Both the position numbers and the translations under genes were made by a program. Below the pieces are notes generated by a model. It ran no database searches and was not told the origin of the DNA. It saw only the letters and a program-made list of their open reading frames with translations. Shown here piece by piece: positions 1-64,000 of a stretch of DNA of 64,000 nt. This stretch comes from Clostridia bacterium (GTDB lineage: Bacteria > Bacillota > Clostridia > Oscillospirales > CAG-272), in the NCBI GenBank assembly GCA_017942005.1, contig JAGAVJ010000026.1, forward strand, positions 1 through 64,000, in the 5' to 3' direction. How positions within the stretch are numbered: the stretch's first letter is position 1; the number at the start of each line of letters is the position of its first letter.

Positions 1-241
1 GTTTGCTTGCAAGGACATTTTTGCGAAGCCGTCAATGACGCAGCCCACATGCAATGTGGGAGCGGCGAAGCCGCAAGGGCTTGCGCAGCAAGACCTTCTG
101 TGACTATTATACCATGAAGCAAAAATGTTTGCTTGCAAGGACATTTTTGCGAAGCCGTCAATAACGCAGCCCACATGCAATGTGGGAGCGGCGAAGCCGC
201 AAGGGCTTGCGCAGCAAGACCTTCTGCGATTATTATACCAT
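1..241. repeat. Tandem direct repeat, two ~115-bp copies, period 126
   Basis: Positions 1-115 recur at 127-241 with only a few substitutions, separated by 11 bases. Each copy holds small palindromes: CCCACATGCAATGTGGG, GCGGCGAAGCCGC and CTTGCGCAGCAAG. The array probably extends past the left edge. No ORF in it has an SD or a family-like product. It lies just upstream of acpP. Nothing else is visible in 242-327 apart from the acpP SD. Confidence 0.85.
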
Positions 242-327
242 AAAAAGGGAAAAAGTGCAACCCCGGCAACGGGAAATCAGAGTTATCCAAAAAAATTTAA
301 ATATATAATTTGAAAGAGGAACAAAAA

Positions 328-561
328 ATGACAAACGAAATGATTCTTGAAAAGCTCGCTACCATCATCGCAGATAAGATCGATGCAGATCCTGCCGACA
401 TCAAGGAAGAAACCACCTTTGAAGAACTGGGTATTGACTCTCTTGATATCACCGATATCGCAATGAGCATTGAAGACGAATTCGGCTTTGAAGTCGAAGT
501 GAACCAGCAGTTAAAGTCTGTCGGTGATCTGGTTGCACTCGTTGCAGAACACAACGCATAA
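328..561 (+). CDS. acpP: Acyl carrier protein
   Basis: A 77-aa acidic four-helix carrier protein. It carries growing acyl chains on a phosphopantetheine arm attached to the serine of the GIDSLD motif (Ser38). The ATG at 328 is preceded by GAAAGAGGA at the right spacing. A TTG at 310 would start inside the SD region and is rejected. It is the first visible gene of an operon that continues into fabK 30 bp later. Length and the DSL motif are normal for the family. Confidence 0.95.
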   Translation: MTNEMILEKLATIIADKIDADPADIKEETTFEELGIDSLDITDIAMSIEDEFGFEVEVNQQLKSVGDLVALVAEHNA

Positions 562-591
562 GAATTCCATCGGAAAAGGAAACAGACAGCC

Positions 592-1542
592 ATGCTGAAA
601 ACGAAAATCACAGAATTGTTTTCCATTGCCTACCCGATTTTTCAGGGCGGTATGGCGTGGATTGCCGATGGAAAACTCGCAGCGGCAGTTTCAGAAGGCG
701 GCGGTCTTGGCATCATTTCTGCAATGAACGCAAACGGCGATTATCTGCGGGAACAGATTCATTCGGCACGCGCACTGACAAACAAGCCGTTCGGCGTCAA
801 TATCATGCTGATGAGCCCGTTTGTGGATGAAGTGGCTGCCATTGCTGCTGAGGAAAAGGTCGCAGTTGTCACCACAGGCGCAGGTTCTCCTGTCAAGTAT
901 ATGGAGACGTGGATTGACGCCGGCATCAAGGTGGTTCCAGTTGTCGCTTCTGTCGCTATGGCGCAGAAGGTCGCACGTGCAGGGGCAGTCGCCGTTGTTG
1001 CAGAAGGACAGGAGTCCGGCGGACATATTGGCGAGCTGACCACAATGGCGCTTGTGCCGCAGGTGGTGGACGCTGTTGACATTCCCGTGCTTGCCGCCGG
1101 CGGTATTGCAGACGGACGCGGGGTCGCGGCAGCGCTGATGCTGGGCGCAGAGGGCGTGCAGACGGGAACACGGTTTCTTGTCGCTGCCGAATGCGGCGTG
1201 CATCAGAACTATAAGGATATGGTCATTAAGGCGACAGATACCTCCACAATTGCAACAGGCCGCCGGTTCGGCGGTTCTACCTGCCGCCAGTTAAAGAACA
1301 ATTTCAGCCGGAATTTCTCGAAGTTTGAATTCTCCGCGGAAGCAACGGCAGAGGCGGTCAATGCTCTGGGCGTGGGCGCACTGCGCCGTGCAGCGGTTGA
1401 AGGCGATACAAAGGAAGGCTGCTTCCTTGCCGGACAGATTTCCGGTCTTGTCAAGCGGGAACAGCCGGCAGCAGAAATTTTACGTGAAGTCGCAGAGGAA
1501 GCGGAAGCCCTCCTCAAAGGAGTGTCAAAATGGATCGGATAG
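592..1542 (+). CDS. fabK: Enoyl-ACP reductase II (FMN-dependent)
   Basis: A 316-aa TIM-barrel flavoprotein of the FabK/nitronate monooxygenase family. It catalyses the last reduction of the elongation cycle, trans-2-enoyl-ACP to acyl-ACP. The N-terminal PIFQGGMAWIA, the central GQESGGHIGE with the family histidine, and the glycine-rich flavin phosphate loops (AAGGIADGRGVA, GVQTGTRF) are all present. Placement among fab genes argues for FabK rather than nitronate monooxygenase. Its end overlaps the start of fabD by 13 bp, suggesting translational coupling. No FabI is present in the window. Confidence 0.93.
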   Translation: MLKTKITELFSIAYPIFQGGMAWIADGKLAAAVSEGGGLGIISAMNANGDYLREQIHSARALTNKPFGVNIMLMSPFVDEVAAIAAEEKVAVVTTGAGSPVKYMETWIDAGIKVVPVVASVAMAQKVARAGAVAVVAEGQESGGHIGELTTMALVPQVVDAVDIPVLAAGGIADGRGVAAALMLGAEGVQTGTRFLVAAECGVHQNYKDMVIKATDTSTIATGRRFGGSTCRQLKNNFSRNFSKFEFSAEATAEAVNALGVGALRRAAVEGDTKEGCFLAGQISGLVKREQPAAEILREVAEEAEALLKGVSKWIG

Positions 1543-2441
1543 CATTTGTATTTTCCGGACAGGGTGCGCAGCATCCCGGTATGGGAGAGGACTTTTACCA
1601 GAACAGTGCGGCTGCGGCGAAATTGTTTGACGCAGCGGAAGACATGCGTCCCGGGACGATGGAGCAGTGCTTTCACGGTCCGGACGACGTTTTGAAGCAA
1701 ACCCAGAACACACAGCCATGTTTGTATCTGGCAGATCTCTCGGCAGCCTTGGCTTTGGACGAAGCAGGTATCCACGCAGAGGCAGCCGCAGGCTTTTCCC
1801 TTGGTGAGCTTCCGGCGCTTGCATATGCAGGCGCATATACCGAAACAGAAGGTTTTGCTGTCACAACAAAACGCGGTGCACTAATGGGCGAAACCGCAAC
1901 GCCGGATACCGCAATGTATGCGATTTTAAAGCTTTCCAATGCCGCAGTTGAGGAAATCTGTACCCATTATACGCATATTACGCCCGTCAACTACAATGCA
2001 CCCGGTCAGCTGGTCATCTCCGGCGACAAGACGGAGCTTGCAGAAGCAGCAAAGGAAGTCAAGGCAGCCGGCGGACGTGCGGTTCCGCTCGCGGTCAGCG
2101 GTGCGTTCCATTCTCCGTATATGGATGAACCGGCGAAAGCGTTTGCGAACTATCTGAATCAAATTGAAATCAAAGAACCGCGCATTCCCGTTTATGCCAA
2201 TGTCAACGCATCTCCTTACACGGGCAGAGTACAGGATACCCTGTCTCTGCAGATGAACCATCCGGTGCGCTGGGAGGAAACCGTGCGGAATATGGCGGCT
2301 GCGGGCATTACGGTCTTTATCGAGTGCGGCGTCGGTAATACGCTTGAAAAACTGATTGCCAAAACCGTGCCGGACGCGAAAGTGTTCCATGTGGAAACGA
2401 TGGCGGATGTGGCACGTGTCAAGGAGGCGCTCGGCGAATGA
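1530..2441 (+). CDS. fabD: Malonyl-CoA:ACP transacylase
   Basis: A 303-aa enzyme that moves malonyl from CoA to ACP to supply the condensing enzyme. GQGAQ lies at residues 10-14 and the nucleophile elbow GFSLGE at 88-93 (Ser90 catalytic). SGAFHSPYM carries the partner histidine. The start lies inside the 3' end of fabK and the stop overlaps fabG (ATGA), so fabK-fabD-fabG form a tightly coupled run. Length is typical of bacterial FabD. Confidence 0.94.
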   Translation: MDRIAFVFSGQGAQHPGMGEDFYQNSAAAAKLFDAAEDMRPGTMEQCFHGPDDVLKQTQNTQPCLYLADLSAALALDEAGIHAEAAAGFSLGELPALAYAGAYTETEGFAVTTKRGALMGETATPDTAMYAILKLSNAAVEEICTHYTHITPVNYNAPGQLVISGDKTELAEAAKEVKAAGGRAVPLAVSGAFHSPYMDEPAKAFANYLNQIEIKEPRIPVYANVNASPYTGRVQDTLSLQMNHPVRWEETVRNMAAAGITVFIECGVGNTLEKLIAKTVPDAKVFHVETMADVARVKEALGE

Positions 2442-3181
2442 ATCTGAATCTGAGCGGACAGACCGCGATTGTCACAGGCGGCAGCAGAGGCATTGGATAT
2501 GCCGTCTGTGAAGCCCTTGCAAAAGAAGGCTGCGATATCGCGTTTCTGTATGCTTCCAATGCACAGAAGGCAGAGGAAGCGGCAGCATCGCTTTCCGCAT
2601 ATGGCGTCCGGGTAAAGGCGTACTGCTGTCATGTCGAACATGAAGAAGAAGCTGCATCCGCCGTTCAGGCGATCAAAGAAGCGTTCGGCAGAATCGATAT
2701 TCTTGTCAACAATGCAGGCATTACGCGGGACAAGCTGGTCAACGGTATGAAGGAAACGGATTTTTCTGATGTCATTGATGTCAATTTAAAGGGAGCGTTC
2801 CATATGATCCGGAACGTGTACCCGATTATGGCGCGCGCGCGTGCAGGCAGAATCATCAACATCAGTTCCATTTCGGGACTCATGGGCAACGCAGGACAGG
2901 TGAACTATTCTGCGTCCAAGGCGGGAATGATCGGCATGACAAAATCTGTCGCGAAAGAGCTTACCGCACGCGGTGTGACCTGCAATGCCATAGCGCCCGG
3001 ATTTATTGTGACGGACATGACGGAAAAGTTTACCGAAAACGAAGCGGTGCTTTCCTCTATTCCGGTCAAGCGGATGGGAACGCCGGAGGAGGTCGGTGCG
3101 CTTGCAGCGTATCTGTGCTCTCCGATGGCGGCGTTTATCACAGGTGAGGTCATCCGTATTGATGGCGGGATGGCGATGTAA
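2438..3181 (+). CDS. fabG: 3-oxoacyl-ACP reductase
   Basis: A 247-aa short-chain dehydrogenase that reduces 3-oxoacyl-ACP with NADPH. The Rossmann motif TGGSRGIG is at about 13-20 and NNAG at 91-94. The catalytic set is Ser144, Tyr157 and Lys161 (YSASK). The C-terminus, with GEVIRIDGGM, is the usual FabG ending. It begins in a 4-bp ATGA overlap with fabD. A 126-bp gap with no clear terminator separates it from fabF. Confidence 0.95.
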   Translation: MNLNLSGQTAIVTGGSRGIGYAVCEALAKEGCDIAFLYASNAQKAEEAAASLSAYGVRVKAYCCHVEHEEEAASAVQAIKEAFGRIDILVNNAGITRDKLVNGMKETDFSDVIDVNLKGAFHMIRNVYPIMARARAGRIINISSISGLMGNAGQVNYSASKAGMIGMTKSVAKELTARGVTCNAIAPGFIVTDMTEKFTENEAVLSSIPVKRMGTPEEVGALAAYLCSPMAAFITGEVIRIDGGMAM

Positions 3182-3307
3182 ACATCGCCCGGCAATATAG
3201 TTTGCCCTGCAAAATAGTTGCTCTGCAATGTATATTGCGCGTTACAGTGATAAGCTGCTTAAAAACAGAGATTAAAAAAGAGAAAAACTCCTGAAAGGAT
3301 GAACGAT

Positions 3308-4552
3308 ATGAACAGAGTAGTCATTACCGGCATGGGGGCGGTTACGCCGATTGGAAATTCTGTCCCCGCGTTCTGGGATGCACTTCAGAGCGGCGTGTGC
3401 GGCATTGATACAATCACCTTGTTTGATGCCTCCGAGGGAAAGTTCACGCTGGCGGCAGAGGTCAAAAATTTTGACGCGGCAGCTGTGCTTGACAAGAACA
3501 CCGTGCGCAGAACTGACCGCTATACACAGTTTGCACTGGCAGCAGCCGCAGAAGCGATGGCCATGAGCGGTCTTGATACCGACGCGGAACACGGAAATAT
3601 CAACGGTGAGGAGCTTGGCGTTTATATCGGCTCCGGTATCGGCGGCTTCAGTACGATGTGTGCAGAACATGAAGCACTATTGACCGGCGGCACAAGAAAG
3701 GTGTCCTCTCTCTTTATCCCCAAAATGATTTCCAATATTGCGGCAGGTACTGTTGCAATCAAATATGGGGCTAAGGGTCCCAATATGTCCCACGCGACCG
3801 CATGTGCGACGGGAAGCACTGCCATCGGTGAAGCATACCGCGCGATTCTGCACGGCTATGCGGAAGCCATGATTGCAGGGGGTGCGGAAGCATCCATCAA
3901 TCAAATGGCAATCGCAGGCTTTGGCAACATGTCCGCACTGTCTCCTGCCGCAGATAAAAATGAAGCATCTCTGCCCTTTGATGCACGCAGAGGCGGCTTT
4001 GTCATGGGAGAAGGCGCAGGCATTCTTGTGCTGGAATCTTTGGAGCATGCAAAGGCGCGCGGCGCTGTAATCCTCGCAGAAATTGTCGGCTACGGCGCAA
4101 CCTGCGACGCACACCATATTACTGCGCCTGACCCAGAAGGAACACAGGTCGCACGCGCCATTCGTCTGGCACTGCCGGAAAACACGCCGTCTCCGGAAAA
4201 AATCTATCTGAACGCACACGGTACCGGTACACCTTTGAACGACAAAACGGAAACAATGGCGTGCAAGCGGGCATTTGGAGACGACGCAAAGAAGATTCAC
4301 ATCTCCTCGACAAAGTCCATGACTGGACATATGCTTGGCGCTGCCGGCGGTGCAGAGGCCATCGCGGCAATCCTTGCACTGGAAAACGATCTGATTCCGC
4401 CGACAATTCATTTAGAGCAGCCCGACCCTGCGTGTGACCTTGACTATACGCCGAATACCGCTGTCCATACCGAGATGCAGCTTGCACTTTCTACGTCTCT
4501 CGGTTTTGGCGGACACAATGCATGCCTTGCATTCATGAAATACCGCGGATAA
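3308..4552 (+). CDS. fabF: 3-oxoacyl-ACP synthase II
   Basis: A 414-aa thiolase-fold condensing enzyme that extends acyl-ACP with malonyl-ACP. It has the Cys-His-His triad: Cys166 in ATACATGS, then histidines in NAHGTGTPLND and SMTGHMLGAAG. The ATG at 3308 is chosen because GAAAGG lies 9-10 bases upstream. The ATG at 3299 would overlap that SD. The product then begins MNRVVITGMG as in the family. Length is standard. The next gene is 222 bp away, across a palindromic repeat. Confidence 0.95.
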   Translation: MNRVVITGMGAVTPIGNSVPAFWDALQSGVCGIDTITLFDASEGKFTLAAEVKNFDAAAVLDKNTVRRTDRYTQFALAAAAEAMAMSGLDTDAEHGNINGEELGVYIGSGIGGFSTMCAEHEALLTGGTRKVSSLFIPKMISNIAAGTVAIKYGAKGPNMSHATACATGSTAIGEAYRAILHGYAEAMIAGGAEASINQMAIAGFGNMSALSPAADKNEASLPFDARRGGFVMGEGAGILVLESLEHAKARGAVILAEIVGYGATCDAHHITAPDPEGTQVARAIRLALPENTPSPEKIYLNAHGTGTPLNDKTETMACKRAFGDDAKKIHISSTKSMTGHMLGAAGGAEAIAAILALENDLIPPTIHLEQPDPACDLDYTPNTAVHTEMQLALSTSLGFGGHNACLAFMKYRG

Positions 4553-4654
4553 GTTTGATCAAAATTAAAATAGAAGGAAAAACCTTTACCGTATAAACGC
4601 CGTACCGTGCAGACAAAAATACGCGATTATCAGAGGCAAATGAAACTTCTCTTA

Positions 4655-4725
4655 AAAAGTTTTTGCGGGTTTTTAGGGGGCTTTTTTCAAAAAGCCCCCT
4701 AAATGGGGTTTGGGGCAGCGCCCCA
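4655..4725 (+). repeat. Class II palindromic repeat between fabF and fabZ
   Basis: The motif AAAGTTTTTG is followed by a long hairpin (arms 4675-4686 and 4689-4700, AGGGGGCTTTTT and its complement), then GGGGCAGCGCCCC at 4713-4725. The same layout recurs near 27673, 46710, 54090 and 61226, and in shorter form near 22785. Here it sits inside an otherwise co-directional fab operon, so it may act as an RNA processing or attenuation site, or be only an inserted repeat. Confidence 0.75.
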
Positions 4726-4774
4726 AAGATCCCCTTGTCTTCGGTTGGAACCGGTAAAAGTCATCATCATAACT

Positions 4775-5221
4775 ATGAATAAAGAAGAACTGCTTGACTA
4801 TCTGCCGCACAGAGGAAGCATGCTTTTGATCGATGAGGCAGAGGTCAAAGTGGAGGAAGACGGCAGCCGCGCCGCGTGTGCAAAGAAAACCTTTACCGGA
4901 ACAGAATGGTTTTTTGACGGTCATTTTCCGGGCAATCCCGTGGTGCCGGGCGTGATCCAGTGTGAAATCCTCGCACAGACGGTGTGTGTTCTGCTCGATA
5001 TGAAGGGGAAGAATGTCACCCCGTATTTTACCGGAATGAGCAATGTGCGCTGGAAGCGTCCGGTCAAGCCTGGCGAGACGCTGGAAACCCGATGTGTTAT
5101 CACGCGGGAAAAGAAGCCGTTTTATTTTGCAAAAGGGGAAGGCTGCGTCGATGGCGCGCTTGCCGTATCTGCGGAATTTTCCTTTGCAATTATAGAAAAT
5201 ACAGATACTACTGAAAAATAA
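4775..5221 (+). CDS. fabZ: 3-hydroxyacyl-ACP dehydratase
   Basis: A 148-aa hot-dog-fold dehydratase that removes water from 3-hydroxyacyl-ACP. The signature HFPGNPVVPGV begins at His50, and Glu64 is the second catalytic residue. The ATG at 4775 gives the family-like MNKEELLDYLPHRGSM start. The open frame upstream translates the palindromic repeat and is excluded. No strong SD is visible right before this ATG, which is odd for this operon. accD follows 12 bp later. Confidence 0.93.
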   Translation: MNKEELLDYLPHRGSMLLIDEAEVKVEEDGSRAACAKKTFTGTEWFFDGHFPGNPVVPGVIQCEILAQTVCVLLDMKGKNVTPYFTGMSNVRWKRPVKPGETLETRCVITREKKPFYFAKGEGCVDGALAVSAEFSFAIIENTDTTEK

Positions 5222-5233
5222 GGAAGAATTGTC

Positions 5234-6085
5234 ATGCCAACACTGGATACTCTGATAGATAAAGTGAAAGCCGTTGTTTCGCCTGAGGTGATCGCATGTA
5301 CTGCGTGCAAGGCGGAATTCCCGAAAAAACAGCTGAAAAAAGCAAACATGATTTGCCCCTCCTGCGGAAAACACCTGCGGATGGATGCACGTTCCAGAAT
5401 TTCGGCGACTGTGGATGCAGGCAGCTTTCAAGAGCTGTGCACAGGGTTGAAAAGTGAGGACTTTTTCTCCTTCCCGGGTTACACGGAAAAGTTGGAACGT
5501 GCACAGAAGGCGACAGGAGAAGACGAAGCGGTTGTCTGCGGCAAAGCAAAAATCGGCGGGGAAGAATGCGCATTGTTCGTTATGGACTCCAACTTTATTA
5601 TGGCGAGCATGGGGTCTGTCGTCGGCGAAAAGATTACACGGCTGTTTGAATATGCAGCGGAGCACAGCCTGCCTGTGGTCGGCTTTACCGCATCCGGCGG
5701 CGCAAGAATGCAGGAAGGTATGGTTTCTCTAATGCAGATGGCGAAAACCGCAGGGGCTGTCAAACTGCATTCCAACGCGGGAAATTTGTACATCACGGTG
5801 CTGTGTGATCCGACGACAGGCGGTGTGACGGCAAGCTTTGCAATGCTTGGCGATATCCTATTGGCAGAACCCGGCGCCCAGATTGGCTTTGCAGGCCGCC
5901 GTGTGGTTGAACAGACCACACGCACCAAACTGCCGGACAATTTCCAGAAGGCGGAATTCCTTTTGGAGCACGGATTCATTGACGCAATTATACCGAGAAA
6001 CGACTTACCCGCAGTATTGGGAAATCTTCTGAAAATGCATAAGAAAACACAAAGAAAACAGGGACAGGAGGGAACCGCACAATGA
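5234..6085 (+). CDS. accD: Acetyl-CoA carboxylase carboxyltransferase, beta subunit
   Basis: A 283-aa subunit that, with AccA, transfers CO2 from carboxybiotin to acetyl-CoA to make malonyl-CoA. An N-terminal zinc ribbon has cysteines at 22, 25, 41 and 44 (CTAC and CPSC). The crotonase-like core has [10 protein letters not shown] and [18 protein letters not shown] precedes the ATG. The stop overlaps accA by 4 bp, fitting equal synthesis of the two subunits. Confidence 0.95.
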
Positions 6086-6912
6086 ATGCAGGTACAACGA
6101 GCACAAACGGAATGAGTGCATATGAAAAACTGAAAACCGCACGCGGCGGCCGCCGTCCGACTGGCGCTGCATATGTCAAAGGATTGTTCCATGACTGTAT
6201 GGAGCTGCACGGAGACAGACGCTTCGGTGATGACGCGGCAATTGTCGCCGGTATCGGATGGCTTGACGACCAGCCTGTAACATACATCGCCATTGACCGC
6301 GGTACCGATATTACATCCCGTATGGCAAAGAATTTCGGCTGTCCGAAGCCGGAAGGCTACAGAAAAGGTCTGCGCCTGATGAAACAGGCGGAAAAATTCG
6401 GACGTCCCGTCATATGCTTTGTGGATACGCAGGGCGCCTTCTGCGGCGCCGACGCAGAGGAACGCGGACAGGGGCAGGCGATTGCAGAGAGCATTATGGA
6501 AATGCTGAATCTGCGTGTCCCGGTCATTTCCGTTGTCATCGGGGAAGGCGGTTCCGGCGGCGCGTTGGCGCTGGCAAGTGCAAACCGTGTCTATATGCTG
6601 GAAAATGCGGTCTACTCCGTCATCAGCCCGGAAGGCTGTGCAAGCATTCTGTGGAAGGACGCTGCAAAGGTAGCGGACGCCGCAGAAGTGCTGCACATTA
6701 CAGCCGACGATATGAAGCAGCTTGGCGTTGCGGAAGAGGTTATCAGAGAGGATTTTGACAACTTCGACGCGATGTGCGAAGGGATACGTACACAGATGAA
6801 GAACGATCTTGCCGCACTTGGGAAGCTTTCTCCGGAAGAGCTGCAGAACGCACGCTATCAGCGTTTCCGGAAATTCGGCATCTTTGAAGACAAAAACGCG
6901 AAAACAAAGTGA
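6082..6912 (+). CDS. accA: Acetyl-CoA carboxylase carboxyltransferase, alpha subunit
   Basis: A 276-aa partner of AccD forming the carboxyltransferase heterotetramer. Recognised by [11 protein letters not shown], the [12 protein letters not shown] oxyanion-hole glycines and [12 protein letters not shown]. The length matches the shorter clostridial AccA type. It starts in a 4-bp overlap with accD and is the last gene of the operon. A TIR repeat (6926-7023) and a strong hairpin terminator (7042-7080) follow. Confidence 0.95.
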
Positions 6913-6925
6913 GTATGGATATAGT

Positions 6926-7023
6926 TTAACGTGAGTTCGATGAGGAGGTGCTTTTTGAAAAAAGCGCCTCCTCAAACTCCACCGCAAAAACTTTTCCCCA
7001 TGAAATCCATTGAACGCACGTAA
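6926..7023. repeat. TIR palindromic element 1 (TTAACGTGAGTTCGATGA ends)
   Basis: The left end, TTAACGTGAGTTCGATGA, is at 6926-6943. The right end (7006-7023) is its imperfect inverted copy. Inside are GAGGAGGTGCTTTTTG and its complement, then TCCACCGCAAAAACTTTT. Related elements lie at 14011, 25203 and 30489. No coding capacity. Confidence 0.8.
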
Positions 7024-7041
7024 TTCCCGAAAAATACATCC

Positions 7042-7080
7042 GGACTGCTGCAAGTTTTTAACTTGCAGCAGTCCCTTTTT
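7042..7080. terminator. Bidirectional terminator between accA and the XRE/TPR gene
   Basis: A perfect 15-bp stem, GGACTGCTGCAAGTT at 7042-7056 paired with 7060-7074, has a TTT loop and is followed by CTTTTTTC. The CTGCTGCAAG stem is reused at at least eight other gene ends in this window. Confidence 0.9.
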
Positions 7081-7084
7081 TCTG

Positions 7085-8209
7085 TTATCTTGTTTCTGCC
7101 CAGGTTTTGGCACGCGGCCGCAGCTGCTTTTGAATTGTAAGGAATGCAGTCGTTTGGCGTATGCCGTCAAAGGCGGGATGCGCCATGGCGTTCAGCACTT
7201 CCAGTGCGTTGTTGGCGCTGTCACACGAGGATACATTGGCTCCTCTGTCTATGCATCCCCGGAATAATAACGATGTATGCAGCACATCCTGCCCGGTGCA
7301 GTAGTCAAGAAACGCAAGCGCAGATGATGCAGCCTTTTGCAGATGGTCAAGCGCGGCGGAAGCGTTCCCGTTTTCCGCTTCATATATGGCAAGGGCGGTG
7401 TGCGCATCCCCGATATCGTTGTGAAAGAAGCCGTAATCGCCGTCTTCATAAAACAGCGCAAAAAGATCAAGTACCTTTTGCTGTCTTTGCGCCATTTCCT
7501 CTTTTGTATAGAACGGCTCACCTGCGGATGTGGTAAAATTCCACATCATGCGGCGGCGGATATAGTGCAGCACGTCAAAGAGCAAATCCTGTTCACAGCG
7601 GATGCGCTGATCACCGGAAAACAGTGACGGAAGCACAAAATTTCTGGAATCCGCCATATCCGGCAAACGGGAGAGGATCTCCTGTGCGCCCTTGGTATTG
7701 CCATCTTCTGCATACATGCGTGCAAGGGCGGTGATGGCAGGGTATCGCAGGCGGTCTTCTGAGCAGTCTGCGACAATGCGTTCGTTTCGCTTCATGCACA
7801 ATGCCCGCTGCTGCTCCGCTTCTTCTGCTGTGTACATGTTTTGCCGGATGCAAACGAAAACGGAATAGTTCAGGGCGTTCATGATTTCATAATCGTCCGG
7901 ATATTGCTTTAAAAGCGCTTCCAATGCATGGACGGCTTCTTTGTTCTGACCGTTATTTGCAAGCGTCTGTGCCTGTGAAAACAGCGCGTTTCGTTTTTCC
8001 TGCATGCTTGCAAGATCAATGCCGAGCAATGTATCAGATGTGACATGAAAATAATGGCAGAGGGCAGGTATCTGTGAAATGTCGGGGGCGGTGCGTTCAC
8101 ATTCCCACTGGGAAATGGCTTTTGCAGAAATGCCGAGCGCATCTGCAAGGTCTTCCTGCGTCAGATCACGTTTTCTGCGCAGATTGCGTATGGTTGTGCC
8201 GATGGACAT
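7085..8209 (-). CDS. XRE-family regulator with TPR-like C-terminal domain
   Basis: A 374-aa protein with an N-terminal Cro/C1 helix-turn-helix (about residues 7-62, with LTQEDLADALGISAKAISQWE). A long helical region follows, resembling tetratricopeptide repeats (from about 70, ALFSQAQTLANNGQNKEAVHAL onward). Such proteins usually act as DNA-binding regulators whose helical half senses a ligand, peptide or partner. The ligand cannot be told here. AAAGGAGA precedes the ATG. It ends against the accA terminator and its transcript converges on the fab operon. No obvious target operon is adjacent. Confidence 0.75.
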   Translation of the reverse strand: MSIGTTIRNLRRKRDLTQEDLADALGISAKAISQWECERTAPDISQIPALCHYFHVTSDTLLGIDLASMQEKRNALFSQAQTLANNGQNKEAVHALEALLKQYPDDYEIMNALNYSVFVCIRQNMYTAEEAEQQRALCMKRNERIVADCSEDRLRYPAITALARMYAEDGNTKGAQEILSRLPDMADSRNFVLPSLFSGDQRIRCEQDLLFDVLHYIRRRMMWNFTTSAGEPFYTKEEMAQRQQKVLDLFALFYEDGDYGFFHNDIGDAHTALAIYEAENGNASAALDHLQKAASSALAFLDYCTGQDVLHTSLLFRGCIDRGANVSSCDSANNALEVLNAMAHPAFDGIRQTTAFLTIQKQLRPRAKTWAETR

Positions 8210-8461
8210 GGGTAAAATCTCCTTTCGTTTTCCCTGTTATGCTTTCGCATAATTATGATACCATATGCAAACAGAAAATACAAGGAAACGGATTCGGACA
8301 AAAAGGATAGCGGCGCTTTCCAAAATAAAGAGGAACCTATGCCAAACGAAGGTTTATTTTTTTGCAAGGAGATCGCTTTCATCAATGCAGCGGAAATTTT
8401 CGGCATTCGATAGGGTACCGTCAAGACAGATGGATACCCAGCTGCTCCTGTATGAAAAAGA

Positions 8462-8500
8462 GGCTGCTGCAAGTTTTCAACTTACAACAGCCCCTTATCT
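8462..8500. terminator. CTGCTGCAAG-type terminator
   Basis: Arms 8462-8475 and 8479-8492 (GGCTGCTGCAAGTT with two mismatches in the second arm) form a hairpin downstream of the minus-strand gene ending at 8526. The interval 8210-8461 shows no gene. Confidence 0.7.
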
Positions 8501-8525
8501 TAATCAAACCAATGGTACTTTTCGT

Positions 8526-9386
8526 TTAATGCTTTTTACGCAGGACAACACCGGCAGCAACTGCCATCAGCGCGGCAGCGGCGACAATACCTGCATCTCC
8601 TGTTGTCGGAGCGACAGGTGCGGGTTCTGCTGCGATATCTCCTGCTTCACCCGATACATCATCGGCGGGCGCTTCTGTTGCCGCCGGTGCTTCTGCTTCA
8701 TAGGTAGGCTCACCGTTGATGGAAAGCACGGTGTACTTGAAGGCGTCCGGATTGGAGTTTTGGAAAGATGCAGAGATTACCATATATGCTTCGCCGTTCG
8801 GCAGGGCGTCAGAAAGGTCGTATTCGTTGTTCATTTCTTCGCCGTTGATTACCAGCTGATAGGTTGCGTCGCCTGTCTTGGTAACGGAAAGATTTAAAAT
8901 ATCTCCCTTCTTGAGGGCAAAGAAATCAGCTTCGGTTCCGTTGGCATAAGACCAGTCGTCGGGACCCCACTCCTGAAAGGTAGGAGACTCATAGTTAAAG
9001 CGGAGCAGATTGGAGATACCGGGGTTCGCACTGTAGTTGCCTACCTGGAACAGCTGCGGCTGAGACAGGAAGCAGACAGAGAACCAGCAATCATCGTCCG
9101 TTGTATAATTCGGAATTTCATCAATGCGGATGGAAACGTCCAGACCGTCAAGGGAGAGAGGCGTATTGTAAGCAACACCGCCCCAGTTGACGCCGTCGAT
9201 GTAGTAGCCGCCGTGTGTGATTTGCACACCGTCTGAAGTGTTTTCGACCAGAACGGTTGCGTTAATGTCGTCAATGAGGTAACCGTTTCCGGCGGTAAAG
9301 TCTTCTGCCCCTTTGGCGGAAACAGAGATGGCTGCACAGCTTGCCAAAACGGCAGCAGCAGAAATTGCGGAGATCAGCTTTTTCAT
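8526..9386 (-). CDS. Secreted protein with C-terminal cell-wall anchor-like tail
   Basis: A 286-aa protein of unknown function. It has an N-terminal signal peptide (MKKLISAISAAAVLASCAA, cleavage likely near SVSAKG). The extracellular part is rich in Tyr, Asn and Trp and looks like a beta-sandwich. A Pro/Ala/Glu-rich linker leads to a C-terminal PTTGD, a hydrophobic stretch and RKKH. That tail resembles a sortase signal, and no sortase lies in the window. The ATG at 9386 follows GAAAGGAAC. The upstream open frame has no SD and is dropped. The same tail type ends the protein at 32046-33224. Confidence 0.72.
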   Translation of the reverse strand: MKKLISAISAAAVLASCAAISVSAKGAEDFTAGNGYLIDDINATVLVENTSDGVQITHGGYYIDGVNWGGVAYNTPLSLDGLDVSIRIDEIPNYTTDDDCWFSVCFLSQPQLFQVGNYSANPGISNLLRFNYESPTFQEWGPDDWSYANGTEADFFALKKGDILNLSVTKTGDATYQLVINGEEMNNEYDLSDALPNGEAYMVISASFQNSNPDAFKYTVLSINGEPTYEAEAPAATEAPADDVSGEAGDIAAEPAPVAPTTGDAGIVAAAALMAVAAGVVLRKKH

Positions 9387-9468
9387 AATGGTATGTTCCT
9401 TTCTTTTTCTTGTGTAAAAAATGATGGGTATCAGTGTGTGTTTGTGCAGAATCGAACTAAGTGAAATA

Positions 9469-9497
9469 ATAATAACACAGTTTTTGCATATTGTCAA
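9469..9497 (-). promoter_or_regulatory. Sigma-A-type promoter for the secreted protein
   Basis: On the minus strand TTGACA (9492-9497) is followed by 17 bases and TATTAT (9469-9474), 83 bases upstream of the start at 9386. Confidence 0.75.
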
Positions 9498-9672
9498 TAG
9501 GAAATGAAGACTTTTTATGAATATTCCGTTTTGCTTAAAATATGTACGGTTGGTCTTGTACAGAGGTGGAAACAATCAATATTTACAAAAAATTAAAACC
9601 TTGTTCCCGCCCATTCTATGCGCCTGTGATAAAATGATACGTACAAGAAATTTTGGGATGAGGTTTGTATCG

Positions 9673-10728
9673 GTGTTCGGATATGTCAGACCGCAAGCCG
9701 ACGAGCTGCGGGTGAAGGAATATGCATGGTACCGCGCGGTATACTGCGGTTTGTGCCGCAGTATGGAGAAAAACATCTCTCCGCTTCTGTCGCTGACCCT
9801 GCGGTATGACTATGTCCTGCTTGCCATGACAAGAATGCTTCTGTGTGACGAGCACGGCAATGTGGAGATGCACCGCTGTATGGCAAACCCGCTGCACAAA
9901 AAGCCGATGCTTGCAGACAGTGAAACGCTTTCTTTTTGTGCGGCATGTGCAGCAATGCTTGCCCATGCTTCTGTTCTTGACAATATCCGGGATGAACACG
10001 GCGCGGTACGGCTTCTGTACCGCGCGGCACAAATTCCCACAGCGGCGATGTATAAAAAGGCGATCAGACGGAGCGAAAAATCGGAGACAGATACGGCGAA
10101 TGGTGTAGCAGCAGAGAATGCCGACGCCGCACAGTACCCAAAGACACTACAGGAACTTGGGGAGACGGTGAAAATGCATTTAGCAGCGCTGTCCGAATTG
10201 GAACGATCCGCACTGGATTCCTCCAAACCGGGATTATCTGAACCAGAAAATTCTGTATCAGAATTATCTAAACCAGAAAAAGCAAGAATTGTGTCCCCGG
10301 ACGAAGCTGCACAGCCGTTTGGAGACGTTCTTTCTGCCATTTTTTCGTTTGGTCTGGACGATGAAAGCAGCAGACGGATTGCAAGGCACGTCGGTACCCA
10401 TGTCGGAAGGTTCATCTATCTTTGCGATGCGGCGGACGACGCGCCGAAGGACGAAAAAAGCGGCGCCTACAATCCGTTTGTACAGGCAGCAAAAGAGATG
10501 GATATGCTGGTTAGAGACTATTTGAACGCGTATCGCGTGCGCATTGAGACCGCACTGCACATGGAATGCGCAGCCGCCCTTGATGCGATTTCTCTGTCCA
10601 AAAGCTTTGAAACGCATCCGGCACGTCCGTGTATCGAAAATATCCTGATACTTGGGATGCCGGCTGCGGCAAAACACGTATTGGATATGCCGGGTGTTCC
10701 GCTTTCCAAAAAAGACGCAGCAAAATAA
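9673..10728 (+). CDS. DUF5685 family protein
   Basis: About 351 aa. The N-terminus FGYVRPQADELRVKEYAWYR followed by CGLCR matches my memory of the DUF5685 family, whose role is unknown. Several conserved cysteines (CGLC, FCAACAAML) suggest metal binding. A low-complexity Ser/Glu/Pro segment splits the two helical halves. The start is a GTG at 9673 preceded by GGATGAGG, giving MFGYVRP. The ATG at 9658 is an alternative. It leads a co-directional cluster with a DnaJ-domain gene and a zinc-ribbon gene. Confidence 0.72.
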   Translation: MFGYVRPQADELRVKEYAWYRAVYCGLCRSMEKNISPLLSLTLRYDYVLLAMTRMLLCDEHGNVEMHRCMANPLHKKPMLADSETLSFCAACAAMLAHASVLDNIRDEHGAVRLLYRAAQIPTAAMYKKAIRRSEKSETDTANGVAAENADAAQYPKTLQELGETVKMHLAALSELERSALDSSKPGLSEPENSVSELSKPEKARIVSPDEAAQPFGDVLSAIFSFGLDDESSRRIARHVGTHVGRFIYLCDAADDAPKDEKSGAYNPFVQAAKEMDMLVRDYLNAYRVRIETALHMECAAALDAISLSKSFETHPARPCIENILILGMPAAAKHVLDMPGVPLSKKDAAK

Positions 10729-10748
10729 ATTGAAAGATAGAAACAAGA

Positions 10749-10884
10749 GTGTTTTGTGACGCTCGCTGCTTGAAAAGCGGGCGATGTCCGCCTTGGGGCG
10801 CGTCACAGCTCCAGAAAAAGAGGAAATAACTTTCACGAGAGTGAACGTTATGGTCATAAATATTATAAAAAGGAATCAGCATTC
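10749..10884 (+). ncRNA. Structured leader module upstream of the dnaJ-like gene, with a 12-codon leader ORF
   Basis: It contains TTTTGTGACG...CGTCACA (P2, 10755-10807) with a branched insert, including CGCTCGCT pairing with AGCGGGCG. The SD AAAAAGAGGAAA follows. Then comes a hairpin (ATAAC, TTCAC, loop GAGA, GTGAA, GTTAT; 10826-10851) and ATGGTCATAAAT. That ATG (10850) opens a 12-codon [15 protein letters not shown], whose TGA overlaps the dnaJ-like ATG at 10885. Confidence 0.6.
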
Positions 10885-11526
10885 ATGACAGATCCGTATA
10901 AGGTATTGGGCGTGTCGAGAGACGCAACCGATGAAGAAATCAAAAAAGAGTACCGCAATCTCGCACGGAAATACCATCCAGACAACTATGCCGGAAGTGA
11001 TTTAGCCGATCTCGCGGGTGAAAAAATGAAAGAGATCAACGAGGCATATGACCAGATACAAAAAGAACGCGCAGGCAAAACATCCGGGGGAGGATACGGC
11101 GGCTATCAATCGCAAAGCGGCGGCGCATCATACCGCGGCACAGGCGGCAGTGCAGGCGGTGGAGCGGCAGGGCTTGGCAGAGTGCGGCAGCTGATCAACG
11201 CCGGACGCTTTGCAGAAGCCGGAATCATCCTTGACAGCATTGCGCAGGGACAGCGCAATGCGGAGTGGAACTATTTAAAGGGATGTGTACTGCTCCAGCG
11301 CGGCTGGTACTATGACGCACAGAAATACTTTGAGCTTGCGTGCTATATGGATCCAGGCAACACCGAGTATCAGGCGGCGCTGCAAAACATCCGCAATTCT
11401 GCCGGACAGTACGGAAAGACGTACCGTCAAAGCGCCGGATGCTCGGCATGCGATATGTGTACCGGTTTGATTTGTGCGGACTGCTTGTGTGAATGCTGCG
11501 GAGGCGATTTGATCCGCTGCTGCTAA
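10885..11526 (+). CDS. DnaJ-domain protein with TPR-like and Cys-rich tail
   Basis: 213 aa. Residues 1-62 are a J domain with the HPD tripeptide in KYHPDNY, so it should stimulate an Hsp70 ATPase. A Gly/Ser-rich linker (about 68-94) leads to a TPR-like segment (about 95-160). The C-terminus has ten cysteines, including CDMC and a final CC, and probably binds metal. It lacks the standard DnaJ zinc domain, so it is not the general chaperone DnaJ. Its start overlaps the stop of the upstream leader ORF, and a local AAAAAGGA can also serve as SD. Confidence 0.8.
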
Positions 11527-11656
11527 GCTTGCAGGCAGGAACTGCTGATTGCAGGTCTGCAAATTGCAGGTTCTGCCGGTCAGCATTTGACAATCATGCA
11601 TAGGGCATATATGTATTACCGCATTTTGATGAAAACAGAAAGGATAACTATGCTTT

Positions 11657-12508
11657 ATGAGAAAATGTGAAAACGACAGTCTTGATCATCCGGAGCTGAA
11701 TTTATGCCCGGAGTGCGGAAGCTATTTTGCCGGTGACAGTAATGTATGCCCCATCTGCGGCGCGGTATGTCCGGAGAGCTTCCGTGCCGGCAACCGGGAA
11801 CCAAAGAAAGCAAGATACAAAGAAAACCCGTTTATGGCAAACCGCGGCAGTACCCGTGTGACATTCGTTGCGTGGTATTATTCGTGGTGGTTTATCGTCC
11901 TTATGCTGATTTTCATGCCGCTTGTCGGTATCGTGCTGCTTATCACCTCTCCGCACAAGACATCCCTGAAGGTCGGATTGGCGGCAGCAGGCGCCGCGTA
12001 CATGGTTCTGATGAATTTTGGCGTGGGAACGATGATCAATAACAGTATCCGGCAAATGCTTGACAAGCCGATTGATACAAAAATGACGTGGGAAGAGTAT
12101 ACCTCTGCATGTACACCGACAGACGCTGAGACGTTTTACCGTTCTCCCGGTACCTATCAGAATCAGTATGTGAAGCTTGAAGTTGCGGTCAAAGAAAAAA
12201 TTTTGGACGCGGAAGCATACTACAACAAAGAAAGCTGTCCGGAATACTATGTTTGTACCGCACGTGCATATCACGACGCATCCCCGGAAACAGAAGCGCC
12301 GTTTGAAATTCTGGTACGCGACTGTGCATCCCTGCGCCGGGAAGGGGACCGTCAGCAGAACTTTATTGCGGGGGACGTCATCAACGTTTACGGAGAGGGC
12401 GCAGGAAACGTTTCGTTTTACGATATGGAAGGAATCATGCATTCCGCGCCGTGTATTCATATGGCATATGCATATTTGGCGGCTGAGTCTAATGACAACA
12501 TTCGATGA
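11657..12508 (+). CDS. Zinc-ribbon membrane protein of unknown function
   Basis: 283 aa. An N-terminal zinc ribbon has two CPxCG-type knuckles (CPECG at about 17, CPICG at about 32). Two hydrophobic segments (about 72-95 and 106-126) follow, then a soluble domain of about 150 residues that may be a beta-barrel. The function is not recognised. An ATG at 11650 opens a six-codon ORF overlapping this start, and the AAAGGA SD fits either. It closes the DUF5685-DnaJ cluster, followed by a perfect terminator. Confidence 0.65.
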   Translation: MRKCENDSLDHPELNLCPECGSYFAGDSNVCPICGAVCPESFRAGNREPKKARYKENPFMANRGSTRVTFVAWYYSWWFIVLMLIFMPLVGIVLLITSPHKTSLKVGLAAAGAAYMVLMNFGVGTMINNSIRQMLDKPIDTKMTWEEYTSACTPTDAETFYRSPGTYQNQYVKLEVAVKEKILDAEAYYNKESCPEYYVCTARAYHDASPETEAPFEILVRDCASLRREGDRQQNFIAGDVINVYGEGAGNVSFYDMEGIMHSAPCIHMAYAYLAAESNDNIR

Positions 12509-12533
12509 AATTGTAAACAGACATAATAATATA

Positions 12534-12580
12534 GGATTGCAGTTTTGTATCAGCAATGCAAAACTGCAATCCTTTTTTGT
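12534..12580 (+). terminator. Intrinsic terminator
   Basis: GGATTGCAGTTTTG (12534-12547) pairs perfectly with 12559-12572 and is followed by TTTTTTG. It ends the zinc-ribbon gene and overlaps the start of the downstream interval before the convergent GNAT gene. Confidence 0.9.
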
Positions 12581-12582
12581 TT

Positions 12583-13170
12583 TTATGGCGATATCGGAGG
12601 AAATTCGGATTTTTTCTGTTCTGAATATGGGGTGACAGACGGCTGCACAGCATTGTGCGTTCCAATGATTTTTTCCATCCAGATCATATTGTACCAACGA
12701 CCGAATTTGTAGCCGCATTGATGAAATTCTCCGATTTTTTCATACCCCAGATGTGCATGAAAATCGGCGCTGTTTGTGGTCAGGTATTCATCTTCATATA
12801 CGGGATATCCGATACAGGCGTATAGGTTGAGAATGCCCATACCATGCAGCGCTTTTTCCAATGCCTCATAAAGACGCCTTCCCAGACCGCATTTTTGCGC
12901 ATTGCGGTCAAGATATATGGTCGTTTCACAGGACCAGTCATAGGCAGCTCTTTTGTGAAAGGCACCCGCATAGGCATAGCCTTCGATATATCCGTCTTTT
13001 ACAATGACAAGATATGGATAACGCTGAAGCGTTACCTCCATACGGTTTTTGAATTCTGCCAATGACGGGACCTCGTATTCAAAGGTAATCGCCGTATTTT
13101 TTACATAATATGCATAGATTTCTAAAAGACGCGCCGCATCCTCTGCGGCTGCATTTCGAACTGTTATCAT
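12583..13170 (-). CDS. GNAT N-acetyltransferase, phosphinothricin/methionine-sulfoximine type
   Basis: 195 aa. The fold is recognised from the N-terminal IRNA-like strand (ITVRNAAAEDAARLLEIY), ITFEYEVPS, the acetyl-CoA loop RNAQKCGLGRRLYEAL and a C-terminal HLGYEKIGEFHQCGYKFG. Close relatives acetylate small amines such as phosphinothricin or methionine sulfoximine. The substrate is inferred from family only. The last 25 or so residues are an extra tail. The start has AGGAAGG upstream, and a divergent leader-like structure lies further up. Confidence 0.8.
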   Translation of the reverse strand: MITVRNAAAEDAARLLEIYAYYVKNTAITFEYEVPSLAEFKNRMEVTLQRYPYLVIVKDGYIEGYAYAGAFHKRAAYDWSCETTIYLDRNAQKCGLGRRLYEALEKALHGMGILNLYACIGYPVYEDEYLTTNSADFHAHLGYEKIGEFHQCGYKFGRWYNMIWMEKIIGTHNAVQPSVTPYSEQKKSEFPPISP

Positions 13171-13183
13171 AGGTTTTTATCCT

Positions 13184-13280
13184 TCCTGCTGTGGAAAGTT
13201 TGTTTTCCGGCAGCGTCTGTGGTCACCCACAGACAGACATCGCTGCTTTCCAAACAACGAAAGTCACAAAGCACCGAAGA
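13184..13280 (-). promoter_or_regulatory. Divergent relative of the P2 leader structure upstream of the GNAT gene
   Basis: Read on the minus strand, this contains CTTTGTGACTTTCGTTG...AAAGCAGCGATGTC, close to the branched P2 inserts at 10755 and 19167. It then has GTCTGTGG-GTGA-CCACAGAC and a GCAGCG/CGCTGC stem. The P3 and ATGGTT parts are missing, so this is a partial or decayed copy. Confidence 0.45.
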
Positions 13281-13334
13281 CGCTTCTGCTGTTCAAACGG
13301 TTTTTTCTTTTTGTTTTGTTGTATGGATCAAGTT

Positions 13335-13925
13335 TTAAGACTGTTTTCTTGCAGTAAAAATCCATTTTGCAGGCAGATACAGAAAAATTCCCCAAAGGGC
13401 GGTATACAGCGCGGTGTGCAGGACATCCGACAGCAGAACGGCGGCGGCAGGGAGCGGGGCGTGGTAATAGAGGGCGGTGACTGCAATGCCGGCTGCACGA
13501 TATCCGGCATATAGTACCGATGCGGCAGCGTCATAGAGTAGGAACATCCAAAACCGGCGGCGGAGCATGCGGATGCTGCACAACCCGGCGCAAAATCCAA
13601 GACATAAATAGACCATGGGAAGAAGATACAAACGGCTGCCGCCGGCGGCATCGGATAAAAGACCGCAGAAGATACCAAACCACGCGCCAGAAAAAGGTCC
13701 TGCATAAAACGCGCAGACAGTCACCCATACCGGCATCAGTGCAGGAATTGTCGGTGCAATTCCCGTTGAAAGAGAAAAAGAGGTACCGTCCAAAAGACAG
13801 AGAAATACAGAAAACAGGACACACAGCGTCCACCGGACGAGCTTGTCCATGACTTGTCTGCGCACCTCTCTGGCATGCGCACGGTAGGCGCTGGAGCTTG
13901 TGTGCGGTGTATAGATGCGCGGCAT
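13335..13925 (-). CDS. MreD-like membrane protein
   Basis: 196 aa with about five hydrophobic segments. The spacing and the motif PVWVTVCAFYAGPFSGAWFG followed by GLLSDAAGG resemble MreD, the rod-shape protein that works with MreB, MreC and penicillin-binding proteins. The start has AAAGGAGG nine bases upstream. No mreB or mreC is nearby, so this is either a detached mreD or another small membrane protein of similar build. Confidence 0.55.
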   Translation of the reverse strand: MPRIYTPHTSSSAYRAHAREVRRQVMDKLVRWTLCVLFSVFLCLLDGTSFSLSTGIAPTIPALMPVWVTVCAFYAGPFSGAWFGIFCGLLSDAAGGSRLYLLPMVYLCLGFCAGLCSIRMLRRRFWMFLLYDAAASVLYAGYRAAGIAVTALYYHAPLPAAAVLLSDVLHTALYTALWGIFLYLPAKWIFTARKQS

Positions 13926-14010
13926 TGGCGTATTCCTCCTTTTCTCACCGAAAGTACAGCTTTCTGTAGCGTCGGCGTAACGTCATACTGTATTTGAACT
14001 GTGCATAAAA

Positions 14011-14123
14011 TAACGTGAGTTCGATGAATTTCATGGAAAAAATTTTTGTTCGTTAAACGTTTTTGCGGTGGAGTTTGAGGAGGTGCTTTTTTCAAAAAGC
14101 ATCTCCTCATCAAACCCACGTAA
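14011..14123. repeat. TIR palindromic element 2
   Basis: TAACGTGAGTTCGATGA (14011-14027) and the inverted TCATCAAACCCACGTAA (14107-14123) flank GCGGTGGAGTTTGAGGAGGT and its hairpin partner. It lies in the 369-bp gap between the MreD-like gene and spmA. Apart from this element and the spmA leader I see nothing in the gap. Confidence 0.8.
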
Positions 14124-14222
14124 AAAATAAATCCTTTATAATCATAACACAGTTTTTTTCTGTTGTCAATGGATATGGAAAAAGAAAATGCAGAGTGACA
14201 GCGTATTCTTTATTCTGAAACT

Positions 14223-14294
14223 CTAAGCTGTGCAGCCTCACCCACAATTCCACGGGAAAGGAAGCTTTCGTAAACGAAAGTCAAGGTTATTTTT
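14223..14294 (+). promoter_or_regulatory. Leader module copy upstream of spmA
   Basis: A degenerate P2 region ending in CACAATTCCAC is followed by the SD GAAAGGAA. Hairpin P3 comes next (CTTTCG 14265-14270, loop TAAA, CGAAAG 14275-14280), then AAGGTTATTTTTATG. The first ATG of the usual ATGGTTATAAATATG is AAG here, so the second ATG (14295) is the only start. Confidence 0.6.
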
Positions 14295-15128
14295 ATGGCA
14301 GGAACGGTATTTGGCGTTTTTTGTGCGATTTCGTTTCTTTGCGCGGTGTATACGGGAAACCTCGCCGCATACGGAAATGCGTTATTTTCCGGTGCTTCGG
14401 ATGCGGTGACGCTGATGCTGACGCTGGGCGGTGCGATGTGTCTTTGGTGCGGCGTGTTGGAAGTGTTCCGGGAAGCAGGCGCAATGAAACTGGTGGAAGG
14501 GCTGCTGTCGCCGCTGCTCGGATGGTTGTTTCCGGCGGCAAAGCGTGCCAATGGAGGAGAGGGCGCCGCAATGGAGGAAATTGCCGCGTCCTTTGCCGCC
14601 AATCTGCTTGGTATCGGCAATGCGGCGACACCGCTTGGTCTTGCCGCAATGCAGGCGCTGGAGGATGCGGCGGTCCAAGAGGATGCTAATACAGGACAAG
14701 GTCATATTATACAGGAAACGCCCTTACAGGAGACGGCACAGCATAACGGTACAAAAAATATCCCTACACAGGGACACGCGGTGAGAAAAACCGAAAAAAC
14801 AGCAGAAAGGTCTTCTGGTCTGTGGTCGGACATGACGATGTTTACCGTACTGAATACGACACCCATTGCCTTGCTGCCTACCACATTGCTGTCGCTTCGG
14901 TTTGCGGCAGGCTCTGCAAATCCCGGACAGATTCTGCCGGCGGTGTGGATGGTGTCGACGGCTGGTTTTTTCTTTGCTGCGATCATAACGCGCGCGCTGT
15001 GCACAGCAAAACCGTCATGCTGCGGAAAAAAGAAGGGCGGTGTTGATCAGAATACGCGCAGAACCCGCAAAAGAACGGAAACATCTGCTGCCGCAGAAAA
15101 ATCCACGGTACTGGGAGGAATACAATGA
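14295..15128 (+). CDS. spmA: Spore maturation protein A
   Basis: 277 aa, a multi-pass membrane protein of the nucleoside-recognition (Gate) family. With SpmB it is linked to core dehydration during spore formation in Bacillus. Seen here: GGAMCLWCGVLEVFREAG and EEIAASFAANLLGIGNAATP, both typical. It is about 80 residues longer than usual because of a polar Gln/Thr-rich insert (about 125-176) and a basic tail. It overlaps spmB by 4 bp. The leader upstream is a copy of the SD-hairpin module. Confidence 0.88.
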   Translation: MAGTVFGVFCAISFLCAVYTGNLAAYGNALFSGASDAVTLMLTLGGAMCLWCGVLEVFREAGAMKLVEGLLSPLLGWLFPAAKRANGGEGAAMEEIAASFAANLLGIGNAATPLGLAAMQALEDAAVQEDANTGQGHIIQETPLQETAQHNGTKNIPTQGHAVRKTEKTAERSSGLWSDMTMFTVLNTTPIALLPTTLLSLRFAAGSANPGQILPAVWMVSTAGFFFAAIITRALCTAKPSCCGKKKGGVDQNTRRTRKRTETSAAAEKSTVLGGIQ

Positions 15129-15649
15129 CAAATCTGTTCCTCCCCATTCTGATTTTGCTTTTGGGTATTTTGTTTTTGTTCCGAGGGAAAAGAAGCACAG
15201 ACGCCTTTCTGCGCGGTGCAAAAAATGGATTGTCCGCAGCGGTTTCCCTGTTCCCGACGCTGTTGTTGTTCCTCACCGCGGTTTCTTTGTTTCGTGCGTC
15301 TGGTGCGGCGGAATTGATTACCGTATGGCTTTCGCCCCTTTGCCGGGTGCTTCATATTCCGTCGGAGCTTCTGCCGCTGCTGTTCACCCGACCCATCTCC
15401 GGCAGTGCGTCCACGGCGGTGCTGAGCGACCTCTTTTCGCAGTACGGAGCAGATTCCCGCGTTGGGTTTGCGGCTTCTATCCTTGCCGGGTCTTCGGAAA
15501 CCATGCTTTATGTGCTGGCGCTTTACTGTACCGGAAAGGGTGAACGCAGCCGCCATATGCGCCATGTTTTTCCTGCTGCCTTTCTGACGACACTGTTTGT
15601 CACTGCACTTTCTCTTGCAGCAGCAAATTGGTTTTATCGGTCTGTATGA
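15125..15649 (+). CDS. spmB: Spore maturation protein B
   Basis: 174 aa, a membrane protein of the Gate family and partner of SpmA. Motifs: GLSAAVSLFPTLLLF, FTRPISGSASTAVLSD and AGSSETMLYVLALY. Length is typical for SpmB. The start overlaps spmA (ATGA). Presence of spmAB together with coat-F genes implies a spore-forming lineage, though neither gene alone proves sporulation. Confidence 0.9.
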   Translation: MTNLFLPILILLLGILFLFRGKRSTDAFLRGAKNGLSAAVSLFPTLLLFLTAVSLFRASGAAELITVWLSPLCRVLHIPSELLPLLFTRPISGSASTAVLSDLFSQYGADSRVGFAASILAGSSETMLYVLALYCTGKGERSRHMRHVFPAAFLTTLFVTALSLAAANWFYRSV

Positions 15650-15726
15650 AGGATTGCCAGCTTACGGTCTGCCGCACTTCCAGGACATCATCCTAAAAAA
15701 TTTTCAAATTCTTTTTCAAAAATCTA

Positions 15727-15755
15727 TTGCAATTCTGCGTTTTTTGTTATATAAT
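15727..15755 (+). promoter_or_regulatory. Sigma-A-type promoter for asnS
   Basis: TTGCAA (15727-15732), 17 bases, then TATAAT (15750-15755). The predicted leader is about 200 nt. No T-box specifier or antiterminator motif (AGGGTGGNACCGCG) is visible in it. Confidence 0.8.
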
Positions 15756-15900
15756 ATATCTATTAATCATCGTGCAGACATGGTTTTTTGCATCTCTTTG
15801 AGCGATGAGAGAACCTGTGATGGTTTGCGGCTTGTACCAAAACAGTACAGGTGTATATCATCCATGCGCAGATGTGAGAATTTAAAAGAAAGGATAAGAA

Positions 15901-15961
15901 GTCTGAAACTCCATTTTTCAGACTGTGTTTTGTGGCTTTCAGCCTCAATTCCACAAATGAA
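15901..15961 (+). promoter_or_regulatory. Partial leader module (P1-P2 only) upstream of asnS
   Basis: P1 is GTCTGAAA/TTTCAGAC (15901-15908 and 15916-15923) and P2 is TTGTGGC/GCCTCAA (15930-15936 and 15942-15948), then TTCCACA. The usual SD-P3 part is missing. An AAAGGATAAGAA lies directly 5' of P1, so SD and start codon are again separated by hairpins. Confidence 0.6.
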
Positions 15962-17356
15962 ATGAAAAGAGTCTGTATTAAAGAAATCTACAAGGATATG
16001 GCCGCTTTCGACGGAAAATGCATCACCGTCGCAGGCTGGGCAAGAAATATCCGTGCAAGCAACGCCTTTGGCTTTATCGAATTGAATGACGGCAGCTACT
16101 TCAAGAATCTTCAGGTTGTTTTAGAGGATGAAACGCTTGCAAACTACAAGGAGATCGTCAAACAGAATATCGGCTGTGCACTGATTGTCACCGGTACCAT
16201 TGTTCTGACACCCGATGCCAAGCAGCCGTTTGAAATGAAGGCGGAGACTGCCTGTGTTGAGGGGGCGTCTACGCCGGATTATCCCCTGCAGAAGAAACGC
16301 CACTCCCTTGAATATCTGCGCACCATTGCACATCTGCGTCCCCGTGCCAATACCTTTAACGCGGTTTTCCGTGTTCGTTCCACTGCTGCATACGCAATCC
16401 ATAAATTCTTCCAGGAGCGCGGCTTTGTCTATGTCAATACCCCGATTATTACCGGCTCCGACTGTGAAGGTGCGGGCGAGATGTTCCGCATTACCACATT
16501 GGATGTGGATCATCCGCCGAGAACAGAGGAAGGAAAGGTCGACTGGTCTCAGGATTTCTTTGGAAAATCCACAAACTTGACTGTCTCCGGTCAGCTGGAA
16601 GCCGAAACCTTTGCCATGGCATATGCAAATGTATATACCTTTGGTCCGACGTTCCGTGCAGAAAACTCCAATACCCAGCGTCATGCCGCTGAATTCTGGA
16701 TGATGGAGCCGGAGATTGCATTTGCCGACCTGTCTGACGATATGGAGCTGGCGGAGGATATGATCAAATATGTCATCCGCTATGTGATGGAAGAATGTGC
16801 GGCGGAAATGGAATTTTTCAACAGCTTTGTGGACAAAGGTCTGATTGACCGTCTGACAGCGCTTGTCAACAGCGACTTTGGCCGCGTGACTTATACAGAG
16901 GCGGTGGAGCTTCTTAAGAAATCCGGACAGAAGTTTGACTATCCGGTCGAGTGGGGCATTGATTTGCAGACCGAGCACGAGCGGTATCTGACCGAGGTTA
17001 TTTTCGGTAAGCCGGTATTTGTCACCGATTATCCGGCAGAAATCAAGGCGTTCTATATGCGTCTCAATGACGACGGCAAAACGGTTGCCGCGATGGATAT
17101 GCTGGTTCCCGGCGTCGGTGAATTGATCGGCGGTTCTCAGCGTGAGGAACGGCTGGATTATCTGGAACGCGCAATGGAGAAATTCCACTTAAATCCCGAA
17201 GATTACTGGTGGTATACCGAGCTGCGCAAGTATGGCGGTACGCATCACGCAGGCTTCGGTCTTGGCTTTGAGCGTCTGATTATGTATATCACAGGTGTAT
17301 CCAACATCCGTGACGTAGAAGCATATCCGCGCACAAAGGGCTTGGCAGAGTTCTGA
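15962..17356 (+). CDS. asnS: Asparaginyl-tRNA synthetase
   Basis: 464 aa, class IIb synthetase charging tRNA-Asn. An N-terminal OB-fold anticodon domain (to about residue 105) leads to the catalytic core with motif 2 ([20 protein letters not shown]) and motif 3 ([15 protein letters not shown]). The start at 15962 gives [12 protein letters not shown], the family-like N-terminus. It has no SD within 20 bases. A GTG at 15932 is an in-frame alternative. Length and motifs are normal. Confidence 0.93.
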
Positions 17357-17458
17357 TTTTCAAATAGCAAAAAGCGGATGCGCAGAACGGAAACGGGAGG
17401 CAGCCCGCTTTTTCTTCTTTACATATAAAAATACAAAACGGTAGTATTCTATCCAAAA

Positions 17459-17510
17459 GAAAGGAAGTTGTTCGCATATGGCTTGCAGTACAGATGCATA
17501 TGCGGACAGT
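17459..17510 (+). promoter_or_regulatory. SD-hairpin-start arrangement at purB
   Basis: GAAAGGAA (17459-17466) is followed by an 8-bp perfect stem, CGCATATG (17473-17480) with CATATGCG (17497-17504), then ATGGTTGTTTTTATG. It matches the leader family in layout and in the ATGGTT...ATG ending, not in hairpin sequence. An ATG at 17478 inside the stem is a competing start in the same frame. Confidence 0.55.
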
Positions 17511-18950
17511 ATGGTTGTTTTTATGTCCGAGCATTCCCGTTATGAGTCTCCCTTATCCTCCCGCTATGCAAGCGAGGAAATGCAGTATCTGTTTTCCCCT
17601 GATATGAAGTTTTCCACGTTCCGCCGCCTTTGGGTCGCACTTGCGCGTGCGGAAAAGAATCTCGGGGTAGAGATCACCGATGCGCAGATTGCAGAGATGG
17701 AAGCGCACATTACCGATATCGATTATGAGGCGGCTGCCCAGTATGAAAAAAAGCTGCGCCATGACGTCATGGCACATGTACATACCTTTGGAGATGCCTG
17801 CCCTGGGGCGCGTCCCATCATCCATTACGGAGCAACCTCCTGTTATGTCGGCGACAATACGGATATGATCATCATGAAGAAAGCGCTTGGGCTTGTACGC
17901 GGTAAGCTTTTGGGAGTTTTAAAGAATCTTGCTTCCTTTGCCGACGCCTACAAAGCGATGCCGTGTCTTGCCTACACACATCTGCAGCCGGCGCAGCTGA
18001 CCACCGTCGGTAAGCGTGCGACATTGTGGATGTATGAATTGACGCTGGATATCGAGGACCTTGACCATGTGCTGTCCTCCTTAAAGCTGCTTGGCTCAAA
18101 GGGTACTACCGGCACACAGGCTTCCTTCCTTGAGATTTTTCATGGGGATCATGAAAAGGTGCGCCGTGCGGAAGAAATGATTGCGGAGGAAATGGGCTTT
18201 GATGCGGTTGTTCCGGTGTCCGGACAGACCTATTCCCGCAAGTTCGACGCACGTGTTCTAAATGTACTCGGCGGCATTGCACAGAGTGCATACAAGTTTT
18301 CCAATGACATGCGCATCCTCCAGTCCTTCAAAGAAATGGAAGAACCGTTTGAAAAGAACCAGATTGGTTCGTCTGCAATGCCTTATAAGCGCAATCCCAT
18401 GCGCTGTGAACGCATTTCTGCACTTGCCCGTTATGTCATTTCCGATACGATCAATCCGCAGATTACATCTGCAACACAGTGGATGGAACGCACACTTGAT
18501 GACAGTGCAAACAAGCGGCTGTCTGTTGCAGAGGGCTTCCTTGCCATTGACGCGATTCTCAATATTTATCAGAATGTCACAGAGGGACTCGTCGTATATC
18601 CCAAGGTCATTGAAAAGCGCGTGATGGCAGAGCTGCCGTTTATGGCGAGCGAAAATATTATGATGGATGCCGTGGCACGCGGTGCAGACCGTCAGGAGAT
18701 TCATGAAAAAATCCGCGTACATGCCATGGCTGCCGGAAAGCGCGTCAAAGAAGAAGGGCTTGATAACGACTTGATTGACCGCATCTGTGCAGACCCTGCG
18801 TTTGGCTTGACGCACGCGGATATTGATCCGATTCTTGTACCGTCCAACTACATCGGCTGCTGCCCGGAGCAGGTCACGGCGTTTTTGCATGATGTGGCGG
18901 AGCCGCTGCTGCAGGGAGAAATCACCGCCGGTGCAGAGCTGAACGTGTAA
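17511..18950 (+). CDS. purB: Adenylosuccinate lyase
   Basis: About 479 aa. It cleaves SAICAR and adenylosuccinate in purine synthesis. Recognised by MKFSTFRRLWVALARAEK, HDVMAHVHTF, the loop TYSRKFDARV and the signature SSAMPYKRNPMRCE, which carries the catalytic serine. The start is uncertain: 17478, 17511 or 17523 are in frame. 17523 gives MSEHSRYESPLSSRYAS, the family-like N-terminus. It follows asnS in the same direction, 154 bases downstream. Confidence 0.93.
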   Translation: MVVFMSEHSRYESPLSSRYASEEMQYLFSPDMKFSTFRRLWVALARAEKNLGVEITDAQIAEMEAHITDIDYEAAAQYEKKLRHDVMAHVHTFGDACPGARPIIHYGATSCYVGDNTDMIIMKKALGLVRGKLLGVLKNLASFADAYKAMPCLAYTHLQPAQLTTVGKRATLWMYELTLDIEDLDHVLSSLKLLGSKGTTGTQASFLEIFHGDHEKVRRAEEMIAEEMGFDAVVPVSGQTYSRKFDARVLNVLGGIAQSAYKFSNDMRILQSFKEMEEPFEKNQIGSSAMPYKRNPMRCERISALARYVISDTINPQITSATQWMERTLDDSANKRLSVAEGFLAIDAILNIYQNVTEGLVVYPKVIEKRVMAELPFMASENIMMDAVARGADRQEIHEKIRVHAMAAGKRVKEEGLDNDLIDRICADPAFGLTHADIDPILVPSNYIGCCPEQVTAFLHDVAEPLLQGEITAGAELNV

Positions 18951-18978
18951 AAGCATAAAAGATAGAAAAAATATATAC

Positions 18979-19020
18979 AAATATCAGATTTCTGTTTTAC
19001 AGAAATCTGATATTTGTTTA
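18979..19020 (+). terminator. purB terminator
   Basis: AAATATCAGATTTCT (18979-18993) pairs with AGAAATCTGATATTT (19001-19015) around GTTTTAC, followed by GTTTA. The U-tract is weak but the stem is perfect. Confidence 0.7.
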
Positions 19021-19108
19021 AACGTAATTCACAAACGTATGGTATACTATCACAAACGGACGGATATCCTTTTTTCGTATATTGTTTTGCAGTACGTTTC
19101 GAGGATAA

Positions 19109-19274
19109 GTCTGAAAATAAGATTTTCAAGAGAAACCATTAAAATGGTTTCTCTTACCGTGATTTTGTGACGTTCGTTGCTTGAAAAGCAAACGATGTCC
19201 GCCTGCGGTATAACCGCGTGCGGGCGCATCACAACTCCACAAAGAAAGGAAAACTTCGCTTGTGCGGAGTTATG
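19109..19274 (+). ncRNA. Leader module, first tandem copy before the LCP gene
   Basis: Layout: GTCTGAAAAT-AAG-ATTTTC, hairpin AAGAGAAACCAT/ATGGTTTCTCTT (19128-19155), a branched P2 from TTTTGTGACG to ATCACAACTCCACA (19163-19240), the SD AAGAAAGGA, hairpin P3 AACTTCGC-TTGT-GCGGAGTT (19252-19271), then ATGGTTATAA. The ATG at 19272 opens a 29-codon frame running into the next copy. Confidence 0.65.
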
Positions 19275-19281
19275 GTTATAA

Positions 19282-19384
19282 GTCTGAAAATAAAATTTTC
19301 AGACTGTGTTTTGTGGCTTACGCCACAACTCCACATTAGAAAGGAAATAACTTTTACAAAGTAAAAGTTATGGTTATAAATATG
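19282..19384 (+). ncRNA. Leader module, second tandem copy before the LCP gene
   Basis: P1: GTCTGAAAAT/ATTTTCAGAC (19282-19304, perfect). P2: TTGTGGC-TTAC-GCCACAA (19311-19328, perfect). Then CTCCACATTAGAAAGGA. P3: ATAACTTTTAC-AAA-GTAAAAGTTAT (19361-19371 is the right arm; 11 perfect pairs), then ATGGTTATAAATATG. The right arm of P3 includes the first two bases of the ATG at 19370. Confidence 0.7.
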
Positions 19385-20761
19385 TCAAATCACAATCAAC
19401 AACCGCAGAATGAGAAGGATACGATACAACCGATTGAGGAACCGCTCCATACCACTGCGGAAAATCAAAAAACAGAGCTTCTGAATGATGAAATTCCGTC
19501 GGAAGACATTCCGGAAATTCTCCAGACCGGTGCAGAAGAGGCTGACTCCGATGTATCTGCATCGGATACATCCACATCGGATGCATCCGTTTCGGAGCAT
19601 GACCTTGATACAGAAGATGCGATGGGAAAGACGTCGAAAAAAATACCGTTTGGCGGAAAAGTTGCGCTGATTGTCGGCATTGTGATTCTTGCGCTGCTAT
19701 TGATTGGCGGCGGTATTGTGCTTTCGGTCTTCAACAGACTGCGCGGAGAAGACGTTGTTCCGATTGTGGATCGTGATTCCGCATATTCTATGCATGAGCC
19801 AGAGGATACCATTATCACCATATCTCTTGAAGACTATGCAACCATGACAGAGGAACCGGAACAAACCGATGCGCCGCCTGTCACAGAGAAGGTTCCGGCG
19901 AAAGACCCAGCAAAAGATACAGCGAAGGTGACGGAGAAAACGCCGCCGAAAAAAGATCCCAAACCGATTTATCGACAGCCGAAAAAGGATGAGAATGTCA
20001 CCAATATTCTGCTTTTGGGGCGTGATTCCCGCAATGCGGACTGGGAAAACGGGCGAACGGACTCGATGATCATTCTCTCTTACAATCAAAAGACACACGA
20101 GGTCAAGCTGATTTCTCTGATGCGTGATATGCTGATTCCGATTGAAGGACACGATTATAACCGTATCAACACGGCGTTTGCATTTGGCGGTATCGGTTTG
20201 TGCATCAATACGCTCAATGACGTGTTCCAGCTGGATATCCAGAATTATATGACCATCGACTTTAATGGAATCAAGAAAGTAATTGATGCCATTGGCGGCA
20301 TTGATGTCACGTTGACGGAGTCAGAAGTGGCGCTTTATCAGGAACAGGAAGTGCTCGACAGCTCTGTAAAAGCAGGTGTGGTGCATCTAAACGGATCAAA
20401 GGCACTGCATCATGCACGCAACCGTGCACTGGGTGCAGATTTTGAGCGGACACGCCGTCAGCGCGATATTTTAATGGCGATCTATCAAAAGGTGACATCG
20501 TCGATGTCGCTGAACGATGTGACGGCGCTGGTTACAACTGCGCTTGACTGTGTGACGACCAACCTGTCCACCACGACGATTTTATCGCTTGCAACCGATG
20601 TCATGAACCATAAAAACGACATCACGTTCAACAATGCGCGGCTGCCGTTTGACGGTACCTATGTAGGCGGATGGTATAAGAAAATGCTTGTCATCCAGTT
20701 TGACTTGGAGAAAAATATTGAGAAGCTCCATGCACTGCTGTACGGCGAGGGAAATTCATAA
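19370..20761 (+). CDS. LytR-CpsA-Psr (LCP) family protein
   Basis: 463 aa. A long acidic, Ser/Thr-rich cytoplasmic N-terminus leads to one membrane helix (about 93-118), a Pro/Lys-rich stalk and the LCP domain (about 205-410). LCP enzymes transfer glycopolymers from lipid carriers to peptidoglycan outside the membrane. The catalytic arginines and acids are intact: GRDSR, GRTDSM, SLMRDM, YNRINTAF and RTRRQRD. ATG at 19370 (MVINM) and 19382 are both possible. A strong terminator follows at 20847. Confidence 0.88.
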   Translation: MVINMSNHNQQPQNEKDTIQPIEEPLHTTAENQKTELLNDEIPSEDIPEILQTGAEEADSDVSASDTSTSDASVSEHDLDTEDAMGKTSKKIPFGGKVALIVGIVILALLLIGGGIVLSVFNRLRGEDVVPIVDRDSAYSMHEPEDTIITISLEDYATMTEEPEQTDAPPVTEKVPAKDPAKDTAKVTEKTPPKKDPKPIYRQPKKDENVTNILLLGRDSRNADWENGRTDSMIILSYNQKTHEVKLISLMRDMLIPIEGHDYNRINTAFAFGGIGLCINTLNDVFQLDIQNYMTIDFNGIKKVIDAIGGIDVTLTESEVALYQEQEVLDSSVKAGVVHLNGSKALHHARNRALGADFERTRRQRDILMAIYQKVTSSMSLNDVTALVTTALDCVTTNLSTTTILSLATDVMNHKNDITFNNARLPFDGTYVGGWYKKMLVIQFDLEKNIEKLHALLYGEGNS

Positions 20762-20846
20762 TTCCATCATACCCTATCTGCCGCGGCAGGAACTTCTTAC
20801 AAGAGAATTTTTCTGCAAAAATTAAATCAATCAAATCTATGACTTG

Positions 20847-20885
20847 AACGCACACAGTTTTCATAATTGTGTGCGTTTTTTTCTT
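20847..20885 (+). terminator. Terminator after the LCP gene
   Basis: AACGCACACA pairs with TGTGTGCGTT (20847-20877), followed by a run of T. Nothing else is seen in 20762-21010 except a TATAAT at 20987. Confidence 0.88.
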
Positions 20886-21010
20886 ATCGTTAAAATTTTC
20901 CATTTAATGAAAATTGAAAGGCAAGCATAAAATGGAGATATGTCGGTAATACTTTTTTTAGAAAATGAACCTTTTGTAAATTATATTATAATGATAGGAG
21001 ACGGCGGCAT

Positions 21011-21133
21011 ATGATCAGCTTTATGTTCGGATTGTGGATCGGCGGCGCAGTAGGTGTTGTTACCATGTGCCTTTTGCAGGCAGGGAAAGATTATGAAGCC
21101 ACAGATTTGTCATCCAAGGAATTCAAGCAATGA
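21011..21133 (+). CDS. Small membrane protein, DUF3789-like
   Basis: 40 aa: one membrane helix (FGLWIGGAVGVVTMCLLQAG) followed by a short polar tail ending EFKQ. The TAGGAGA SD lies 8-9 bases upstream of the ATG at 21011, and a TATAAT is at 20987. The GLWIGG...VMCLLQ pattern matches my memory of the tiny DUF3789 proteins common in Clostridia, function unknown. A stem of the CTGCTGCA type follows. Confidence 0.65.
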   Translation: MISFMFGLWIGGAVGVVTMCLLQAGKDYEATDLSSKEFKQ

Positions 21134-21141
21134 CATAATAA

Positions 21142-21270
21142 AAGAGACTGCTGCAAGATGAAACCATGCAGCAGCCCGGGATCACAAAGTGATCCGAATT
21201 CGCTTTTTCGCTTTATAAAAGCGAAAGGGCGAATTTTATAGGCTGGCGCATATACATGCGCCAGCCCTTT
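21142..21270. repeat. Composite palindrome repeat, copy 1
   Basis: Terminator-like CTGCTGCA/TGCAGCAG (21148-21174) is followed by GGGATCAC-AAA-GTGATCC, GAATTCG with CTTTTTCGCTTT/AAAGCGAAAGGGCGAATTT, and GGCTGGCGCAT/ATGCGCCAGCC ending in CCTTTT. The same order recurs at 27749-27912 with one hairpin added. Positions 21270-21465 hold no gene I would defend. Confidence 0.75.
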
Positions 21271-21465
21271 TGCCTATCATGATTGCTTTCTGATTTTAAC
21301 AGAAAATTCTGCTTTTCAAAGAAGGCAATATGGCTTTAGATACAATGAAAGGGTCGGTGTTTGAGGGAGCAGGAATATCTTTTGAAAAAGATCGTTTGAT
21401 CGTTTCGTATGATTATGATGGTATCCCATCACGTCATATCTTATTTTGTGTGACCTTGAAAGGCA

Positions 21466-21639
21466 TTAGATTCCGCATCTGCGGCAGGTGTCGCAGCCGC
21501 TTGTGCATCCGCTGCCGCAGCCACAGCCACAGCCGCAGCCGCAGCCGCCGTTGTTGCAGCTGCAGATCAGGAGAAGAATGATCAGAATCCAGATCCAGGA
21601 AGAGTTGTCGCCGTCAAACAGGTTGCAAAGGCAGTTCAT
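21466..21639 (-). CDS. Small Cys/Gly-rich protein
   Basis: 57 aa on the minus strand. It starts MNCLCNLFDGDNSS, then a hydrophobic helix (WIWILIILLLI), then a run of alternating Cys-Gly (about residues 33-42) and a Cys-rich end (CDTCRRCG). Fourteen cysteines in all. The ATG at 21639 has GGAGG seven bases upstream. Its minus-strand upstream region carries CATACAAT, like a mother-cell sporulation sigma -10, but no matching -35 is clear. Similar high-cysteine small proteins occur in Clostridia; function unknown. Confidence 0.72.
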   Translation of the reverse strand: MNCLCNLFDGDNSSWIWILIILLLICSCNNGGCGCGCGCGCGSGCTSGCDTCRRCGI

Positions 21640-21959
21640 AATGATACCTCCATAAAGTTGTGGATTGGTGTTTCCTTTTAGGAGTGTGCGTGTGTGTTTC
21701 GCACGCTCCTATATCATTGTATGATGGGCGTGAAAAAGTGCTACAAAAACTTTTGACAGGATTTATTTACCGGGGATGAGATGCCGCATTGTCGGATATC
21801 CTATATTCTGCGTTCCATGGTGACCCAAAAGGCGGATAAACAGATTTTATTGTGTGTTTATTTCAGAAAAGTGGTTTTCTAACCGATGTATCACAGCGTC
21901 TGTTTATCCCAATGCATTTTGTGTATGATGGAGCGCAAGCGTTTTCAACGGAAAACAAA

Positions 21960-22059
21960 TAGTTCCAATAAAGAAAGGAAATGACTTTTGCTTTCAGTAA
22001 AGGTTATGGGTCAAGCGGGACGAAACGATGCGCAAACCCTGTGGAACACGTTCCTGTGA
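21960..22059 (+). promoter_or_regulatory. Leader module relic with a 17-codon ORF
   Basis: TTCCAATAAAGAAAGGAA precedes P3 (ACTTTTGC 21984-21991 with GTAAAGGT 21997-22004, two G-U pairs), then ATGGGTCAAG. The ATG at 22006 opens a 17-residue frame ending at 22059. The module part is homologous to 19339-19372. It belongs to the 495-bp interval 21640-22134, which holds no other gene. Confidence 0.5.
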
Positions 22060-22089
22060 TACCCTGTGTGTCGTTGTGACAGATATTAC

Positions 22090-22149
22090 AACATCACACA
22101 ATCAAGAAGATAACTTTTACTGGCACAAAAGTGAATGGTTAACACTATG
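22090..22149 (+). promoter_or_regulatory. Leader module upstream of the small coat gene
   Basis: CACAATCAAGAAG is followed by hairpin ACTTTT (22113-22118) / AAAAGT (22127-22132) and ATGGTTAACACTATG. It aligns with the LCP copy, with the loop changed and the lower stem partly lost. Confidence 0.55.
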
Positions 22150-22332
22150 GCTATCATTACTGCAAAGGAACTTGGTTCCCTTCAGGATCAGCTGAAGCTT
22201 GAAGAAAATCTTGTTCGTAAGTTTGAAGCATTTGCTGCGGAGACCAATGATCTTGCGCTGAAAAACAAGTATCAGGATATTGCCTCCCGCCATCAGAAGC
22301 ACTTTGACGCGCTGTATGCGCAGCTGAAGTAA
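22135..22332 (+). CDS. Small coat-F-associated protein
   Basis: 65 aa, helical, with LGSLQDQLKLEENLVRKFEAF and ASRHQKHFDALYAQLK. It resembles the short partner that precedes CotF-domain spore coat proteins in Clostridia, and here it sits directly before one. Start at 22135 (MVNTM) or 22147 (MAIITAKE). The second gives a more family-like N-terminus. Expression is probably sporulation-linked, by context only. Confidence 0.65.
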   Translation: MVNTMAIITAKELGSLQDQLKLEENLVRKFEAFAAETNDLALKNKYQDIASRHQKHFDALYAQLK

Positions 22333-22343
22333 TAGGAGAGAAA

Positions 22344-22440
22344 GTCTGAAAATAAATTTTCAGACTGTGTTTTGTGACTTCGTCACAATTCCACAAGGAA
22401 AGGAAAACTTCGCTTGCGCGAAGTTATGGTTATAAATATG
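22344..22440 (+). ncRNA. Leader module upstream of the CotF-like gene
   Basis: P1: GTCTGAAAA/TTTTCAGAC (22344-22365). P2: TTGTGAC-TTC-GTCACAA (22372-22388). Then TTCCACAAGGAAAGGAA. P3: AACTTCGC-TTGC-GCGAAGTT (22406-22425, eight perfect pairs), then ATGGTTATAAATATG. This is the most compact complete copy. Confidence 0.7.
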
Positions 22441-22725
22441 CCTGTAAATGGAAACGGTAATTTTTCCGATTTGGACCGTCTGACTGACGCATTGAATTCT
22501 CAGAAGTATACCACCAGCCATTATAACGAGTTTGCATGTGAATCTGCAACACCGGATGTGCGTTCCTGTGTGATGAATATCCTCAATGAGGAGCATCAGA
22601 TTCAGCAGGAACTGTTTGGTGAGATGAGCAGCCGCGGCTGGTATCCCACCGAGTCCGCAGAGGAACAGAAGCTCCAGAATACCAAGAATCAGTTCAGCTC
22701 CTGTGTGGCTTGCGGCTGCAAATAA
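22426..22725 (+). CDS. Coat-F-domain spore coat protein
   Basis: About 99 aa. It matches the CotF domain pattern: LTDALNSQKYTTSHYNEFAC, then VRSCVMNILNEEHQIQQELF and SSRGWYPTE. The C-terminus adds a Cys motif (CVACGCK) not usual for CotF. CotF-type proteins are four-helix components of the spore coat. Start at 22426 or 22438. It forms a pair with the small gene at 22135. Confidence 0.78.
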   Translation: MVINMPVNGNGNFSDLDRLTDALNSQKYTTSHYNEFACESATPDVRSCVMNILNEEHQIQQELFGEMSSRGWYPTESAEEQKLQNTKNQFSSCVACGCK

Positions 22726-22784
22726 ACGGATTGTCGTGTAATTGACAGTAATTTTCCCTCAATAAAAAGTTTTGAGGGGAGTTT

Positions 22785-22820
22785 GAGGGGAACTTTTTCC
22801 AAAGTTCCTCTCATTTTTCT
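22785..22820 (+). terminator. Terminator after the CotF-like gene (class II palindrome)
   Basis: GAGGGGAACTTT (22785-22796) pairs with AAAGTTCCTCTC (22801-22812) and is followed by ATTTTTCTTTT. It belongs to the class II repeat family. Confidence 0.75.
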
Positions 22821-22866
22821 TTTGGCAAAGTAAATGCGGTTGCTCTGCTTTTTTTTGATCACCTAC

Positions 22867-22895
22867 TTGACAAATCCGTTTCTTTCCGGTATACT
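22867..22895 (+). promoter_or_regulatory. Sigma-A-type promoter
   Basis: TTGACA (22867-22872), 17 bases, TATACT (22890-22895), 75 bases upstream of the glycoside hydrolase-like gene. Confidence 0.85.
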
Positions 22896-22969
22896 ACTGA
22901 TACATAAAAAACGCATGCAAAAAAAGCAGTTTCCCCAATCTTCCAGAGAAAAGAAAGGATATAACCAAT

Positions 22970-25078
22970 ATGGATCAAAAGCAAATACAGTTTTTAAATC
23001 CGCCGCGCGCATACCGCGTTTTTCCGATGACGCACAGCTGGAATGCGGATTACAGAGCGCATATGGATGCTTACCGCGATTACGGTTATGGCGGCGCTGT
23101 GACCAATGTCCCGTTTGAAAACGGGTTTACTTCCAATCCGGAAAATCTCGCAAAGTTCAAGGAATATATGGATGCGCTGGAGGAGAGGGACCTCTCGTTC
23201 TGGATTTATGATGAGCAGGGATATCCAAGCGGACAGGGCGGCGGTCTTGTTCTGGAGGGACATCCCGAATACACGGCAAAGGGCTTTTATATGGTACGCC
23301 GGATTGCCTATGAAGCGACGCAGGTACACTATCATCTTGACGATATCTCCGATAAAATCATTTGGGCGGCAAAATACCCTTTGTACATTCCGCGGCTGGA
23401 TGAATCGTATCCGCAGTTCGACCAAATGACAGCAGTACCGTTTACGGAAAAGGAGGTCGTCTGTGACCTTGCAGAACGGGAAATTTTGTATATTTTCTGC
23501 GTAAAGAATGCACATGAGGGTTCCCATGCGACACATAATGTGTCCTCGTTCAAGCATAATATCAATGTCATGGATCGGCGTGCCGTCAGACGGTTTATTG
23601 ATTTGTGCTTTGCGCCGATTGCAGATGCGCTTCCTGATGCATATAGACGTGCACAAAATGTCTTTACCGATGAACCGAGCCTGCATACCGCTTATGCGCG
23701 GGACTATGAAGTCTGGAACTATGCGCTGGCACCGTGGGTAGACGGTCTGTTTGAAGCCTATGAAGCGATGTACGGAGAAAGCATGCTTCCGACGCTGCCG
23801 CTGCTTTTTGAAGGCGGTGCACAGGCCTATCCGGCACGTGTCAAGTATTATGAGCTGGTTGGTGCGATGATTGCAGACGCCTATTCCGGACAGATCAACG
23901 ACTGGTGTACATCCCACGGCTGCGGATTTTCCGGTCATTATCTTGTGGAAGAAGCCATCTGTCATCATGTTATGGGGTACGGAAGCTATATCCGCGTTTT
24001 AATGCGTTCCGGTTATCCTGGCATTGATGTGTTGGCGTGCTATCCGGAAATTTATGACTACAATACGGCGAAATATGCACAGATTGCCGTCCGTAAAAAA
24101 CATACCAACGGCATGATGGTGGAAATTTGCCCGTTCAACGATGTAGAAACCTTTGCAAAGGCGCCGCTTGACAACATGACCGCAGTCATGGGATATCTAT
24201 ACCTTGGCGGTGTGAGAAGAACCAACTCATATTTTGCCGCAGATTTTTCCGGGTGGCAGAACAACCGTCTGCATGCAGGCGGCGGCTATACGAATCAAGA
24301 GGAGACCAACTGGTTCAATGCCTATGTCGGACGTCTCGGCGTGATGCTTGACAATCTCCATAATGACTGCAATACGTTTGTGTATTACGGTCTTGAGGAC
24401 GCGCAGGCAAAAATGCAGCCTGCCTATTGCGGCAGCTGGCAGACGGGAGACAGAACGGTGGACAGCAGTACCAATGCCCTCATCGCTGCCATTTATGAGC
24501 GCGGTCACGATTTCTATTATGCAGACCTTGATGACCTTCGCAATGCCATCACCGCACTGTGGGAAGGCGGTGTGCCGATGATCTCCGGCTGTACGGTGCA
24601 GACGGTGCTGGTGCCGACGATGGATGTCATGTACGGCGACAGTGTGGAAGCCCTGCGGACCCTTGCTGCACACGGTGTAAAGGTACTGTTCCTCAACCGT
24701 TATCCGCAGATTGACGCCGCCACGGGTTTACCTTTACACGTTGCTGCAGATGACTTGCAGCATGCAGATGCCGCGCTTGGCTTGACAGACCTTGCGTCGA
24801 TGGTATCGTATCTTGACGAACATGACGATCAAACATTTTCGCTTCCTCTTCCTGCCGATGGCGTTATATTGAAAGGCAGATTCATGGAAGAGAGGGACGG
24901 CGTGAAGAAGCCGCTTTATATGTTCTGCTCCAAGTCCCGTGTGGATATTGTGGTACAGTACCGCGGTACGCATCCGGCAGAGCTATGGAATCCGTCCGAT
25001 GGAAGCATCACAGCGTTGGCAGCGGGAGAAGCGGTGACAGTACCGGCACTGCGTGCAGTGTTTGTCCGAGTACTATGA
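22970..25078 (+). CDS. Putative glycoside hydrolase, GH106-like
   Basis: 702 aa with no signal peptide, so probably cytoplasmic. WIYDEQGYPSGQGGG (about 78-90) and FTDEPS (Glu235) look like the barrel of alpha-L-rhamnosidase-type (GH106) and related enzymes. GFSGHYLVEE (about 319-328) offers a second acidic residue. The C-terminal part (about 590-702) looks like a beta-sandwich. The sugar it cleaves is not deducible. The GH106 link rests on motif memory, not a search. Single-gene unit with its own promoter and terminator. Confidence 0.55.
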   Translation: MDQKQIQFLNPPRAYRVFPMTHSWNADYRAHMDAYRDYGYGGAVTNVPFENGFTSNPENLAKFKEYMDALEERDLSFWIYDEQGYPSGQGGGLVLEGHPEYTAKGFYMVRRIAYEATQVHYHLDDISDKIIWAAKYPLYIPRLDESYPQFDQMTAVPFTEKEVVCDLAEREILYIFCVKNAHEGSHATHNVSSFKHNINVMDRRAVRRFIDLCFAPIADALPDAYRRAQNVFTDEPSLHTAYARDYEVWNYALAPWVDGLFEAYEAMYGESMLPTLPLLFEGGAQAYPARVKYYELVGAMIADAYSGQINDWCTSHGCGFSGHYLVEEAICHHVMGYGSYIRVLMRSGYPGIDVLACYPEIYDYNTAKYAQIAVRKKHTNGMMVEICPFNDVETFAKAPLDNMTAVMGYLYLGGVRRTNSYFAADFSGWQNNRLHAGGGYTNQEETNWFNAYVGRLGVMLDNLHNDCNTFVYYGLEDAQAKMQPAYCGSWQTGDRTVDSSTNALIAAIYERGHDFYYADLDDLRNAITALWEGGVPMISGCTVQTVLVPTMDVMYGDSVEALRTLAAHGVKVLFLNRYPQIDAATGLPLHVAADDLQHADAALGLTDLASMVSYLDEHDDQTFSLPLPADGVILKGRFMEERDGVKKPLYMFCSKSRVDIVVQYRGTHPAELWNPSDGSITALAAGEAVTVPALRAVFVRVL

Positions 25079-25145
25079 CGGTTTGACATCCCAAAAGAAA
25101 AATCCATTTGAACTGCAGTGTTAAACGAAAACATAAAATGATACG

Positions 25146-25190
25146 CAGCACAGGAAAACAGAAATTTTTTTCGTTTTCCTGTGCTGTTAT
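25146..25190 (+). terminator. Terminator after the GH106-like gene
   Basis: CAGCACAGGAAAAC (25146-25159) pairs perfectly with 25173-25186, followed by TTATTGTTTT. Confidence 0.82.
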
Positions 25191-25202
25191 TGTTTTGATA
25201 AA

Positions 25203-25390
25203 TTAACGTAAGCTCGATGAATTTCATGGGGAAAACTTTTTAAAAAAAAGATTTTCCCCAAACCCCATTCAAAAAATTTTAAACTGGGTAAACAGACAAC
25301 GATCGTATTTTTTGTATCTGAAAAGTTTTTGCGGTGGAGTTTGAGGAGGTGCTTTTTTCAAAAAGCATCTCCTCATCGAACTCACGTTAA
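25203..25390. repeat. TIR palindromic element 3 (most complete)
   Basis: The 18-bp ends TTAACGTAAGCTCGATGA (25203) and the complement of 25373-25390 (TTAACGTGAGTTCGATGA) agree at 16 positions. Inside are GGGGAAAACTTTT...AAGATTTTCCCC, CAAACCCCATTC and the GCGGTGGAGTTTGAGGAGGT hairpin. The 188-bp unit has no ORF. It fills most of the 413-bp gap. Confidence 0.85.
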
Positions 25391-25491
25391 ATTAGATAAA
25401 GTACATAAAAATAGATATTTTTACTATATTTACACGATATTTTGCCAATCTATTTATTGAAAAACTTTTGAGGGATACGCAGGCGGCGCAG

Positions 25492-26250
25492 TTACGCTCT
25501 CATCACCGGCATATAGGCATACCCACATTTGTGTGCTGCGGTGTCAAATACCTCCAACTCCTGCGCACCGTTTTCTGCCATTTGAAAATTGTGGGCGGGC
25601 ATAAAGAAGTTTCGGATATAGGCGAACAGCTCCCAGATTTCGCACTGCTCGCGGCTGAGCAGCTGAGAGACGGCGGCATCGGTGTATGCGCGGATATATA
25701 AGGAGGCAGGCATCTGATATACATCGATGCCCTGTATCTGATCGGCTGTGGACACCTCCCGCACAAATCCGAATGCACGGCTTTCTGCATTCCGCCAGAA
25801 GTTCACGCTCATGTGGATGTCGTAGACAGGCATGACGCAGTCCTTCAGTTTTCCATATGCAGACTGCACTTCTTCCTCTGATACCGCATCAATGGCAGCA
25901 TAAAAACTGTCAATATCCGGGTAGTCCTTTGCATACAGAATTTTTCCTGCAAGAATGGTTTTGGGACGTTCTACAATTTCAAACCGTGCGCCGCCGACCA
26001 TGACAGTTTCGACTACTTTTTCCGGATGTGCAATGTCTGTGTCGAGAAGATTGTCCACAGAAATGCGGAGTACCTGTGCAAGCAGCTTTAAATTGTATAC
26101 ATCCGGCAGGCATTCGCCGTTTTCCCATTTGGATATCGCCTGTTCGGACACCCCGATTTTCAGTGCGATTTCCCTCTGGGAAAGATTTTTCATGACACGA
26201 AAGGTTTTGATTCGTTTTCCAAAATCAATTTGATTGAACATTATTTTCAT
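25492..26250 (-). CDS. XRE-family regulator with GyrI-like C-terminal domain
   Basis: 252 aa. An N-terminal helix-turn-helix (LSQREIALKIGVSEQAISKWE, about 23-43) is joined to a domain that resembles the GyrI/AraC effector-binding fold (FEIVERPKTILAGK at the start, YAYMPV at the end). It likely represses or activates in response to a small hydrophobic ligand. Start at 26250 (MKIM) follows an SD-hairpin arrangement; 26241 is the alternative. No partner gene is adjacent. Confidence 0.75.
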   Translation of the reverse strand: MKIMFNQIDFGKRIKTFRVMKNLSQREIALKIGVSEQAISKWENGECLPDVYNLKLLAQVLRISVDNLLDTDIAHPEKVVETVMVGGARFEIVERPKTILAGKILYAKDYPDIDSFYAAIDAVSEEEVQSAYGKLKDCVMPVYDIHMSVNFWRNAESRAFGFVREVSTADQIQGIDVYQMPASLYIRAYTDAAVSQLLSREQCEIWELFAYIRNFFMPAHNFQMAENGAQELEVFDTAAHKCGYAYMPVMRA

Positions 26251-26282
26251 TGTACACTCCGACAGTGGAGTGTTTCCTTTCT
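26251..26282 (-). promoter_or_regulatory. SD-hairpin-start arrangement at the XRE gene
   Basis: On the minus strand GAAAGGAAA is followed at once by ACACTCC-ACTGTC-GGAGTGT (26273-26254, seven perfect pairs), then ACA and ATGAAAATAATG. With the hairpin folded, SD to ATG is about five bases. The layout equals the leader family; the hairpin sequence does not. Confidence 0.55.
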
Positions 26283-26366
26283 TTTTTATGACATGGAACG
26301 CGTTCTGTATATAGTATACTGCATATTGCAGAAAAAAACAAGGGTAATCTTGTATGGAAAAAAGGC

Positions 26367-26395
26367 GGCAGGATCAACCTACAGTTGATCCTGCC
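26367..26395 (-). terminator. Terminator for the zinc-ribbon membrane gene
   Basis: GGCAGGATCAAC pairs with GTTGATCCTGCC around five bases. On the minus strand it is followed by GCCTTTTTT. It lies 70 bases past the stop of the gene at 26466. Confidence 0.85.
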
Positions 26396-26465
26396 ATGAG
26401 AACAATTTTTGTGAAAAGCTTTTGAGGGGGTTCAGGGAACTTTTCCTACATTATGATGTATTCCC

Positions 26466-27542
26466 TTACCGCCGTTTCAGCTGCGTTCCGCAGCCGGCGC
26501 AGAACTTTGCTTGCGGGAGATTGGCAGAACGGCATTTTGGACAGATAAGCGTGTGTCGGGCGTCCGGCATGCGTGCAGGCGGTGCACGGTGTGTTCCTTT
26601 TCTGCGCAGTATTGCAAAAGCGTGTGCTTTTTTCGGGGTCGGGAATTGACCGTTGGCAAGGTTTGCCATGCGGGCAAAAGAAGGGGAGAGCTTTTCCAGA
26701 CGCAGAAAAAAGGTAGGACTGGGAGTAGAATATTCTGCTGCATGCATGAATGTATGGATGTAATAAATGGTTAAAATCGAGTCGAGGTAGGCATATTTGA
26801 GTACCAGCACCAGCATGAATGCCAAAATGACGCCGAAATAGGCATAGTCGGCAAGTCCCATGATACCCATCAGCTTATAAAGGCCGATGCCGAGCGCCGC
26901 TGTCAAAACGGCAATGAAGGCAGTTAAAAAGATAGATACATCCGTTGCATTTTTGGTAAGCTGTTTCCAGTTGATGGAAAAGATAGCGCAGGCTTCCGTC
27001 GCACTGAGATAAAGTCCCTCGTCGCTGCGGAAAAACGTATAGGCAATGCAGCAGCGTGTCATATATACCAGGTGGAAGCGGAGAAACATTCGTCCGATTT
27101 CGACCATCATTTTCATGCCCGGCACGTCGCCGACCAAACTGGAGGCGCGGGAAAAAATGGTATTTAGCTCATATACCGCGCCGGAAATGAGTTTTTTCAG
27201 GGAAAAATAACTTTTTTGAGAACGGAACCGCAGCGAGACCATGTCAGAAGAAAAGGAAACGGCATCGTTTGGGGTATATCCGGAAGTGACACAGCCTGTG
27301 ATGATGGAAATATGTCCTGCATCAATGCGGTAGCCGACCGATTTGTAGAGCTTGCAGCAGAGAAAAATCGAAAGACCTGCCCACACAGGCAAAAGAACAT
27401 ACGATAAGACCTTGGAAGCCAGCGCGGGAAGGCCGACCATGACGATGTAAAGGAGTGTGGTTAAAAGCGTCATGGAGAGTCCGAGCAGCAGCTTCAGGCG
27501 GCGAAATTCCGCCGTTCCCGAATAAATATCCAGTGGTTTCAA
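26466..27542 (-). CDS. Multi-pass membrane protein with C-terminal zinc ribbon
   Basis: About 358 aa from a TTG at 27542, chosen because GAAAGGA lies eight bases upstream (MKPLDIYSG). Hydrophobic segments occur near 20-60 and 190-255. The last 25 residues form a zinc ribbon (CPKC...CAGCG). I recognise no family. The ribbon next to membrane helices parallels the protein at 11657, but the order is reversed. Confidence 0.6.
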   Translation of the reverse strand: MKPLDIYSGTAEFRRLKLLLGLSMTLLTTLLYIVMVGLPALASKVLSYVLLPVWAGLSIFLCCKLYKSVGYRIDAGHISIITGCVTSGYTPNDAVSFSSDMVSLRFRSQKSYFSLKKLISGAVYELNTIFSRASSLVGDVPGMKMMVEIGRMFLRFHLVYMTRCCIAYTFFRSDEGLYLSATEACAIFSINWKQLTKNATDVSIFLTAFIAVLTAALGIGLYKLMGIMGLADYAYFGVILAFMLVLVLKYAYLDSILTIYYIHTFMHAAEYSTPSPTFFLRLEKLSPSFARMANLANGQFPTPKKAHAFAILRRKGTHRAPPARMPDARHTLICPKCRSANLPQAKFCAGCGTQLKRR

Positions 27543-27654
27543 TGATAAAATCCTTTCTTTTGTCCATTTTCTGGGAATGTTGGAATATATCACAGTTCCT
27601 TATATTATAGCAGGAATCCTCCAAAAAATCAAGAGGAATTTGGAAATTTTTCGC

Positions 27655-27725
27655 AGGAGAGGGGGAACGTTTAGGGGGATTTTTGAAAAAATCCCCCTAA
27701 GACCCCAAAAAACTTTTTTGGGATT
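27655..27725. repeat. Class II palindromic repeat
   Basis: AGGGGGATTTTT pairs with AAATCCCCCT (27673-27698), followed by a CCCCAAAAAAC/TTTTTTGGG stem (27703-27722). Family of 4655-4725. Confidence 0.75.
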
Positions 27726-27748
27726 TGTGTTATATCATTATGACCATA

Positions 27749-27912
27749 CGGAGCTGTTGCAAGTTTTCAACTTGCAACAGCCCGGGATCACGAAGTGATC
27801 CGAATTCGGCGTTTTCACAGTGGATATTGATAAAAATCCGCTGTGAAATTTCGCTTGGAAAAGCGAAAAGGCGAATTTTATAGGATGGCGCATGTTAATG
27901 CGACAGCCCGCA
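27749..27912. repeat. Composite palindrome repeat, copy 2
   Basis: GCTGTTGCAAGTT/AACTTGCAACAGC (27753-27781), GGGATCAC-GAA-GTGATCC, GAATTCG, an extra hairpin TTTCACAGTGGAT/ATCCGCTGTGAAA, CGCTTGGAAAAGCG, GGCGAATTTTATAGG, and a decayed GGATGGCGCAT...ATGCGACAGCC. Same scaffold as 21142-21270 with one hairpin swapped in. It is in the ~490-bp gap 27543-28028, which holds no gene. Confidence 0.75.
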
Positions 27913-28028
27913 TTCTTTGTAGGATTGAGACTGAGTTACAGAGCGGAGCAGCTTACTGCTGTTTCAGCGGCAGAAGCCACAGAACAAGAAATCATTGAAT
28001 TGATTTCTCTGAAAATATATTTTCAGAC

Positions 28029-30461
28029 TTAGCGCTCTGCGGTATAGCGGTATTGATACCGTCCGCCGGGGGCACAGTCGCCGTTCTGGTACAGATCAAG
28101 AATATCGGGTTCTCCCTGTTCGTTTTCGGTGAGGTTGTTATCCGCCCACTTGAAGCGCAGAACAAAGCCGTCGTCCTCCAGACCCAGCATTGCACGCGGA
28201 ATTTTCACCTGGAGCACTGCTTTTGAAACGGTGTAATCGACGTCTCCGACCTGTTCCCATTTCCAGCCGCCAAGCGATTTTTCAAGTACTCCGGCAGTCT
28301 CGCGGTTCAACATGTACTCATAGGTTTCCCATGCGGCATCGTCTGTATCGGCGGTATTGAGGAGCAGCCGCATCCAGTTTGGATCGGTGGAAGTGGTGAT
28401 ATCATTTGCACAGGCAACATAGAAGTACAGATTTTCTGCATCGTGTGCGACCTTTGCTTCCACAATGTCATTGCGTCCGGAGGTATTTGTGTAGTGGGTA
28501 CCGACATAACCGTCCGCATCACGGTCACCGGTGTTGCCGATGTAGGAATAATACGGTGTGACGTCGTCCCACTGAGAGAGTGCGCCGTGAATGTCAATGG
28601 TCTTTACACCGCTTGCCTTGGGTGCGGGTTCTGTTCCCTTGAAGCGTCTGATAAAGGAAACCATTTGATAATAGTAATTATCGCCGAGCGCACCGGCAGA
28701 GGGTTCAATATCACGGCTGTTTAAGTCGTCGTATTCATCGGGGAATGCATTTTTAACGTTCTGCCATTCCTCATGCCGTCCGGCAACCCATTCGTTCCAG
28801 CCGGTGATAAAGACGAATTCGGGATCCACTTCCAGCGCATACTCACACTGCTCTGCAAAGTTTGCCCCCCACAGCATTGCATCCTCACGGGTATCATAGC
28901 CCTCTGAGGTGTACGATCTGCCAAAGACGCCTTCGTTGTTCATCGGGGTCAGACCTGCTTTTTTGGAAAAGTTCTGTGCGACACCGACGGTCATCTGTTC
29001 CGGTGTGCCGTCTTCATTATAATAGACCTGCTGCGGATAGTTTGACAGCCAACCCCACTGATCCTTATGCGAATAGCTTTCCGTATAAAGAGGCTGTCCG
29101 GGACGGAAGGTAAAGAAGTCGGCAATTTCTGCCTGGATATGATCTGTTTTATCCAGAGCATCGGGGTATGCCATAATCAGCGGCTTGCCTTCCCAGTAGA
29201 ACCACAGATCCTGATAGCTTGCATCGCGGTAGATATCGAGATACAGATTCGTCAGCTGCACATTGGTATTATCACCCGGCCCAAAAGGAAGAAGGAATGC
29301 AATCTGCGGTGTTTTTACACCGTCTGCACGTGCTTCGGCAAAGACGTCTAAGAGTGCAAGGTATGACGACCGCCATGTAAAGGTACCGTTGGTATTGTCA
29401 AAGATGACGACATCTACGCCGGCATCGGCAAGCAGCTCTGCATGCTTGCGCAGGACCCAGCGATCAATGGTGGAATAATAGCCGAACAGCGGTTCATCCC
29501 AGAAATGCGGGCTGCCGAGCGGTCCCCATGCCTCATGCTGGATATCGTATGCGGCTTCCGGGTGTTCTTTTAGAATTTCGGTGACATTGTAGACCGCGTT
29601 GGAAGCCGCATGGCTTGCATGCCATGTCCAGTAGAACAGGCCGACATAGCGGTCGTCACGCAGATTGCCTGTTTCTTCATTGGTAGGAAGCACTCTGCCA
29701 AGCGCATCTACTGCATCCCAGGAAGAGGGCGCTGCATTGCGTACATTCAGAATATGATTGTCGTCATACACGACTTCGGGCGGTGTTGTCACGGTTTTCG
29801 ATAAATCGATCATGGAGCTGCACGGATTGAATGCAGTTTCGGGCGTCATCGTAAAGTGAATATTCGCCTGAAATTCACCGTCTGTCTCAATGCCGCCCTT
29901 GTAGACATAGCCCTCGGAGACATCGGAGAAAAAGTTCCAGACGCCGACGGACTGCACCGCATCGGAAAGGCACAACAGATATTCTCCTGCCGGAATTTCA
30001 TCGAAATAGAAGTCGAGGAAGGCGTTATCGCTGAAGTCTTCATACAGTTCGGTTGCAAGCGGTGTTCCGGTCAGCGTCTTGACAAAAGAGTCGTTCCATG
30101 CATACAAGGTGAAGCGCAGATTTCCGATGTCATCAGACCATGACGGGCAGCAGACGTCCATACCGTCAAACGGCGCGTTGACGGAAAAGCGGTATCCGAC
30201 CGAGTCGCCGGGATCCACGCGGAGCGCTTCCTTGTTTGCGCTTTCGTCGTACATGGAGACGGTCGTACTGCGTCTGTTGATAATACCATCCGGAAGCGGA
30301 GCCTCTGTGACTGGTTCTTCTGCAGTGGTTTGTGTTGCGGGGACGGTTTCATCATTGTCTTCGGCTTTTGTGCTGTCGCATGCTGTCAGCAACAGCATTG
30401 CATACAAAAGCGCAAGGAAGCCGATGAAGGACCGTGTGTGAAATTTTTGAATCTTCTTCAT
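28029..30461 (-). CDS. Lipoprotein with glycoside-hydrolase-like barrel and C-terminal sugar-binding-like domain
   Basis: 810 aa. A signal peptide ends in a lipobox (LLLTAC), so it is membrane-anchored outside the cell. A Thr/Glu-rich linker leads to a beta-sandwich (about 70-215). The middle (about 255-600, with GLFYWTWH, DVVIFDNTNG and FITGWNEW) resembles GH71/GH99-type barrels. The C-terminal 180 residues (AKVAHDAENLYFYVAC and WMRLLLNT) look like a CBM9/DOMON fold. A polysaccharide-degrading or binding role is inferred; the substrate is unknown. ATAGGATT lies before the ATG. Confidence 0.6.
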   Translation of the reverse strand: MKKIQKFHTRSFIGFLALLYAMLLLTACDSTKAEDNDETVPATQTTAEEPVTEAPLPDGIINRRSTTVSMYDESANKEALRVDPGDSVGYRFSVNAPFDGMDVCCPSWSDDIGNLRFTLYAWNDSFVKTLTGTPLATELYEDFSDNAFLDFYFDEIPAGEYLLCLSDAVQSVGVWNFFSDVSEGYVYKGGIETDGEFQANIHFTMTPETAFNPCSSMIDLSKTVTTPPEVVYDDNHILNVRNAAPSSWDAVDALGRVLPTNEETGNLRDDRYVGLFYWTWHASHAASNAVYNVTEILKEHPEAAYDIQHEAWGPLGSPHFWDEPLFGYYSTIDRWVLRKHAELLADAGVDVVIFDNTNGTFTWRSSYLALLDVFAEARADGVKTPQIAFLLPFGPGDNTNVQLTNLYLDIYRDASYQDLWFYWEGKPLIMAYPDALDKTDHIQAEIADFFTFRPGQPLYTESYSHKDQWGWLSNYPQQVYYNEDGTPEQMTVGVAQNFSKKAGLTPMNNEGVFGRSYTSEGYDTREDAMLWGANFAEQCEYALEVDPEFVFITGWNEWVAGRHEEWQNVKNAFPDEYDDLNSRDIEPSAGALGDNYYYQMVSFIRRFKGTEPAPKASGVKTIDIHGALSQWDDVTPYYSYIGNTGDRDADGYVGTHYTNTSGRNDIVEAKVAHDAENLYFYVACANDITTSTDPNWMRLLLNTADTDDAAWETYEYMLNRETAGVLEKSLGGWKWEQVGDVDYTVSKAVLQVKIPRAMLGLEDDGFVLRFKWADNNLTENEQGEPDILDLYQNGDCAPGGRYQYRYTAER

Positions 30462-30488
30462 GGTAATCCTATGTCCTCACTTTTTCTA

Positions 30489-30716
30489 TTAACGTGAGTT
30501 CGATGAGGAGATGCTTTTTGAAAAAAGCCCCTCCTCAAACTCCTTCGCAAAAACTTTCAAACAGAAGAGACTGTATCGTATGGTTTAAAATGAATAAATT
30601 ATTCATGCAAATTTTGTTCCATATTCCCGTATGAAGTTTTTTGAAAGAGGTTCGGGGGAAACTTTTTTTCAAAAAAAGTTTCTCCTGAGAATCCTATCGA
30701 ACTCACATTCTATTAA
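30489..30716. repeat. TIR palindromic element 4
   Basis: TTAACGTGAGTTCGATGA (30489-30506) opposes ATCGAACTCACATT near 30697-30710. Inner hairpins are GAGGAGATGCTTTTTG...GCCCCTCCTC and GGGGGAAACTTTTTTTC / AAAAAAAGTTTCTCC. The rest of the 429-bp gap (30717-30890) holds nothing I can name. Confidence 0.75.
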
Positions 30717-30890
30717 GACAGAACAGGGTGAGGCGTTCCTTTCTTTATACGGCATCATGCTGATATGGCTAACGCCGATACAGCGAATGCCATCGTTTAC
30801 AGCCTTGAAACGGTTTTTTCAAAGCTGAACATGTTTTGCTTTATGAATTCTGCACATCTGCATGATACAGACATGAGATTCTGTTGTGAA

Positions 30891-31661
30891 TCAATTCCGT
30901 GATTCCATAGGGGTCAGACGCACCGCCGCTTCGGTATTGACCGCATGGTCACTGGAACGGTAAGTGCGGAAATAGTACACACCGTTTTCATCGGGTGTTT
31001 CTGTGCGCGTAACGAGAATGGTTTCTCCCTGTACCGCTTCACGCTGGAAGGCAATCGACAGCGCAGCAACCCGCTGTTCTGCCCCTTGCTCTGCTATCGG
31101 GAGAAAATCACAGTACAGACTGCAATAGTGGGTGTTGTTCATATGGCCGTTGTTGTCGATGTCACTGTAGCGGACGATTTTTTCACCGACTGTTACAAGG
31201 TTTGCGTCCTTGGGAATACGGAAGCGCAGTGGGAGGGAGGTTGTAACGGTATCGCCGCAGACATAGTCGATTCCGCAGTCCTCCACATGCAGAAGACGGG
31301 CGTTCTGGGTATCGATCAATGCCCACTGGGACGCAGCGGAGACGACCGTTTCTTTTTTCTCGTTGAAAATTAGAAAATCACGGTCAAAGCTGACACCATG
31401 GCTTGTTGCGCATGCCCAGGTATTGGACGAAAGCGTTTCAAAATAGCGCACCGGAATGGAAAAATCAATGGTAATGCGGCTCAGCACAAACGCCTGATGG
31501 CGACTTTGCATTGCGGCATAGTTTGGACCCCACTGTTCCAGCTGCATAATGGCGGTTTCCTGCATAAACCGCATGATATCGGCGGCATGACAGAACCCGT
31601 TTTGGTCGGTCATATGCATTCTGACCGGAAATTCAAGTGCAAAGCGTGGATATTCGGACAT
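30891..31661 (-). CDS. Acyl-ACP thioesterase
   Basis: 256 aa with two hot-dog domains. It hydrolyses acyl-ACP to free fatty acid, ending chain extension. The N-terminal half has FMQETAIMQLEQWG. The C-terminal half has the catalytic-type stretch YSDIDNNGHMNNTHY (about 174-188) with Asn and His. Length fits bacterial FatA/FatB-like enzymes. Functionally it draws on the product of the fab operon at the left end of the window. SD weak (AAAGAG). Confidence 0.87.
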   Translation of the reverse strand: MSEYPRFALEFPVRMHMTDQNGFCHAADIMRFMQETAIMQLEQWGPNYAAMQSRHQAFVLSRITIDFSIPVRYFETLSSNTWACATSHGVSFDRDFLIFNEKKETVVSAASQWALIDTQNARLLHVEDCGIDYVCGDTVTTSLPLRFRIPKDANLVTVGEKIVRYSDIDNNGHMNNTHYCSLYCDFLPIAEQGAEQRVAALSIAFQREAVQGETILVTRTETPDENGVYYFRTYRSSDHAVNTEAAVRLTPMESRN

Positions 31662-31675
31662 GAGAGAATACTCTT

Positions 31676-31873
31676 TTATTTGAAAGTATAAAAATCAATC
31701 AACGCCTGGATATTGCACAGCTGCGCTGCGTAACAGTATGTGTTTTTGTGTGCGCTGACATTGATTTTTAAGAAATACCTGACAATTTTCAAAAGAGCAA
31801 TGCGGGAAATGGGAGGTTTGTCTGTTTGCCGCAGGTACTGTTCTGCGTCGGATATTTCATACGATTCTATCAT
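31676..31873 (-). CDS. Hypothetical short ORF upstream of the thioesterase
   Basis: About 65 aa (from MIESYEISDAEQYLRQ to DFYTFK). Codon choice looks like the neighbours and it ends 14 bases before the thioesterase start. It has no SD, and a possible extended -10 (TGGTATGAT) overlaps its start, so it may not be translated. No family recognised. Confidence 0.25.
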   Translation of the reverse strand: MIESYEISDAEQYLRQTDKPPISRIALLKIVRYFLKINVSAHKNTYCYAAQLCNIQALIDFYTFK

Positions 31874-31938
31874 CATACCATAAAAATATAAAGTAAATGT
31901 AAACTTTACCAAGCTGTTTTTTGCCCGGCATAGAAAAA

Positions 31939-31970
31939 GGCTGCTGCACGTGGGTGCAGCAGCCCCTTGG
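31939..31970. terminator. CTGCTGC-type hairpin
   Basis: GGCTGCTGCAC-GTGG-GTGCAGCAGCC (31939-31964), followed by CCTTGG. It lies between two minus-strand genes and probably ends the transcript of the gene at 32046-33224. Confidence 0.72.
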
Positions 31971-32045
31971 ATACAGATTCATCCGGTATTGGGAAAATAG
32001 CCACAGTTACCAAAAACCGAAATTTATCTGCGGAACGTTTTGATC

Positions 32046-33224
32046 TTAGTGCTTCTTCTTGAGCACAACAGCCGTTGCTGCGAGGAGCAGGACAGATGCA
32101 GCGACGATACCGGTATCAGCGGTGGTCGGAGCAGTTGTCGGAGCTGTGGTTTCTGCGGGAGCTTCTGTGGGGGTATCACCGCTCTCAACAGGAGTAGTGG
32201 TTTCAGCCGGAGCTTCTTCTACCGGGAAGATGATGTCAGAGGAAACAAGGACAGCATCAGGACCCTGGTCAGCCATATACAGCTTTGTGCCGATCAGACC
32301 GAGCTGGCAGAAGTTGTTCGCATTGTCATAACCGACACTCTTAACGATAGCAAGGCTGGAGGAATCGATAATGTGAACCTTGGAGTCAGCGCCTTCGTAG
32401 GTGCAGACTGCGATGTAGCCGTTGAAAGCAGTAACGCCGAAACATTCAGCAACGGAAACAGAACCGACAACGCCGGTACCTGCTGCGTCAACCTTGAATA
32501 CGGTGTCACCCTTGGAACCGTTACCGGTGTTTGCGCAGATATAGAGGTAACCCATGTCGTCAACTGCGATATTGTTTGCGTCAGACATGCCGAACAGCGG
32601 GGAGTTCAGGTCGAGGTAACCGATACCCTTGTTGACACCGTCGTTGCCGAATGCAGTGTTGATAACAGGATTATTGACGTCTGTGACATTGTAGCAGTAC
32701 AGTCTGTCGGTATCGTAGTTGGTGACAAAGTACAGATAGTACTGGTCGCCATCGCGGCGGATGCATGCGCCGTTGACGCCGATCTTGCCTTCGATATCGA
32801 TCTGGACATACTTGACCTGCTTTAAGCCGTTTTCTTCGCAGATTGCGAAATAAATAGTGCCATTGTTTGCCGCATTGGCAATACCCATATAAACATATCC
32901 GCGGTCATCGGTGGCAATTGCCTTGATGTAAGAGCCGGCATCGTCATCAAAGGTGTAGGTGCAGACTTCAGAACCGTTTTTCGCGTCAAACTGATAAACG
33001 GTAGGTGTGCCGCCGTTCAGAAGACCGCCGTAATAATACTTGCCGTTAGGATCAACAGCAAACGCGCGCATCTGGACAGCGTCCAGTGTGCCCTGTTCGT
33101 AGAGAGCAAATTCGGAGAGAGTCAGATTGTCGAATACATTGTCGTACTTGCCGGCAGAAACCATGCAGGAAACGATCATCATGACGGCAATCACAGCTGT
33201 AAGAAGCTTGACAGTCTTTTTCAT
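32046..33224 (-). CDS. Secreted beta-propeller-like protein with C-terminal anchor-like tail
   Basis: 392 aa. A signal peptide (about residues 1-25, ending VSCMVSAGKYDN) is followed by repeated short strands typical of a beta-propeller (YYGGLLNGGTPTVYQFDAKN, GYVYMGIANAANNG, GYLYICANTGNG). A Pro/Thr linker and TTADTG plus hydrophobic helix and KKKH close it. That tail closely resembles the end of the protein at 8526 and suggests shared sorting. Function unknown. Confidence 0.72.
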   Translation of the reverse strand: MKKTVKLLTAVIAVMMIVSCMVSAGKYDNVFDNLTLSEFALYEQGTLDAVQMRAFAVDPNGKYYYGGLLNGGTPTVYQFDAKNGSEVCTYTFDDDAGSYIKAIATDDRGYVYMGIANAANNGTIYFAICEENGLKQVKYVQIDIEGKIGVNGACIRRDGDQYYLYFVTNYDTDRLYCYNVTDVNNPVINTAFGNDGVNKGIGYLDLNSPLFGMSDANNIAVDDMGYLYICANTGNGSKGDTVFKVDAAGTGVVGSVSVAECFGVTAFNGYIAVCTYEGADSKVHIIDSSSLAIVKSVGYDNANNFCQLGLIGTKLYMADQGPDAVLVSSDIIFPVEEAPAETTTPVESGDTPTEAPAETTAPTTAPTTADTGIVAASVLLLAATAVVLKKKH

Positions 33225-33298
33225 AATGCAAGAAATCTCCTTTTTGTGGATTTGATTAAATTTCTTCCCTGTGGCTGGGTTGATTTAAGAGCATCTTA

Positions 33299-33327
33299 AT
33301 TATAACGCAAAACGCGCAATTTGTCAA
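33299..33327 (-). promoter_or_regulatory. Consensus sigma-A promoter for the propeller-like gene
   Basis: On the minus strand TTGACA (33322-33327), 17 bases, TATAAT (33299-33304): a perfect match. The leader is about 70 nt with GGAGA before the ATG. Confidence 0.92.
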
Positions 33328-33426
33328 CCCTTTTTTAAAATTGGAGATTTTTTTTATCAAATCAAAACCGTATTCGGCAAAGTGTCTAACGGCTGCCGCA
33401 GCTCTTGATATCCTGGCAAAACAAAA

Positions 33427-33446
33427 GAGGCGCATCAATACGCCTC
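33427..33446 (-). terminator. murI terminator overlapping the stop codon
   Basis: GAGGCG (33427-33432) and CGCCTC (33441-33446) form a stem that includes the last murI codons. On the minus strand TTTTGTTTT follows. Confidence 0.75.
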
Positions 33447-34289
33447 AATGTTGACACGCCGCACGATCGGAAACTGTGCATTGGGATGAAGTCCCAGAAA
33501 CCGTGCGGCAGCCTGTGCAAAGTCCTGCGGCTCATCGCTGACAAAAAATTGGGTTGTTCCTTTCCCGCATGAATTCCCGTCGCAGGAAAGCGCTTCTTCC
33601 TTTAATAATATGGAAAGCCTGTGTGCCGCTTCCATGCCGGTATCAATCAATGCAACATGCGGCAGTACGCGCTGGATGATGGGTTTTAAAAGCGGATAGT
33701 GCGTACAGCCAAGGATGAGCGTATCCACGCCTGCATCCCGGATGGGGGCGAGATACCGCTCTGCTGTCAGTGTGGGGATAGGATCATCGGGATCAATGAA
33801 GCCGTTTTCCACCAGCGGGACGAATAGCGAACAGGCAGCGCTTGTGACAGAAAGGGACTGGTCTTGTGCAAGCAGCGCCCGTGTATAAGCGCCGGATGCA
33901 ATAGAGGATGGGGTAGCGATGACGCCGATTTTTCCGTTTTTGGAACTGCGTACCGCTGCTTCCACTGCCGGTTCTATGACGCCGATGATCGGGACGGTAT
34001 AATGACGCTTTAGTTGCTCCAGCGCGTTTGCTGATACTGTGCCGCACGCAACAACAACCGCCTTGCATGCCGATTCAGACAGCAGAAAGCGCATATCCTG
34101 CTCTGCGTAGCGACAGATGGTTTCTCGTGAGCGCGAACCGTAGGGGACACGTCCGGTATCGCCGAAATAGACAAGGTCTTCTTCCGGCAATATTGCGCGG
34201 ATTTCCTTCAGGGCAGTCAACCCGCCCAGTCCGCTGTCAAACACACCGATGGGACGGTTTCTGTTTTGTGCCGTTTCGATAGTTGCCAT
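33435..34289 (-). CDS. murI: Glutamate racemase
   Basis: 284 aa. Makes D-glutamate for peptidoglycan by a two-cysteine mechanism. GVFDSGLGGLT lies near the N-terminus. The first cysteine is in VVACGTVSAN, the second in LGCTHYPLL. The usual ACNT is ACGT here, which to my memory is frequent in Clostridia. The ATG at 34289 (MATIETAQ) has GGAG upstream. The longer frame is excluded. It follows ddl in the same direction, 102 bases apart, so the two probably form a cell-wall precursor unit. Confidence 0.92.
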   Translation of the reverse strand: MATIETAQNRNRPIGVFDSGLGGLTALKEIRAILPEEDLVYFGDTGRVPYGSRSRETICRYAEQDMRFLLSESACKAVVVACGTVSANALEQLKRHYTVPIIGVIEPAVEAAVRSSKNGKIGVIATPSSIASGAYTRALLAQDQSLSVTSAACSLFVPLVENGFIDPDDPIPTLTAERYLAPIRDAGVDTLILGCTHYPLLKPIIQRVLPHVALIDTGMEAAHRLSILLKEEALSCDGNSCGKGTTQFFVSDEPQDFAQAAARFLGLHPNAQFPIVRRVNIEAY

Positions 34290-34391
34290 CCGGGTCACTC
34301 CATTTCCAAATTTTGTTCTTGCTCTGGGACAGTTAGAATTTTTGCACATACATGTGCAAAAAATCGCCTGCGGTGTGCAAAGCAAAGTGTT

Positions 34392-35480
34392 TCACACATC
34401 TGCGTTTGCTTTGTATGCGTATGCAATCAGCTCATCCAGCAGAAGCTGTGCCGGTTTGCCCATATAATTCCAGAGCTTGGGGTACATACTGATTTGGGTA
34501 AAGCCGGGAAGGGTGTTGATTTCATTGAAGATGATGCGCCCGCTGCCGTCCTCCACAAAGAAATCCACGCGGGAAAGACCTTTGCATCCCAACACCTCAA
34601 AAATTTTCTTTGCGTACATCTGCACCTGTTCCGCTGTTTCTTTGGGGATGCGCGCGGGGATAAAGCCTTCACTGGTATCGGTGATGTATTTGGTATCGTA
34701 GTCATAAAAGTCACTGCCGGGGTTGATTTCTCCGGGGACAGAAGGGGTTGGATTTTCATTGCCGAGTACCGCGCATTCAATTTCCTTGCCGAAAATACAT
34801 TCTTCCACCAAAACCTTGGTATCAAAGGACGCAGCGGTACGCAGTGCGATACGCAGCTCCTCTCTGTTTGATGCCTTGGAAACGCCGATAGAAGAGCCGG
34901 CATTTGCGGGCTTGACAAACAACGGGTATGCGTCTACACGCTCTGCTGTGTCAAGGGCAGTCTCCGGATCATTTTCGATTTGGGAACGGAATAGATATGC
35001 GGTTTTCACCTGCGGGATGTTATAGTGTGAAAGAATCAGCCGGGTAAACATTTTATCCATGGCAACCGCAGAAGCGGTACAGTGCGGTCCGACATAGGGG
35101 ATGCCGGAGAGCGAAAGAAGTCCCTGCACGGTGCCGTCTTCTCCGTTTGCGCCGTGCAGAACGGGAACGGCGACGTCAATGGAGATGGGAGTAAACGTAT
35201 TTTTAGTATCGCTTTCCACATACAGTGTTTTGTCACCGAAAGATGCGGACAGCACCGCACGGCGCAGCCACTGTGGGTGGGTATGCCAGGTGTCGTCGGC
35301 AATTGCGTCAAGACTTCCAGAGTAGGCGTACCATTTGCCGTTTTCTGTGATGCCGACAAGATGTACATCGTATTTTTGGGGGTCGAGTGCAGGTATTACG
35401 TGAGATGCACTCATCAGAGAAACCTTGTATTCTGTAGACTTTCCGCCAAACAGGCAGAGAAGTGATTGTTTTGCTGCCAT
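34392..35480 (-). CDS. ddl: D-alanine--D-alanine ligase
   Basis: 362 aa ATP-grasp enzyme making the D-Ala-D-Ala dipeptide of peptidoglycan. N-terminal LFGGKSTEYKVSLMSA, VLHGANGEDGTVQG, YDYDTKY in the omega loop, and C-terminal RVDFFVEDG with EINTLPGFT are present. The Tyr-containing omega loop favours D-Ala over D-lactate or D-Ser. The common EHEVSL is EYKVSL here. The start has AAAGGATTC upstream. It precedes murI. Confidence 0.93.
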   Translation of the reverse strand: MAAKQSLLCLFGGKSTEYKVSLMSASHVIPALDPQKYDVHLVGITENGKWYAYSGSLDAIADDTWHTHPQWLRRAVLSASFGDKTLYVESDTKNTFTPISIDVAVPVLHGANGEDGTVQGLLSLSGIPYVGPHCTASAVAMDKMFTRLILSHYNIPQVKTAYLFRSQIENDPETALDTAERVDAYPLFVKPANAGSSIGVSKASNREELRIALRTAASFDTKVLVEECIFGKEIECAVLGNENPTPSVPGEINPGSDFYDYDTKYITDTSEGFIPARIPKETAEQVQMYAKKIFEVLGCKGLSRVDFFVEDGSGRIIFNEINTLPGFTQISMYPKLWNYMGKPAQLLLDELIAYAYKANADV

Positions 35481-35582
35481 AAAAACGAAAGAATCCTTTC
35501 TTTTATTTTGATTATAGGAGGGAGCAGTGACGTGTTTTATGATATATCGCCCCCTTTGGGCGATGAAGGTTTTTTCAAACAG

Positions 35583-35806
35583 TCTTCTGAAATTAGCCGA
35601 TTGTAAAAGTCATAATTTTATATTGCCCGTAGGGCAATATATCAATAAATGCGTCGTTATGACATAAGACGTTCAACGTCTTATGTCGTGCGGGTATTCC
35701 CGCCAAAAAAGACACCTTTAAAGCGACCAAAGGGAGCCATCGGACTGCGTCAGTCCGATGAAACCAATTGGAAAACGAAGTTTTACAATTGCCTATCTTC
35801 TGAAAT
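35583..35806. mobile_element. Candidate MITE: hairpin-rich insert with inverted ends and 11-bp direct repeat
   Basis: The 11-bp TCTTCTGAAAT occurs at 35583-35593 and 35796-35806. Just inside, TAGCCGATTGTAAAA (35594-35608) and the complement of 35781-35795 (TAGGCAATTGTAAAA) agree at 13 of 15 positions. The 202-bp interior is a row of hairpins: TATTGCCCGTAGGGCAATA, GACATAAGACG/CGTCTTATGTC, GCGGG/CCCGC and CATCGGACTG/CAGTCCGATG. No ORF. It lies in the 417-bp gap between ddl and the DUF2752 gene. Confidence 0.72.
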
Positions 35807-35897
35807 GGAAAGGAGAGGGGAGTCCGCAAAACGCTTTCTGCGGCATCCTATTGTATGCGGACCGCGGCAGAAAACAGAACCCCCAGTGCAGAATTTT

Positions 35898-36311
35898 TCA
35901 GATGCCGCGCCATCCCATCCCAAGGCGTACTGCATACACACAAAGGAAGGCACAGAGAAGCAGTACCGATAAAACGGTTTCTGCACGCCGATATCCCGCC
36001 TGTGTAATGCATGGAAAATGCGCATGAAGTTTGTCAATCGCAGCTTTCCGATACTGTGGAAGCACCGAGCAAAACACAAGCCACGCAAGCAGCGGCAGCG
36101 TCACCCAAAGCGGATGATATGCAAACGCTGCACGAAAATCCCCGCGCAGGGCAGAAAGTACGGCGCGTGTCATGCCGCAGCCGGGACAGGGGATGCCTGT
36201 GAGTGTACGCAGCATGCAGAAGCCGTTCAAAAGCCGGAGGACGAGAACCAGCAGTCCTGCAAGAGCAAGGAACAGAACCAGCGGTTTGTGCTGTTTGAGA
36301 GAACGCTTCAT
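35898..36311 (-). CDS. DUF2752 membrane protein
   Basis: 137 aa, three hydrophobic segments. The family hallmark GIPCPGCGMTRA is at about 39-50. Function unknown. DUF2752 proteins are small integral membrane proteins with this paired-Cys motif, which may bind metal. The start overlaps the stop of prmC by 4 bp, so it is translated with it. Confidence 0.85.
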   Translation of the reverse strand: MKRSLKQHKPLVLFLALAGLLVLVLRLLNGFCMLRTLTGIPCPGCGMTRAVLSALRGDFRAAFAYHPLWVTLPLLAWLVFCSVLPQYRKAAIDKLHAHFPCITQAGYRRAETVLSVLLLCAFLCVYAVRLGMGWRGI

Positions 36312-37279
36312 TTGATGCCGTCAGGGGGAGACAGGGGATTGTCTTCTTCCTTTGGAAGGTGCATGTCCTTATGCGGACACAAAACTGCCACACGGTCGTT
36401 TCCGGCATAGTCGCGGCGAATGATGCAGGAGCAGTCAAACGCGGCGGCAAGGGTACGGATGGCACGTTTTTGATCGTAGCCGATTTCAAAAATGATACAG
36501 CCGCCGGGGGCAAGCTTATCAAGGTATTTTGACAAGATGGCACGATAGTAGTCAAGACCGTCTTTTCCGCCGTCAAGCGCTGTACGCGGTTCCATTTGTA
36601 CCTCGGTATCAAGCGTATCCACGGTATCGGTGGAAATATACGGCGGGTTTGCCGTAATGATGTGCGGACGAGCAAAGGGGTCACCAGAATCACCGGGATT
36701 GCTGCCCACGCCATGTGTGTCTGAATATGGCACATCCCCGCGAAGAACGTCGCCGCGCGTGATGGTCAGGCGTTCTCCGATACGGTCGGAAAACCGTTTT
36801 TTATTTTTTTGTGCGGCATTCAGTGCGGCGGGATACAATTCGATTCCCCATGCGCGGACAGGGTCCTTTCTTTGCAGCAGCACTGCAATCGGTACACAGC
36901 CCGAGCCTGTGCAGAGATCCCATAAGATCCCGTTTTCAGGCAGTCTGGCAGAGGCTTCCTCCACAAGCACCTCCGTATCGGCGCGGGGAATCAGACATCC
37001 GGGGGAAACATAGTAATCCTCACCGCAGAACGGAGACAGACCGAGCAGATACCCAAGCGGGATTCCCTCGCTTCTTCCGCTGACGGCGGTGATACAGCGG
37101 GAAACGACAGCGCTGTCCGCTTCCTCCGCACTGCGCAGAAGAACAGCGGTGCGGTCCATATGTGCGACCAGGCGAAGAATTTCATCCGCTTCATATACAA
37201 AATCAATCGGCAGCCCCAAGCGTTGGGCAGCGTCGGATAAAGACGCACGGAGTGTGCGCCGCAATTGTGCATAAGTCAT
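36308..37279 (-). CDS. prmC: Release factor glutamine methyltransferase
   Basis: About 323 aa. It methylates the GGQ glutamine of release factors. N-terminal helical domain, then DLCTGSGCVPIAV (SAM binding) and the catalytic NPPY in ITANPPYIS. The start at 37279 (MTYAQLRRTLR) is chosen by family pattern. It has no nearby SD. A GAAAGGATG lies about 45 bases upstream, again separated by a weak stem (TGCGC/GCGCA). It sits between the DUF1385 and DUF2752 genes. Confidence 0.9.
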   Translation of the reverse strand: MTYAQLRRTLRASLSDAAQRLGLPIDFVYEADEILRLVAHMDRTAVLLRSAEEADSAVVSRCITAVSGRSEGIPLGYLLGLSPFCGEDYYVSPGCLIPRADTEVLVEEASARLPENGILWDLCTGSGCVPIAVLLQRKDPVRAWGIELYPAALNAAQKNKKRFSDRIGERLTITRGDVLRGDVPYSDTHGVGSNPGDSGDPFARPHIITANPPYISTDTVDTLDTEVQMEPRTALDGGKDGLDYYRAILSKYLDKLAPGGCIIFEIGYDQKRAIRTLAAAFDCSCIIRRDYAGNDRVAVLCPHKDMHLPKEEDNPLSPPDGIK

Positions 37280-37408
37280 AAGAGGGAGACATCTGCGCAC
37301 ACATCGGTTGAATGGGCGCATCCTTTCTGAAGTAATAAAAGAAGAATATCGCCTGCGATACTGGAGCTGCATCGCAGATGAGGCGGGGGAACAGCCGCTG
37401 CAGCTTGG

Positions 37409-38464
37409 TTATACGGCTGCGGCAGTGTCGGTGTCTTCGATGGTTTCTTCCTTTACAATACGGTAATCCTCACCGGGGACCGCTTCGGAGGCAAAATCGG
37501 GATATTCCTCCCGCAGGACATCCTTTACCGCAGAGATGGCAACTTCAATCTGGTCGTCATCCGGTTCTTTTGTCGTCAGGCGCTGCATCCACAGACCGGG
37601 GGCAGAAAGAATATGGGTAAACACGTTGTCATGTGTTCCCGCATACTTGATAAATTCAAAGCTGAGACCGACAATGAGTGGCAGCATCGGAATCTTGATG
37701 AGCAGACGCACCCAAAGCGAATCCCAGGTAATAAAGGATGCCACAATAATGGAAAGAATCAGTGCAACAAAAATAAAGCTTGTACCGCAGCGCGGATGGA
37801 AGCGAATCTGTCGGCGGACATTTTCTACTGTCAGGGGAAGACCTGCTTCATAGCAGAAAATGGTTTTATGCTCTGCACCGTGATACTGGAAGACACGGTG
37901 AATATCGTTCATATGTGAGACGGCACAGACATACAATACAAAGATTGCGATGCGGATGATACCCTCTGTCAGGTTTTTGAACCAGCCGAGATTGTTGCCA
38001 AGCAGCATATCCAGTCCCTTGGTTGCCAGCATCGGAAGAAAGAAGAACAGTCCAAAGCCGAGTACCAGACCGAGTATGCCGGCAATCGCCATGATGAAAT
38101 TTGTGATGTTTGCGCCGAAGACCTTCTTTAAAAACAGCTCGAATTTTGTCGGTTCTTCTTCCTCCTCAAGTCCCCACGCTTCGGCGGAGATATCCAGCAC
38201 CTTATAGGATAAGAGGAGACTTTCAACCATATTTACCACGCCTCGGATAATTGGCAGACGTAAAATACGGTATTTGTCCCGGATGGTAGTATAGGGGTGA
38301 TTGGAAACGCGGATTTTTTTATCCGGCCCCTGCTGCCGCAGGGCAATAGAGTACGTTCCGCCGGATTTCATCATGATGCCTTCCAATACCGCTTCACCGC
38401 CGATTTTTCCGCGGCGGGAAGCCAATGCGCACGTATCCTGCTCTTTTCTATGTTTTTCTGACAT
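37409..38464 (-). CDS. DUF1385 membrane protein
   Basis: 351 aa with about five membrane helices. Family marks: IGGEAVLEGIMMKSG, YHGAEHKTIFCYE and RFHPRCGTSFIF. In many Firmicutes this gene lies beside prmC and prfA, as with prmC here. Its role is unknown. GAAAGGAAC precedes the ATG. A 130-bp gap with a palindrome (GCGATA...TATCGC type) leads to prmC. Confidence 0.88.
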   Translation of the reverse strand: MSEKHRKEQDTCALASRRGKIGGEAVLEGIMMKSGGTYSIALRQQGPDKKIRVSNHPYTTIRDKYRILRLPIIRGVVNMVESLLLSYKVLDISAEAWGLEEEEEPTKFELFLKKVFGANITNFIMAIAGILGLVLGFGLFFFLPMLATKGLDMLLGNNLGWFKNLTEGIIRIAIFVLYVCAVSHMNDIHRVFQYHGAEHKTIFCYEAGLPLTVENVRRQIRFHPRCGTSFIFVALILSIIVASFITWDSLWVRLLIKIPMLPLIVGLSFEFIKYAGTHDNVFTHILSAPGLWMQRLTTKEPDDDQIEVAISAVKDVLREEYPDFASEAVPGEDYRIVKEETIEDTDTAAAV

Positions 38465-38493
38465 GAAGTATAAAGTTCCTTTCTTTAAATACT

Positions 38494-38620
38494 ATTAAAT
38501 TTTTGGGGAAAACTTTTTTGAAAAAAAGCTTTTCCCCAAAACCCCTTTTCAAAAAACTTTAAACAATATAAAAATAATGAGTGGGGTGTCTTCGTCGAAC
38601 TTGAGTTCTCCTGGGGTGTA
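38494..38620. repeat. Partial TIR element
   Basis: GGGGAAAACTTTTTTG with AAAAGCTTTTCCCC, CAAAACCCCTTTTC and CTTCGTCGAACTTGAGTTC match the right half of element 3 (25203-25390). Most of the 484-bp gap 38465-38948 is this repeat plus the LCP promoter. Confidence 0.6.
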
Positions 38621-38859
38621 TCGATTCTGTTTGTTATTGAGAATGAGAATACAAGGGTTTTGTCACCGCAAAAACATGCAATGACGGCAGATTTTCTGCT
38701 TAAATTATATTATAGCAGATTTTTTCAATAAAAGAAAGTCCTTTTCAAAAGAATTCACAGAAAACTCGAAAAGTTTGAACAAGTTCTGTGGAAGGAGTGT
38801 GAAGGAACGAAGGAAGCCGCACCAAATTTCGCCAAAACAAAAAATTCACATCTCGTATA

Positions 38860-38888
38860 TTGAAAAAAACAATAAGATGCTTTATAAT
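38860..38888 (+). promoter_or_regulatory. Sigma-A-type promoter for the second LCP gene
   Basis: TTGAAA (38860-38865), 17 bases, TATAAT (38883-38888), 61 bases upstream of the start. Confidence 0.8.
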
Positions 38889-38948
38889 AGAAGTATCTCG
38901 ATTTTTTGCTGCTTGCAGCAGTAATAGGAAGGAGCGTGCAGAGAACCG

Positions 38949-40001
38949 ATGCTTCCGTCTCTCAGAAATTTTGCGATTACCTTTTTCGTATCGCTGCTTA
39001 TATTCGGCGCACTTGCGTATTTTCTTGCGGATTTTGCAATGGCAAGCTTTTCCTCCGGCTTTGTAAAGGAAGGAGAAACCGATCAAACAGAAGAAACCAC
39101 CGCCCCTGAAACACAGGATGTGTTTAATCCCTTTGCGCCAGACGATGAAAATGATGCTTCTACCATACAGGGTTCCTCGTTTAACTTTGTATTGATCGGC
39201 ATGGATTATCAGGCGGATGTATTTGACGACTATGACGAGGAGATGCCCGCATACCTTGCAGCGGCGCTGTCCGGTGTCCAGGAGAGGGGCGTGAGCCAGC
39301 TGTTAACATATGGGCAGAAGCGCGATATTTCCGCGGATGCAGTGCTTGTGGGACGCATTGACAAAGAGGACCGCAGACTGGTATTGACGGCATTGTCCGG
39401 CAATACACGTGTGTTTATTGACGGTGTACATACTACGCTTGGCACGGTGCTTGTCGACAAGGGGCTTTCGTTCTTCCTTGACAAAATCACCGCGCTGACC
39501 GGATTTCCGATTGACTATTATGCGGTTGTCAGTATTCCCGCAATGGAAAATGTCATTGATCAGCTTGGCGGACTTTCCTACAAGGTGCCGTGTGATATGG
39601 AATACGAAGACCCTGTGGAGGGACTTGAAATTTCCCTGAAAGCAGGAACGCAGTGGCTTTCCGGCAAAACCGCCGTGCAGGTGCTGCGCTACGCAGGCTA
39701 TGAAGACCGTGATATCTCGCGCATGGATGTGCTGCGTGACATGGCTGAGGCGATGATGACCTCCATTCCCAATATTACAACCCTTTCCAATGCCCCCACT
39801 TTATACAAAACCTTGAAAAACGGCATAACGACCAATTTGAGCCTTGCAGACTTTAACGACCACCTTGACCTGATCTTCCATTTGGACAGCTTCAGCGTGG
39901 TCAACTATGCATATCCCGGCAGTATGACAACCTCTGACGGTGATCCGATCTTTGTTCCGGATACAGAGCGGGCGATTGCCGCGCTGCTGCAATACCGCTG
40001 A
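38949..40001 (+). CDS. LCP-domain protein, probably catalytically degenerate
   Basis: 350 aa. One membrane helix at about 8-30, an acidic Thr-rich stalk, then an LCP fold (NFVLIGMDYQ, VVSIPAMENVIDQLGGL, GTQWLSGKTAVQVLRYAGY). Compared with the LCP protein at 19370, the arginine motifs are changed: GRTDSM is ISADAV, SLMRDM is ALSGNT, and the RTRRQRD segment is DISRMDV. It may bind polymer without transferring it. AGGAAGGAGC precedes the ATG. Confidence 0.72.
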   Translation: MLPSLRNFAITFFVSLLIFGALAYFLADFAMASFSSGFVKEGETDQTEETTAPETQDVFNPFAPDDENDASTIQGSSFNFVLIGMDYQADVFDDYDEEMPAYLAAALSGVQERGVSQLLTYGQKRDISADAVLVGRIDKEDRRLVLTALSGNTRVFIDGVHTTLGTVLVDKGLSFFLDKITALTGFPIDYYAVVSIPAMENVIDQLGGLSYKVPCDMEYEDPVEGLEISLKAGTQWLSGKTAVQVLRYAGYEDRDISRMDVLRDMAEAMMTSIPNITTLSNAPTLYKTLKNGITTNLSLADFNDHLDLIFHLDSFSVVNYAYPGSMTTSDGDPIFVPDTERAIAALLQYR

Positions 40002-40109
40002 AACTCCGGATATGCCGCGCTTTTCCCATTTTTCCTTTATACAATATCCCGCATGTCATAGACTGGGGATGTAACATTTATTTTTCTTTCAGAAAGGAAT
40101 TTATAACGT

Positions 40110-41342
40110 ATGAAGACACGGCTTGACAGATCAAACTTTTTTATCGGTACTTACATTTTGCAGGATTATGCACGCACAGAGCAGCATATCCGCGACCTTG
40201 CAGACTGCGGCATTGATGTTGTGATGTGCATGGAATATGAGGATCGTGCGGCGCTCGATCTGTTTGCAAAATACGGTGTCGGCGCGGTGGTAAACGGCGT
40301 TTTGCCCGGCTGGTGGGGCGGAAACGGTGAACGTTCCGGCAGTATGCACGAGATCAATACCATGGACAAATATGAGGCAGCGGCAAACGCGTTTGTCGAT
40401 CACCCTGCCATTGTCGGCATTGATACGGGAGATGAGCCGTCCGCGCTGGACTTCCCCTATTACGGAAAGATCATAGACTTTACGGAAAACGCATTTCCGA
40501 ACCAGTTTGCATATCTGAACCTCTATCCGAATTACGCGTCCGTTTCACAGAACAATGCAGACGAAACCGTCTGTCAGCTTGGTACAAAGACCTACGCAGA
40601 GCATATTGCGAAATACTGCGAAAATGTACCCACCGACTATATCTGCTACGACTTCTATATGTATTCCGCGTCGGTTGCGGGTGCATATGAAAACCTGCGC
40701 ATCGTCGCGGATGCCTGCCGCGATACCGGACGCGACATGTGGATTGTCTTACAGGTCAACTCCAACCGTCCTGCTGATTGGATTTCTGAAAATCAGCTGC
40801 GCTTCCAGGCATATTCCGCAATGGCGTTTGGCACACAGTCCGTCATCTGGGCATGCTATACCGCCGGCTGGTGGCACAATCAGGTGCTGGACGACAAGGG
40901 TGAAAAAACCGAGCAGTACGAAAAGCTCAAGAAAATCAATCATGAAATCAAGCCGCTTGCTGAGACGTATATGAAGTATCGCCGGACCTCCACACACTTT
41001 ATCGGTTTTGATGCAAATGACCCCGATCTGGCACAGCTTGCCTACAAGCCGATTTCCGCACTTTCTACCGGTGTGTTCTTTGATGTCTGTGCCGACGCGC
41101 CCATCATTGCAGGACAGATGGTCGGCAAGTGCAAAGAAGAAGGGCATGCGCTGATGCTCTGTGTTGCGGATGATCCGCATGACAAGCACCCGGCACAGCA
41201 CGAAATCACCTTCCGCGCACCGTATGCAAAGACGGTATGCGCATACAAGGGCGCAGAAAAGTGTGTGCTTCTGCCGGACGAGAGCGGTGTGTTCCATATT
41301 TCAGCCGCATCGTCGGAAGGTATCCTTGTAACTGCAAAATAA
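40110..41342 (+). CDS. Putative glycoside hydrolase, GH42-like barrel
   Basis: 410 aa without signal peptide. HPAIVGIDTGDEPSALDF (Glu109) and YICYDFYMYS suggest a beta/alpha barrel with acidic active-site residues, as in GH42/GH-A enzymes. VIWACYTAGWWHN is near the end of the barrel, and the last 100 residues look like a beta domain. Substrate unknown; the family call is by motif look only. GAAAGGAA precedes the ATG at 40110. Single-gene unit ending at a strong terminator. Confidence 0.5.
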   Translation: MKTRLDRSNFFIGTYILQDYARTEQHIRDLADCGIDVVMCMEYEDRAALDLFAKYGVGAVVNGVLPGWWGGNGERSGSMHEINTMDKYEAAANAFVDHPAIVGIDTGDEPSALDFPYYGKIIDFTENAFPNQFAYLNLYPNYASVSQNNADETVCQLGTKTYAEHIAKYCENVPTDYICYDFYMYSASVAGAYENLRIVADACRDTGRDMWIVLQVNSNRPADWISENQLRFQAYSAMAFGTQSVIWACYTAGWWHNQVLDDKGEKTEQYEKLKKINHEIKPLAETYMKYRRTSTHFIGFDANDPDLAQLAYKPISALSTGVFFDVCADAPIIAGQMVGKCKEEGHALMLCVADDPHDKHPAQHEITFRAPYAKTVCAYKGAEKCVLLPDESGVFHISAASSEGILVTAK

Positions 41343-41361
41343 GAAATTTGATGAATACAGA

Positions 41362-41400
41362 AAAACTGCTGCGATGATAGATTTGCAGCAGTTTTTTTGA
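41362..41400 (+). terminator. Terminator after the GH42-like gene
   Basis: AAAACTGCTGC (41362-41372) pairs with GCAGCAGTTTT (41385-41395), followed by TTTGACG. Confidence 0.85.
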
Positions 41401-41470
41401 CGATTTGATCAAATGATAAAAAATATATGGAAATTTCAGATGATGATTGGAATGATATTGAAAAGCAGGA

Positions 41471-41499
41471 TTGACAGAGAGGGGAAGATATGGTATAAT
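41471..41499 (+). promoter_or_regulatory. Consensus sigma-A promoter for the tandem lipoproteins
   Basis: TTGACA (41471-41476), 17 bases, TATAAT (41494-41499): a perfect match. It predicts a leader of about 150 nt, unusually AT-rich. Confidence 0.92.
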
Positions 41500-41601
41500 T
41501 TAACCATAGAAAATAAATAGTTTGTGAAATTGAGATTATAGAATTATTTATTTTCCTAAATATTAATATAAAAAGAAAAACTATAGAAATAAAAGAGTAA
41601 A

Positions 41602-41645
41602 ATGCATACATCAAATGACGTATATTGACAATGCGTCTTTTTCAA
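41602..41645 (+). promoter_or_regulatory. Leader ORF and attenuator-like hairpin before the first lipoprotein
   Basis: AAAAGAGTAAA then ATG (41602) opens an 8-codon frame, MHTSNDVY. A 7-bp stem GACGTAT/ATGCGTC (41617-41637) follows, then TTTTTC. The hairpin and T run end about 10 bases before the start at 41653, which has no SD of its own. Confidence 0.5.
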
Positions 41646-41652
41646 TCAAATA

Positions 41653-44109
41653 ATGAAGAAAACAACCATTATCATTTTAATAGAAGCGGCGTTCCTGTGG
41701 ATTTGCATGATCTCGTGCAAGGGAAGCACACAGGCACCTTTGGAAGAAAGTCAATCCTTGCAGTGGTACAGTGCAGCGCAGAAAAGCGCCGATGTACCGT
41801 ATGAAGAAATTATTGAAACAGAATATATTTACAAAATTGTCAAACTGACCGATGAAAAGGATCGAAACATTTATGTCCTGAATTCATTTTTATGTGGGGA
41901 CGAATGGATTGCACACCGGTATACTCCATATACCAAAGACGGTATCAATACCACCCGTCGTCAAAGCTATGATTTGCAGGGCAATTTAAAGGAGATACAG
42001 TCGTATCCGGATATTCTGAACGGTGCAAAGAGCTTTGCCATTTTGCCAAACGGTGAAACTGCTGTCATTGGAGCGGCAGAGGATAGCAGCAGCCGTCTTG
42101 CATTTTCTCTGTATGACGAAACAGAAAACCTTCTTGCACAGTCTGCGCCGTTTTCTGTATCGGAAGGTGGAACATATCGCGGCTTGTATGCACTGGGGGA
42201 GACGATTGTGTATACCAATGGCAGTGAGATGTTTCTATGGCAGTATCCAGAAAACACGGAACCACAGCATATGATACTGCCATGTGAAGCAGAATGGGTC
42301 AAGCTGCTTGCGGACGGACGGTTTCTAATCCGTGATGCATCCTTTCTTACGCGTGCGGAGGATTTATATTATGTGTATGACCCGCATAGCAGCACTGTTG
42401 CAAAATACAGCTACTCCGATACGGTGCAGAGTCCGTCGGAACTGTTTGCGGATGTCCTTGATACCGAATATTTCAATGGAAAATTTTACGGCTTGTGTCA
42501 GGACGGGCTGTATGTATGGCGTGAAGAAGAAAGTACGGCAGAACTTCTTGTGCAGTGGGATGCATCCAATGTGGACGGCACTGCCGTAAAGCTGTGTGCG
42601 GTGCTTTCCCGGGATTGCTATTATATTTTATATGCAGACGCGATGAACCGAAGCAGGAACAGCTGTTTTCTTGTCCGCACAGAAGAGCAGCGTACAAAGC
42701 CGCGTGAAGTCGTCAGCTTTGCAGCGGCAGGACTGGATGATGTACACAGAGAGCTCCTCTCATCGGCAGTATTGCAGTACAACCGGGATCATGCCGACTA
42801 TAAAATTCGTTTGACCGATTATGAAACGCTGGTATACCAAACGGAACCGTTTTTCACAGACGCGCTCCAATATGAAACCGATGAAGAATGGGAGGCCGCT
42901 TGGCATGCGGCGGCACAGGCGCGTCTGGAAGCCGATCTTTTGTCCGGGGTTGTCTACGACGGCTATTTCCTGCCGGAGAAATCTTCTGTCCGAACTATGC
43001 TGTCCGACAAAAGACTGTTATCTGATCTGACGCCATATATAAAGGAAGGTCAGCTGCTCGGCTGTGTGGAGACTGCTTATACCACACAGAACGGTATGAC
43101 TGCACTTCCGTTTTTCATGCGGCTTTCCACACTGGTGACCTCACAGTTTGTGCTTCCCACCACCACACGTCTGACGCGGGATGTTCTGTATGACATGGCA
43201 GAACATTTGGGGGACGGCGAAGCGCTGTTTGACACGGACGTATACGAAGCGCTGAAAACCGTCGGACAGTATGATTTTATCAATGAAAATGCAAAAAGCT
43301 GTACCTTTGATTCGCCAGAATTTACAGAATATCTCGATTTTCTTTTTCGTGTCAAGGCTGGCGCATATACCGACGAAACCACACAGATCATACGAGAATA
43401 TCAATATCAGACACAAACAAAATCGCAGGAATTTGTTCTGACTTCGCTTAATGCGCTTACAAAAATAGGACAGAACCGCGCAAAATTCACTGAGTTTCAG
43501 CTATACTCGCAAGACGCGCTTGCCGCCATGCTTCTGCGCTTCAAGGGACAGAATATCAACTATTGCGGGTATCCCTCAGACAGTGGTACTACGGTAATAT
43601 TGTCCTCTGACACAATGTTTTCTTTGTCCCATACAGCGCGATGCCCTCTGGGGGCTGTAGCATTTATGCAGTACCTGCTCAGCGACGAGATTCAAACTTG
43701 CCGCATGATGCGGGAATACGGTCTTCCGGCTGCACGTTCGGCAATGGAAAAAACGTTTCCTGTAGGATATATTTATTACAAAAACGGAACGCGTGCACAT
43801 ATCACCGTGGATGGAGAATGGTATGCGTATCATCCGGAGGCGGTTACACTGGGGTATATGTATCAAAAGGACTGGATATCGCAGGAGGAACAGGAAACAG
43901 AAGGAATTTTCACCAGCGTCTTTGTACAGAAGGAAGACTGCGATTTGTTTATCCGCTTCCTTGACCGTGCGACGGTGAAAACGTCGTCCGATGCAGCGCT
44001 TGCGGAGATTTTGGACGAGGAGCTTTCTTATGCGGAATCGGGAGCACGAAGCGCCGCGCAGACCGGAGAAGTCCTGCAAAGCCGAGTGTTTATTTATCTA
44101 AACGAATAA
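41653..44109 (+). CDS. Solute-binding-type lipoprotein, paralog 1
   Basis: 818 aa. A signal peptide with lipobox-like end (ICMISC) anchors it outside. The N-terminal half (about 45-360) has repeated beta strands like a propeller. The C-terminal half (from about 370, VSFAAAGLDDVHRELL onward) resembles extracellular solute-binding proteins (bimodal helical, with ALPFFMRLSTLVTSQFVLP). About half of the residues match the next gene, and the last 60 codons are almost identical. No transporter genes are adjacent. No SD precedes the ATG. Confidence 0.65.
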   Translation: MKKTTIIILIEAAFLWICMISCKGSTQAPLEESQSLQWYSAAQKSADVPYEEIIETEYIYKIVKLTDEKDRNIYVLNSFLCGDEWIAHRYTPYTKDGINTTRRQSYDLQGNLKEIQSYPDILNGAKSFAILPNGETAVIGAAEDSSSRLAFSLYDETENLLAQSAPFSVSEGGTYRGLYALGETIVYTNGSEMFLWQYPENTEPQHMILPCEAEWVKLLADGRFLIRDASFLTRAEDLYYVYDPHSSTVAKYSYSDTVQSPSELFADVLDTEYFNGKFYGLCQDGLYVWREEESTAELLVQWDASNVDGTAVKLCAVLSRDCYYILYADAMNRSRNSCFLVRTEEQRTKPREVVSFAAAGLDDVHRELLSSAVLQYNRDHADYKIRLTDYETLVYQTEPFFTDALQYETDEEWEAAWHAAAQARLEADLLSGVVYDGYFLPEKSSVRTMLSDKRLLSDLTPYIKEGQLLGCVETAYTTQNGMTALPFFMRLSTLVTSQFVLPTTTRLTRDVLYDMAEHLGDGEALFDTDVYEALKTVGQYDFINENAKSCTFDSPEFTEYLDFLFRVKAGAYTDETTQIIREYQYQTQTKSQEFVLTSLNALTKIGQNRAKFTEFQLYSQDALAAMLLRFKGQNINYCGYPSDSGTTVILSSDTMFSLSHTARCPLGAVAFMQYLLSDEIQTCRMMREYGLPAARSAMEKTFPVGYIYYKNGTRAHITVDGEWYAYHPEAVTLGYMYQKDWISQEEQETEGIFTSVFVQKEDCDLFIRFLDRATVKTSSDAALAEILDEELSYAESGARSAAQTGEVLQSRVFIYLNE

Positions 44110-44132
44110 ATATATTAAGGAGTCTGTTCATC

Positions 44133-46625
44133 ATGTCTGTTTTTCGTGCAAAGCGGTTATATTGTGTACATGTTGTCAAATACATTGTACGGCTGCTTTT
44201 TCTTTTCCTATATACAGTCTTTTTGTTCTGTGCCTGCGATACGCCCGTCAAAACACAAAATTTGGGCGATTCTACAAAAAGAAGTTCTGTCGGCTCAGAA
44301 CACAAGACGGTTTCTGACGATACAGCGATACAGATTTCCGATCAATATTTTGAAAACGTCTACAAATTTCAGCGTTTCAATTCTAATACCGGCGAGAGTG
44401 TGACGCTGTATTCCTACCAGACGTTTGCCGATGGAGAGCTGACTGCATTTTGCTATTTTCCGGACGCTTCAGACCCTGTACGGGCGGTATACAGCATCGA
44501 AGACGGAACGCTTCTGCGCTGGGATACCTACACGTCTACAGCAAGAGGAAATTTTAACTGCATCACGGACGACGGACATATTTTATGTGCCGGGTGGGAT
44601 GAAAATCACAAAGAAGACGGATTCCGCATTCACCTCTGCGACAGCGACGGCAATGTGCATTCCCGCACGCCAAAGCAGTATTCTATGGGAAACAATGCGA
44701 TATACAGCGATGTAAAAGCATTTGGAGAGGACTGTTATCTCTATTATACGGATAAATATGAGATGTACATCTTCCGCAGCCTGGAGGAGACACCGCTTTT
44801 TGTGGATTTGCCGTGCCTGGTTCGCACAATTGTGCGCATGGACGAGAATACCTTGCTTTTGTACGGCGCAGAGGATTATCTTTTGAACCCGCGGTTTTAT
44901 TGTCTGGACATCACAACGGGAGAATATGAGGAATACTGCTATTCCGAAACGGTGCAGCAGCCAAAGGATCTGTTTTTAAATCCGAAGGAGTTGTTATACC
45001 ACAACGGAGAATTCTATGCACATTGTAAGGACGGCATTTATGTGTACCGTGACGGTGCGCCGCAGCTTTTGGTCAACTGGGAAGAATCCTATCTGGACGG
45101 CGACGCAATAGAACTGTGCGATGTACTGTCCGATGACTGCTTTGTCATCCGTTATCAGAACGATATGGAACAGATATACGATGACGGACTGCTGTTCCGA
45201 ACCGAGGAACGCCGCGCAAAGCCGCGGGAGGTTGTCAATCTTGCGATTGTCGGACTGGACGAAGCACATAGAGATTTAATCCATACGGCGTCATTGCAGT
45301 TCAACCGGAACAACGAGGACTATATCATCAAGCTGAGAGATTATTCCGATGAAGCGGAGAAAACCATTCCATACAGCGGTTTCCAAAATTCAGCGAAACG
45401 CAGCGCGGAAATTGCGGAGAAGGCACAGGCAGCCTTTGAAGCCGATTTGCTGTCCGGGGTTCCCTACGACGGATATTTTCTGCCGCAGACGCCGCCTGTC
45501 CGCGATCAGCTTTCTGAAAAAGGACTATTGTCCGATTTGAGCGGATACCTTGAGGAAGACGCACTGCTCGGCTGCATGGAAACGGCGTATACCACTCGGG
45601 ACGGCAGCATTCTCGCACTTCCGTTTTTCATGCGGCTTTCCACACTGGTAACCTCGCAGTTTGTGCTTCCCACCACCACACGCCTAACACGGGATGTATT
45701 GTATGACATGGCAGAAGCCATAGGAGACGGTGAAGCGCTGTTTGACACAGATGTGTATGAAAACATAAAAACCGTCGGACAGTATGACTTTATCGATGAA
45801 AAAGCCAAAAGCTGTAGCTTTGATTCACCGGAATTTACGGAATATTTGGACTTTCTTTCCCGTGTCAAGGCAGGAGCGTATACAGACGAGTCGTTGGAGC
45901 TGATGCACAGGGAAACCATTGCGAATCTCTATTCCATAGAACAGTATTTTACGCTGCCCTCGATTGATGCGCTTGACCAAATTGGACAGAACCGCGTCAA
46001 GCTTGTCGCGTTTGACCTTTATTCCGTCGATGCGCTTGCCGCCTTGCTTTTGCGCTTCAAGGGACAAAAGATCAACTACTGCGGGTACCCCACCGACAGC
46101 GGAACGGCGGTCATCCTGTCTACTGACGCGCTGTTTTCCATGTCATCATCGGCTGGGTGCCCCACCGGTGCTGCGGTGTTCATGCAGTATTTATTGAGCG
46201 ATGAAATCCAAACCAGCGGCAAGGTAAAGAATTTTGGACTCCCGGTGTCGCGTTCTGCATTGCAAAAGGTCTTTCCAAAAGGATTTCTCTATTACCGTAT
46301 GGGATATGCAGCCATGTCATCAATCAATGATCACTGGCACACAAGCCATCCGGATTATGTGCCGATTGGCTATAGTTTGGAGGATCACATCAGGGATGAG
46401 ACCTGGCAGAAAAACAATCATATGTTTACCAGTGTCTTTGTGCAAAAGGAAGACTGCGATTTGTTTATCCGCTTCCTTGACCGTGCGACGGTGAAAACGT
46501 CGTCCGATGCAGCGCTGAGAGAAATTTTAGATGAAGAAATTTCCTATGCGGAGTCGGGAGCACGAAGCGCCGCGCAGACCGGAGAAGTCCTGCAAAGCCG
46601 TGTGTTTATTTATTTGAATGAATAA
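44133..46625 (+). CDS. Solute-binding-type lipoprotein, paralog 2
   Basis: 830 aa, same domain plan as the gene before it. The signal/lipobox is LFLYTVFLFCAC. AAGGAG precedes the ATG, 23 bases after the upstream stop, so the two are one operon. Shared blocks include LVTSQFVLPTTTRLTRDVLY and DCDLFIRFLDRATVKTSSDA. Propeller-like N-terminal half, solute-binding-like C-terminal half. Ligand unknown. It ends at a CTGCTGCAAA terminator. Confidence 0.65.
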   Translation: MSVFRAKRLYCVHVVKYIVRLLFLFLYTVFLFCACDTPVKTQNLGDSTKRSSVGSEHKTVSDDTAIQISDQYFENVYKFQRFNSNTGESVTLYSYQTFADGELTAFCYFPDASDPVRAVYSIEDGTLLRWDTYTSTARGNFNCITDDGHILCAGWDENHKEDGFRIHLCDSDGNVHSRTPKQYSMGNNAIYSDVKAFGEDCYLYYTDKYEMYIFRSLEETPLFVDLPCLVRTIVRMDENTLLLYGAEDYLLNPRFYCLDITTGEYEEYCYSETVQQPKDLFLNPKELLYHNGEFYAHCKDGIYVYRDGAPQLLVNWEESYLDGDAIELCDVLSDDCFVIRYQNDMEQIYDDGLLFRTEERRAKPREVVNLAIVGLDEAHRDLIHTASLQFNRNNEDYIIKLRDYSDEAEKTIPYSGFQNSAKRSAEIAEKAQAAFEADLLSGVPYDGYFLPQTPPVRDQLSEKGLLSDLSGYLEEDALLGCMETAYTTRDGSILALPFFMRLSTLVTSQFVLPTTTRLTRDVLYDMAEAIGDGEALFDTDVYENIKTVGQYDFIDEKAKSCSFDSPEFTEYLDFLSRVKAGAYTDESLELMHRETIANLYSIEQYFTLPSIDALDQIGQNRVKLVAFDLYSVDALAALLLRFKGQKINYCGYPTDSGTAVILSTDALFSMSSSAGCPTGAAVFMQYLLSDEIQTSGKVKNFGLPVSRSALQKVFPKGFLYYRMGYAAMSSINDHWHTSHPDYVPIGYSLEDHIRDETWQKNNHMFTSVFVQKEDCDLFIRFLDRATVKTSSDAALREILDEEISYAESGARSAAQTGEVLQSRVFIYLNE

Positions 46626-46633
46626 AAAAGTGG

Positions 46634-46670
46634 GGCTGCTGCAAATTGAAAATTTGCAGCAGCCTCTGCA
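46634..46670. terminator. Terminator after the lipoprotein pair
   Basis: GGCTGCTGCAAATT-GAA-AATTTGCAGCAGCC (46634-46664), a perfect 14-bp stem. Confidence 0.8.
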
Positions 46671-46685
46671 TATAATAACAAAAAA

Positions 46686-46760
46686 TCGCAAAAGTTTTTG
46701 AGGATTTTTAAGGAATTTTTTTCAAAAAGTTCCTTAAATGGGGTTTGGGGCAACGCCCCA
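46686..46760. repeat. Class II palindromic repeat
   Basis: AAAGTTTTTGAGG, then AAGGAATTTTT/AAAAAGTTCCTT (46710-46735), then GGGGC-AAC-GCCCC (46747-46759). Same layout as 4655-4725 and 61205-61278. Confidence 0.8.
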
Positions 46761-46768
46761 CGCGCCTT

Positions 46769-47344
46769 TTAGTGTTTCACCAGCTTTTTCAAAAGGGCTG
46801 TCAGCGGGACAATCAAAAGTCCTGCGCACAAATTGCCGATGCCGTGGAGAAAGTCAAACGGCAGTCCTGCGACAATCCATGCACACATGCCTTTGAAGCT
46901 CATACCGAACAGAAGCGCCTGTGCCGGAGCATAAAGCGTTCCGTAGCAGAATCCGAACAGACAGCACACCAATGGGTACACAATGCAGGCGGTGGTACGC
47001 TTCATGTTCTGCGGCAAAAGCATCGTGACAAACCATAAAATTGTCCATAGATACAGATACGGAATCCACCATGCGGCAAAGCCTGCGAAAAGTCCGTTTA
47101 AAAAGACATAGATATAGATGGGATAGAGCGCTTTTTTGCGGAATACCAGTGTATAGACCATGGTGAACATGCCGAGCAGATGGATGTTCGGCAGCAGCTC
47201 CATAATGATCTTGGAGCAGAACATCAGCGTCCCCAGCATCGAAAACAGTACCATTTCCTGTATCCGCACCGCAGGCTTTATGGCAGAACGGTTCGTTTGT
47301 GGCTTTTGTACTGTATTTGCCGATGTGTTGTCAGTATCATGCAT
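46769..47344 (-). CDS. ECF transporter S component
   Basis: About 191 aa from ATG 47344 (MHDTDNTSANT), chosen because longer frames run into the upstream gene. About six membrane helices, with FSMLGTLMFCSKIIMELLPN and FLNGLFAGFAAWWIPYLYLW, fit the substrate-binding S subunit of energy-coupling-factor vitamin importers. It follows a DUF4430 lipoprotein by 25 bases. The shared ECF module is not in the window. Substrate probably a vitamin, inferred from context. Confidence 0.7.
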   Translation of the reverse strand: MHDTDNTSANTVQKPQTNRSAIKPAVRIQEMVLFSMLGTLMFCSKIIMELLPNIHLLGMFTMVYTLVFRKKALYPIYIYVFLNGLFAGFAAWWIPYLYLWTILWFVTMLLPQNMKRTTACIVYPLVCCLFGFCYGTLYAPAQALLFGMSFKGMCAWIVAGLPFDFLHGIGNLCAGLLIVPLTALLKKLVKH

Positions 47345-47369
47345 GTCCGCAGGCGCTGCCTCTTTTTTA

Positions 47370-47801
47370 TTATTCACAGGAGAACATGTATGTGGAGCCA
47401 TCGACAATGGCAGTCTGGTCGGCGCTGGCTGTCGCATAGGCGCCGTTGTCATAGAACGCCCAATAGCAGCCGTCGGTGTCGTAGTCTGCGGTCATACCGT
47501 TGACTGTTTTCACATACAGACCGTAATCGCCCATTTCACCGGCAACCAGGTTGTTTTCAAGCAGTGCAGCACCGACGGTGTCCGCATCGGTCTTAATGGT
47601 GAAGACAACAGACCGTTCTTCTGCCTTGACTTCAAAGGAGAAGGTCTTGCTGCCTTCGCCAAGTGCGGTGTCGGATTGGTAGGTGGCATTTGCCCAAAGA
47701 CCGGCTGCATCATCAACTTTTTCTTTTCCGCAGGCAGTAAAGCCGACGGCAGCGGAAATGCACAGCATTGTGCAGAGGAGGATGGATAAAAAGCGTTTCA
47801 T
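47370..47801 (-). CDS. DUF4430-type lipoprotein
   Basis: 143 aa. Signal peptide and lipobox (VGFTAC). The C-terminal part, GLYVKTVNGMTADYD with YWAFYDNGAYA and IVDGSTYMF, fits DUF4430, a fold shared with the transcobalamin C-terminal domain. It likely presents a ligand to the S component encoded next. The start lies in the 3' part of a leader ORF; the nearest strong SD is about 55 bases upstream. Confidence 0.78.
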   Translation of the reverse strand: MKRFLSILLCTMLCISAAVGFTACGKEKVDDAAGLWANATYQSDTALGEGSKTFSFEVKAEERSVVFTIKTDADTVGAALLENNLVAGEMGDYGLYVKTVNGMTADYDTDGCYWAFYDNGAYATASADQTAIVDGSTYMFSCE

Positions 47802-47946
47802 GTTGAATACCGTTGCTTTTGCCTGTACTGCGTTTATTGTACATGCGAAAGACTTCCTTTCCTATTTTATGAATAGATTGTTGTGCTTGGGAAATAATGT
47901 CCTGTCTTTTTTCTTTACGGGTATATCCGATTCTTTCGGCAGGCAT
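47713..47946 (-). CDS. Possible leader ORF overlapping the DUF4430 gene
   Basis: Up to 77 aa (MPAERIGYTRKEKRQDIISQ onward). AAGGGGGAAA precedes its ATG, and it is the first start after a consensus promoter. Its 3' end overlaps the lipoprotein gene in another frame. The first 40 residues look plausible, the rest are antisense-like. It could be a regulatory leader peptide or a chance frame. Confidence 0.3.
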   Translation of the reverse strand: MPAERIGYTRKEKRQDIISQAQQSIHKIGKEVFRMYNKRSTGKSNGIQHETLFIHPPLHNAVHFRCRRLYCLRKRKS

Positions 47947-47956
47947 TTTCCCCCTT

Positions 47957-47990
47957 AAAATAAAACCGCACAGTGAAGCGGCTTTATTTC
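47957..47990. promoter_or_regulatory. Hairpin at the very 5' end of the DUF4430-ECF transcript
   Basis: AAATAAAACCGC pairs with GCGGCTTTATTT. Read on the minus strand it starts within about 10 bases of the predicted transcription start and is followed by TTTTATTTT, so it could end transcription early or protect the RNA end. Confidence 0.5.
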
Positions 47991-47995
47991 CCTAT

Positions 47996-48024
47996 ATTAT
48001 ACTACGGTTTTTTTGCTTTGTCAA
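47996..48024 (-). promoter_or_regulatory. Consensus sigma-A promoter for the DUF4430-ECF unit
   Basis: On the minus strand TTGACA (48019-48024), 17 bases, TATAAT (47996-48001): a perfect match. Leader about 190 nt. Confidence 0.92.
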
Positions 48025-48238
48025 GGAATCTGTCGGGAAATTTGCGTTTTGCAGAGGGATGCGTGAATGAAATAAGACCGCGGCGGACATCCTGTATGCT
48101 GTATAAAGGACGGAAGCCGTGCCGATGGGCAAGTACAGCTTTGCATGGAAATTGAAAAAACGTTTTTTCCTGCGTAAAAAAGGATCCCGTATAAATATGA
48201 ATGAGATGTAAAAAACGCCGGATTTTTCCGTTCCCCTC

Positions 48239-48267
48239 TTTACAAAGAAAATCCAGTGTGGTATAAT
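48239..48267 (+). promoter_or_regulatory. Sigma-A promoter for the flavodiiron protein
   Basis: TTTACA (48239-48244), 17 bases, TATAAT (48262-48267), 63 bases upstream of the ATG. Nothing else is seen in 48025-48238. Confidence 0.88.
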
Positions 48268-48329
48268 TAAAGTGCAGTAAAACAGTATACATTGATTTTG
48301 GAAATAAAATATATGAGAGGATTTTCATT

Positions 48330-50123
48330 ATGACAATCACAAAGGATATTTGCTATATTGGTGTTTTTGACCGGGATGTAGACCTTTTTGAGGGACAGTA
48401 CCGTGTTCCGGAAGGTGTTTCCTACAATTCCTATTTGATTTTAGACGATCAAATTGCGGTGATGGACACCGTGGATGCACACTTTACGCATGTGTGGCTT
48501 GACAATCTCCGCGATGCACTGGACGGAAGAACGCCGGATTACCTGATTGTGCAACATATGGAGCCGGATCATGCTGCGAATATCGCAAGCTTTGCAAAGA
48601 CCTATCCCAACGCCAAAATTGTCGCCTCGGACAAGGCGTTCAAGATGATGGAAAACTTTTTTGGCACCGGCTTTGAAGACCGCCGCATGATTGTTGGAGA
48701 GGGCGATACCCTTTCCCTTGGCAGTCACACCCTTGCGTTTGTCACAGCGCCGATGGTGCATTGGCCGGAAGTCCTTGTGACCTATGATGCCAAGGACAAG
48801 GTTCTGTTTTCTGCTGACGGCTTCGGACGCTTTGGCGATACCAAAGAAGATACCCCATGGGCAGATGAAGCGAGACGGTACTATATCGGCATTGTCGGCA
48901 AGTACGGAAAGCAGGTGCAGAACCTGCTTGCAAAGGCTGGGGCACTTGATATTGAGAAAATCTGCCCGCTGCACGGTCCCGTTTTGACCCGGAATCTGGA
49001 TGCATATCTCAAGCTCTATCAGACCTGGGCATCGTATCAGGCAGAGGAGGACGGTATTGTCATTGCGTATACGTCTGTATACGGCAATACGAAAAAGGCT
49101 GTACAGCAGCTTGCCGAAAAGCTCCGTGCCAATGGCTGCCCGCAGGTGGCAGTATATGATCTGGCACGCTGCGATATGGCGGCGGCAGTGGCAGATGCCT
49201 TCCGTTACAGCAAGCTGATTCTGGCAACAACGACCTACAATGCGGATATCTTCCCGTTTATGCGGGAATTCATCGCACATCTGACAGAGCGTTCCTATCA
49301 GAACCGTACCGTTGCACTGATTGAAAACGGCAGCTGGGCGCCGATGGCGGCAAAGGTCATGCGCGAGCTGTTCTCTGCATCCAAGAACATCAAGTGGGCG
49401 GAAACTGCGGTGAGAATTGTATCTGCACTGAACAAGGAAAGCGCCGGACAGCTGGATGCGCTTGCAAATGAGCTGTGCGCGGAGTATCTTGCAAGAAAAG
49501 ACGATACCGCAAACAAAAACGACATGACTGCACTGTTTAATTTGGGCTACGGACTGTATGTTGTGACGTCCAACGACGGCAAAAAGGACAACGGTCTGAT
49601 TGTCAATACCGTAACGCAGGTGACCAATACGCCAAACCGTATTGCTGTGACGATCAATAAAGAGAATTATTCCCACTATATCATCAAGCAGACCGGCAAA
49701 ATGAACATCAACTGTCTGTCCGTCGACGCGCCGTTCTCCGTGTTCCAGAACTTCGGTTTCCAGAGCGGACGCAATGCCGATAAGTTTGCAGGAGAAGAAA
49801 CGCTTCTGCGCGCGGACAACGGACTTGTCTATCTGTCCCGTTATATCAACAGCTTCCTTTCTCTGGAAGTAGAACAGTATCTTGATCTGGATACGCACGG
49901 CATGTTTATTTGCTCCGTCACGGAGGCACGTGTGATGAACAAGCAGGAGACGATGACCTACACCTACTATCAGAACAACGTCAAGCCAAAGCCGCAGACG
50001 GAAGGCAAACGCGGTTTTGTATGCAAGGTCTGCGGATATATCTATGAAGGCGATACGCTGCCGGAGGATTTTGTCTGCCCGCTGTGCAAGCACGGTGCTG
50101 CGGATTTTGAACCGATTGCCTGA
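48330..50123 (+). CDS. Flavodiiron protein fused to flavin reductase and rubredoxin domains
   Basis: 597 aa, four modules. 1-240: metallo-beta-lactamase-like diiron domain with HMEPDH (His76, Glu78, Asp80, His81). About 250-395: flavodoxin domain with TSVYGNTKKA for FMN. About 405-545: flavin reductase-like split barrel (LFNLGYGLYVVTS). 555-597: rubredoxin with CKVC and CPLC. It should reduce O2 (or NO) to water, protecting an anaerobe. The rubredoxin and reductase domains would feed electrons from NAD(P)H within one chain. Cytoplasmic, single-gene unit with AGAGGA before the ATG. Confidence 0.9.
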   Translation: MTITKDICYIGVFDRDVDLFEGQYRVPEGVSYNSYLILDDQIAVMDTVDAHFTHVWLDNLRDALDGRTPDYLIVQHMEPDHAANIASFAKTYPNAKIVASDKAFKMMENFFGTGFEDRRMIVGEGDTLSLGSHTLAFVTAPMVHWPEVLVTYDAKDKVLFSADGFGRFGDTKEDTPWADEARRYYIGIVGKYGKQVQNLLAKAGALDIEKICPLHGPVLTRNLDAYLKLYQTWASYQAEEDGIVIAYTSVYGNTKKAVQQLAEKLRANGCPQVAVYDLARCDMAAAVADAFRYSKLILATTTYNADIFPFMREFIAHLTERSYQNRTVALIENGSWAPMAAKVMRELFSASKNIKWAETAVRIVSALNKESAGQLDALANELCAEYLARKDDTANKNDMTALFNLGYGLYVVTSNDGKKDNGLIVNTVTQVTNTPNRIAVTINKENYSHYIIKQTGKMNINCLSVDAPFSVFQNFGFQSGRNADKFAGEETLLRADNGLVYLSRYINSFLSLEVEQYLDLDTHGMFICSVTEARVMNKQETMTYTYYQNNVKPKPQTEGKRGFVCKVCGYIYEGDTLPEDFVCPLCKHGAADFEPIA

Positions 50124-50125
50124 TC

Positions 50126-50189
50126 TAACGATGAGGAGGTGCTTTTTGAAAAAAGCACCTCCTCAAACTCCACCGCAAAAACTTTTAAC
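50126..50189. repeat. Partial TIR element
   Basis: TAACGATGAGGAGGTGC and its complement, then CAAACTCCACCGCAAAAAC, match element 1 (6926-7023) with the GTGAGTTC part missing. Confidence 0.65.
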
Positions 50190-50210
50190 AAACAAAATAT
50201 CATACAACGG

Positions 50211-50255
50211 GGGCTGCTGCAAGGTTTCAACTTGCAGCAGCCCCTTATCTTTTAA
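50211..50255. terminator. Bidirectional CTGCTGCAAG terminator
   Basis: GGGGCTGCTGCAAG (50211) pairs with CTTGCAGCAGCCCC (ending 50244), followed by TTATCTTTT. It separates the flavodiiron gene from the convergent lipoprotein gene. Confidence 0.85.
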
Positions 50256-50282
50256 TCACGCAAAAAGCAAATCGCTTGAAGC

Positions 50283-51791
50283 TTATTCCTCTGCTGTGAT
50301 GGAAGTAATCACGCGGTCAAACATTTTCAACAGTGCTTTTTCTTCCTTTGCGTAGGTGGAAATCCAATTGGAGTTTTTACCGATCAGGCAGGAACGGAAC
50401 ATGGAATAGGTTTTGCCCTGCATACTGTCGTTGAAGATGCGTCCAATATCAAAGACAGCGGAATTGCGGATGATATCATACATTTCAGAAACATCGTTGT
50501 CGCTTGCATATTTGACCTTTAACGCGGTTTCAAACAGGGCGGGAGAAACGGTGCGGTAGGACTCGGACGCCAGGCATTCAAGCAGGGCAGCGGACATTTT
50601 TGGATCCTTTGCATCGACCGGAATACCGTAGAGGGTATAGGGGAACGATGCGACGGTATAGTAGTCCGCCTGCTCTGTGTCGTATTTCGGGACAGGCAGG
50701 ATACCGTAATCGATATCGGAGGAGCGCAGATGGGTATTTGCAAAGACGATTTCTGTGGTGATGAACATGGCGCGGCCTTCAAGGAACTGTCTGCGTACTT
50801 CCTCACCGGCTTCATTGCTGAAATACATATCGTTTGAATCGTTGAACATGCTGTTCAGTTTTTCCAGCAGTGTCTGTGTCTTTTCACTGCCGAACATGGG
50901 GGAGATAATCGGCATGCCGTCCGCACCGATTTCGGTTGTGCGCAGACCGCTTGCAAAGAAGAAGGTATCCGACCAAACCGACTGTACGGTGTAGCCAAAC
51001 CGATCTTCGATGTCCTTCTGATTGTTGCCGTTCAAGTCCATATATACGCCCTGGGACAGGGTGATCAGCTGGTCAAGCGTCCATTCGCCGCGGCGCACCA
51101 TATCGTAAAGCGCGGTCGGGTCGATATCAAAGCTTTGTGCCATGGTTTTGTTGAAGTAGAGGGCGTAGAGGTAATTGATCATATTGGTGGAAATATCGCC
51201 GGAACAGAAAAACAGCTTTCCGTCGCACAGCGCTTCTTTAATCAGAGAATCCGGCCACCAGGGCTTGGAAAAATCGATGTACTCCTGCTTTGTAAGGTCG
51301 AGCAGCAAACGGTTGTATGCAAGCGTTGCCCCGCACATCGAATAGCCTGCGACAATATCGTTTGCACCGTCGCCTGCCATGGTGCTCTGCGTTACCATTT
51401 TGACCCAGGCATTGCGTTCATTATATGCACCTGGCTCCAGCGTATAGGTAAGCTTGAGATTCAGTCGTTCTTCAGCGGTGCGGTTGCGGTGGAAGATGGC
51501 GTCGTTGACGATGTCGCCAGTTTCTTCTTCTACATAAAACTCGTTGGAGCTGGAGCCGCTCCAGCCAAAGATGTGCGCCGTTGTGCCGCCAAAGTCAAGA
51601 TCGGCGGGAAGATTGTCGTTTTCATACTGCGGGAGATTCTCTGCGGTTTCTGTGGAAGCGGCGGTCTCCGCCTGAGAGGTGTTTGGTGTGTCCTTCTGGA
51701 CGTCGGAATCTTGGCAGGAGGGAAGTGTGAAGGATGCGGAAAGAAGCAGTGCGGTGAGAAGTGCAGCTTGGCCACAAATGTGAGGTTTCAT
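50283..51791 (-). CDS. Extracellular solute-binding lipoprotein
   Basis: 502 aa. Signal peptide with lipobox (FTLPSC), a Thr/Glu linker, then a periplasmic-binding-protein-like fold as in family 1 ABC sugar binders (NDIVAGYSMCGATLAYN, FNKTMAQSF, GYTVQSVWSDTFFF). A calcium-loop-like DLNGNNQKDIEDRFG is at about 250. The ATG at 51791 has AAGAAAGGAACC upstream. The in-frame extension to 51950 is leader. No permease or ATPase gene is adjacent. Confidence 0.78.
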   Translation of the reverse strand: MKPHICGQAALLTALLLSASFTLPSCQDSDVQKDTPNTSQAETAASTETAENLPQYENDNLPADLDFGGTTAHIFGWSGSSSNEFYVEEETGDIVNDAIFHRNRTAEERLNLKLTYTLEPGAYNERNAWVKMVTQSTMAGDGANDIVAGYSMCGATLAYNRLLLDLTKQEYIDFSKPWWPDSLIKEALCDGKLFFCSGDISTNMINYLYALYFNKTMAQSFDIDPTALYDMVRRGEWTLDQLITLSQGVYMDLNGNNQKDIEDRFGYTVQSVWSDTFFFASGLRTTEIGADGMPIISPMFGSEKTQTLLEKLNSMFNDSNDMYFSNEAGEEVRRQFLEGRAMFITTEIVFANTHLRSSDIDYGILPVPKYDTEQADYYTVASFPYTLYGIPVDAKDPKMSAALLECLASESYRTVSPALFETALKVKYASDNDVSEMYDIIRNSAVFDIGRIFNDSMQGKTYSMFRSCLIGKNSNWISTYAKEEKALLKMFDRVITSITAEE

Positions 51792-51904
51792 TTTGGCGGT
51801 TCCTTTCTTGATCTTTATAGTATATATGGCTTGCCAGTATTTATATAACATGTGCAGAACCAGAAGCGCTTTGCGCATGTATGATATCAATTTCATCCTC
51901 AGAC

Positions 51905-52000
51905 GGTCGGGAAGGGAATGATTCCTTTTTGATGTGGAATTGCGGCGCAAGCCGCAAAATCACGGTATGCGGATGATTCTAAAATCGTTCGCTTAAAAAT
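51905..52000 (-). promoter_or_regulatory. Leader module copy upstream of the solute-binding lipoprotein
   Basis: On the minus strand: CTAAAAT/ATTTTAG hairpin (P1-like), CCGTGATTTTGC, P2 TTGCGGC-TTGC-GCCGCAA (51957-51940, perfect), TTCCACATC, then AAAAAGGAATCATTCC. P2 pairs as GCGGC/GCCGC where other copies have GTGGC/GCCAC or GTGAC/GTCAC. The module is about 100 bases from the gene start. Confidence 0.6.
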
Positions 52001-52001
52001 T

Positions 52002-52460
52002 TTAGTTACAGACTGTTTTCTCCATAAGATAGTTTGTTAAGGAAATTCCTCCCCTGACAACCTGTTGTTCTTTGATCACACGGTACCCTCTTTTCTCAAA
52101 AAAGGGTCTTGCGGTAATCGATGCGTGTGTTGTGATGGTATCTGTGCTTACTGCTTGTTCCAGTTGGTCGCAAAGTGCGGTGGCGATTCCCTTTCCCTGA
52201 TTGGCATAATGAACATACAACCTGTCCAGATAGCCGGTGCTGTCGATATCCCCAAATCCGACGATCACGTTGTTGTCTACAGCGACAAGGCTGTGATGTG
52301 CCAAAAACGATGCATCCCACGCTGCAAGCGCAATGTGTCCTGTCGCCCATACATCTAACTGTTCCTTTGTATAGTCTTTGGCATTGACAGTGTGGACGGT
52401 TTGATAAAAAAGCGTGGCAATTTCGGGACAATCTGCGGACTGATATTTTCGGATTTCCAT
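52002..52460 (-). CDS. GNAT N-acetyltransferase
   Basis: 152 aa. Typical GNAT order: N-terminal IRKYQSADCPEIATLFYQTV, a central strand VAVDNNVIVGFGDID, the acetyl-CoA loop NQGKGIATALCDQLE, and a C-terminal ASITARPFFEKRGYRVIKEQ. Substrate unknown. Relatives include YafP-like enzymes. The gene points away from the lipoprotein gene start region and stands before a VanY-like gene in the same direction. Confidence 0.82.
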   Translation of the reverse strand: MEIRKYQSADCPEIATLFYQTVHTVNAKDYTKEQLDVWATGHIALAAWDASFLAHHSLVAVDNNVIVGFGDIDSTGYLDRLYVHYANQGKGIATALCDQLEQAVSTDTITTHASITARPFFEKRGYRVIKEQQVVRGGISLTNYLMEKTVCN

Positions 52461-52515
52461 GGTTATGACATGATCTTTTTACACAGGAAAAGATCGTTCC
52501 TTTCTTATTAACGGA

Positions 52516-53490
52516 TTATGATAATACGCCCGTGACGTAATAATACCCATAGGTGTTGTCAAAGGAAACCTCTACATCCGAGAGGGTGTCTGGAATGTAG
52601 ATGGTTCCTTCCGTCGGTGTCTGTCGATAGATGACGTAAGTGTCGGTTGTGCCGTCTTCATCCGTATAGTCAATCATATAATACCGTCTTCGGGCAGTAT
52701 AATTCTTTTCAATATATTCCTCCAGCGGCATGCGGGTCTTGTAAAGCAGCGCCGCGTGCGGCATACCGACATAATGAATATGCCACGGCTGAAAGAACAC
52801 GCCTGTCCATTCGCCTTCCCAGAACGGATAACGAATGGTAAATCCAAACCGCCATGCGTTGTCCTGAAGCCATTTGGACAAATCGGCGCGCATATAGGTG
52901 CGGAAATCGACACCGTCTACCAGCAGATCAATTGATGTGCCGGTAAGGTGTTCACTCGTTTCGTAGTAGTCAAGCAGATAGCAGTCGTTGCCGTGATCTT
53001 TTTCGGGTACTGCACCATCGATATAGCTGTCGCCGAGGCGGAACCGTTCTCCGGTCTCTGCTTCTGCTGCTGTCAGAAGGTCTTGCAATGCCTGTGCCGC
53101 ACCGTGTACCATGGTTACTGTGCCGTATCCGTCAAGCGCGGTTTCTTCCAAAAGCGGTTCAAAATCCATGTTATGGATATAATAGCGGTCGTTCAGAATG
53201 TAAAGACCGTCGGTAAAGCGAATGTCCTCCCGTTCACAGTCCCCCTTCATCAATGCGTCCAGCGAATAATAGGTAATTTCGGTTTGGGGGTCGCAGATGT
53301 CCTCAATAAAATCCGTGTGTGTCATCTCCGATAAGCGATCCATTTTGCGGCTGTGAAAATACTTTTCTGTGATTGCATAGGGAATGTTCGGGCGTGCAAT
53401 CAAAAGGGTGATCCAGATGATGAGCAGAATCCCGATAAAAATACCCCAGTTTCGTGCAAGAATCAGCCAGCGCCGGGTTCGGTTTTTCAT
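52516..53490 (-). CDS. VanY-family D,D-carboxypeptidase
   Basis: 324 aa, anchored by an N-terminal helix (about 12-33) and facing outside. The M15B zinc site is visible: SEHLTGTSIDL (His and Asp ligands, SxHxxGxxxD) and PWHIHYVG with the third His. It trims D-Ala from peptidoglycan stem peptides, or acts as an L,D/D,D peptidase of similar type. An extra N-terminal domain (about 34-130) and C-terminal beta region (about 260-324) are unusual. GAAAGGATTC precedes the ATG. Confidence 0.82.
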   Translation of the reverse strand: MKNRTRRWLILARNWGIFIGILLIIWITLLIARPNIPYAITEKYFHSRKMDRLSEMTHTDFIEDICDPQTEITYYSLDALMKGDCEREDIRFTDGLYILNDRYYIHNMDFEPLLEETALDGYGTVTMVHGAAQALQDLLTAAEAETGERFRLGDSYIDGAVPEKDHGNDCYLLDYYETSEHLTGTSIDLLVDGVDFRTYMRADLSKWLQDNAWRFGFTIRYPFWEGEWTGVFFQPWHIHYVGMPHAALLYKTRMPLEEYIEKNYTARRRYYMIDYTDEDGTTDTYVIYRQTPTEGTIYIPDTLSDVEVSFDNTYGYYYVTGVLS

Positions 53491-53535
53491 GTGAGAATCC
53501 TTTCTTTATGAGATGTATTTTGATATTCCAAATTT

Positions 53536-54027
53536 TCAGCGGTAGAATGCGGCTTTCAGAATCAAAATATTGACAGCAAAAAACAGAATCGATAACAACA
53601 TCGAAACGGATTTCGGCATATGCAGCATATCCCGTATCCCGGCGATATCTCCAAAATTTCCGATACTGCCCAAAGTAAAGTATAAACTGTCTGTGATTAA
53701 AAACATCATTGCCGCAATGTAGCAAACCAGTTTCAAAATATCATAGGGCAGTATATTGTATAGAAAAACCAAAAAATAGCCTGTCGTGTTCGTCGCAATA
53801 TATCCCCCGGATGCAATGACTACCCACTTTTTGGCAGTGTCCTGATTGTATTCAGGCTCATTTTCATAAAATACTCTCGTACCGCCATGGTATTTAAGCC
53901 ATTCTACTTTTGCAATTTTTTCACCCAACAGGATTGCCGCCAACATATGTCCGCATTCATGCAAGATGTGTTGCAGCAGTCCTGTAAAAATAATTAACAG
54001 AAAAATGAAACCATAAATATACCACAT
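53536..54027 (-). CDS. M50-like membrane metalloprotease
   Basis: 163 aa from ATG 54027 (MWYIYGF), chosen for AAAGGA seven bases upstream. The longer frame reads through a palindromic repeat. The zinc motif HECGH (His-Glu-x-x-His) sits in the first membrane helix region. A long gap lacks a clear NPDG-type third ligand. About four helices. It resembles short site-2-type peptidases of unknown target. Confidence 0.65.
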   Translation of the reverse strand: MWYIYGFIFLLIIFTGLLQHILHECGHMLAAILLGEKIAKVEWLKYHGGTRVFYENEPEYNQDTAKKWVVIASGGYIATNTTGYFLVFLYNILPYDILKLVCYIAAMMFLITDSLYFTLGSIGNFGDIAGIRDMLHMPKSVSMLLSILFFAVNILILKAAFYR

Positions 54028-54057
54028 GCAAATATCCTTTACAGTCCACACAAAAAT

Positions 54058-54125
54058 ACCCCCCCCAAAAAAAGTTTTTGGGGTTCTTAGCCCTTTTTTC
54101 AAAAAGGGCTGAGCCTTTCAAAAGG
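54058..54125. repeat. Class II palindromic repeat
   Basis: CCCCCCCAAAAAAAGTTTTTGGGG, split as two arms, then AGCCCTTTT/AAAAAGGGCT (54090-54111). It lies between the ABC exporter end and the M50-like start. Confidence 0.7.
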
Positions 54126-54151
54126 CAGTGCCGCCGGAGGCAACCGTTCTC

Positions 54152-55969
54152 CTACGCTTCGAACTGTGCCTGGAACAGGCGGCGGTATACGCCGTCTTCT
54201 TTTTGCATGAGTTCGTCATGCGTGCCGGTTTCCGTCACCGTACCGCCATTGATGACGAGTATCTGATCTGCGTTCTGGATGGTGGACAGGCGGTGCGCAA
54301 TGACAAAGCAGGTGCGCCCCTGCATCAGGCGATACATGGCTTGTTGAATTTGAATCTCCGTGCGGCTGTCAACGTTGGAGGTCGCTTCGTCCAGAATCAG
54401 CATGGAAGCGTCCGCAAGCATGGCACGGGCAATGGTGAGAAGCTGCTTCTGCCCTTTGGAAATACTGGTGCCGTCGTCGGACAGAACCGTGTGGTAGCCG
54501 TTTGGAAGCGATTCGATAAACGTATCGATTTTGGCTGCCTTTGCGGCTGCAATGACTTCTTCTTCCGTTGCGCCCTCTTTGCCGTAGGCGATGTTGTCAA
54601 AGATGGTGCCGTGGAACAGCCAGGTATCCTGCAGTACCATGGTGTACGCGGCGCGCAGACTGTCCCGTTTGACGCGGCAGATATCGTGTCCGTCCACGGT
54701 GATCACACCGGACTGCGGGTCATAAAAGCGCATCAACAAATTGATGATGGTGGTTTTGCCTGCCCCTGTGGGACCGACGATGGCGATGGTTTTTCCGGGG
54801 CTGACATCCAGTGACAAATCGCCTATGATCACGCGCTCCGGTGTATACCCGAACTGCACATGGTCAAGCTTGACTGCTCCCTGTACATCGGAGAGGGTTT
54901 CCGCATCTTGGATATCCGGTGTTTCCGGAGCTTCGTCAAGCAGACGGAATACACGCTCTGCCGCCGCACATGCGGATTGCAGCTCTGCTGTGATGTTCGC
55001 CATTTCATTGATGGGACCGGAAAATTTGCGGCTGTACTGGATAAAGGTCGAAATATTGCCGAGCGTGATTTTTCCGAACATGTACAGCATTGCGCCGAAC
55101 ATGGAGATGAGGGAAAGCGACAGGTTGTTGATAAAGTTGACGCTCGGTCCGATCATACAGCCCTGATAGTCCGCCTCGTAATAGGCGTCGACCGCATTTT
55201 TATTGTGCGTATCAAAGCGGTCTATGATGACAGACTCCCTGTGGTATGCTTTGATGGTTTTTTGTCCTGAAAGCATTTCCTCTGCATAGCCGTTGAGTGT
55301 GCCGAGCATAGCGGAACGGCGGCGGAACAGCGGCTGTACCTTCTTTGCCTTGTAGCGGGTAAAGAGAATGGACATGGGAAGTGTGATGCAGAACACCAAA
55401 AGCAAAAGCGGAGAAATTTTGATCATCATGACAAGAGAGCCGACAATGGTGATGATGCTGGAGCATATCTGAATTACGTCGTTGGAAAGCGATGTGTTGA
55501 CGGTATCGATGTCATAAGAAATATGGCTGATGATTTCACCGGTCTGATTTGCGTCAAAATAGCTGATGGGCAGTGTGGTCAGATGCTCAAATACTTCGTG
55601 GCGCATGGTTTTGGTCACGCGCTGGGAGAGACGGATCATGAGTACCGCGTTGATATAGGAGAGTATGGCGGAGGCGATATAGAACAACAGCATCAGCGCA
55701 CAGTTGACCGCAACGGTGTGAAAATCCACATAACCCTTCCCCGGTTCAATCGCGTCTATCGCACGTCCGGTGAGTTCCGGTCCGATCAACGCAAAAAAGT
55801 TGGAAGCGAACATAAAGAGCAGGATTACGGCAATCAGTGCTTTGTACCGCAAAAGATATCCGCCCAGCCGCCGAATTACGCGGATGCGGGCAGTACCGGT
55901 CATTTTTTCGTCTGTACCGTGCTTGGGGTCTGCTCCGTTTGCTGATTTTTCGATGGGGGAACGATTCAT
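54152..55969 (-). CDS. ABC exporter half-transporter, subunit 2
   Basis: 605 aa: six-helix exporter domain (to about 340) and one nucleotide-binding domain. Walker A GPTGAGKTT, Q-loop, signature changed to ISKGQ, Walker B MLILDEATS with the catalytic Glu. With its partner it forms one normal ATP site: its own Walker motifs plus the partner's VSGGQ. Substrate unknown; such pairs export drugs, peptides or lipids. Start overlaps the partner's stop by 4 bp. Confidence 0.9.
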   Translation of the reverse strand: MNRSPIEKSANGADPKHGTDEKMTGTARIRVIRRLGGYLLRYKALIAVILLFMFASNFFALIGPELTGRAIDAIEPGKGYVDFHTVAVNCALMLLFYIASAILSYINAVLMIRLSQRVTKTMRHEVFEHLTTLPISYFDANQTGEIISHISYDIDTVNTSLSNDVIQICSSIITIVGSLVMMIKISPLLLLVFCITLPMSILFTRYKAKKVQPLFRRRSAMLGTLNGYAEEMLSGQKTIKAYHRESVIIDRFDTHNKNAVDAYYEADYQGCMIGPSVNFINNLSLSLISMFGAMLYMFGKITLGNISTFIQYSRKFSGPINEMANITAELQSACAAAERVFRLLDEAPETPDIQDAETLSDVQGAVKLDHVQFGYTPERVIIGDLSLDVSPGKTIAIVGPTGAGKTTIINLLMRFYDPQSGVITVDGHDICRVKRDSLRAAYTMVLQDTWLFHGTIFDNIAYGKEGATEEEVIAAAKAAKIDTFIESLPNGYHTVLSDDGTSISKGQKQLLTIARAMLADASMLILDEATSNVDSRTEIQIQQAMYRLMQGRTCFVIAHRLSTIQNADQILVINGGTVTETGTHDELMQKEDGVYRRLFQAQFEA

Positions 55970-57684
55970 TCTACGACACCTCCCAGCTGAGACTGTGCAA
56001 TTTCGCGGTATACATCGCAGGAATCGAGCAGCTCCTCGTGTGTTCCCGCACCGATGATGCTGCCGTTGTCAAGTACCAGAATTTCATCGCAGTGCATGAC
56101 GGCAGAAATACGCTGTGCGACAAGAATCGTCGCTTTGGTTTCGGGACAGTTTTCACGCAGTGCGCGGCGGAGGTTGGCGTCGGTCTTGTAGTCAAGGGCA
56201 GAGGAGGCGTCGTCAAGTACCAGAATTTCCGGCTTTCCTGCCAAGGCTCTGGCAATGAGAAGCCGCTGCCGCTGACCGCCGGAGACGTTTGTCCCTTTCG
56301 TGGTCAGCATATGGTCAAAGCCATCATCAAACGCGTCGATAAACGCAAGCGCCTGTGCATTTTCTGCGGCACGGCGCAGTTCCTCCATGGGGATATCACG
56401 CCCGATTCGGATATTCTCTGCGACGGTGTCCTCGTATATAAAATCGTTTTGCAGCGCTGTGCCGAACTTTTCGCGCAGCTCTCCCCCGTCCATTGCACGG
56501 ATGTCCTTTCCGTCGATACGGATGGAACCGGCGTTCACGTCATAAAAGCGCATCAGAAGTGAAAGCAGCGTGGTTTTGCCGGAACCGGTTGCGCCAATGA
56601 TGCCAAGGGTGCCGCCCTTTGGCACAGAAAAAGAAAGTGCGGAGATATTGTTACGCATGCCGTTGTAGGAAAAGGATACATTGTCAAATACCAGATACGG
56701 TTCTCCTGCTTTGATATCGGACTGCGGCAGCCCCTCCATATCCTCCGTCGCATCAAGAATTTCACCGATGCGGTTTGCGGAAGCGATACTCTTGGAGTAC
56801 ATGACGAACATGCGGGTGATGGACATCATGGCGTTAGAAATTAATGTAAAATACGAAATGAACGCGACGATTTTGCCGGGTTCACTGACGCCCGCATTGA
56901 CGCGGAATGCGCCGACAAAAACAACTGCGGTCAAACCGGCGTTTAAAAAGATATTCATCAGCGGATTGGAAGCCGCCATGGTAACGCCAGCTTTTGTTTC
57001 ATACTGTACCAGCTCCTCATTGACCTTTTCATAGCGGCGGCGTTCATAGTCGGTTTTGGAAAGCGCCTTGATGACACGCACTCCCTGAATGTTTTCGCGC
57101 ACGACACATACCATGTTGTCTACAGCACGCTGCATCTGTGCATACAGAGGGACACCCTTCTGGGAAATTTTGAACACGACGAGCGTAATAAACGGCAAAA
57201 CAGCCACCATGATGAGTGTCAGGACAGGTTCCATATGGGCGGTGATCATGATGCCGCCGATTAAGAGAATCGGTGCACGTACACCAAGCCGCTGCATCCG
57301 TCCGAGCATATTGTGGATGTTATAGGTATCGGTGGTCAGACGGGATTCCAGAGAGGGGATGGTAAACGTGTCTACCTGATGGCAGGATAAATACATGATA
57401 CGGGAAAAGAGGTCGTGGCGCAGTGCGCGGGACGCATCCCGTGCAACGGCGGACGCCATACGGTTGGCAATGACGTTTCCCGCCATACAGATGACGGAGC
57501 AGACGATCATGCAGATTCCCCACAGCACAATCAGAGAAAGATTACGTGTCGGTACGATACGGTCGATGATGTGCGCAAGGATATAGGGCAGCAAAAGGTC
57601 CATGATGGTGCCGATGAATTTGATGAGAAGACCAAGCGACATGCATCTCAGGTGCGGTCGGATGTATTTTATGATGTATTTCAC
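55966..57684 (-). CDS. ABC exporter half-transporter, subunit 1
   Basis: 572 aa: exporter membrane domain then an NBD with Walker A GATGSGKTT, canonical signature VSGGQRQR, and Walker B ILVLDDASS where Asp replaces the catalytic Glu. This is the degenerate half of a heterodimer; the partner is the next gene, overlapping by 4 bp. The order matches BmrCD/LmrCD-like pairs. The start at 57684 overlaps the end of the dus gene. Confidence 0.9.
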   Translation of the reverse strand: MKYIIKYIRPHLRCMSLGLLIKFIGTIMDLLLPYILAHIIDRIVPTRNLSLIVLWGICMIVCSVICMAGNVIANRMASAVARDASRALRHDLFSRIMYLSCHQVDTFTIPSLESRLTTDTYNIHNMLGRMQRLGVRAPILLIGGIMITAHMEPVLTLIMVAVLPFITLVVFKISQKGVPLYAQMQRAVDNMVCVVRENIQGVRVIKALSKTDYERRRYEKVNEELVQYETKAGVTMAASNPLMNIFLNAGLTAVVFVGAFRVNAGVSEPGKIVAFISYFTLISNAMMSITRMFVMYSKSIASANRIGEILDATEDMEGLPQSDIKAGEPYLVFDNVSFSYNGMRNNISALSFSVPKGGTLGIIGATGSGKTTLLSLLMRFYDVNAGSIRIDGKDIRAMDGGELREKFGTALQNDFIYEDTVAENIRIGRDIPMEELRRAAENAQALAFIDAFDDGFDHMLTTKGTNVSGGQRQRLLIARALAGKPEILVLDDASSALDYKTDANLRRALRENCPETKATILVAQRISAVMHCDEILVLDNGSIIGAGTHEELLDSCDVYREIAQSQLGGVVE

Positions 57685-58958
57685 GCTTGTGTGTCACCGT
57701 CCTGTTCTGAAAATGCCTGTGTTAGAGGCTGTTCTTTGGCTGCCTGCGTTTGTTCGCAGGCGTTTAAAAACGGAATGAGCACGGCACGCATTTCGTCTGG
57801 CGTCTGTGCCTGCATGATCTGTGCACGCAGGGAAGCCGAACCGGGAAGTCCCTTTGTATACCAAGCAAGATGCTTGCGTCCCTCCTGAATGCCGGTATAG
57901 TCTCCCTTTTGGACAAGCAGACGTTCCAAGTGGGAAAGGGCGGTCCCAAGCCGCTCGACAGGCGTTGGCGGGCAAAAGGGAATACCGTCCATATCGGCTG
58001 CAATTTCCCGGAAAATCCACGGGTTGCCGTATGCGCCGCGTGCAATCATCACACCGTCGCACCCGGTTTTTTGGCGCATGTCCCGCGCGGCGGCGGCAGA
58101 GTCGATGCTGCCGTTGCCGATGACAGGAATGCGGCAGTTTACCGTTTTGACCGCAGCACAAACGGAGGCAATGCTGTCAAAATCTACAGGCGGCGCGTAC
58201 ATCTGGGTACGTGTGCGGCCGTGGATGGTGATGGCGGAAACGCCAAGCTCTGCCGCAATTTTGGCGATTTCCACACCGTTTTTCTCCTGTTCCGACCACC
58301 CTGTCCGGATTTTGACGGTGACAGGCAACTCGGTTGCACCAAGTACCGCCTCTATGATCTGTCCTGCAAGAACCGGGTTCCGCATCAGTGCGCTGCCGTC
58401 GCCGTTGTTGACGATTTTCGGCATGGGACACCCCATATTGATGTCGATTGCGGCGGGTGTACGTGTACAGGGGGTGCTGTCGGGATCAGACAGCACCTTT
58501 GCCGCATATGCCATTACAGATGGCTCTGAGCCAAAAATCTGCACGGCACACGGCATTTCTTCCTCTGCAATGCGGGCGAGCACGGTGGTTTTTTTATCGT
58601 GATACCACAGTGCCTTTGCGGAAATCATCTCTGTTACCGTATATTCGGCGCCAAAGGCACGGCACACCGCGCGGAACGCAGCGTCTGTCACACCTGCCAT
58701 CGGTGCGAGCAGGAGACCGTGAGGGAGAACGGTGTTCCCGATTGTGACGGCTTTGGATTTTATGTTGGTGTTCGTTCTGTCACAGGTGTCGTCACGACTG
58801 GCGCAGTCACGACTGGCGCAGTCACGACTGGCGCAGTCACGACTGGCGCAGTCACGACTGGCGCAGTCACGACTGACGCAGTCACGACTGGCACAGTCAC
58901 GGCTGGAACAGCCGGTGCAGAAAACCTCCCCTGTGCAGCTTATGTTTAATTCTGTCAT
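57681..58958 (-). CDS. tRNA-dihydrouridine synthase with repetitive N-terminal extension
   Basis: 425 aa. From about residue 72 it is a normal DUS: LLAPMAGVTDAAFRAVC, INMGCPMPKIVNNGDGSAL with the catalytic Cys, GRTRTQMY, and RGAYGNPWIF. It reduces uridines in the tRNA D-loop with FMN. Residues about 19-55 are eight or so repeats of SRDCA, encoded by a 15-bp tandem repeat. No start codon follows the repeat before the core, so the repeat must be translated. The stop overlaps the exporter gene by 4 bp. Confidence 0.88.
   Translation of the reverse strand: MTELNISCTGEVFCTGCSSRDCASRDCVSRDCASRDCASRDCASRDCASRDCASRDDTCDRTNTNIKSKAVTIGNTVLPHGLLLAPMAGVTDAAFRAVCRAFGAEYTVTEMISAKALWYHDKKTTVLARIAEEEMPCAVQIFGSEPSVMAYAAKVLSDPDSTPCTRTPAAIDINMGCPMPKIVNNGDGSALMRNPVLAGQIIEAVLGATELPVTVKIRTGWSEQEKNGVEIAKIAAELGVSAITIHGRTRTQMYAPPVDFDSIASVCAAVKTVNCRIPVIGNGSIDSAAAARDMRQKTGCDGVMIARGAYGNPWIFREIAADMDGIPFCPPTPVERLGTALSHLERLLVQKGDYTGIQEGRKHLAWYTKGLPGSASLRAQIMQAQTPDEMRAVLIPFLNACEQTQAAKEQPLTQAFSEQDGDTQA
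58788..58909. repeat. 15-bp coding tandem repeat (GCGCAGTCACGACTG)
   Basis: About eight head-to-tail units; five exact ones run from 58801 to 58875, the rest carry one or two changes. 15 bp keeps the frame, so copy number changes would lengthen the protein without breaking it. It codes for SRDCA on the minus strand. Confidence 0.92.
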
Positions 58959-59216
58959 ATCGATATCTTTCTGAATGCGACCTAATCTATTTTTTATATT
59001 ACTATTATTATTTTATAATAAATATGTGAATATACTTTTAACGCAGTGAAAAAAGTGCAATTTCCCATTGCGAAAATATCAATTTTATGATAAAATAGGA
59101 AAAACAGATTGTTTCATTTCGTATCAAAGTAAGGAACTTTGCTTGAAAAGGAAAGGAAATTTTTCTAAGGTTCAAACGCTGTACAAATGTGGCGCCTTGG
59201 GAAATCATGGAGGATT

Positions 59217-59516
59217 ATGGCAAATCAAAAGGACCCCAAAAAGAAAAATACGCTTGTCATGGTAATTTATGTCATCGGAATTGCTGTGGCGGCGGGAAGC
59301 TATATTTTCGCGGAGGCATCCGGATATATGATTCCGGGGTTGTCGCCCTTATCACTTGCGGCGGTGATTCTCACCTACACATGGCAGCACTACAAGGAAA
59401 ACCGGGCGAATAAGGACGGTATGCTGGTTCCGCAGCTGGTGATTTTAGGGGTGCTTGCCGCCTGGAATGTGATTTCCGGTCTGATGCAGCTTTATGCGTA
59501 TTTTGTTCAGCTGTGA
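59217..59516 (+). CDS. Small three-helix membrane protein
   Basis: 99 aa from ATG 59217, with ATGGAGGA just upstream. Polar start (MANQKDPKKKN), then hydrophobic segments at about 12-30, 35-53 and 73-98. No family recognised. Its stop overlaps the start of the next gene (GTGA), so the two are coupled. A possible promoter TTGCGA-N17-TAAAAT lies near 59080. Confidence 0.6.
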   Translation: MANQKDPKKKNTLVMVIYVIGIAVAAGSYIFAEASGYMIPGLSPLSLAAVILTYTWQHYKENRANKDGMLVPQLVILGVLAAWNVISGLMQLYAYFVQL

Positions 59517-60091
59517 TACTGTGGAAGACACTTTTTTTCCGTCATAACCGCGGGAAAAACGAACAGCTTTGTACGGAATACGGTCTTTGTGACTACATCC
59601 GCACGCAGGAGGATGCAGGGGTGAGGGAGATGTGCTATGGACTTGGACACATGGCGTATAACGGATGTGAGGTGATTGCCTGCCACCATGCGCTGCTGTC
59701 CTTTGGAATTCCATCCAGACTTTGGCAGACGGCGGATTTTTTCGAGCGGCACGGTATCTGGCTCCTTGGTCTGTTTGGCACGTATCCCCATGCGCTGTTT
59801 CGGTTCTGTCGCAGTCACGGTCTTGTGTATCGACGGTATCATGTGCCGATCTTGGCGGAAAAGCGGAAATTGTTTTCATCGCCCGGAGAGGATGTTGTTT
59901 TATATTCGTACTGGAATACGGGGTTTCGCGGCATTCACACCGTTGAGCTGCACAGAACGCCCGGCGGATATATGGTAACCAATGTCAGACGACTGTACCG
60001 TGTGCGATTTGCCACCATGGGAGATGCGCTTCGGGCAATCCGAACTCCGATGCCGATTTTGTGCCTCGGTTTGAAAAAAGTGATTGAGTGA
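59513..60091 (+). CDS. Unknown protein with papain-like Cys/His look
   Basis: 192 aa from a GTG inside the stop of the gene before. AYNGCEVIACHHALLSFG (Cys52 region) resembles the active-site helix of C39/papain-type peptidases, and GIHTVELHRTPGGY offers a later His. I do not recognise the exact family. A role in processing or binding a peptide is only a guess. Followed by a nested terminator. Confidence 0.5.
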   Translation: MILWKTLFFRHNRGKNEQLCTEYGLCDYIRTQEDAGVREMCYGLGHMAYNGCEVIACHHALLSFGIPSRLWQTADFFERHGIWLLGLFGTYPHALFRFCRSHGLVYRRYHVPILAEKRKLFSSPGEDVVLYSYWNTGFRGIHTVELHRTPGGYMVTNVRRLYRVRFATMGDALRAIRTPMPILCLGLKKVIE

Positions 60092-60109
60092 TCAATAGAT
60101 GAGATTGCG

Positions 60110-60172
60110 GCTCAACCATCCGTGGATTTTTCACCCAAAAATCCGCGCAACCAATGGTTGAGCACCTTTTCT
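60110..60172 (+). terminator. Nested terminator after the 59513 gene
   Basis: GCTCAACCAT...ATGGTTGAGC encloses GGATTTTT/AAAAATCC (60109-60163), followed by ACCTTTTC. Confidence 0.8.
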
Positions 60173-60215
60173 ACGTCGGGTTGTGCTGTTTGTGCCAAAT
60201 TCAACTTCTGATCTG

Positions 60216-60244
60216 TTCCAAAATATGGCGTGATATGGTAGAAT
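60216..60244 (+). promoter_or_regulatory. Sigma-A-like promoter
   Basis: TTCCAA (60216-60221), 17 bases, TAGAAT (60239-60244), 80 bases before the XRE gene. Confidence 0.6.
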
Positions 60245-60323
60245 AACAGTAAGGAACAGGGACGCGTGCAGCACTGCCGTCACATCTCCGTTCTATAAAC
60301 ACACATCAAAAGGAGAAGATTCT

Positions 60324-60833
60324 ATGAGCACAAATGAAACCCTCGGAACACGGATAGCGCGTCTGCGCAGAGAAAAGAACATGACGCAGGATGAGGTCGC
60401 GGAGAAGATGAACCTTTCCCCACAGGCAGTCTCCAAATGGGAAAATGACCAGTCCTGCCCGGATATCATGCTGCTGCCGCAGCTTGCCGATCTGTTCGGC
60501 GTAACGACAGATACCCTTTTGAAGGGGGAAACAAACGAACCTGCGGTTCGTATTTTGCCGCCGGAAGAACGCAAAAACTTTGATCAGATGATGCTGCGGG
60601 TCAATGTCAATTCCGCGGACGGAGACATTGTGCATGTCAATCTACCGATGCCGCTGATCAAAATGGCGCTTGACATCGGCATGGAAATTCCAAAGGTCAA
60701 TGATAAGCTTGGCGTGAACTTAAAGGACATTGATATGAATAAAATCATCGCATTGGTAGAACAGGGGGTCATCGGCAGACTGGTCGAGGTACAATCCGCG
60801 AACGGCGATCTGGTCGAGGTCGTGGTAGAGTAA
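60324..60833 (+). CDS. XRE-family regulator with SHOCT-like tail
   Basis: 169 aa. Helix-turn-helix at about 8-62 (MTQDEVAEKMNLSPQAVSKWE). The C-terminal half has HVNLPMPLIKMAL and DIDMNKIIALVEQGVIGRLVEV, a pattern seen in many clostridial XRE proteins, probably for oligomerisation or membrane signalling. AAAGGAGAAG precedes the ATG. A small membrane protein follows one base later, so the regulator may act with it. Confidence 0.8.
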   Translation: MSTNETLGTRIARLRREKNMTQDEVAEKMNLSPQAVSKWENDQSCPDIMLLPQLADLFGVTTDTLLKGETNEPAVRILPPEERKNFDQMMLRVNVNSADGDIVHVNLPMPLIKMALDIGMEIPKVNDKLGVNLKDIDMNKIIALVEQGVIGRLVEVQSANGDLVEVVVE

Positions 60834-60834
60834 C

Positions 60835-61119
60835 ATGCGTGTCATTGTACGTACACCTTCTCCGCCCATTCCCATTTTCGTTTTGTTTCCGTCAATCTTG
60901 ATTTTTAACCATATCCTTGCCATAATCGGCTATCTGGTGCTTGTGATTCTGCGTGCATGCGGAAAAGGAAAGCGTCTGTTTGCCTATATGACGCCGGAGC
61001 AGGCACTGCTTTGGTTTCACAGACTGATTCTTGTGTATTGGAAGTACAGATTCCGACACCCCGGGTGGAAGTTGGTCAAAGTAAATTCCAAGGGAACTTC
61101 CGTCACAGTCAAATTATAG
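60835..61119 (+). CDS. Small membrane protein paired with the XRE regulator
   Basis: 94 aa. Two hydrophobic segments (about 11-30 and 25-43, partly joined), then a basic tail (WFHRLILVYWKYRFRHPGWKLVKV). It starts one base after the regulator's stop. No family recognised. It may be the membrane partner or target of the regulator. Confidence 0.55.
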   Translation: MRVIVRTPSPPIPIFVLFPSILIFNHILAIIGYLVLVILRACGKGKRLFAYMTPEQALLWFHRLILVYWKYRFRHPGWKLVKVNSKGTSVTVKL

Positions 61120-61156
61120 CCGTATCTCCTTTCAAACGAAAATCACAGCATAAAAC

Positions 61157-61192
61157 GGGCTGCTGCAAGTTTTCAACTTGCAGCAGCCCATG
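61157..61192. terminator. CTGCTGCAAG terminator
   Basis: GGGCTGCTGCAAGTT-TTC-AACTTGCAGCAGCCC (61157-61189), a perfect 15-bp stem. Confidence 0.85.
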
Positions 61193-61204
61193 TTGTATCA
61201 ACGA

Positions 61205-61278
61205 AAAAAGCTTTTGAGGATTTTTAAGGAACTTTTCTCGAAAAGTTCCTTAAATTGGGGTGCGGGGCGAATAGCCCC
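61205..61278. repeat. Class II palindromic repeat
   Basis: AAGCTTTTGAGG, AAGGAACTTTT-CTCG-AAAAGTTCCTT (61226-61251) and GGGGC-GAATA-GCCCC (61264-61278). Located between convergent genes. Confidence 0.8.
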
Positions 61279-61284
61279 GATTCT

Positions 61285-62007
61285 TTACGATCCCATTTCT
61301 TCAATGTGGGAAATGTAATCCAGACTGCGCAGCGCTTCGATGATTTCGGTGTGCGTTTTGTACTTTTTCAGTTCCTGGCTGCTGATGGAAATGGCGATGG
61401 AATAGACGCTCAGCCCGGAATTGGCATAGGCGGGATTCGCTTCAATGTCGTCGATTTTCAGTCCCAGACGACGGATGGTGCTGACAAAGTTCTGTAAATA
61501 GCTGCTGTTTTTCAGTTCCAAATGAATTTCAAAATAGTTGGAGCGGTTTTTCAGATAGCGTTCCAGCGCCGGCAGCTGCGCAAGACAGAACAATAACACG
61601 GCAAAGGCAATGAGCGTCACCGTATAGTAGCCTGCGCCAATGGTAAGTCCGATGATGGTGCATGTCCAAAGCCCCGCGGCTGTGGTCAGACCCTTGATCT
61701 GGCTGCGGGAGCTGACCAGAAGGGAGTTGACGCTGATCACCGCAACGCCGATAATGCCTGCGGCAGAAAGCAGAAAGAAATCTGTATTTGCAGTGTTGAA
61801 GGTTAAATAGGAGTCGAGCAGGGCGGTAACGGTCATTGCAAGGGACATCAGAATAAAGGTACGCAGTCCTGCGGAGTGCCGTTTGCTGGAACGTTCGCAG
61901 CCGATGATGGCGGAAAGTACAAAGGAAAAAAGAATCCGGAACAGAATGCTGTAAAGGTTGATGCCCTGCGACCAGGCGCCGAGCAGGTTTGCGATTGGGT
62001 CTGTCAT
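61285..62007 (-). CDS. MgtC/SapB family membrane protein
   Basis: 240 aa. Five membrane helices with the family motif LSAIIGCERSSKRHSAGLRTF, then TTAAGLWTCTIIGLTIGAGYY, then a C-terminal ACT-like domain (from about 155). MgtC proteins are linked to magnesium stress and membrane ATPase control; the exact role here is unknown. Start overlaps the antiporter stop by 4 bp, which suggests an ion-homeostasis unit. Confidence 0.88.
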   Translation of the reverse strand: MTDPIANLLGAWSQGINLYSILFRILFSFVLSAIIGCERSSKRHSAGLRTFILMSLAMTVTALLDSYLTFNTANTDFFLLSAAGIIGVAVISVNSLLVSSRSQIKGLTTAAGLWTCTIIGLTIGAGYYTVTLIAFAVLLFCLAQLPALERYLKNRSNYFEIHLELKNSSYLQNFVSTIRRLGLKIDDIEANPAYANSGLSVYSIAISISSQELKKYKTHTEIIEALRSLDYISHIEEMGS

Positions 62008-63458
62008 TTACGTTTTCCTCCTGTAAAAAAGTTGATGCGTTTTGCGGAAATGGCATGCAGATGTTCCTCTGCTGCTTCGGTAAAGGCACGTTCTTCCTCA
62101 TTGACCGTTTCTCTGGCAAGCTCTTCCTGGATTTTCTGAATGCGCTCAATGAGCAGCTCAACAGAGCTTTTGGGAGTGCCTTCTTCCGTCTGTTCTTCTA
62201 CGCTGACGAGATCTTCAATCTTCGTCGAGTAGGATTTTGATAAATATAGAGAAAGCTTTGCTAAGGCAGGACCGACCAGCTCATACAGTACGCTGGACGC
62301 AAGGATGACCGTCTGCAATGCGTTTCCCGCTTCTCCGCCCAATGTCCGCGCTCCCAGTGCCGCAAGACCGATGGCAACGCCCGCCTGCGGAATCAGTGCA
62401 AGACCGAGATAGTTGCGCGTTTCTTTTGGCTTTTTGACAATCAGACAGCCGATAAAGGCGCCGATGTATTTTCCGACAATGCGGACAAGAAAGTACAGGA
62501 TGCCGACCAACAGCAGCGGGACGCCGCCGATTGCGCCGGAAGGCTTGATTAAGGCGTTTAAATCAAAGGAAAGACCGGAGCGCACGAAAAATAAAAGAAG
62601 AATGGGCGGTGAGAAGTAATTTAACTGCTTGAACAGCGCGTCGTCGTCTGTGATATTGATGTAGACCGTGCCCATGGACATGCAGCCGAGCAGCGGAGAA
62701 ATTTTCATTGCGGCACACACGCCGCAGAAGGTAAACAGCAGTGCAATTGCGATAATCAGGCGGTTGTCTGTAGAGCGTTTCTTTTGAATGAGCAGCCGCA
62801 TGATCAAGCCGAAAATGCCGCCGAGAATTAAAACACCGATGTTTTGTGTGATGGGGATAATGACGTCCATCATACGGAATGCCGCGCCGGTCGCGGAAGA
62901 GACGGCAATGGAAATGGCGGAACTGTATGCGAGCAGTGCGACGATGTCGTCATAGGCGACCACTTGCAGAAGGGTATCGACAAAATCACCTTTTGCGCCA
63001 GTTTGACGGATGGTCATCATGGTGGAAGCAGGTGCGGTTGCAGACGCAAGGGCGGCTAAAATGATGGAAAATGCCAATTGCAGGTGCAGTATCCCATAGG
63101 TCAGCACAAACACAACGACCGACGCGGTCAACGATTCCAGCAGTGTAATGACAACAACTTTTCCGGCGCTGTGCTTCAGCTTTGAGAATTTAAAGTATTC
63201 TCCGGTGCTGAATGCGATAAATGCAAGCGCAATATCCGATAAAAATTCTGAACCGGTGATGATTTGCTGCGGAATCAGATTCAAACAGAACGGACCGATC
63301 AAAATACCGGCGGTAATATAGGCTGTGACATTCGGAAGTCTCAGCTTTTTTGTGAGGCGTGTCATAAGAAATCCGCTGAAAAGCATGATTGCAATGGAAA
63401 TGATCACAATGGCGGCAGGGGATTCCTTTTGTAAATTTTGATATAGGGATTGCAGCAT
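62004..63458 (-). CDS. Cation/proton antiporter, CPA2 type
   Basis: 484 aa with about twelve membrane helices. LPNVTAYITAGILIGP, IAFSTGEYFKFSKL, ASATAPASTMMTIRQTGAKG and VAYDDIVALLAYS (adjacent Asp-Asp in the ion site region) fit the KefB/NapA-type exchangers. The cytoplasmic tail is helical and charged, without an obvious TrkA domain. Substrate ion (Na+ or K+) not deducible. GAAAGGAATG lies upstream of the ATG. Confidence 0.86.
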   Translation of the reverse strand: MLQSLYQNLQKESPAAIVIISIAIMLFSGFLMTRLTKKLRLPNVTAYITAGILIGPFCLNLIPQQIITGSEFLSDIALAFIAFSTGEYFKFSKLKHSAGKVVVITLLESLTASVVVFVLTYGILHLQLAFSIILAALASATAPASTMMTIRQTGAKGDFVDTLLQVVAYDDIVALLAYSSAISIAVSSATGAAFRMMDVIIPITQNIGVLILGGIFGLIMRLLIQKKRSTDNRLIIAIALLFTFCGVCAAMKISPLLGCMSMGTVYINITDDDALFKQLNYFSPPILLLFFVRSGLSFDLNALIKPSGAIGGVPLLLVGILYFLVRIVGKYIGAFIGCLIVKKPKETRNYLGLALIPQAGVAIGLAALGARTLGGEAGNALQTVILASSVLYELVGPALAKLSLYLSKSYSTKIEDLVSVEEQTEEGTPKSSVELLIERIQKIQEELARETVNEEERAFTEAAEEHLHAISAKRINFFTGGKRK

Positions 63459-63645
63459 ATAATAGGACCATTCCTTTCATGGAGTGCGGATCGTTCCATC
63501 ATTGCTGGAACTTCTGATCGTTCTGTTTATAAAATAAAAATAAAATTGAGGGGAAAGGCGGAAGTGTATGGAACGTCTGGAGCGTCGTTCCATATGAGGG
63601 GACATCTTACCTTTTATATAAAATAAATCGTTCAAAATTAAAGGC

Positions 63646-63674
63646 TTGAAAAAATAATAATAATATGATATACT
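63646..63674 (+). promoter_or_regulatory. Sigma-A-like promoter for the LysR gene
   Basis: TTGAAA (63646-63651), 17 bases, TATACT (63669-63674). The divergent antiporter gene starts 187 bases away, so the LysR protein may bind between them. Confidence 0.75.
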
Positions 63675-63748
63675 ATTTCACACATAAAATCAACTTACGA
63701 TTTTTTTGATTATCATAAAAATAATTTATGCAAAGGAGGATGCTGTGT

Positions 63749-64000
63749 ATGTTGGACGCAAAACTGGAAACGCTTCTTGCCGTTGCGGACTGCAAAAATT
63801 TTACGCGGGCGGCAGAAATTTTATCCCTGACGCAGCCCGCAGTCAGTCATCATATCAATCAGCTGGAAAGTGAATGCGGTGCAAAGCTGTTTTTGCGTGG
63901 AAAAGGGGATTTCAAGCTGACAAAAGAGGGCGAAATTGCCGTGACCTATGCAAGGCGTCTGAAAGCATTGCACGGAAAGATGCTATCGGAGATTGCAGAT
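63749..64000 (+). CDS. LysR-family regulator, N-terminal part
   Basis: 84 codons, cut by the window edge. The winged helix-turn-helix is complete: LETLLAVADCKNFTRAAEIL then LTQPAVSHHINQLESECGAKLF. AAAGGAGGA lies eight bases before the ATG. It is divergent from the antiporter-mgtC unit, a usual place for a LysR regulator to control its neighbour. The effector domain lies outside. Confidence 0.85.
   Translation, partial: MLDAKLETLLAVADCKNFTRAAEILSLTQPAVSHHINQLESECGAKLFLRGKGDFKLTKEGEIAVTYARRLKALHGKMLSEIAD

Follow-up and report, generated by a model that had tools for sequence, protein, structure and literature searches.

A dispersed RNA-structured leader at gene starts in Oscillospirales, probably a mobile element that enters ribosome-binding sites

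Structured repeats and folded spacers

ERIC and YPAL are short, multi-copy, non-autonomous repeats that are co-transcribed, fold as RNA, and are known to be mobile from the comparison of empty and filled sites; the terms start codon, ribosome binding, and Shine-Dalgarno are absent from the review that describes them (PMC2229807). In phage T4 gene 25, RNA structure cuts the spacing between the Shine-Dalgarno sequence (SD) and the AUG from 27 to 11 nt (PMC3014915). Our literature search returned no description of the element family reported here, the nearest systems being ERIC/YPAL-type repeats and the T4 spacer. HEARO/omega-RNA type elements of the IS200/IS605 superfamily are mobile structured RNAs for which insertion next to ATGA or GTGA has been reported.

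The element was analyzed in the first 64,000 nt of contig JAGAVJ010000026.1 of a Clostridia bacterium (hereafter the window). Like bcr1, ERIC, and YPAL it is short, multi-copy, non-autonomous, probably mobile, and folded as RNA, but those repeats are described as intergenic, whereas this element lies between SD and ATG, brings its own SD, and has neither terminal inverted repeats nor target duplication. Its predicted hairpin P3 has the geometry of the T4 gene 25 and 38 spacers, in which a hairpin shortens the effective SD-AUG spacing; in T4 this belongs permanently to individual genes, whereas here it is part of a probably mobile leader copied into ~100 genes. HEARO and omega-RNA elements share the character of mobile structured RNA, but our element has no Rfam HEARO match and no reading frame, and Y1 transposase is missing, or almost so, from genomes rich in the element. 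REP/RAYT and MITE sequences are likewise dispersed short palindromic DNA; unlike them, the element showed no terminal inverted repeats, target-site duplication, or multi-copy transposase, and its placement and orientation with respect to genes are strict.

Architecture and copies of the element

The full element runs from hairpin P1 through a three-way junction, the motif YTCC, the SD AGAAAGGA, an optional hairpin P3, and ATGGTCATANNN to the ATG. Its SD is complementary to the 16S 3' end and nearly invariant across copies. The junction is reduced to hairpin P2 in the genome of the window, and in other families the same three-way junction recurs with unrelated stem sequences. At least nine families of the order contain relatives, which turned up independently in many genomes. 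Among the matches listed, the window's own genome has ~147, a dispersed family of ~100 to 150 copies, and the pattern AGTYATGGTNATANNNATG with at most one mismatch occurs 126 times, vs. 2 for the reversed control. Copies before unrelated genes can reach 99% identity across 98 nt. With gathering and with permissive thresholds, 0 of 4227 Rfam families matched at elements, as the sequence-only reading had anticipated, and no copies were found in viral contigs or in phage and plasmid records.

That reading had also proposed a two-position covariation in P2, which extends genome-wide: among the matches listed, the inner pair is A-T in 65 copies, G-C in 17, G-T in seven, and A-C in one, and the outer pair T-A in 86 and C-G in four. 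Overall, 107 double-changed cells were counted vs. 31.5 ± 4.6 after shuffling, P2 and P3 both covary, and most copies lie in sense orientation at gene starts. Judging by this covariation, by purifying selection in place (below), and by retention of the three-way junction across families, the fold is under real RNA-level constraint. The element thus has a conserved RNA fold in a 5' leader, as do riboswitches and other cis-regulatory RNAs, and MFE folding preferred another fold for some single full-length copies.

Of two models, R1 drew on 20 copies from the window's own genome, among them both complete window copies, and R2 on 32 full-form copies, none from the window; R2 recovered six window copies (19282, 22344, 10729, 19130, 15901, and 14193), and covariance-model searching yielded many more in this and other genomes. 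The two complete copies are exactly as first described. That at 19282..19384 (+; R1 E 6.8e-23, R2 E 3.5e-16) precedes an LCP gene and comprises P1 (19282-19304), P2 (19311-19328), the SD GAAAGGA (19339-19345), P3 (19347-19371), the right end GGTTATAAAT (19372-19381), and the start codon (19382-19384), with an RNA folding z of −6.8. It directly adjoins a tandem first copy at 19109..19281 (+; R2 E 6e-9 over 19130-19280), which contains an extra P1-like hairpin (GAGAAACCATTAAAATGGTTTCTC), a long P2 with inner hairpins, an SD, P3, and GGTTATAA. The second complete copy, at 22344..22440 (+; R1 E 8.4e-16, R2 E 5.2e-15), precedes a CotF-domain gene, has the old SD ataggagagaaa upstream, and consists of P1 (22344-22365), P2 (22372-22388), SD (22398-22404), P3 (22406-22425), and start codon (22438-22440), with a folding z of −5.1.

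The partial copies proposed earlier fared unevenly: those at 10749 and 14223 (here 10729 and 14193), 15901, and 19109 were recovered, those at 51905 (minus) and 21960 are weak, and that at 22090 was not supported (R1 E 0.65). A truncated copy at 15901..15956 (+; R2 E 6e-8) keeps P1, P2, and TTCCACAA, lacks SD and P3, and sits between the native SD AAAGAAAGGAT and the start of asnS. At 10729..10864 (+; R1 E 3.9e-8, R2 E 1.2e-9), a long-P2 copy with no ATG at the usual position precedes a DnaJ-domain gene starting at 10885. The diverged copy at 14193..14297 (+; R2 E 1.6e-6, R1 E 0.29) contains CAATTCCACGGGAAAGGA, the P3 CTTTCGTAAACGAAAG, and AAGGTTATTTTTATG, and is similar to the GCGTG subfamily of genome G007. 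On the minus strand, a diverged, weakly matching copy near a gene start (51874..51985; R1 E 2.1e-5, R2 E 0.05) still has P2, TTCCACA, and AAAAAGGA, and the gene there is without a Pfam match. A decayed minus-strand copy absent from the earlier list (27872..28028; R2 E 0.0019) has P1, an extra P1-like hairpin, and P2, with no recognizable start. Two fainter matches are a P3-side remnant, AGAAAGGAAATGACTTTTGC..GTAAAGGTTATGG, at 21927..22015 (+; R1 E 0.0096), and a possible P3-only leader before a GNAT gene (Pfam) at 52458..52497 (minus; R1 E 0.015 over 52458-52552), made up of AGAAAGGA, the hairpin GATCTTTT..AAAAGATC, and ATGTCATAACCATG. Pfam confirmed the LCP, coat (CotF), AsnRS, and DnaJ-domain identities of the downstream genes, and the gene read as spmA gave a Gate match below threshold.

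Position within ribosome-binding sites

Among the matches listed, 98 of 127 copies (77%) begin a sense ORF of at least 60 codons, and in 53 of the 72 copies with an ORF the ATG is placed at precisely +10 from GGTCAT. No recognizable ORF follows about a quarter of the copies, and several of these still have an ATG at +10. As a control, non-coding AANNNATG sites in the window are gene starts in 14 of 46 cases (about 30%). The left end is preceded by AA in >90% of copies. An SD-like motif occurs in 51 of 79 left flanks, vs. 26% of random positions, and when the flanks are rejoined at the ATG, an SD match of at least 5 nt at 3–10 nt spacing appears in 45%, vs. 15% when shuffled. We rejected translation from the first ATG (an MVIX extension) as the general case, since other copies have ACG or AAG there, or an in-frame stop after this codon (GGTCATATAAATG, ATATAGATG), and the second ATG is kept. 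The element also matters for genome annotation: in such genomes, start prediction can be led astray by the in-frame upstream ATG in TTATGGTCATANNNATG.

In sister species the corresponding genes lack the element and show a plain SD-spacer-ATG layout, as for asnS (orthologs in G008, G007, and G002), glyA, trxA, plsX, hisD, pheT, and others, including rplT, a pepM18-like gene, and the loci L060, L254, L267, and L275. At filled sites the element lies between the old SD and the ATG of this layout, and at L255 and L263 different subfamilies occupy one gene in two species. Three copies common to two close species differ at 4 of 445 positions (0.9%), vs. 38 of 450 upstream (8.4%; p 3e-8) and 107 of 1799 downstream (p 6e-7), and a fourth shared copy has 1 of 112 changes vs. 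8 of 100 upstream; these four copies in two species argue that the element, over its whole length, is held in place by purifying selection.

The raw SD-ATG span is 31–57 nt, mostly falling to 11–13 nt once P3 (16–49 nt) is looped out (58 of 91 copies among the matches listed). The predicted P3 is therefore a hairpin of the T4 gene 25 type, one between SD and AUG that would restore functional spacing. In P3-less copies (L279, L286, L299, and L277) the SD lies at an ordinary 7–12 nt from the ATG; f9 and f20 lack P3 and still have the SD and ATGGTCA..ATG, and an unrelated hairpin can stand in for P3. These comparisons suggest that P3 acts as a spacer that is looped out and can be dispensed with. 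Nor is the internal SD required at every site, since intact genes follow the asnS copy and that at C32:220343, both of which lack it.

Evidence on the means of movement is largely negative. Flanks at the tested offsets showed no excess of matches indicating target-site duplication beyond single chance-level matches, and the left and right ends, GTYTGAAA and GGTCATA, do not form an inverted repeat. In G007, the genome covered for this point, all 11 matches to the left-half motif fall within known copies, with no orphan halves. No mobilizing enzyme, multi-copy transposase, or autonomous copy was found in the genomes and subfamilies searched. G000 has one Y1 transposase gene, interrupted by a stop, and none was found in G008, G218, or G187, element-rich but incomplete MAGs; on this absence from several element-rich genomes, Y1 was rejected as the driver.

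Explanations and implications

We think it probable that the element is a mobile leader with RNA structure, one that enters ribosome-binding sites and puts its own translation signals in place of theirs. The sequences show it inserted in sense orientation a few bases 3' of the native SD and ~3 nt 5' of the ATG; it brings P1, the three-way junction (P2 here), the conserved YTCC, an SD of its own, and, ahead of the ATG, a constant right end. Because the old SD is now 100–150 nt away from the ATG, the element's SD would take over initiation, and a looped-out P3 would keep the effective spacing near 11–13 nt, so that insertion would be tolerated even in essential genes. Invaded genes are thus apparently translated from the element, which, once settled, would be the gene's translation leader, kept by purifying selection; P1 and the junction may contribute to mobility or expression or to both. 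The sequence-only reading had left a choice between an RNA regulator and a repeat supplying translation signals. The latter is well supported by a dispersed, recent element with its own SD between native SD and ATG; that reading missed the position inside an older ribosome-binding site, P2 as a shortened three-way junction, the dispensability of P3, and mobility.

The closest competitor, unlikely but to be taken seriously, is a DNA-level repeat targeting AA|NNNATG, which differs from the leader explanation just in the reason for the gene-start location, a by-product of the target and of loss of harmful insertions, and in the fold's purpose, transposition alone. The near-constant AA and the ORF-less copies with ATG at +10 fit it; the excess of copies at starts over non-coding AANNNATG sites, the SD motifs enriched beside the insertion, and the conserved internal SD do not. 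A cis-regulatory RNA of riboswitch or protein-binding type, in which the junction or YTCC-SD pairing switches a large regulon on a general signal and spread by duplication is secondary, draws on the strong covariation, the conserved junction, and purifying selection on the whole element. YTCC can also pair with GGAR of the SD, but covariation there is weak in G000 (p 0.037), and we do not adopt this pairing as a conserved switch. We regard such a regulator as improbable: the lack of relation among downstream genes noted at the outset extends to ~90 genes in G000, and because these have nothing evident in common a regulon-type regulator is not supported; sister-species orthologs lacking the element, the missing Rfam match, and short forms in which a plain hairpin alone is left also count against it.

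Slightly less credible again is an element that behaves like an intron or is skipped, being cut out of the mRNA or passed over by a ribosome moving from the old SD to the ATG, with native spacing restored. Its removal does leave ordinary SD-ATG spacing, and the SD-less truncated copies stand before intact genes, but an internal SD would be needless, whereas it is nearly invariant and placed at ordinary distance in P3-less copies. Known self-splicing introns are also far larger. That unrelated leaders resemble one another by chance, or that the assembly is at fault, finds some encouragement in weak earlier copies such as that at 22090, but the pattern counts against control and the independent recovery in many genomes refute it, leaving a negligible prospect.

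More tentatively, and with a little less than even confidence, we suggest that the leader represents a novel class of mobile element in bacteria, one that targets the ribosome-binding site, perhaps recognizing it on mRNA or the initiation complex, and that survives through a folded, self-sufficient initiation module, having repeatedly replaced translation signals, those of essential genes included, across an order of gut Clostridia. If this is right, selfish DNA in this order occupies the one short segment on which translation of any bacterial gene depends, and stays harmless by supplying working replacement signals. It would tie mobile elements, RNA structure, and translation initiation together, pose the question of which enzyme recognizes a ribosome-binding site, and provide >100 natural tests of the SD-AUG distance that a folded spacer allows.

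Copies and architecture of the leader

The two complete copies recognised in the sequence-only reading, at 19282-19384 before an LCP gene and 22344-22440 before a CotF-domain gene, are real, lie exactly where they had been placed, and give folding z-scores of −6.8 and −5.1. The partial copies proposed at 21960 and 51905 are weak only, and that at 22090 found no support. A BLAST search of the source genome with the 19282 copy returned more than 40 near-full copies, some of them 99% identical across 98 nt ahead of unrelated genes, and a covariance model built from 20 own-genome copies, including both complete ones, gave at least 147 matches (E up to 1). The right-end pattern AGTYATGGTNATANNNATG occurred 126 times with at most one mismatch, vs. 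2 times for its reversed control. Many more copies exist than the sequence-only reading listed. A second model, derived from 32 full-form copies that all lie outside the window, detects six of those in it, each with an E of 1.6e-6 or better. A decayed copy missing from the sequence-only reading lies at 27872-28028 (minus), immediately downstream of minus-strand ORF 28029-30461 and away from a start codon.

Most copies in this genome have P1 arms GTCTGAAAAAT..ATTTTTCAGAC or GTTTGAAAGAT..ATCTTTCAAAC, GTGTT between P1 and P2, P2 as TTGTGRC..GYCACAA, then YTCCACA and AGAAAGGA, and, 3' of P3, GGTCATANNN followed by ATG; the P3 arms are ATAACTTTCAC..GTGAAAGTTAT, AACTTCGC..GCGAAGTT, or others. The full form, seen in copies elsewhere, has a three-way junction closed by P2 with two inner hairpins. 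Other families retain the P1 hairpin, junction and Shine-Dalgarno (SD) despite quite different stem sequences; in two of these (f9 and f20) P3 is absent and ATGGTCA..ATG directly follows the SD. In several copies, among them C16:10320, C55:143356 and C55:85509 of this genome, an unrelated repeat hairpin, GGGCTGTTGCAAGTTGAAAACTTGCAACAGCCC, takes the place of P3 and the spacing to the downstream ATG is maintained. A subgroup in genomes G002 and G007 (L268, L270, L281, L303, L304) carries an extra hairpin, GAATTCCCGAATTTCGGGACGAAATTC, between junction and SD. Another hairpin repeat, CAGCCCGGGATCACAAAGTGATCCGAATTCGC..GGCTGGCGCATATACATGCGCCAGCC, occupies 21144-21265 of the window; elsewhere in the genome, repeats of this type adjoin many leader copies and sometimes substitute for P1 or P3.

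Of the cells in the 32 full-form sequences, 92.4% are paired; 18 of 42 pairs show double changes, with 107 double-changed cells vs. 31.5 ± 4.6 in shuffled and 14–25 in slid controls. P1, P3, the junction stem and the two inner hairpins all show changes on both sides. The P2 covariation noticed at the outset also holds in this genome (A-T 65, G-C 17, G-T 7, A-C 1; T-A 86, C-G 4).

Insertion between the SD and the start codon

A sense ORF of at least 60 codons follows 98 of the 127 copies with flanks (at least 100 codons after 92), vs. 11 antisense ORFs this long (≥100 codons) at the left edge; G007 and G002 behave alike (at least 100 codons in 26/35 and 27/33). Counting from the G of GGTCAT, the ATG lies exactly 10 nt downstream in 53 of 72 ORF-bearing copies with a clear right end. 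More than 90% of copies have AA at the end of the left flank, and 51 of 79 left flanks contain an SD-like motif, vs. 26% at random positions; in 45% of cases, joining the flanks at the ATG creates a ≥5-nt match to the SD with 3–10 nt spacing, vs. 15% when shuffled. Among the window's non-coding AANNNATG sites only ∼30% coincide with gene starts, so the target comprises more than this motif.

When sister species were searched with the N-termini of 15 element-bearing genes, all orthologs readable at the start lacked the element and had a plain leader, e.g., AATGAAAGGATCTCACCATG (glyA), AGAAAGGATTTATCGTATG (trxA), GGGAAGGGAAATCATCATG (hisD) and AAGAAAGGATATGATATAATG (asnS). Within the close pair G007/G002, rplT reads AACGAAGGAC[element]ATG in one vs. 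AACGGAGGATTATAATAATG in the other, and at L254, L258, L060, L267 and L275 the element is present in one genome and missing from the other. At one gene, the same SD-ATG gap is filled by a GTTTG-type element in G002 (L255) and by a GCGTG-type one in G007 (L263), so it was invaded or refilled more than once. Where copies lie in tandem they adjoin as GGTCATAA|GTCTGAAAA: the second is placed after the SD of the first and before the ATG, in keeping with the insertion rule seen elsewhere.

In linear sequence the internal SD lies 31–57 nt from the second ATG, too distant for an SD to act. With P3 (hairpin 16–49 nt) looped out, the spacing becomes 11–13 nt in 58 of 91 copies; in the P3-less copies L279, L286, L299 and L277 it is 7–12 nt. 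The spacer of T4 gene 25, in which structure cuts the SD-AUG distance from 27 to 11 nt (PMC3014915), has the same geometry. P3 looping would bring the internal SD near the ATG, and translation of an invaded gene probably survives in this way. The exceptions are the asnS copy (15901-15962) and C32:220343, short forms comprising P1, P2 and TTCCAC directly ahead of the start codon, which lack an internal SD and have the old SD upstream of P1.

Distribution, identity and conservation in place

In the organism's own family, the second model had matches in 27 of 71 genera (49 of 246 genomes); in a sample of 295 genomes from the order it matched 25, spread over at least nine families. The per-genome counts are minimum values. 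Scanning 84,980 species genomes for the exact pattern yielded 39 copies. These came from herbivore, horse and chicken gut MAGs that carry the labels Clostridia, Oscillospiraceae, Lachnospiraceae, Christensenellaceae and Candidatus Flemingibacterium. No copies were found in the viral contigs, phages and plasmids searched. A cobalamin riboswitch (RF00174) at L194:5137-5356 of a related MAG contig bears no relation to the element.

The downstream genes are unrelated, as first noted, which argues against the usual regulon leader. Of the two original readings, an RNA regulator or a repeat that supplies translation signals, the latter is the better, with two important additions: the ribosome-binding sites it invades were already present, and it forms a structured RNA that is conserved. 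A standard MITE is ruled out by the lack of terminal inverted repeats and target duplication. Mobilization by IS200/IS605 is not evident, Y1 transposase being absent from G008, G218 and G187, all incomplete MAGs; no mobilizing enzyme was found, a negative limited by MAG incompleteness. As anticipated, an Rfam search matched no family.

Between G002 and G007, the three copies they have in common show 4 differences in 445 positions, vs. 38/450 in the 150 nt upstream (Fisher p = 3e-8) and 107/1799 in the 600 nt downstream (p = 6e-7); a fourth, P3-less, differs at 1/112 vs. 8/100 upstream. Copy-to-copy homogenization is unlikely because the shared copies differ among themselves, and, judged from this low divergence, the leader seems to be needed where it is located.

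Follow-up and report, generated by a model that had tools for sequence, protein, structure and literature searches.

A 64,000-nucleotide stretch of a contig from a gut bacterium of the Clostridia (JAGAVJ010000026.1, positions 1 to 64,000; hereafter the window) carries, at 35583-35806, a gene-free chain of hairpins enclosed by short direct repeats, which raises the questions of whether this segment is mobile, what could move it and what decides where it is inserted. A first-pass annotation had described it as a MITE moved by a transposase encoded elsewhere.

Anatomy of the element in the window

The element measures 202 bp (35594-35795, plus strand), its edges being set by the alignment of 22 copies, and the target duplication lies outside both ends. 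This duplication, TCTTCTGAAAT, is 11 bp long and exact, with its left copy at 35583-35593 and its right copy at 35796-35806. The left terminal inverted repeat, TAGCCGATTGTAAAA (35594-35608, plus strand), is identical at 13 of 15 positions to the right one, TAGGCAATTGTAAAA, read on the opposite strand (35781-35795, minus strand), the latter also forming the outer arm of a terminal hairpin. All of the internal hairpins lie on the plus strand: hairpin 1 (35620-35640, 9 bp with a 3-nt loop), hairpin 2 (35661-35687, 11 bp), hairpin 3 (35690-35703, 5 bp) and hairpin 4 (35738-35760, 10 bp with a 3-nt loop) are perfect, and the terminal hairpin (35765-35791, plus strand) has 12 pairs with one mismatch in the window copy. 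The 11-bp duplication, the 15-bp imperfect inverted ends and the at least four perfect hairpins of the first-pass annotation are thus all present, and its statement that the insertion holds no gene stands as well, since no ORF fits inside the element and those crossing it are antisense or mechanical read-through. Among the 22 copies three of the nine pairs of hairpin 1 are changed on both sides; hairpin 2 is missing in a short form of about 173 bp, and the short-form counterpart of hairpin 3 covaries across species. A conserved core (35650-35738, plus strand) comprises TGCGTCG, hairpins and AAAGACACCTTTAAAGCGACCAAAGGGAGCC, together with a long-range stem between 35653-35656 and 35724-35727, and an AAGGAG motif follows 3 nt beyond the right duplication (35810-35815, plus strand). 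The region 35560-35830 folds with a z-score of -6.74, none of 200 shuffled sequences being equally stable. The window had no match in Rfam 15 at the gathering score; permissive Rfam scans of the window copy and of a copy from another genome (L089, see below) returned sub-threshold matches only, of which the weak ones were dismissed as chance.

Copies, length forms and distribution of the family

The first-pass annotation had made its reading hinge on further copies, and these proved numerous. Searched at the nucleotide level, the 57 contigs of the element's own genome (G000) contained 40 matches, including self-complementary hairpin matches and solo ends, and for 22 copies of 172-243 bp both ends could be located. 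Their lengths define three forms, one of about 173 bp, one of about 202 bp (with an extra hairpin) and one of 229-243 bp, which can all be placed in one common alignment; the longest form owes its size to an added insertion in hairpin 4, and hairpin 2 is also longer in two copies. Many near-identical copies are found in related species, above all in G002 and G007 of the same genus, which carry a sister type with lengths of 173 and 222 bp and with the ends TAGGCAATTGC.../...GCAATCGATTA. The 5' end of the sister type matched 37 times in G007, 15 times in G002 and once each in G008 and G000, the single match in G000 being a relic (35542-35570, minus strand; 93% over 27 of 68 query bases) that adjoins the intact window copy. 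Many draft contigs of G007 and G002 end within an element copy, from which it appears that the family breaks short-read assemblies. On contig C57 of G000 there is also a tandem pair (L014/L148) of two different elements, the younger being inserted right beside the terminal hairpin of the older.

Beyond the genus there is a clear relative, L089, in Clostridiales bacterium GWF2_38_85, a genome that its sequence identifies with G321. An order-wide scan with a model of the core gave matches at E <= 0.01 in 20 of 394 genomes, many of them weak, and the weak matches in other families of the order (R1, E 1e-3 to 1e-2) include chance matches; the only ones with the look of relatives are G321 and, as judged by eye, some of those in G072, G302, G388 and G315. 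Among 391 genomes sampled from the class, nothing matched at E <= 1e-4 except the own genome, and neither the phage and plasmid collections nor a pattern scan of IMG/VR gave a match.

Target duplications and empty sites

For the analysis of insertion sites we used the 47 copies for which the two ends and the two flanks are all available (22 from G000, 22 from G002/G007 and 3 from G321), leaving out contig-end or one-ended copies (2 of 37 in one set, 3 of 12 in another) and handling eight odd or solo units separately. The duplications measure 11 bp in 15 copies, 12 in 13, 13 in nine, 10 in four, 15 in three, 9 in two and 16 in one, and they are exact in 33 of the 47. Measured against 2162 mismatched pairs of left and right flanks, the direct repeats exceeded the 99% level in 45 copies and the maximum in 36; the two exceptions are L021, which equals the 99% level, and L127, which fails.

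Empty sites were searched by comparing the joined flanks of three insertions, upstream of thrC-like, def-like and HD-domain-like genes, with nine genomes of the genus. G007 and G003 have an uninterrupted thrC-like site, G002 and G003 an uninterrupted def-like site and G002 an uninterrupted HD-like site; of the last, G003 matched only the gene part in the search. These contiguous flanks are empty sites for the three insertions, although divergence of the leaders makes it less clear exactly where the duplicated bases stand as a single copy. Each of the three insertions therefore has an uninterrupted counterpart, as the first-pass annotation had anticipated, and no relative was seen to keep both repeats without the hairpins. 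Since the element is multicopy with near-identical copies and has empty sites in relatives, we conclude that it is mobile and MITE-like. It is short, non-coding and multicopy, with terminal inverted repeats and target site duplications; by anatomy it is a MITE. The MITE signature of the first-pass annotation accordingly holds for copy number, absence of genes, inverted ends, target duplications and empty sites, but not for a fixed duplication length, as 9-16 bp are seen. Besides this variable length, the annotation missed the insertion point set by AAGGAG and the RNA-like interior conserved across families.

Position of the insertions relative to AAGGAG

Reading outward from the outer duplication edges, we found that a Shine-Dalgarno-like motif, defined as [AGT]GGAG or AGGAT, starts exactly 4 nt outside one edge in 35 of the 47 copies and at 3-5 nt in 39, compared with a mean of 0.25 and a maximum of 2 copies per offset at control offsets of 20-95. 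The consensus is edge-NNN-AAGGAG, columns +4 to +9 reading AAGGAG, whereas the opposite edge of the duplication floats and so gives rise to duplications of 9-16 bp; in none of the 47 copies does the motif stand at 3-5 nt on both sides. Under a wider rule (3, 4, 5 or 7 nt), the motif is on the right in 27 copies, on the left in 13 and on neither side in seven, and several of the motif-less copies carry degraded forms such as CGGAG, ATGAGG and AGATGG. The element may face either way with respect to the motif, the ratio of right to left being 11:9 in G002/G007 and 16:4 in G000, where the bias perhaps reflects selection against antisense copies in leaders. When about 458 kb of G000 was scanned for direct repeats whose end lies 3-5 nt ahead of AGGAG, nothing but members of the family already known was conspicuous; chance repeats make up most of the total, so that the count at offset 4 did not rise above those at the control offsets.

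Under a loose rule, 36 of the 47 copies, one of them doubtful, have the start of an ORF of 50 or more codons behind the motif. From their translations we take AspRS, Lon and peptide deformylase to be among the recognisable housekeeping genes in this position, and no transposase was seen by eye among the adjacent genes, the recognisable ones being housekeeping genes. The AAGGAG of the window copy has no start codon of a long ORF downstream, and some other motifs likewise have no called gene. The window-copy motif is thus probably not a working Shine-Dalgarno site, so that AAGGAG as a DNA motif seems to be enough. Crude gene calling assigned 39 AAGGAG sites to the Shine-Dalgarno class, 69 to other positions outside ORFs and 114 to ORFs, a caller too rough to separate the DNA motif from its function.

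The promoter was considered as a second possible ruler by scoring -10-like hexamers only. In 40 copies their distances are scattered between 0 and 81 nt and show no more than a small peak, of six copies, at 16 nt, which indicates that the ruler is AAGGAG and not the promoter. The same spread, together with the 4-nt spacing, bears on the possibility that insertion is blind to sequence and that the Shine-Dalgarno pattern stems solely from selection on tolerated positions. Such a process would suit the location of most copies in gene leaders, with an ORF behind 36 of 47 by the loose rule, but leader selection would not set a spacing shared by 35 of 47 copies when a control offset averages 0.25, and we consider this explanation extremely unlikely.

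An RNA-like core in the interior

The core TGCGTCGC-hairpin-AAAAGACACCTTYAAAGCGACCAAAGGGAGC is common to G000, G002/G007, G008 and GWF2_38_85, and hence to the own family and another family of the order, with covarying pairs. In ten core sequences, five of 14 pairs are changed on both sides, and the covariation score is 0.305, compared with 0.104 for shuffled and at most 0.076 for slid controls; among the 22 copies of G000, eight of 51 pairs are changed on both sides versus 2.5 in shuffles. The shuffles ignore relatedness, but the slid controls, which retain it, agree with them. Covariation above both kinds of control indicates that the interior is kept paired, either via selection or via a copying process that repairs palindromes. 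A covarying, conserved structure in gene leaders would also be expected of a host regulatory RNA spread through recombination and not through transposition, a reading that is hardly credible in view of the exact ends, the target duplications, the occurrence in both orientations and the empty sites.

Search for a mobiliser

No gene-carrying element with these ends, and so no transposase or parent element with matching inverted repeats of the kind by which MITEs are recognised, was found by end searches in G000 or G007, both incomplete draft assemblies that break at element copies. Among the matches listed, the exact or near-exact ends in these two genomes belong to pairs at element length, to solo units or to contig ends. 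The transposase encoded elsewhere that the first-pass annotation had invoked we continue to infer: no coding element with these ends turned up in either genome, and each protein family tested went without a match in at least one element-bearing genome. RVT_1 matched in seven of 14 genomes and was without a match in G002 (94% complete), G007, G388 and G302. Among element-bearing genomes, DDE_Tnp_1 (PF01609, IS4/IS1634-type) had no match in G000, G007, G321 and G072, rve (IS3/IS30/IS21/IS481-type) none in G007, G008 and G072, and Y1_Tnp none in G008 and G321. As partners, all four families were rejected, none of them occurring in every element-bearing genome searched; since all assemblies are drafts, each absence is singly weak evidence. 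At 25 reverse transcriptase, DDE_1 and rve loci, element ends occurred only at chance level (3 mismatches).

The Y1 results concern the possibility that the family consists of REP/BIME-type palindromes moved by a RAYT (Y1 transposase), to which the hairpin chains and the nature of palindromic extragenic units bear a likeness. Y1_Tnp matched in five of seven genomes, and some of these matches presumably represent RAYT-like proteins, as judged from their sequences. Here, on the other hand, there is no consistent Y1 partner, the matches being absent from two bearers, and just one of the 11 Y1 loci scanned (L241) contains a core of the element, which lies at a distance of about 1 kb from an IS200-like gene. 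The target duplications seen in 45 of 47 copies, which to our knowledge are not expected of Y1 enzymes, further disfavour this route, and we regard it as very unlikely.

RNA-mediated retroposition was weighed in the same way. A structured RNA copied at a specific nick beside AAGGAG, with a loose second nick, in a manner resembling target-primed reverse transcription, would leave one edge fixed and the other loose, producing the duplications of 9-16 bp, and would give a role to the conserved, covarying RNA-like core. This route, however, predicts one orientation relative to the fixed edge, whereas both are seen (11:9 in G002/G007 and 16:4 in G000), the element has inverted ends, and RVT_1 is unmatched in G002 and G007, the genomes richest in near-identical copies; we consider it unlikely.

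A model for insertion beside AAGGAG

The explanation that we favour, and hold to be probable, is a family of non-autonomous DNA transposons that depend on a transposase and are addressed to AAGGAG. A transposase acting in trans would bind the near-symmetric ends, AAGGAG would fix the point at which one end is joined to the target DNA, the second end would be joined at a loosely measured distance of 9-16 nt, and repair of the gaps would create the duplication. Near-symmetric ends would permit either orientation. As AAGGAG outside genes is often a Shine-Dalgarno sequence and insertions within genes would be lost, the survivors would be expected in 5' leaders with the ribosome-binding site intact, and an element transcribed there would become a hairpin-rich leader. 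Four points count against this transposon model: the end searches in G000 and G007 brought up no autonomous partner, seven of the 47 copies have no motif at 3-7 nt by the rule used, the duplications made by DDE transposases usually vary less in length than those seen here, and a transposase that recognises ends would have no need of a conserved, covarying interior. It is conceivable, if rather unlikely, that the family is instead a Shine-Dalgarno-addressed system moved by an enzyme of unrecognised type, that its conserved structured RNA contributes to mobility as a guide, a cofactor or an intermediate, and that the system provides essential genes with ready-made structured leaders without damaging the ribosome-binding site.

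Comparison with known elements

The AAGGAG-addressed transposon family that we favour resembles bacterial MITEs, as outlined in the main text of a review (PMC10969869), in being short and gene-free, with inverted ends, direct repeats, AT-rich intergenic sites and stable hairpins. It differs from them in its variable-length duplication anchored at AAGGAG and in its RNA-like core conserved across families; an ordinary MITE would need neither an insertion point set by AAGGAG nor a conserved RNA-like interior. That main text contains no mention of Shine-Dalgarno or 'ribosome binding'. Transposons that pick their site by a gene-expression signal are rare, and the bacterial case that we found described measures from promoters: according to the available text of PMC3942029, TnGBS, ISLre2 and ISKra4, which have Mutator-like transposases, target positions 15-17 bp upstream of sigma-A -35 boxes, and both orientations are reported for the ISKra4 group with its nearly perfect inverted repeats. 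Near-symmetric ends and insertion in both orientations are thus shared with these elements, as described there, which also set a precedent for targeting by gene signals, but they encode their transposase and measure from promoters, whereas here a gene-free element has AAGGAG as its ruler and keeps no fixed distance to the -10-like hexamers of sigma-A promoters.

Variable target duplications are known from IS1549 and IS1634, for which the accessible part of PMC2266710 gives 8-514 bp and in which the authors note that there is no mechanistic model; these are full insertion sequences with a transposase. Pneumococcal BOX and RUP, as portrayed in the available sections of PMC3049150, are likewise short structured repeats considered to be mobile parasites, BOX being modular, yet they are overrepresented between convergent genes and by this description stand apart, and the sole Shine-Dalgarno passage in those sections does not concern insertion sites. 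In the open-access literature, a scope outside which most subscription papers fall, we found no report of insertion directed by a Shine-Dalgarno sequence. A ruler based on the ribosome-binding site, if true, would be the second of its kind and would explain the build-up of non-coding insertions ahead of essential genes; it might also be turned into a means of placing leader sequences across the genome. Because one target edge is fixed and the other floats, the mechanism of strand transfer can be tested directly.

Related hairpin units

A second architecture is found in G000 as well as in other families of the order (L150, on contig C20 of G000 about 4.0 kb into the locus on the minus strand, and L119, L129 and L130). 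Its modules are a GGCGGCTTTGCCGCC hairpin, AAAACACC, GCCGAGGGGAG...GGCGATAAGCGCG and a similar terminal hairpin, and by eye L130 has AGGAGG 4 nt from its duplication. On contig C46 of G000 (L027/L155), a hairpin chain with the common hairpin 1 has a different 3' end without an inverted repeat, and an imperfect duplication ahead of AAGGAT is visible by eye. Among the solo 35-bp hairpins (L029 and L031-L033), L029 and L031 show a duplication that contains one mismatch and lies 4-5 nt from AGGAG; alternatively, these solo units could have originated by deletion between direct repeats of the left end and the inner arm.
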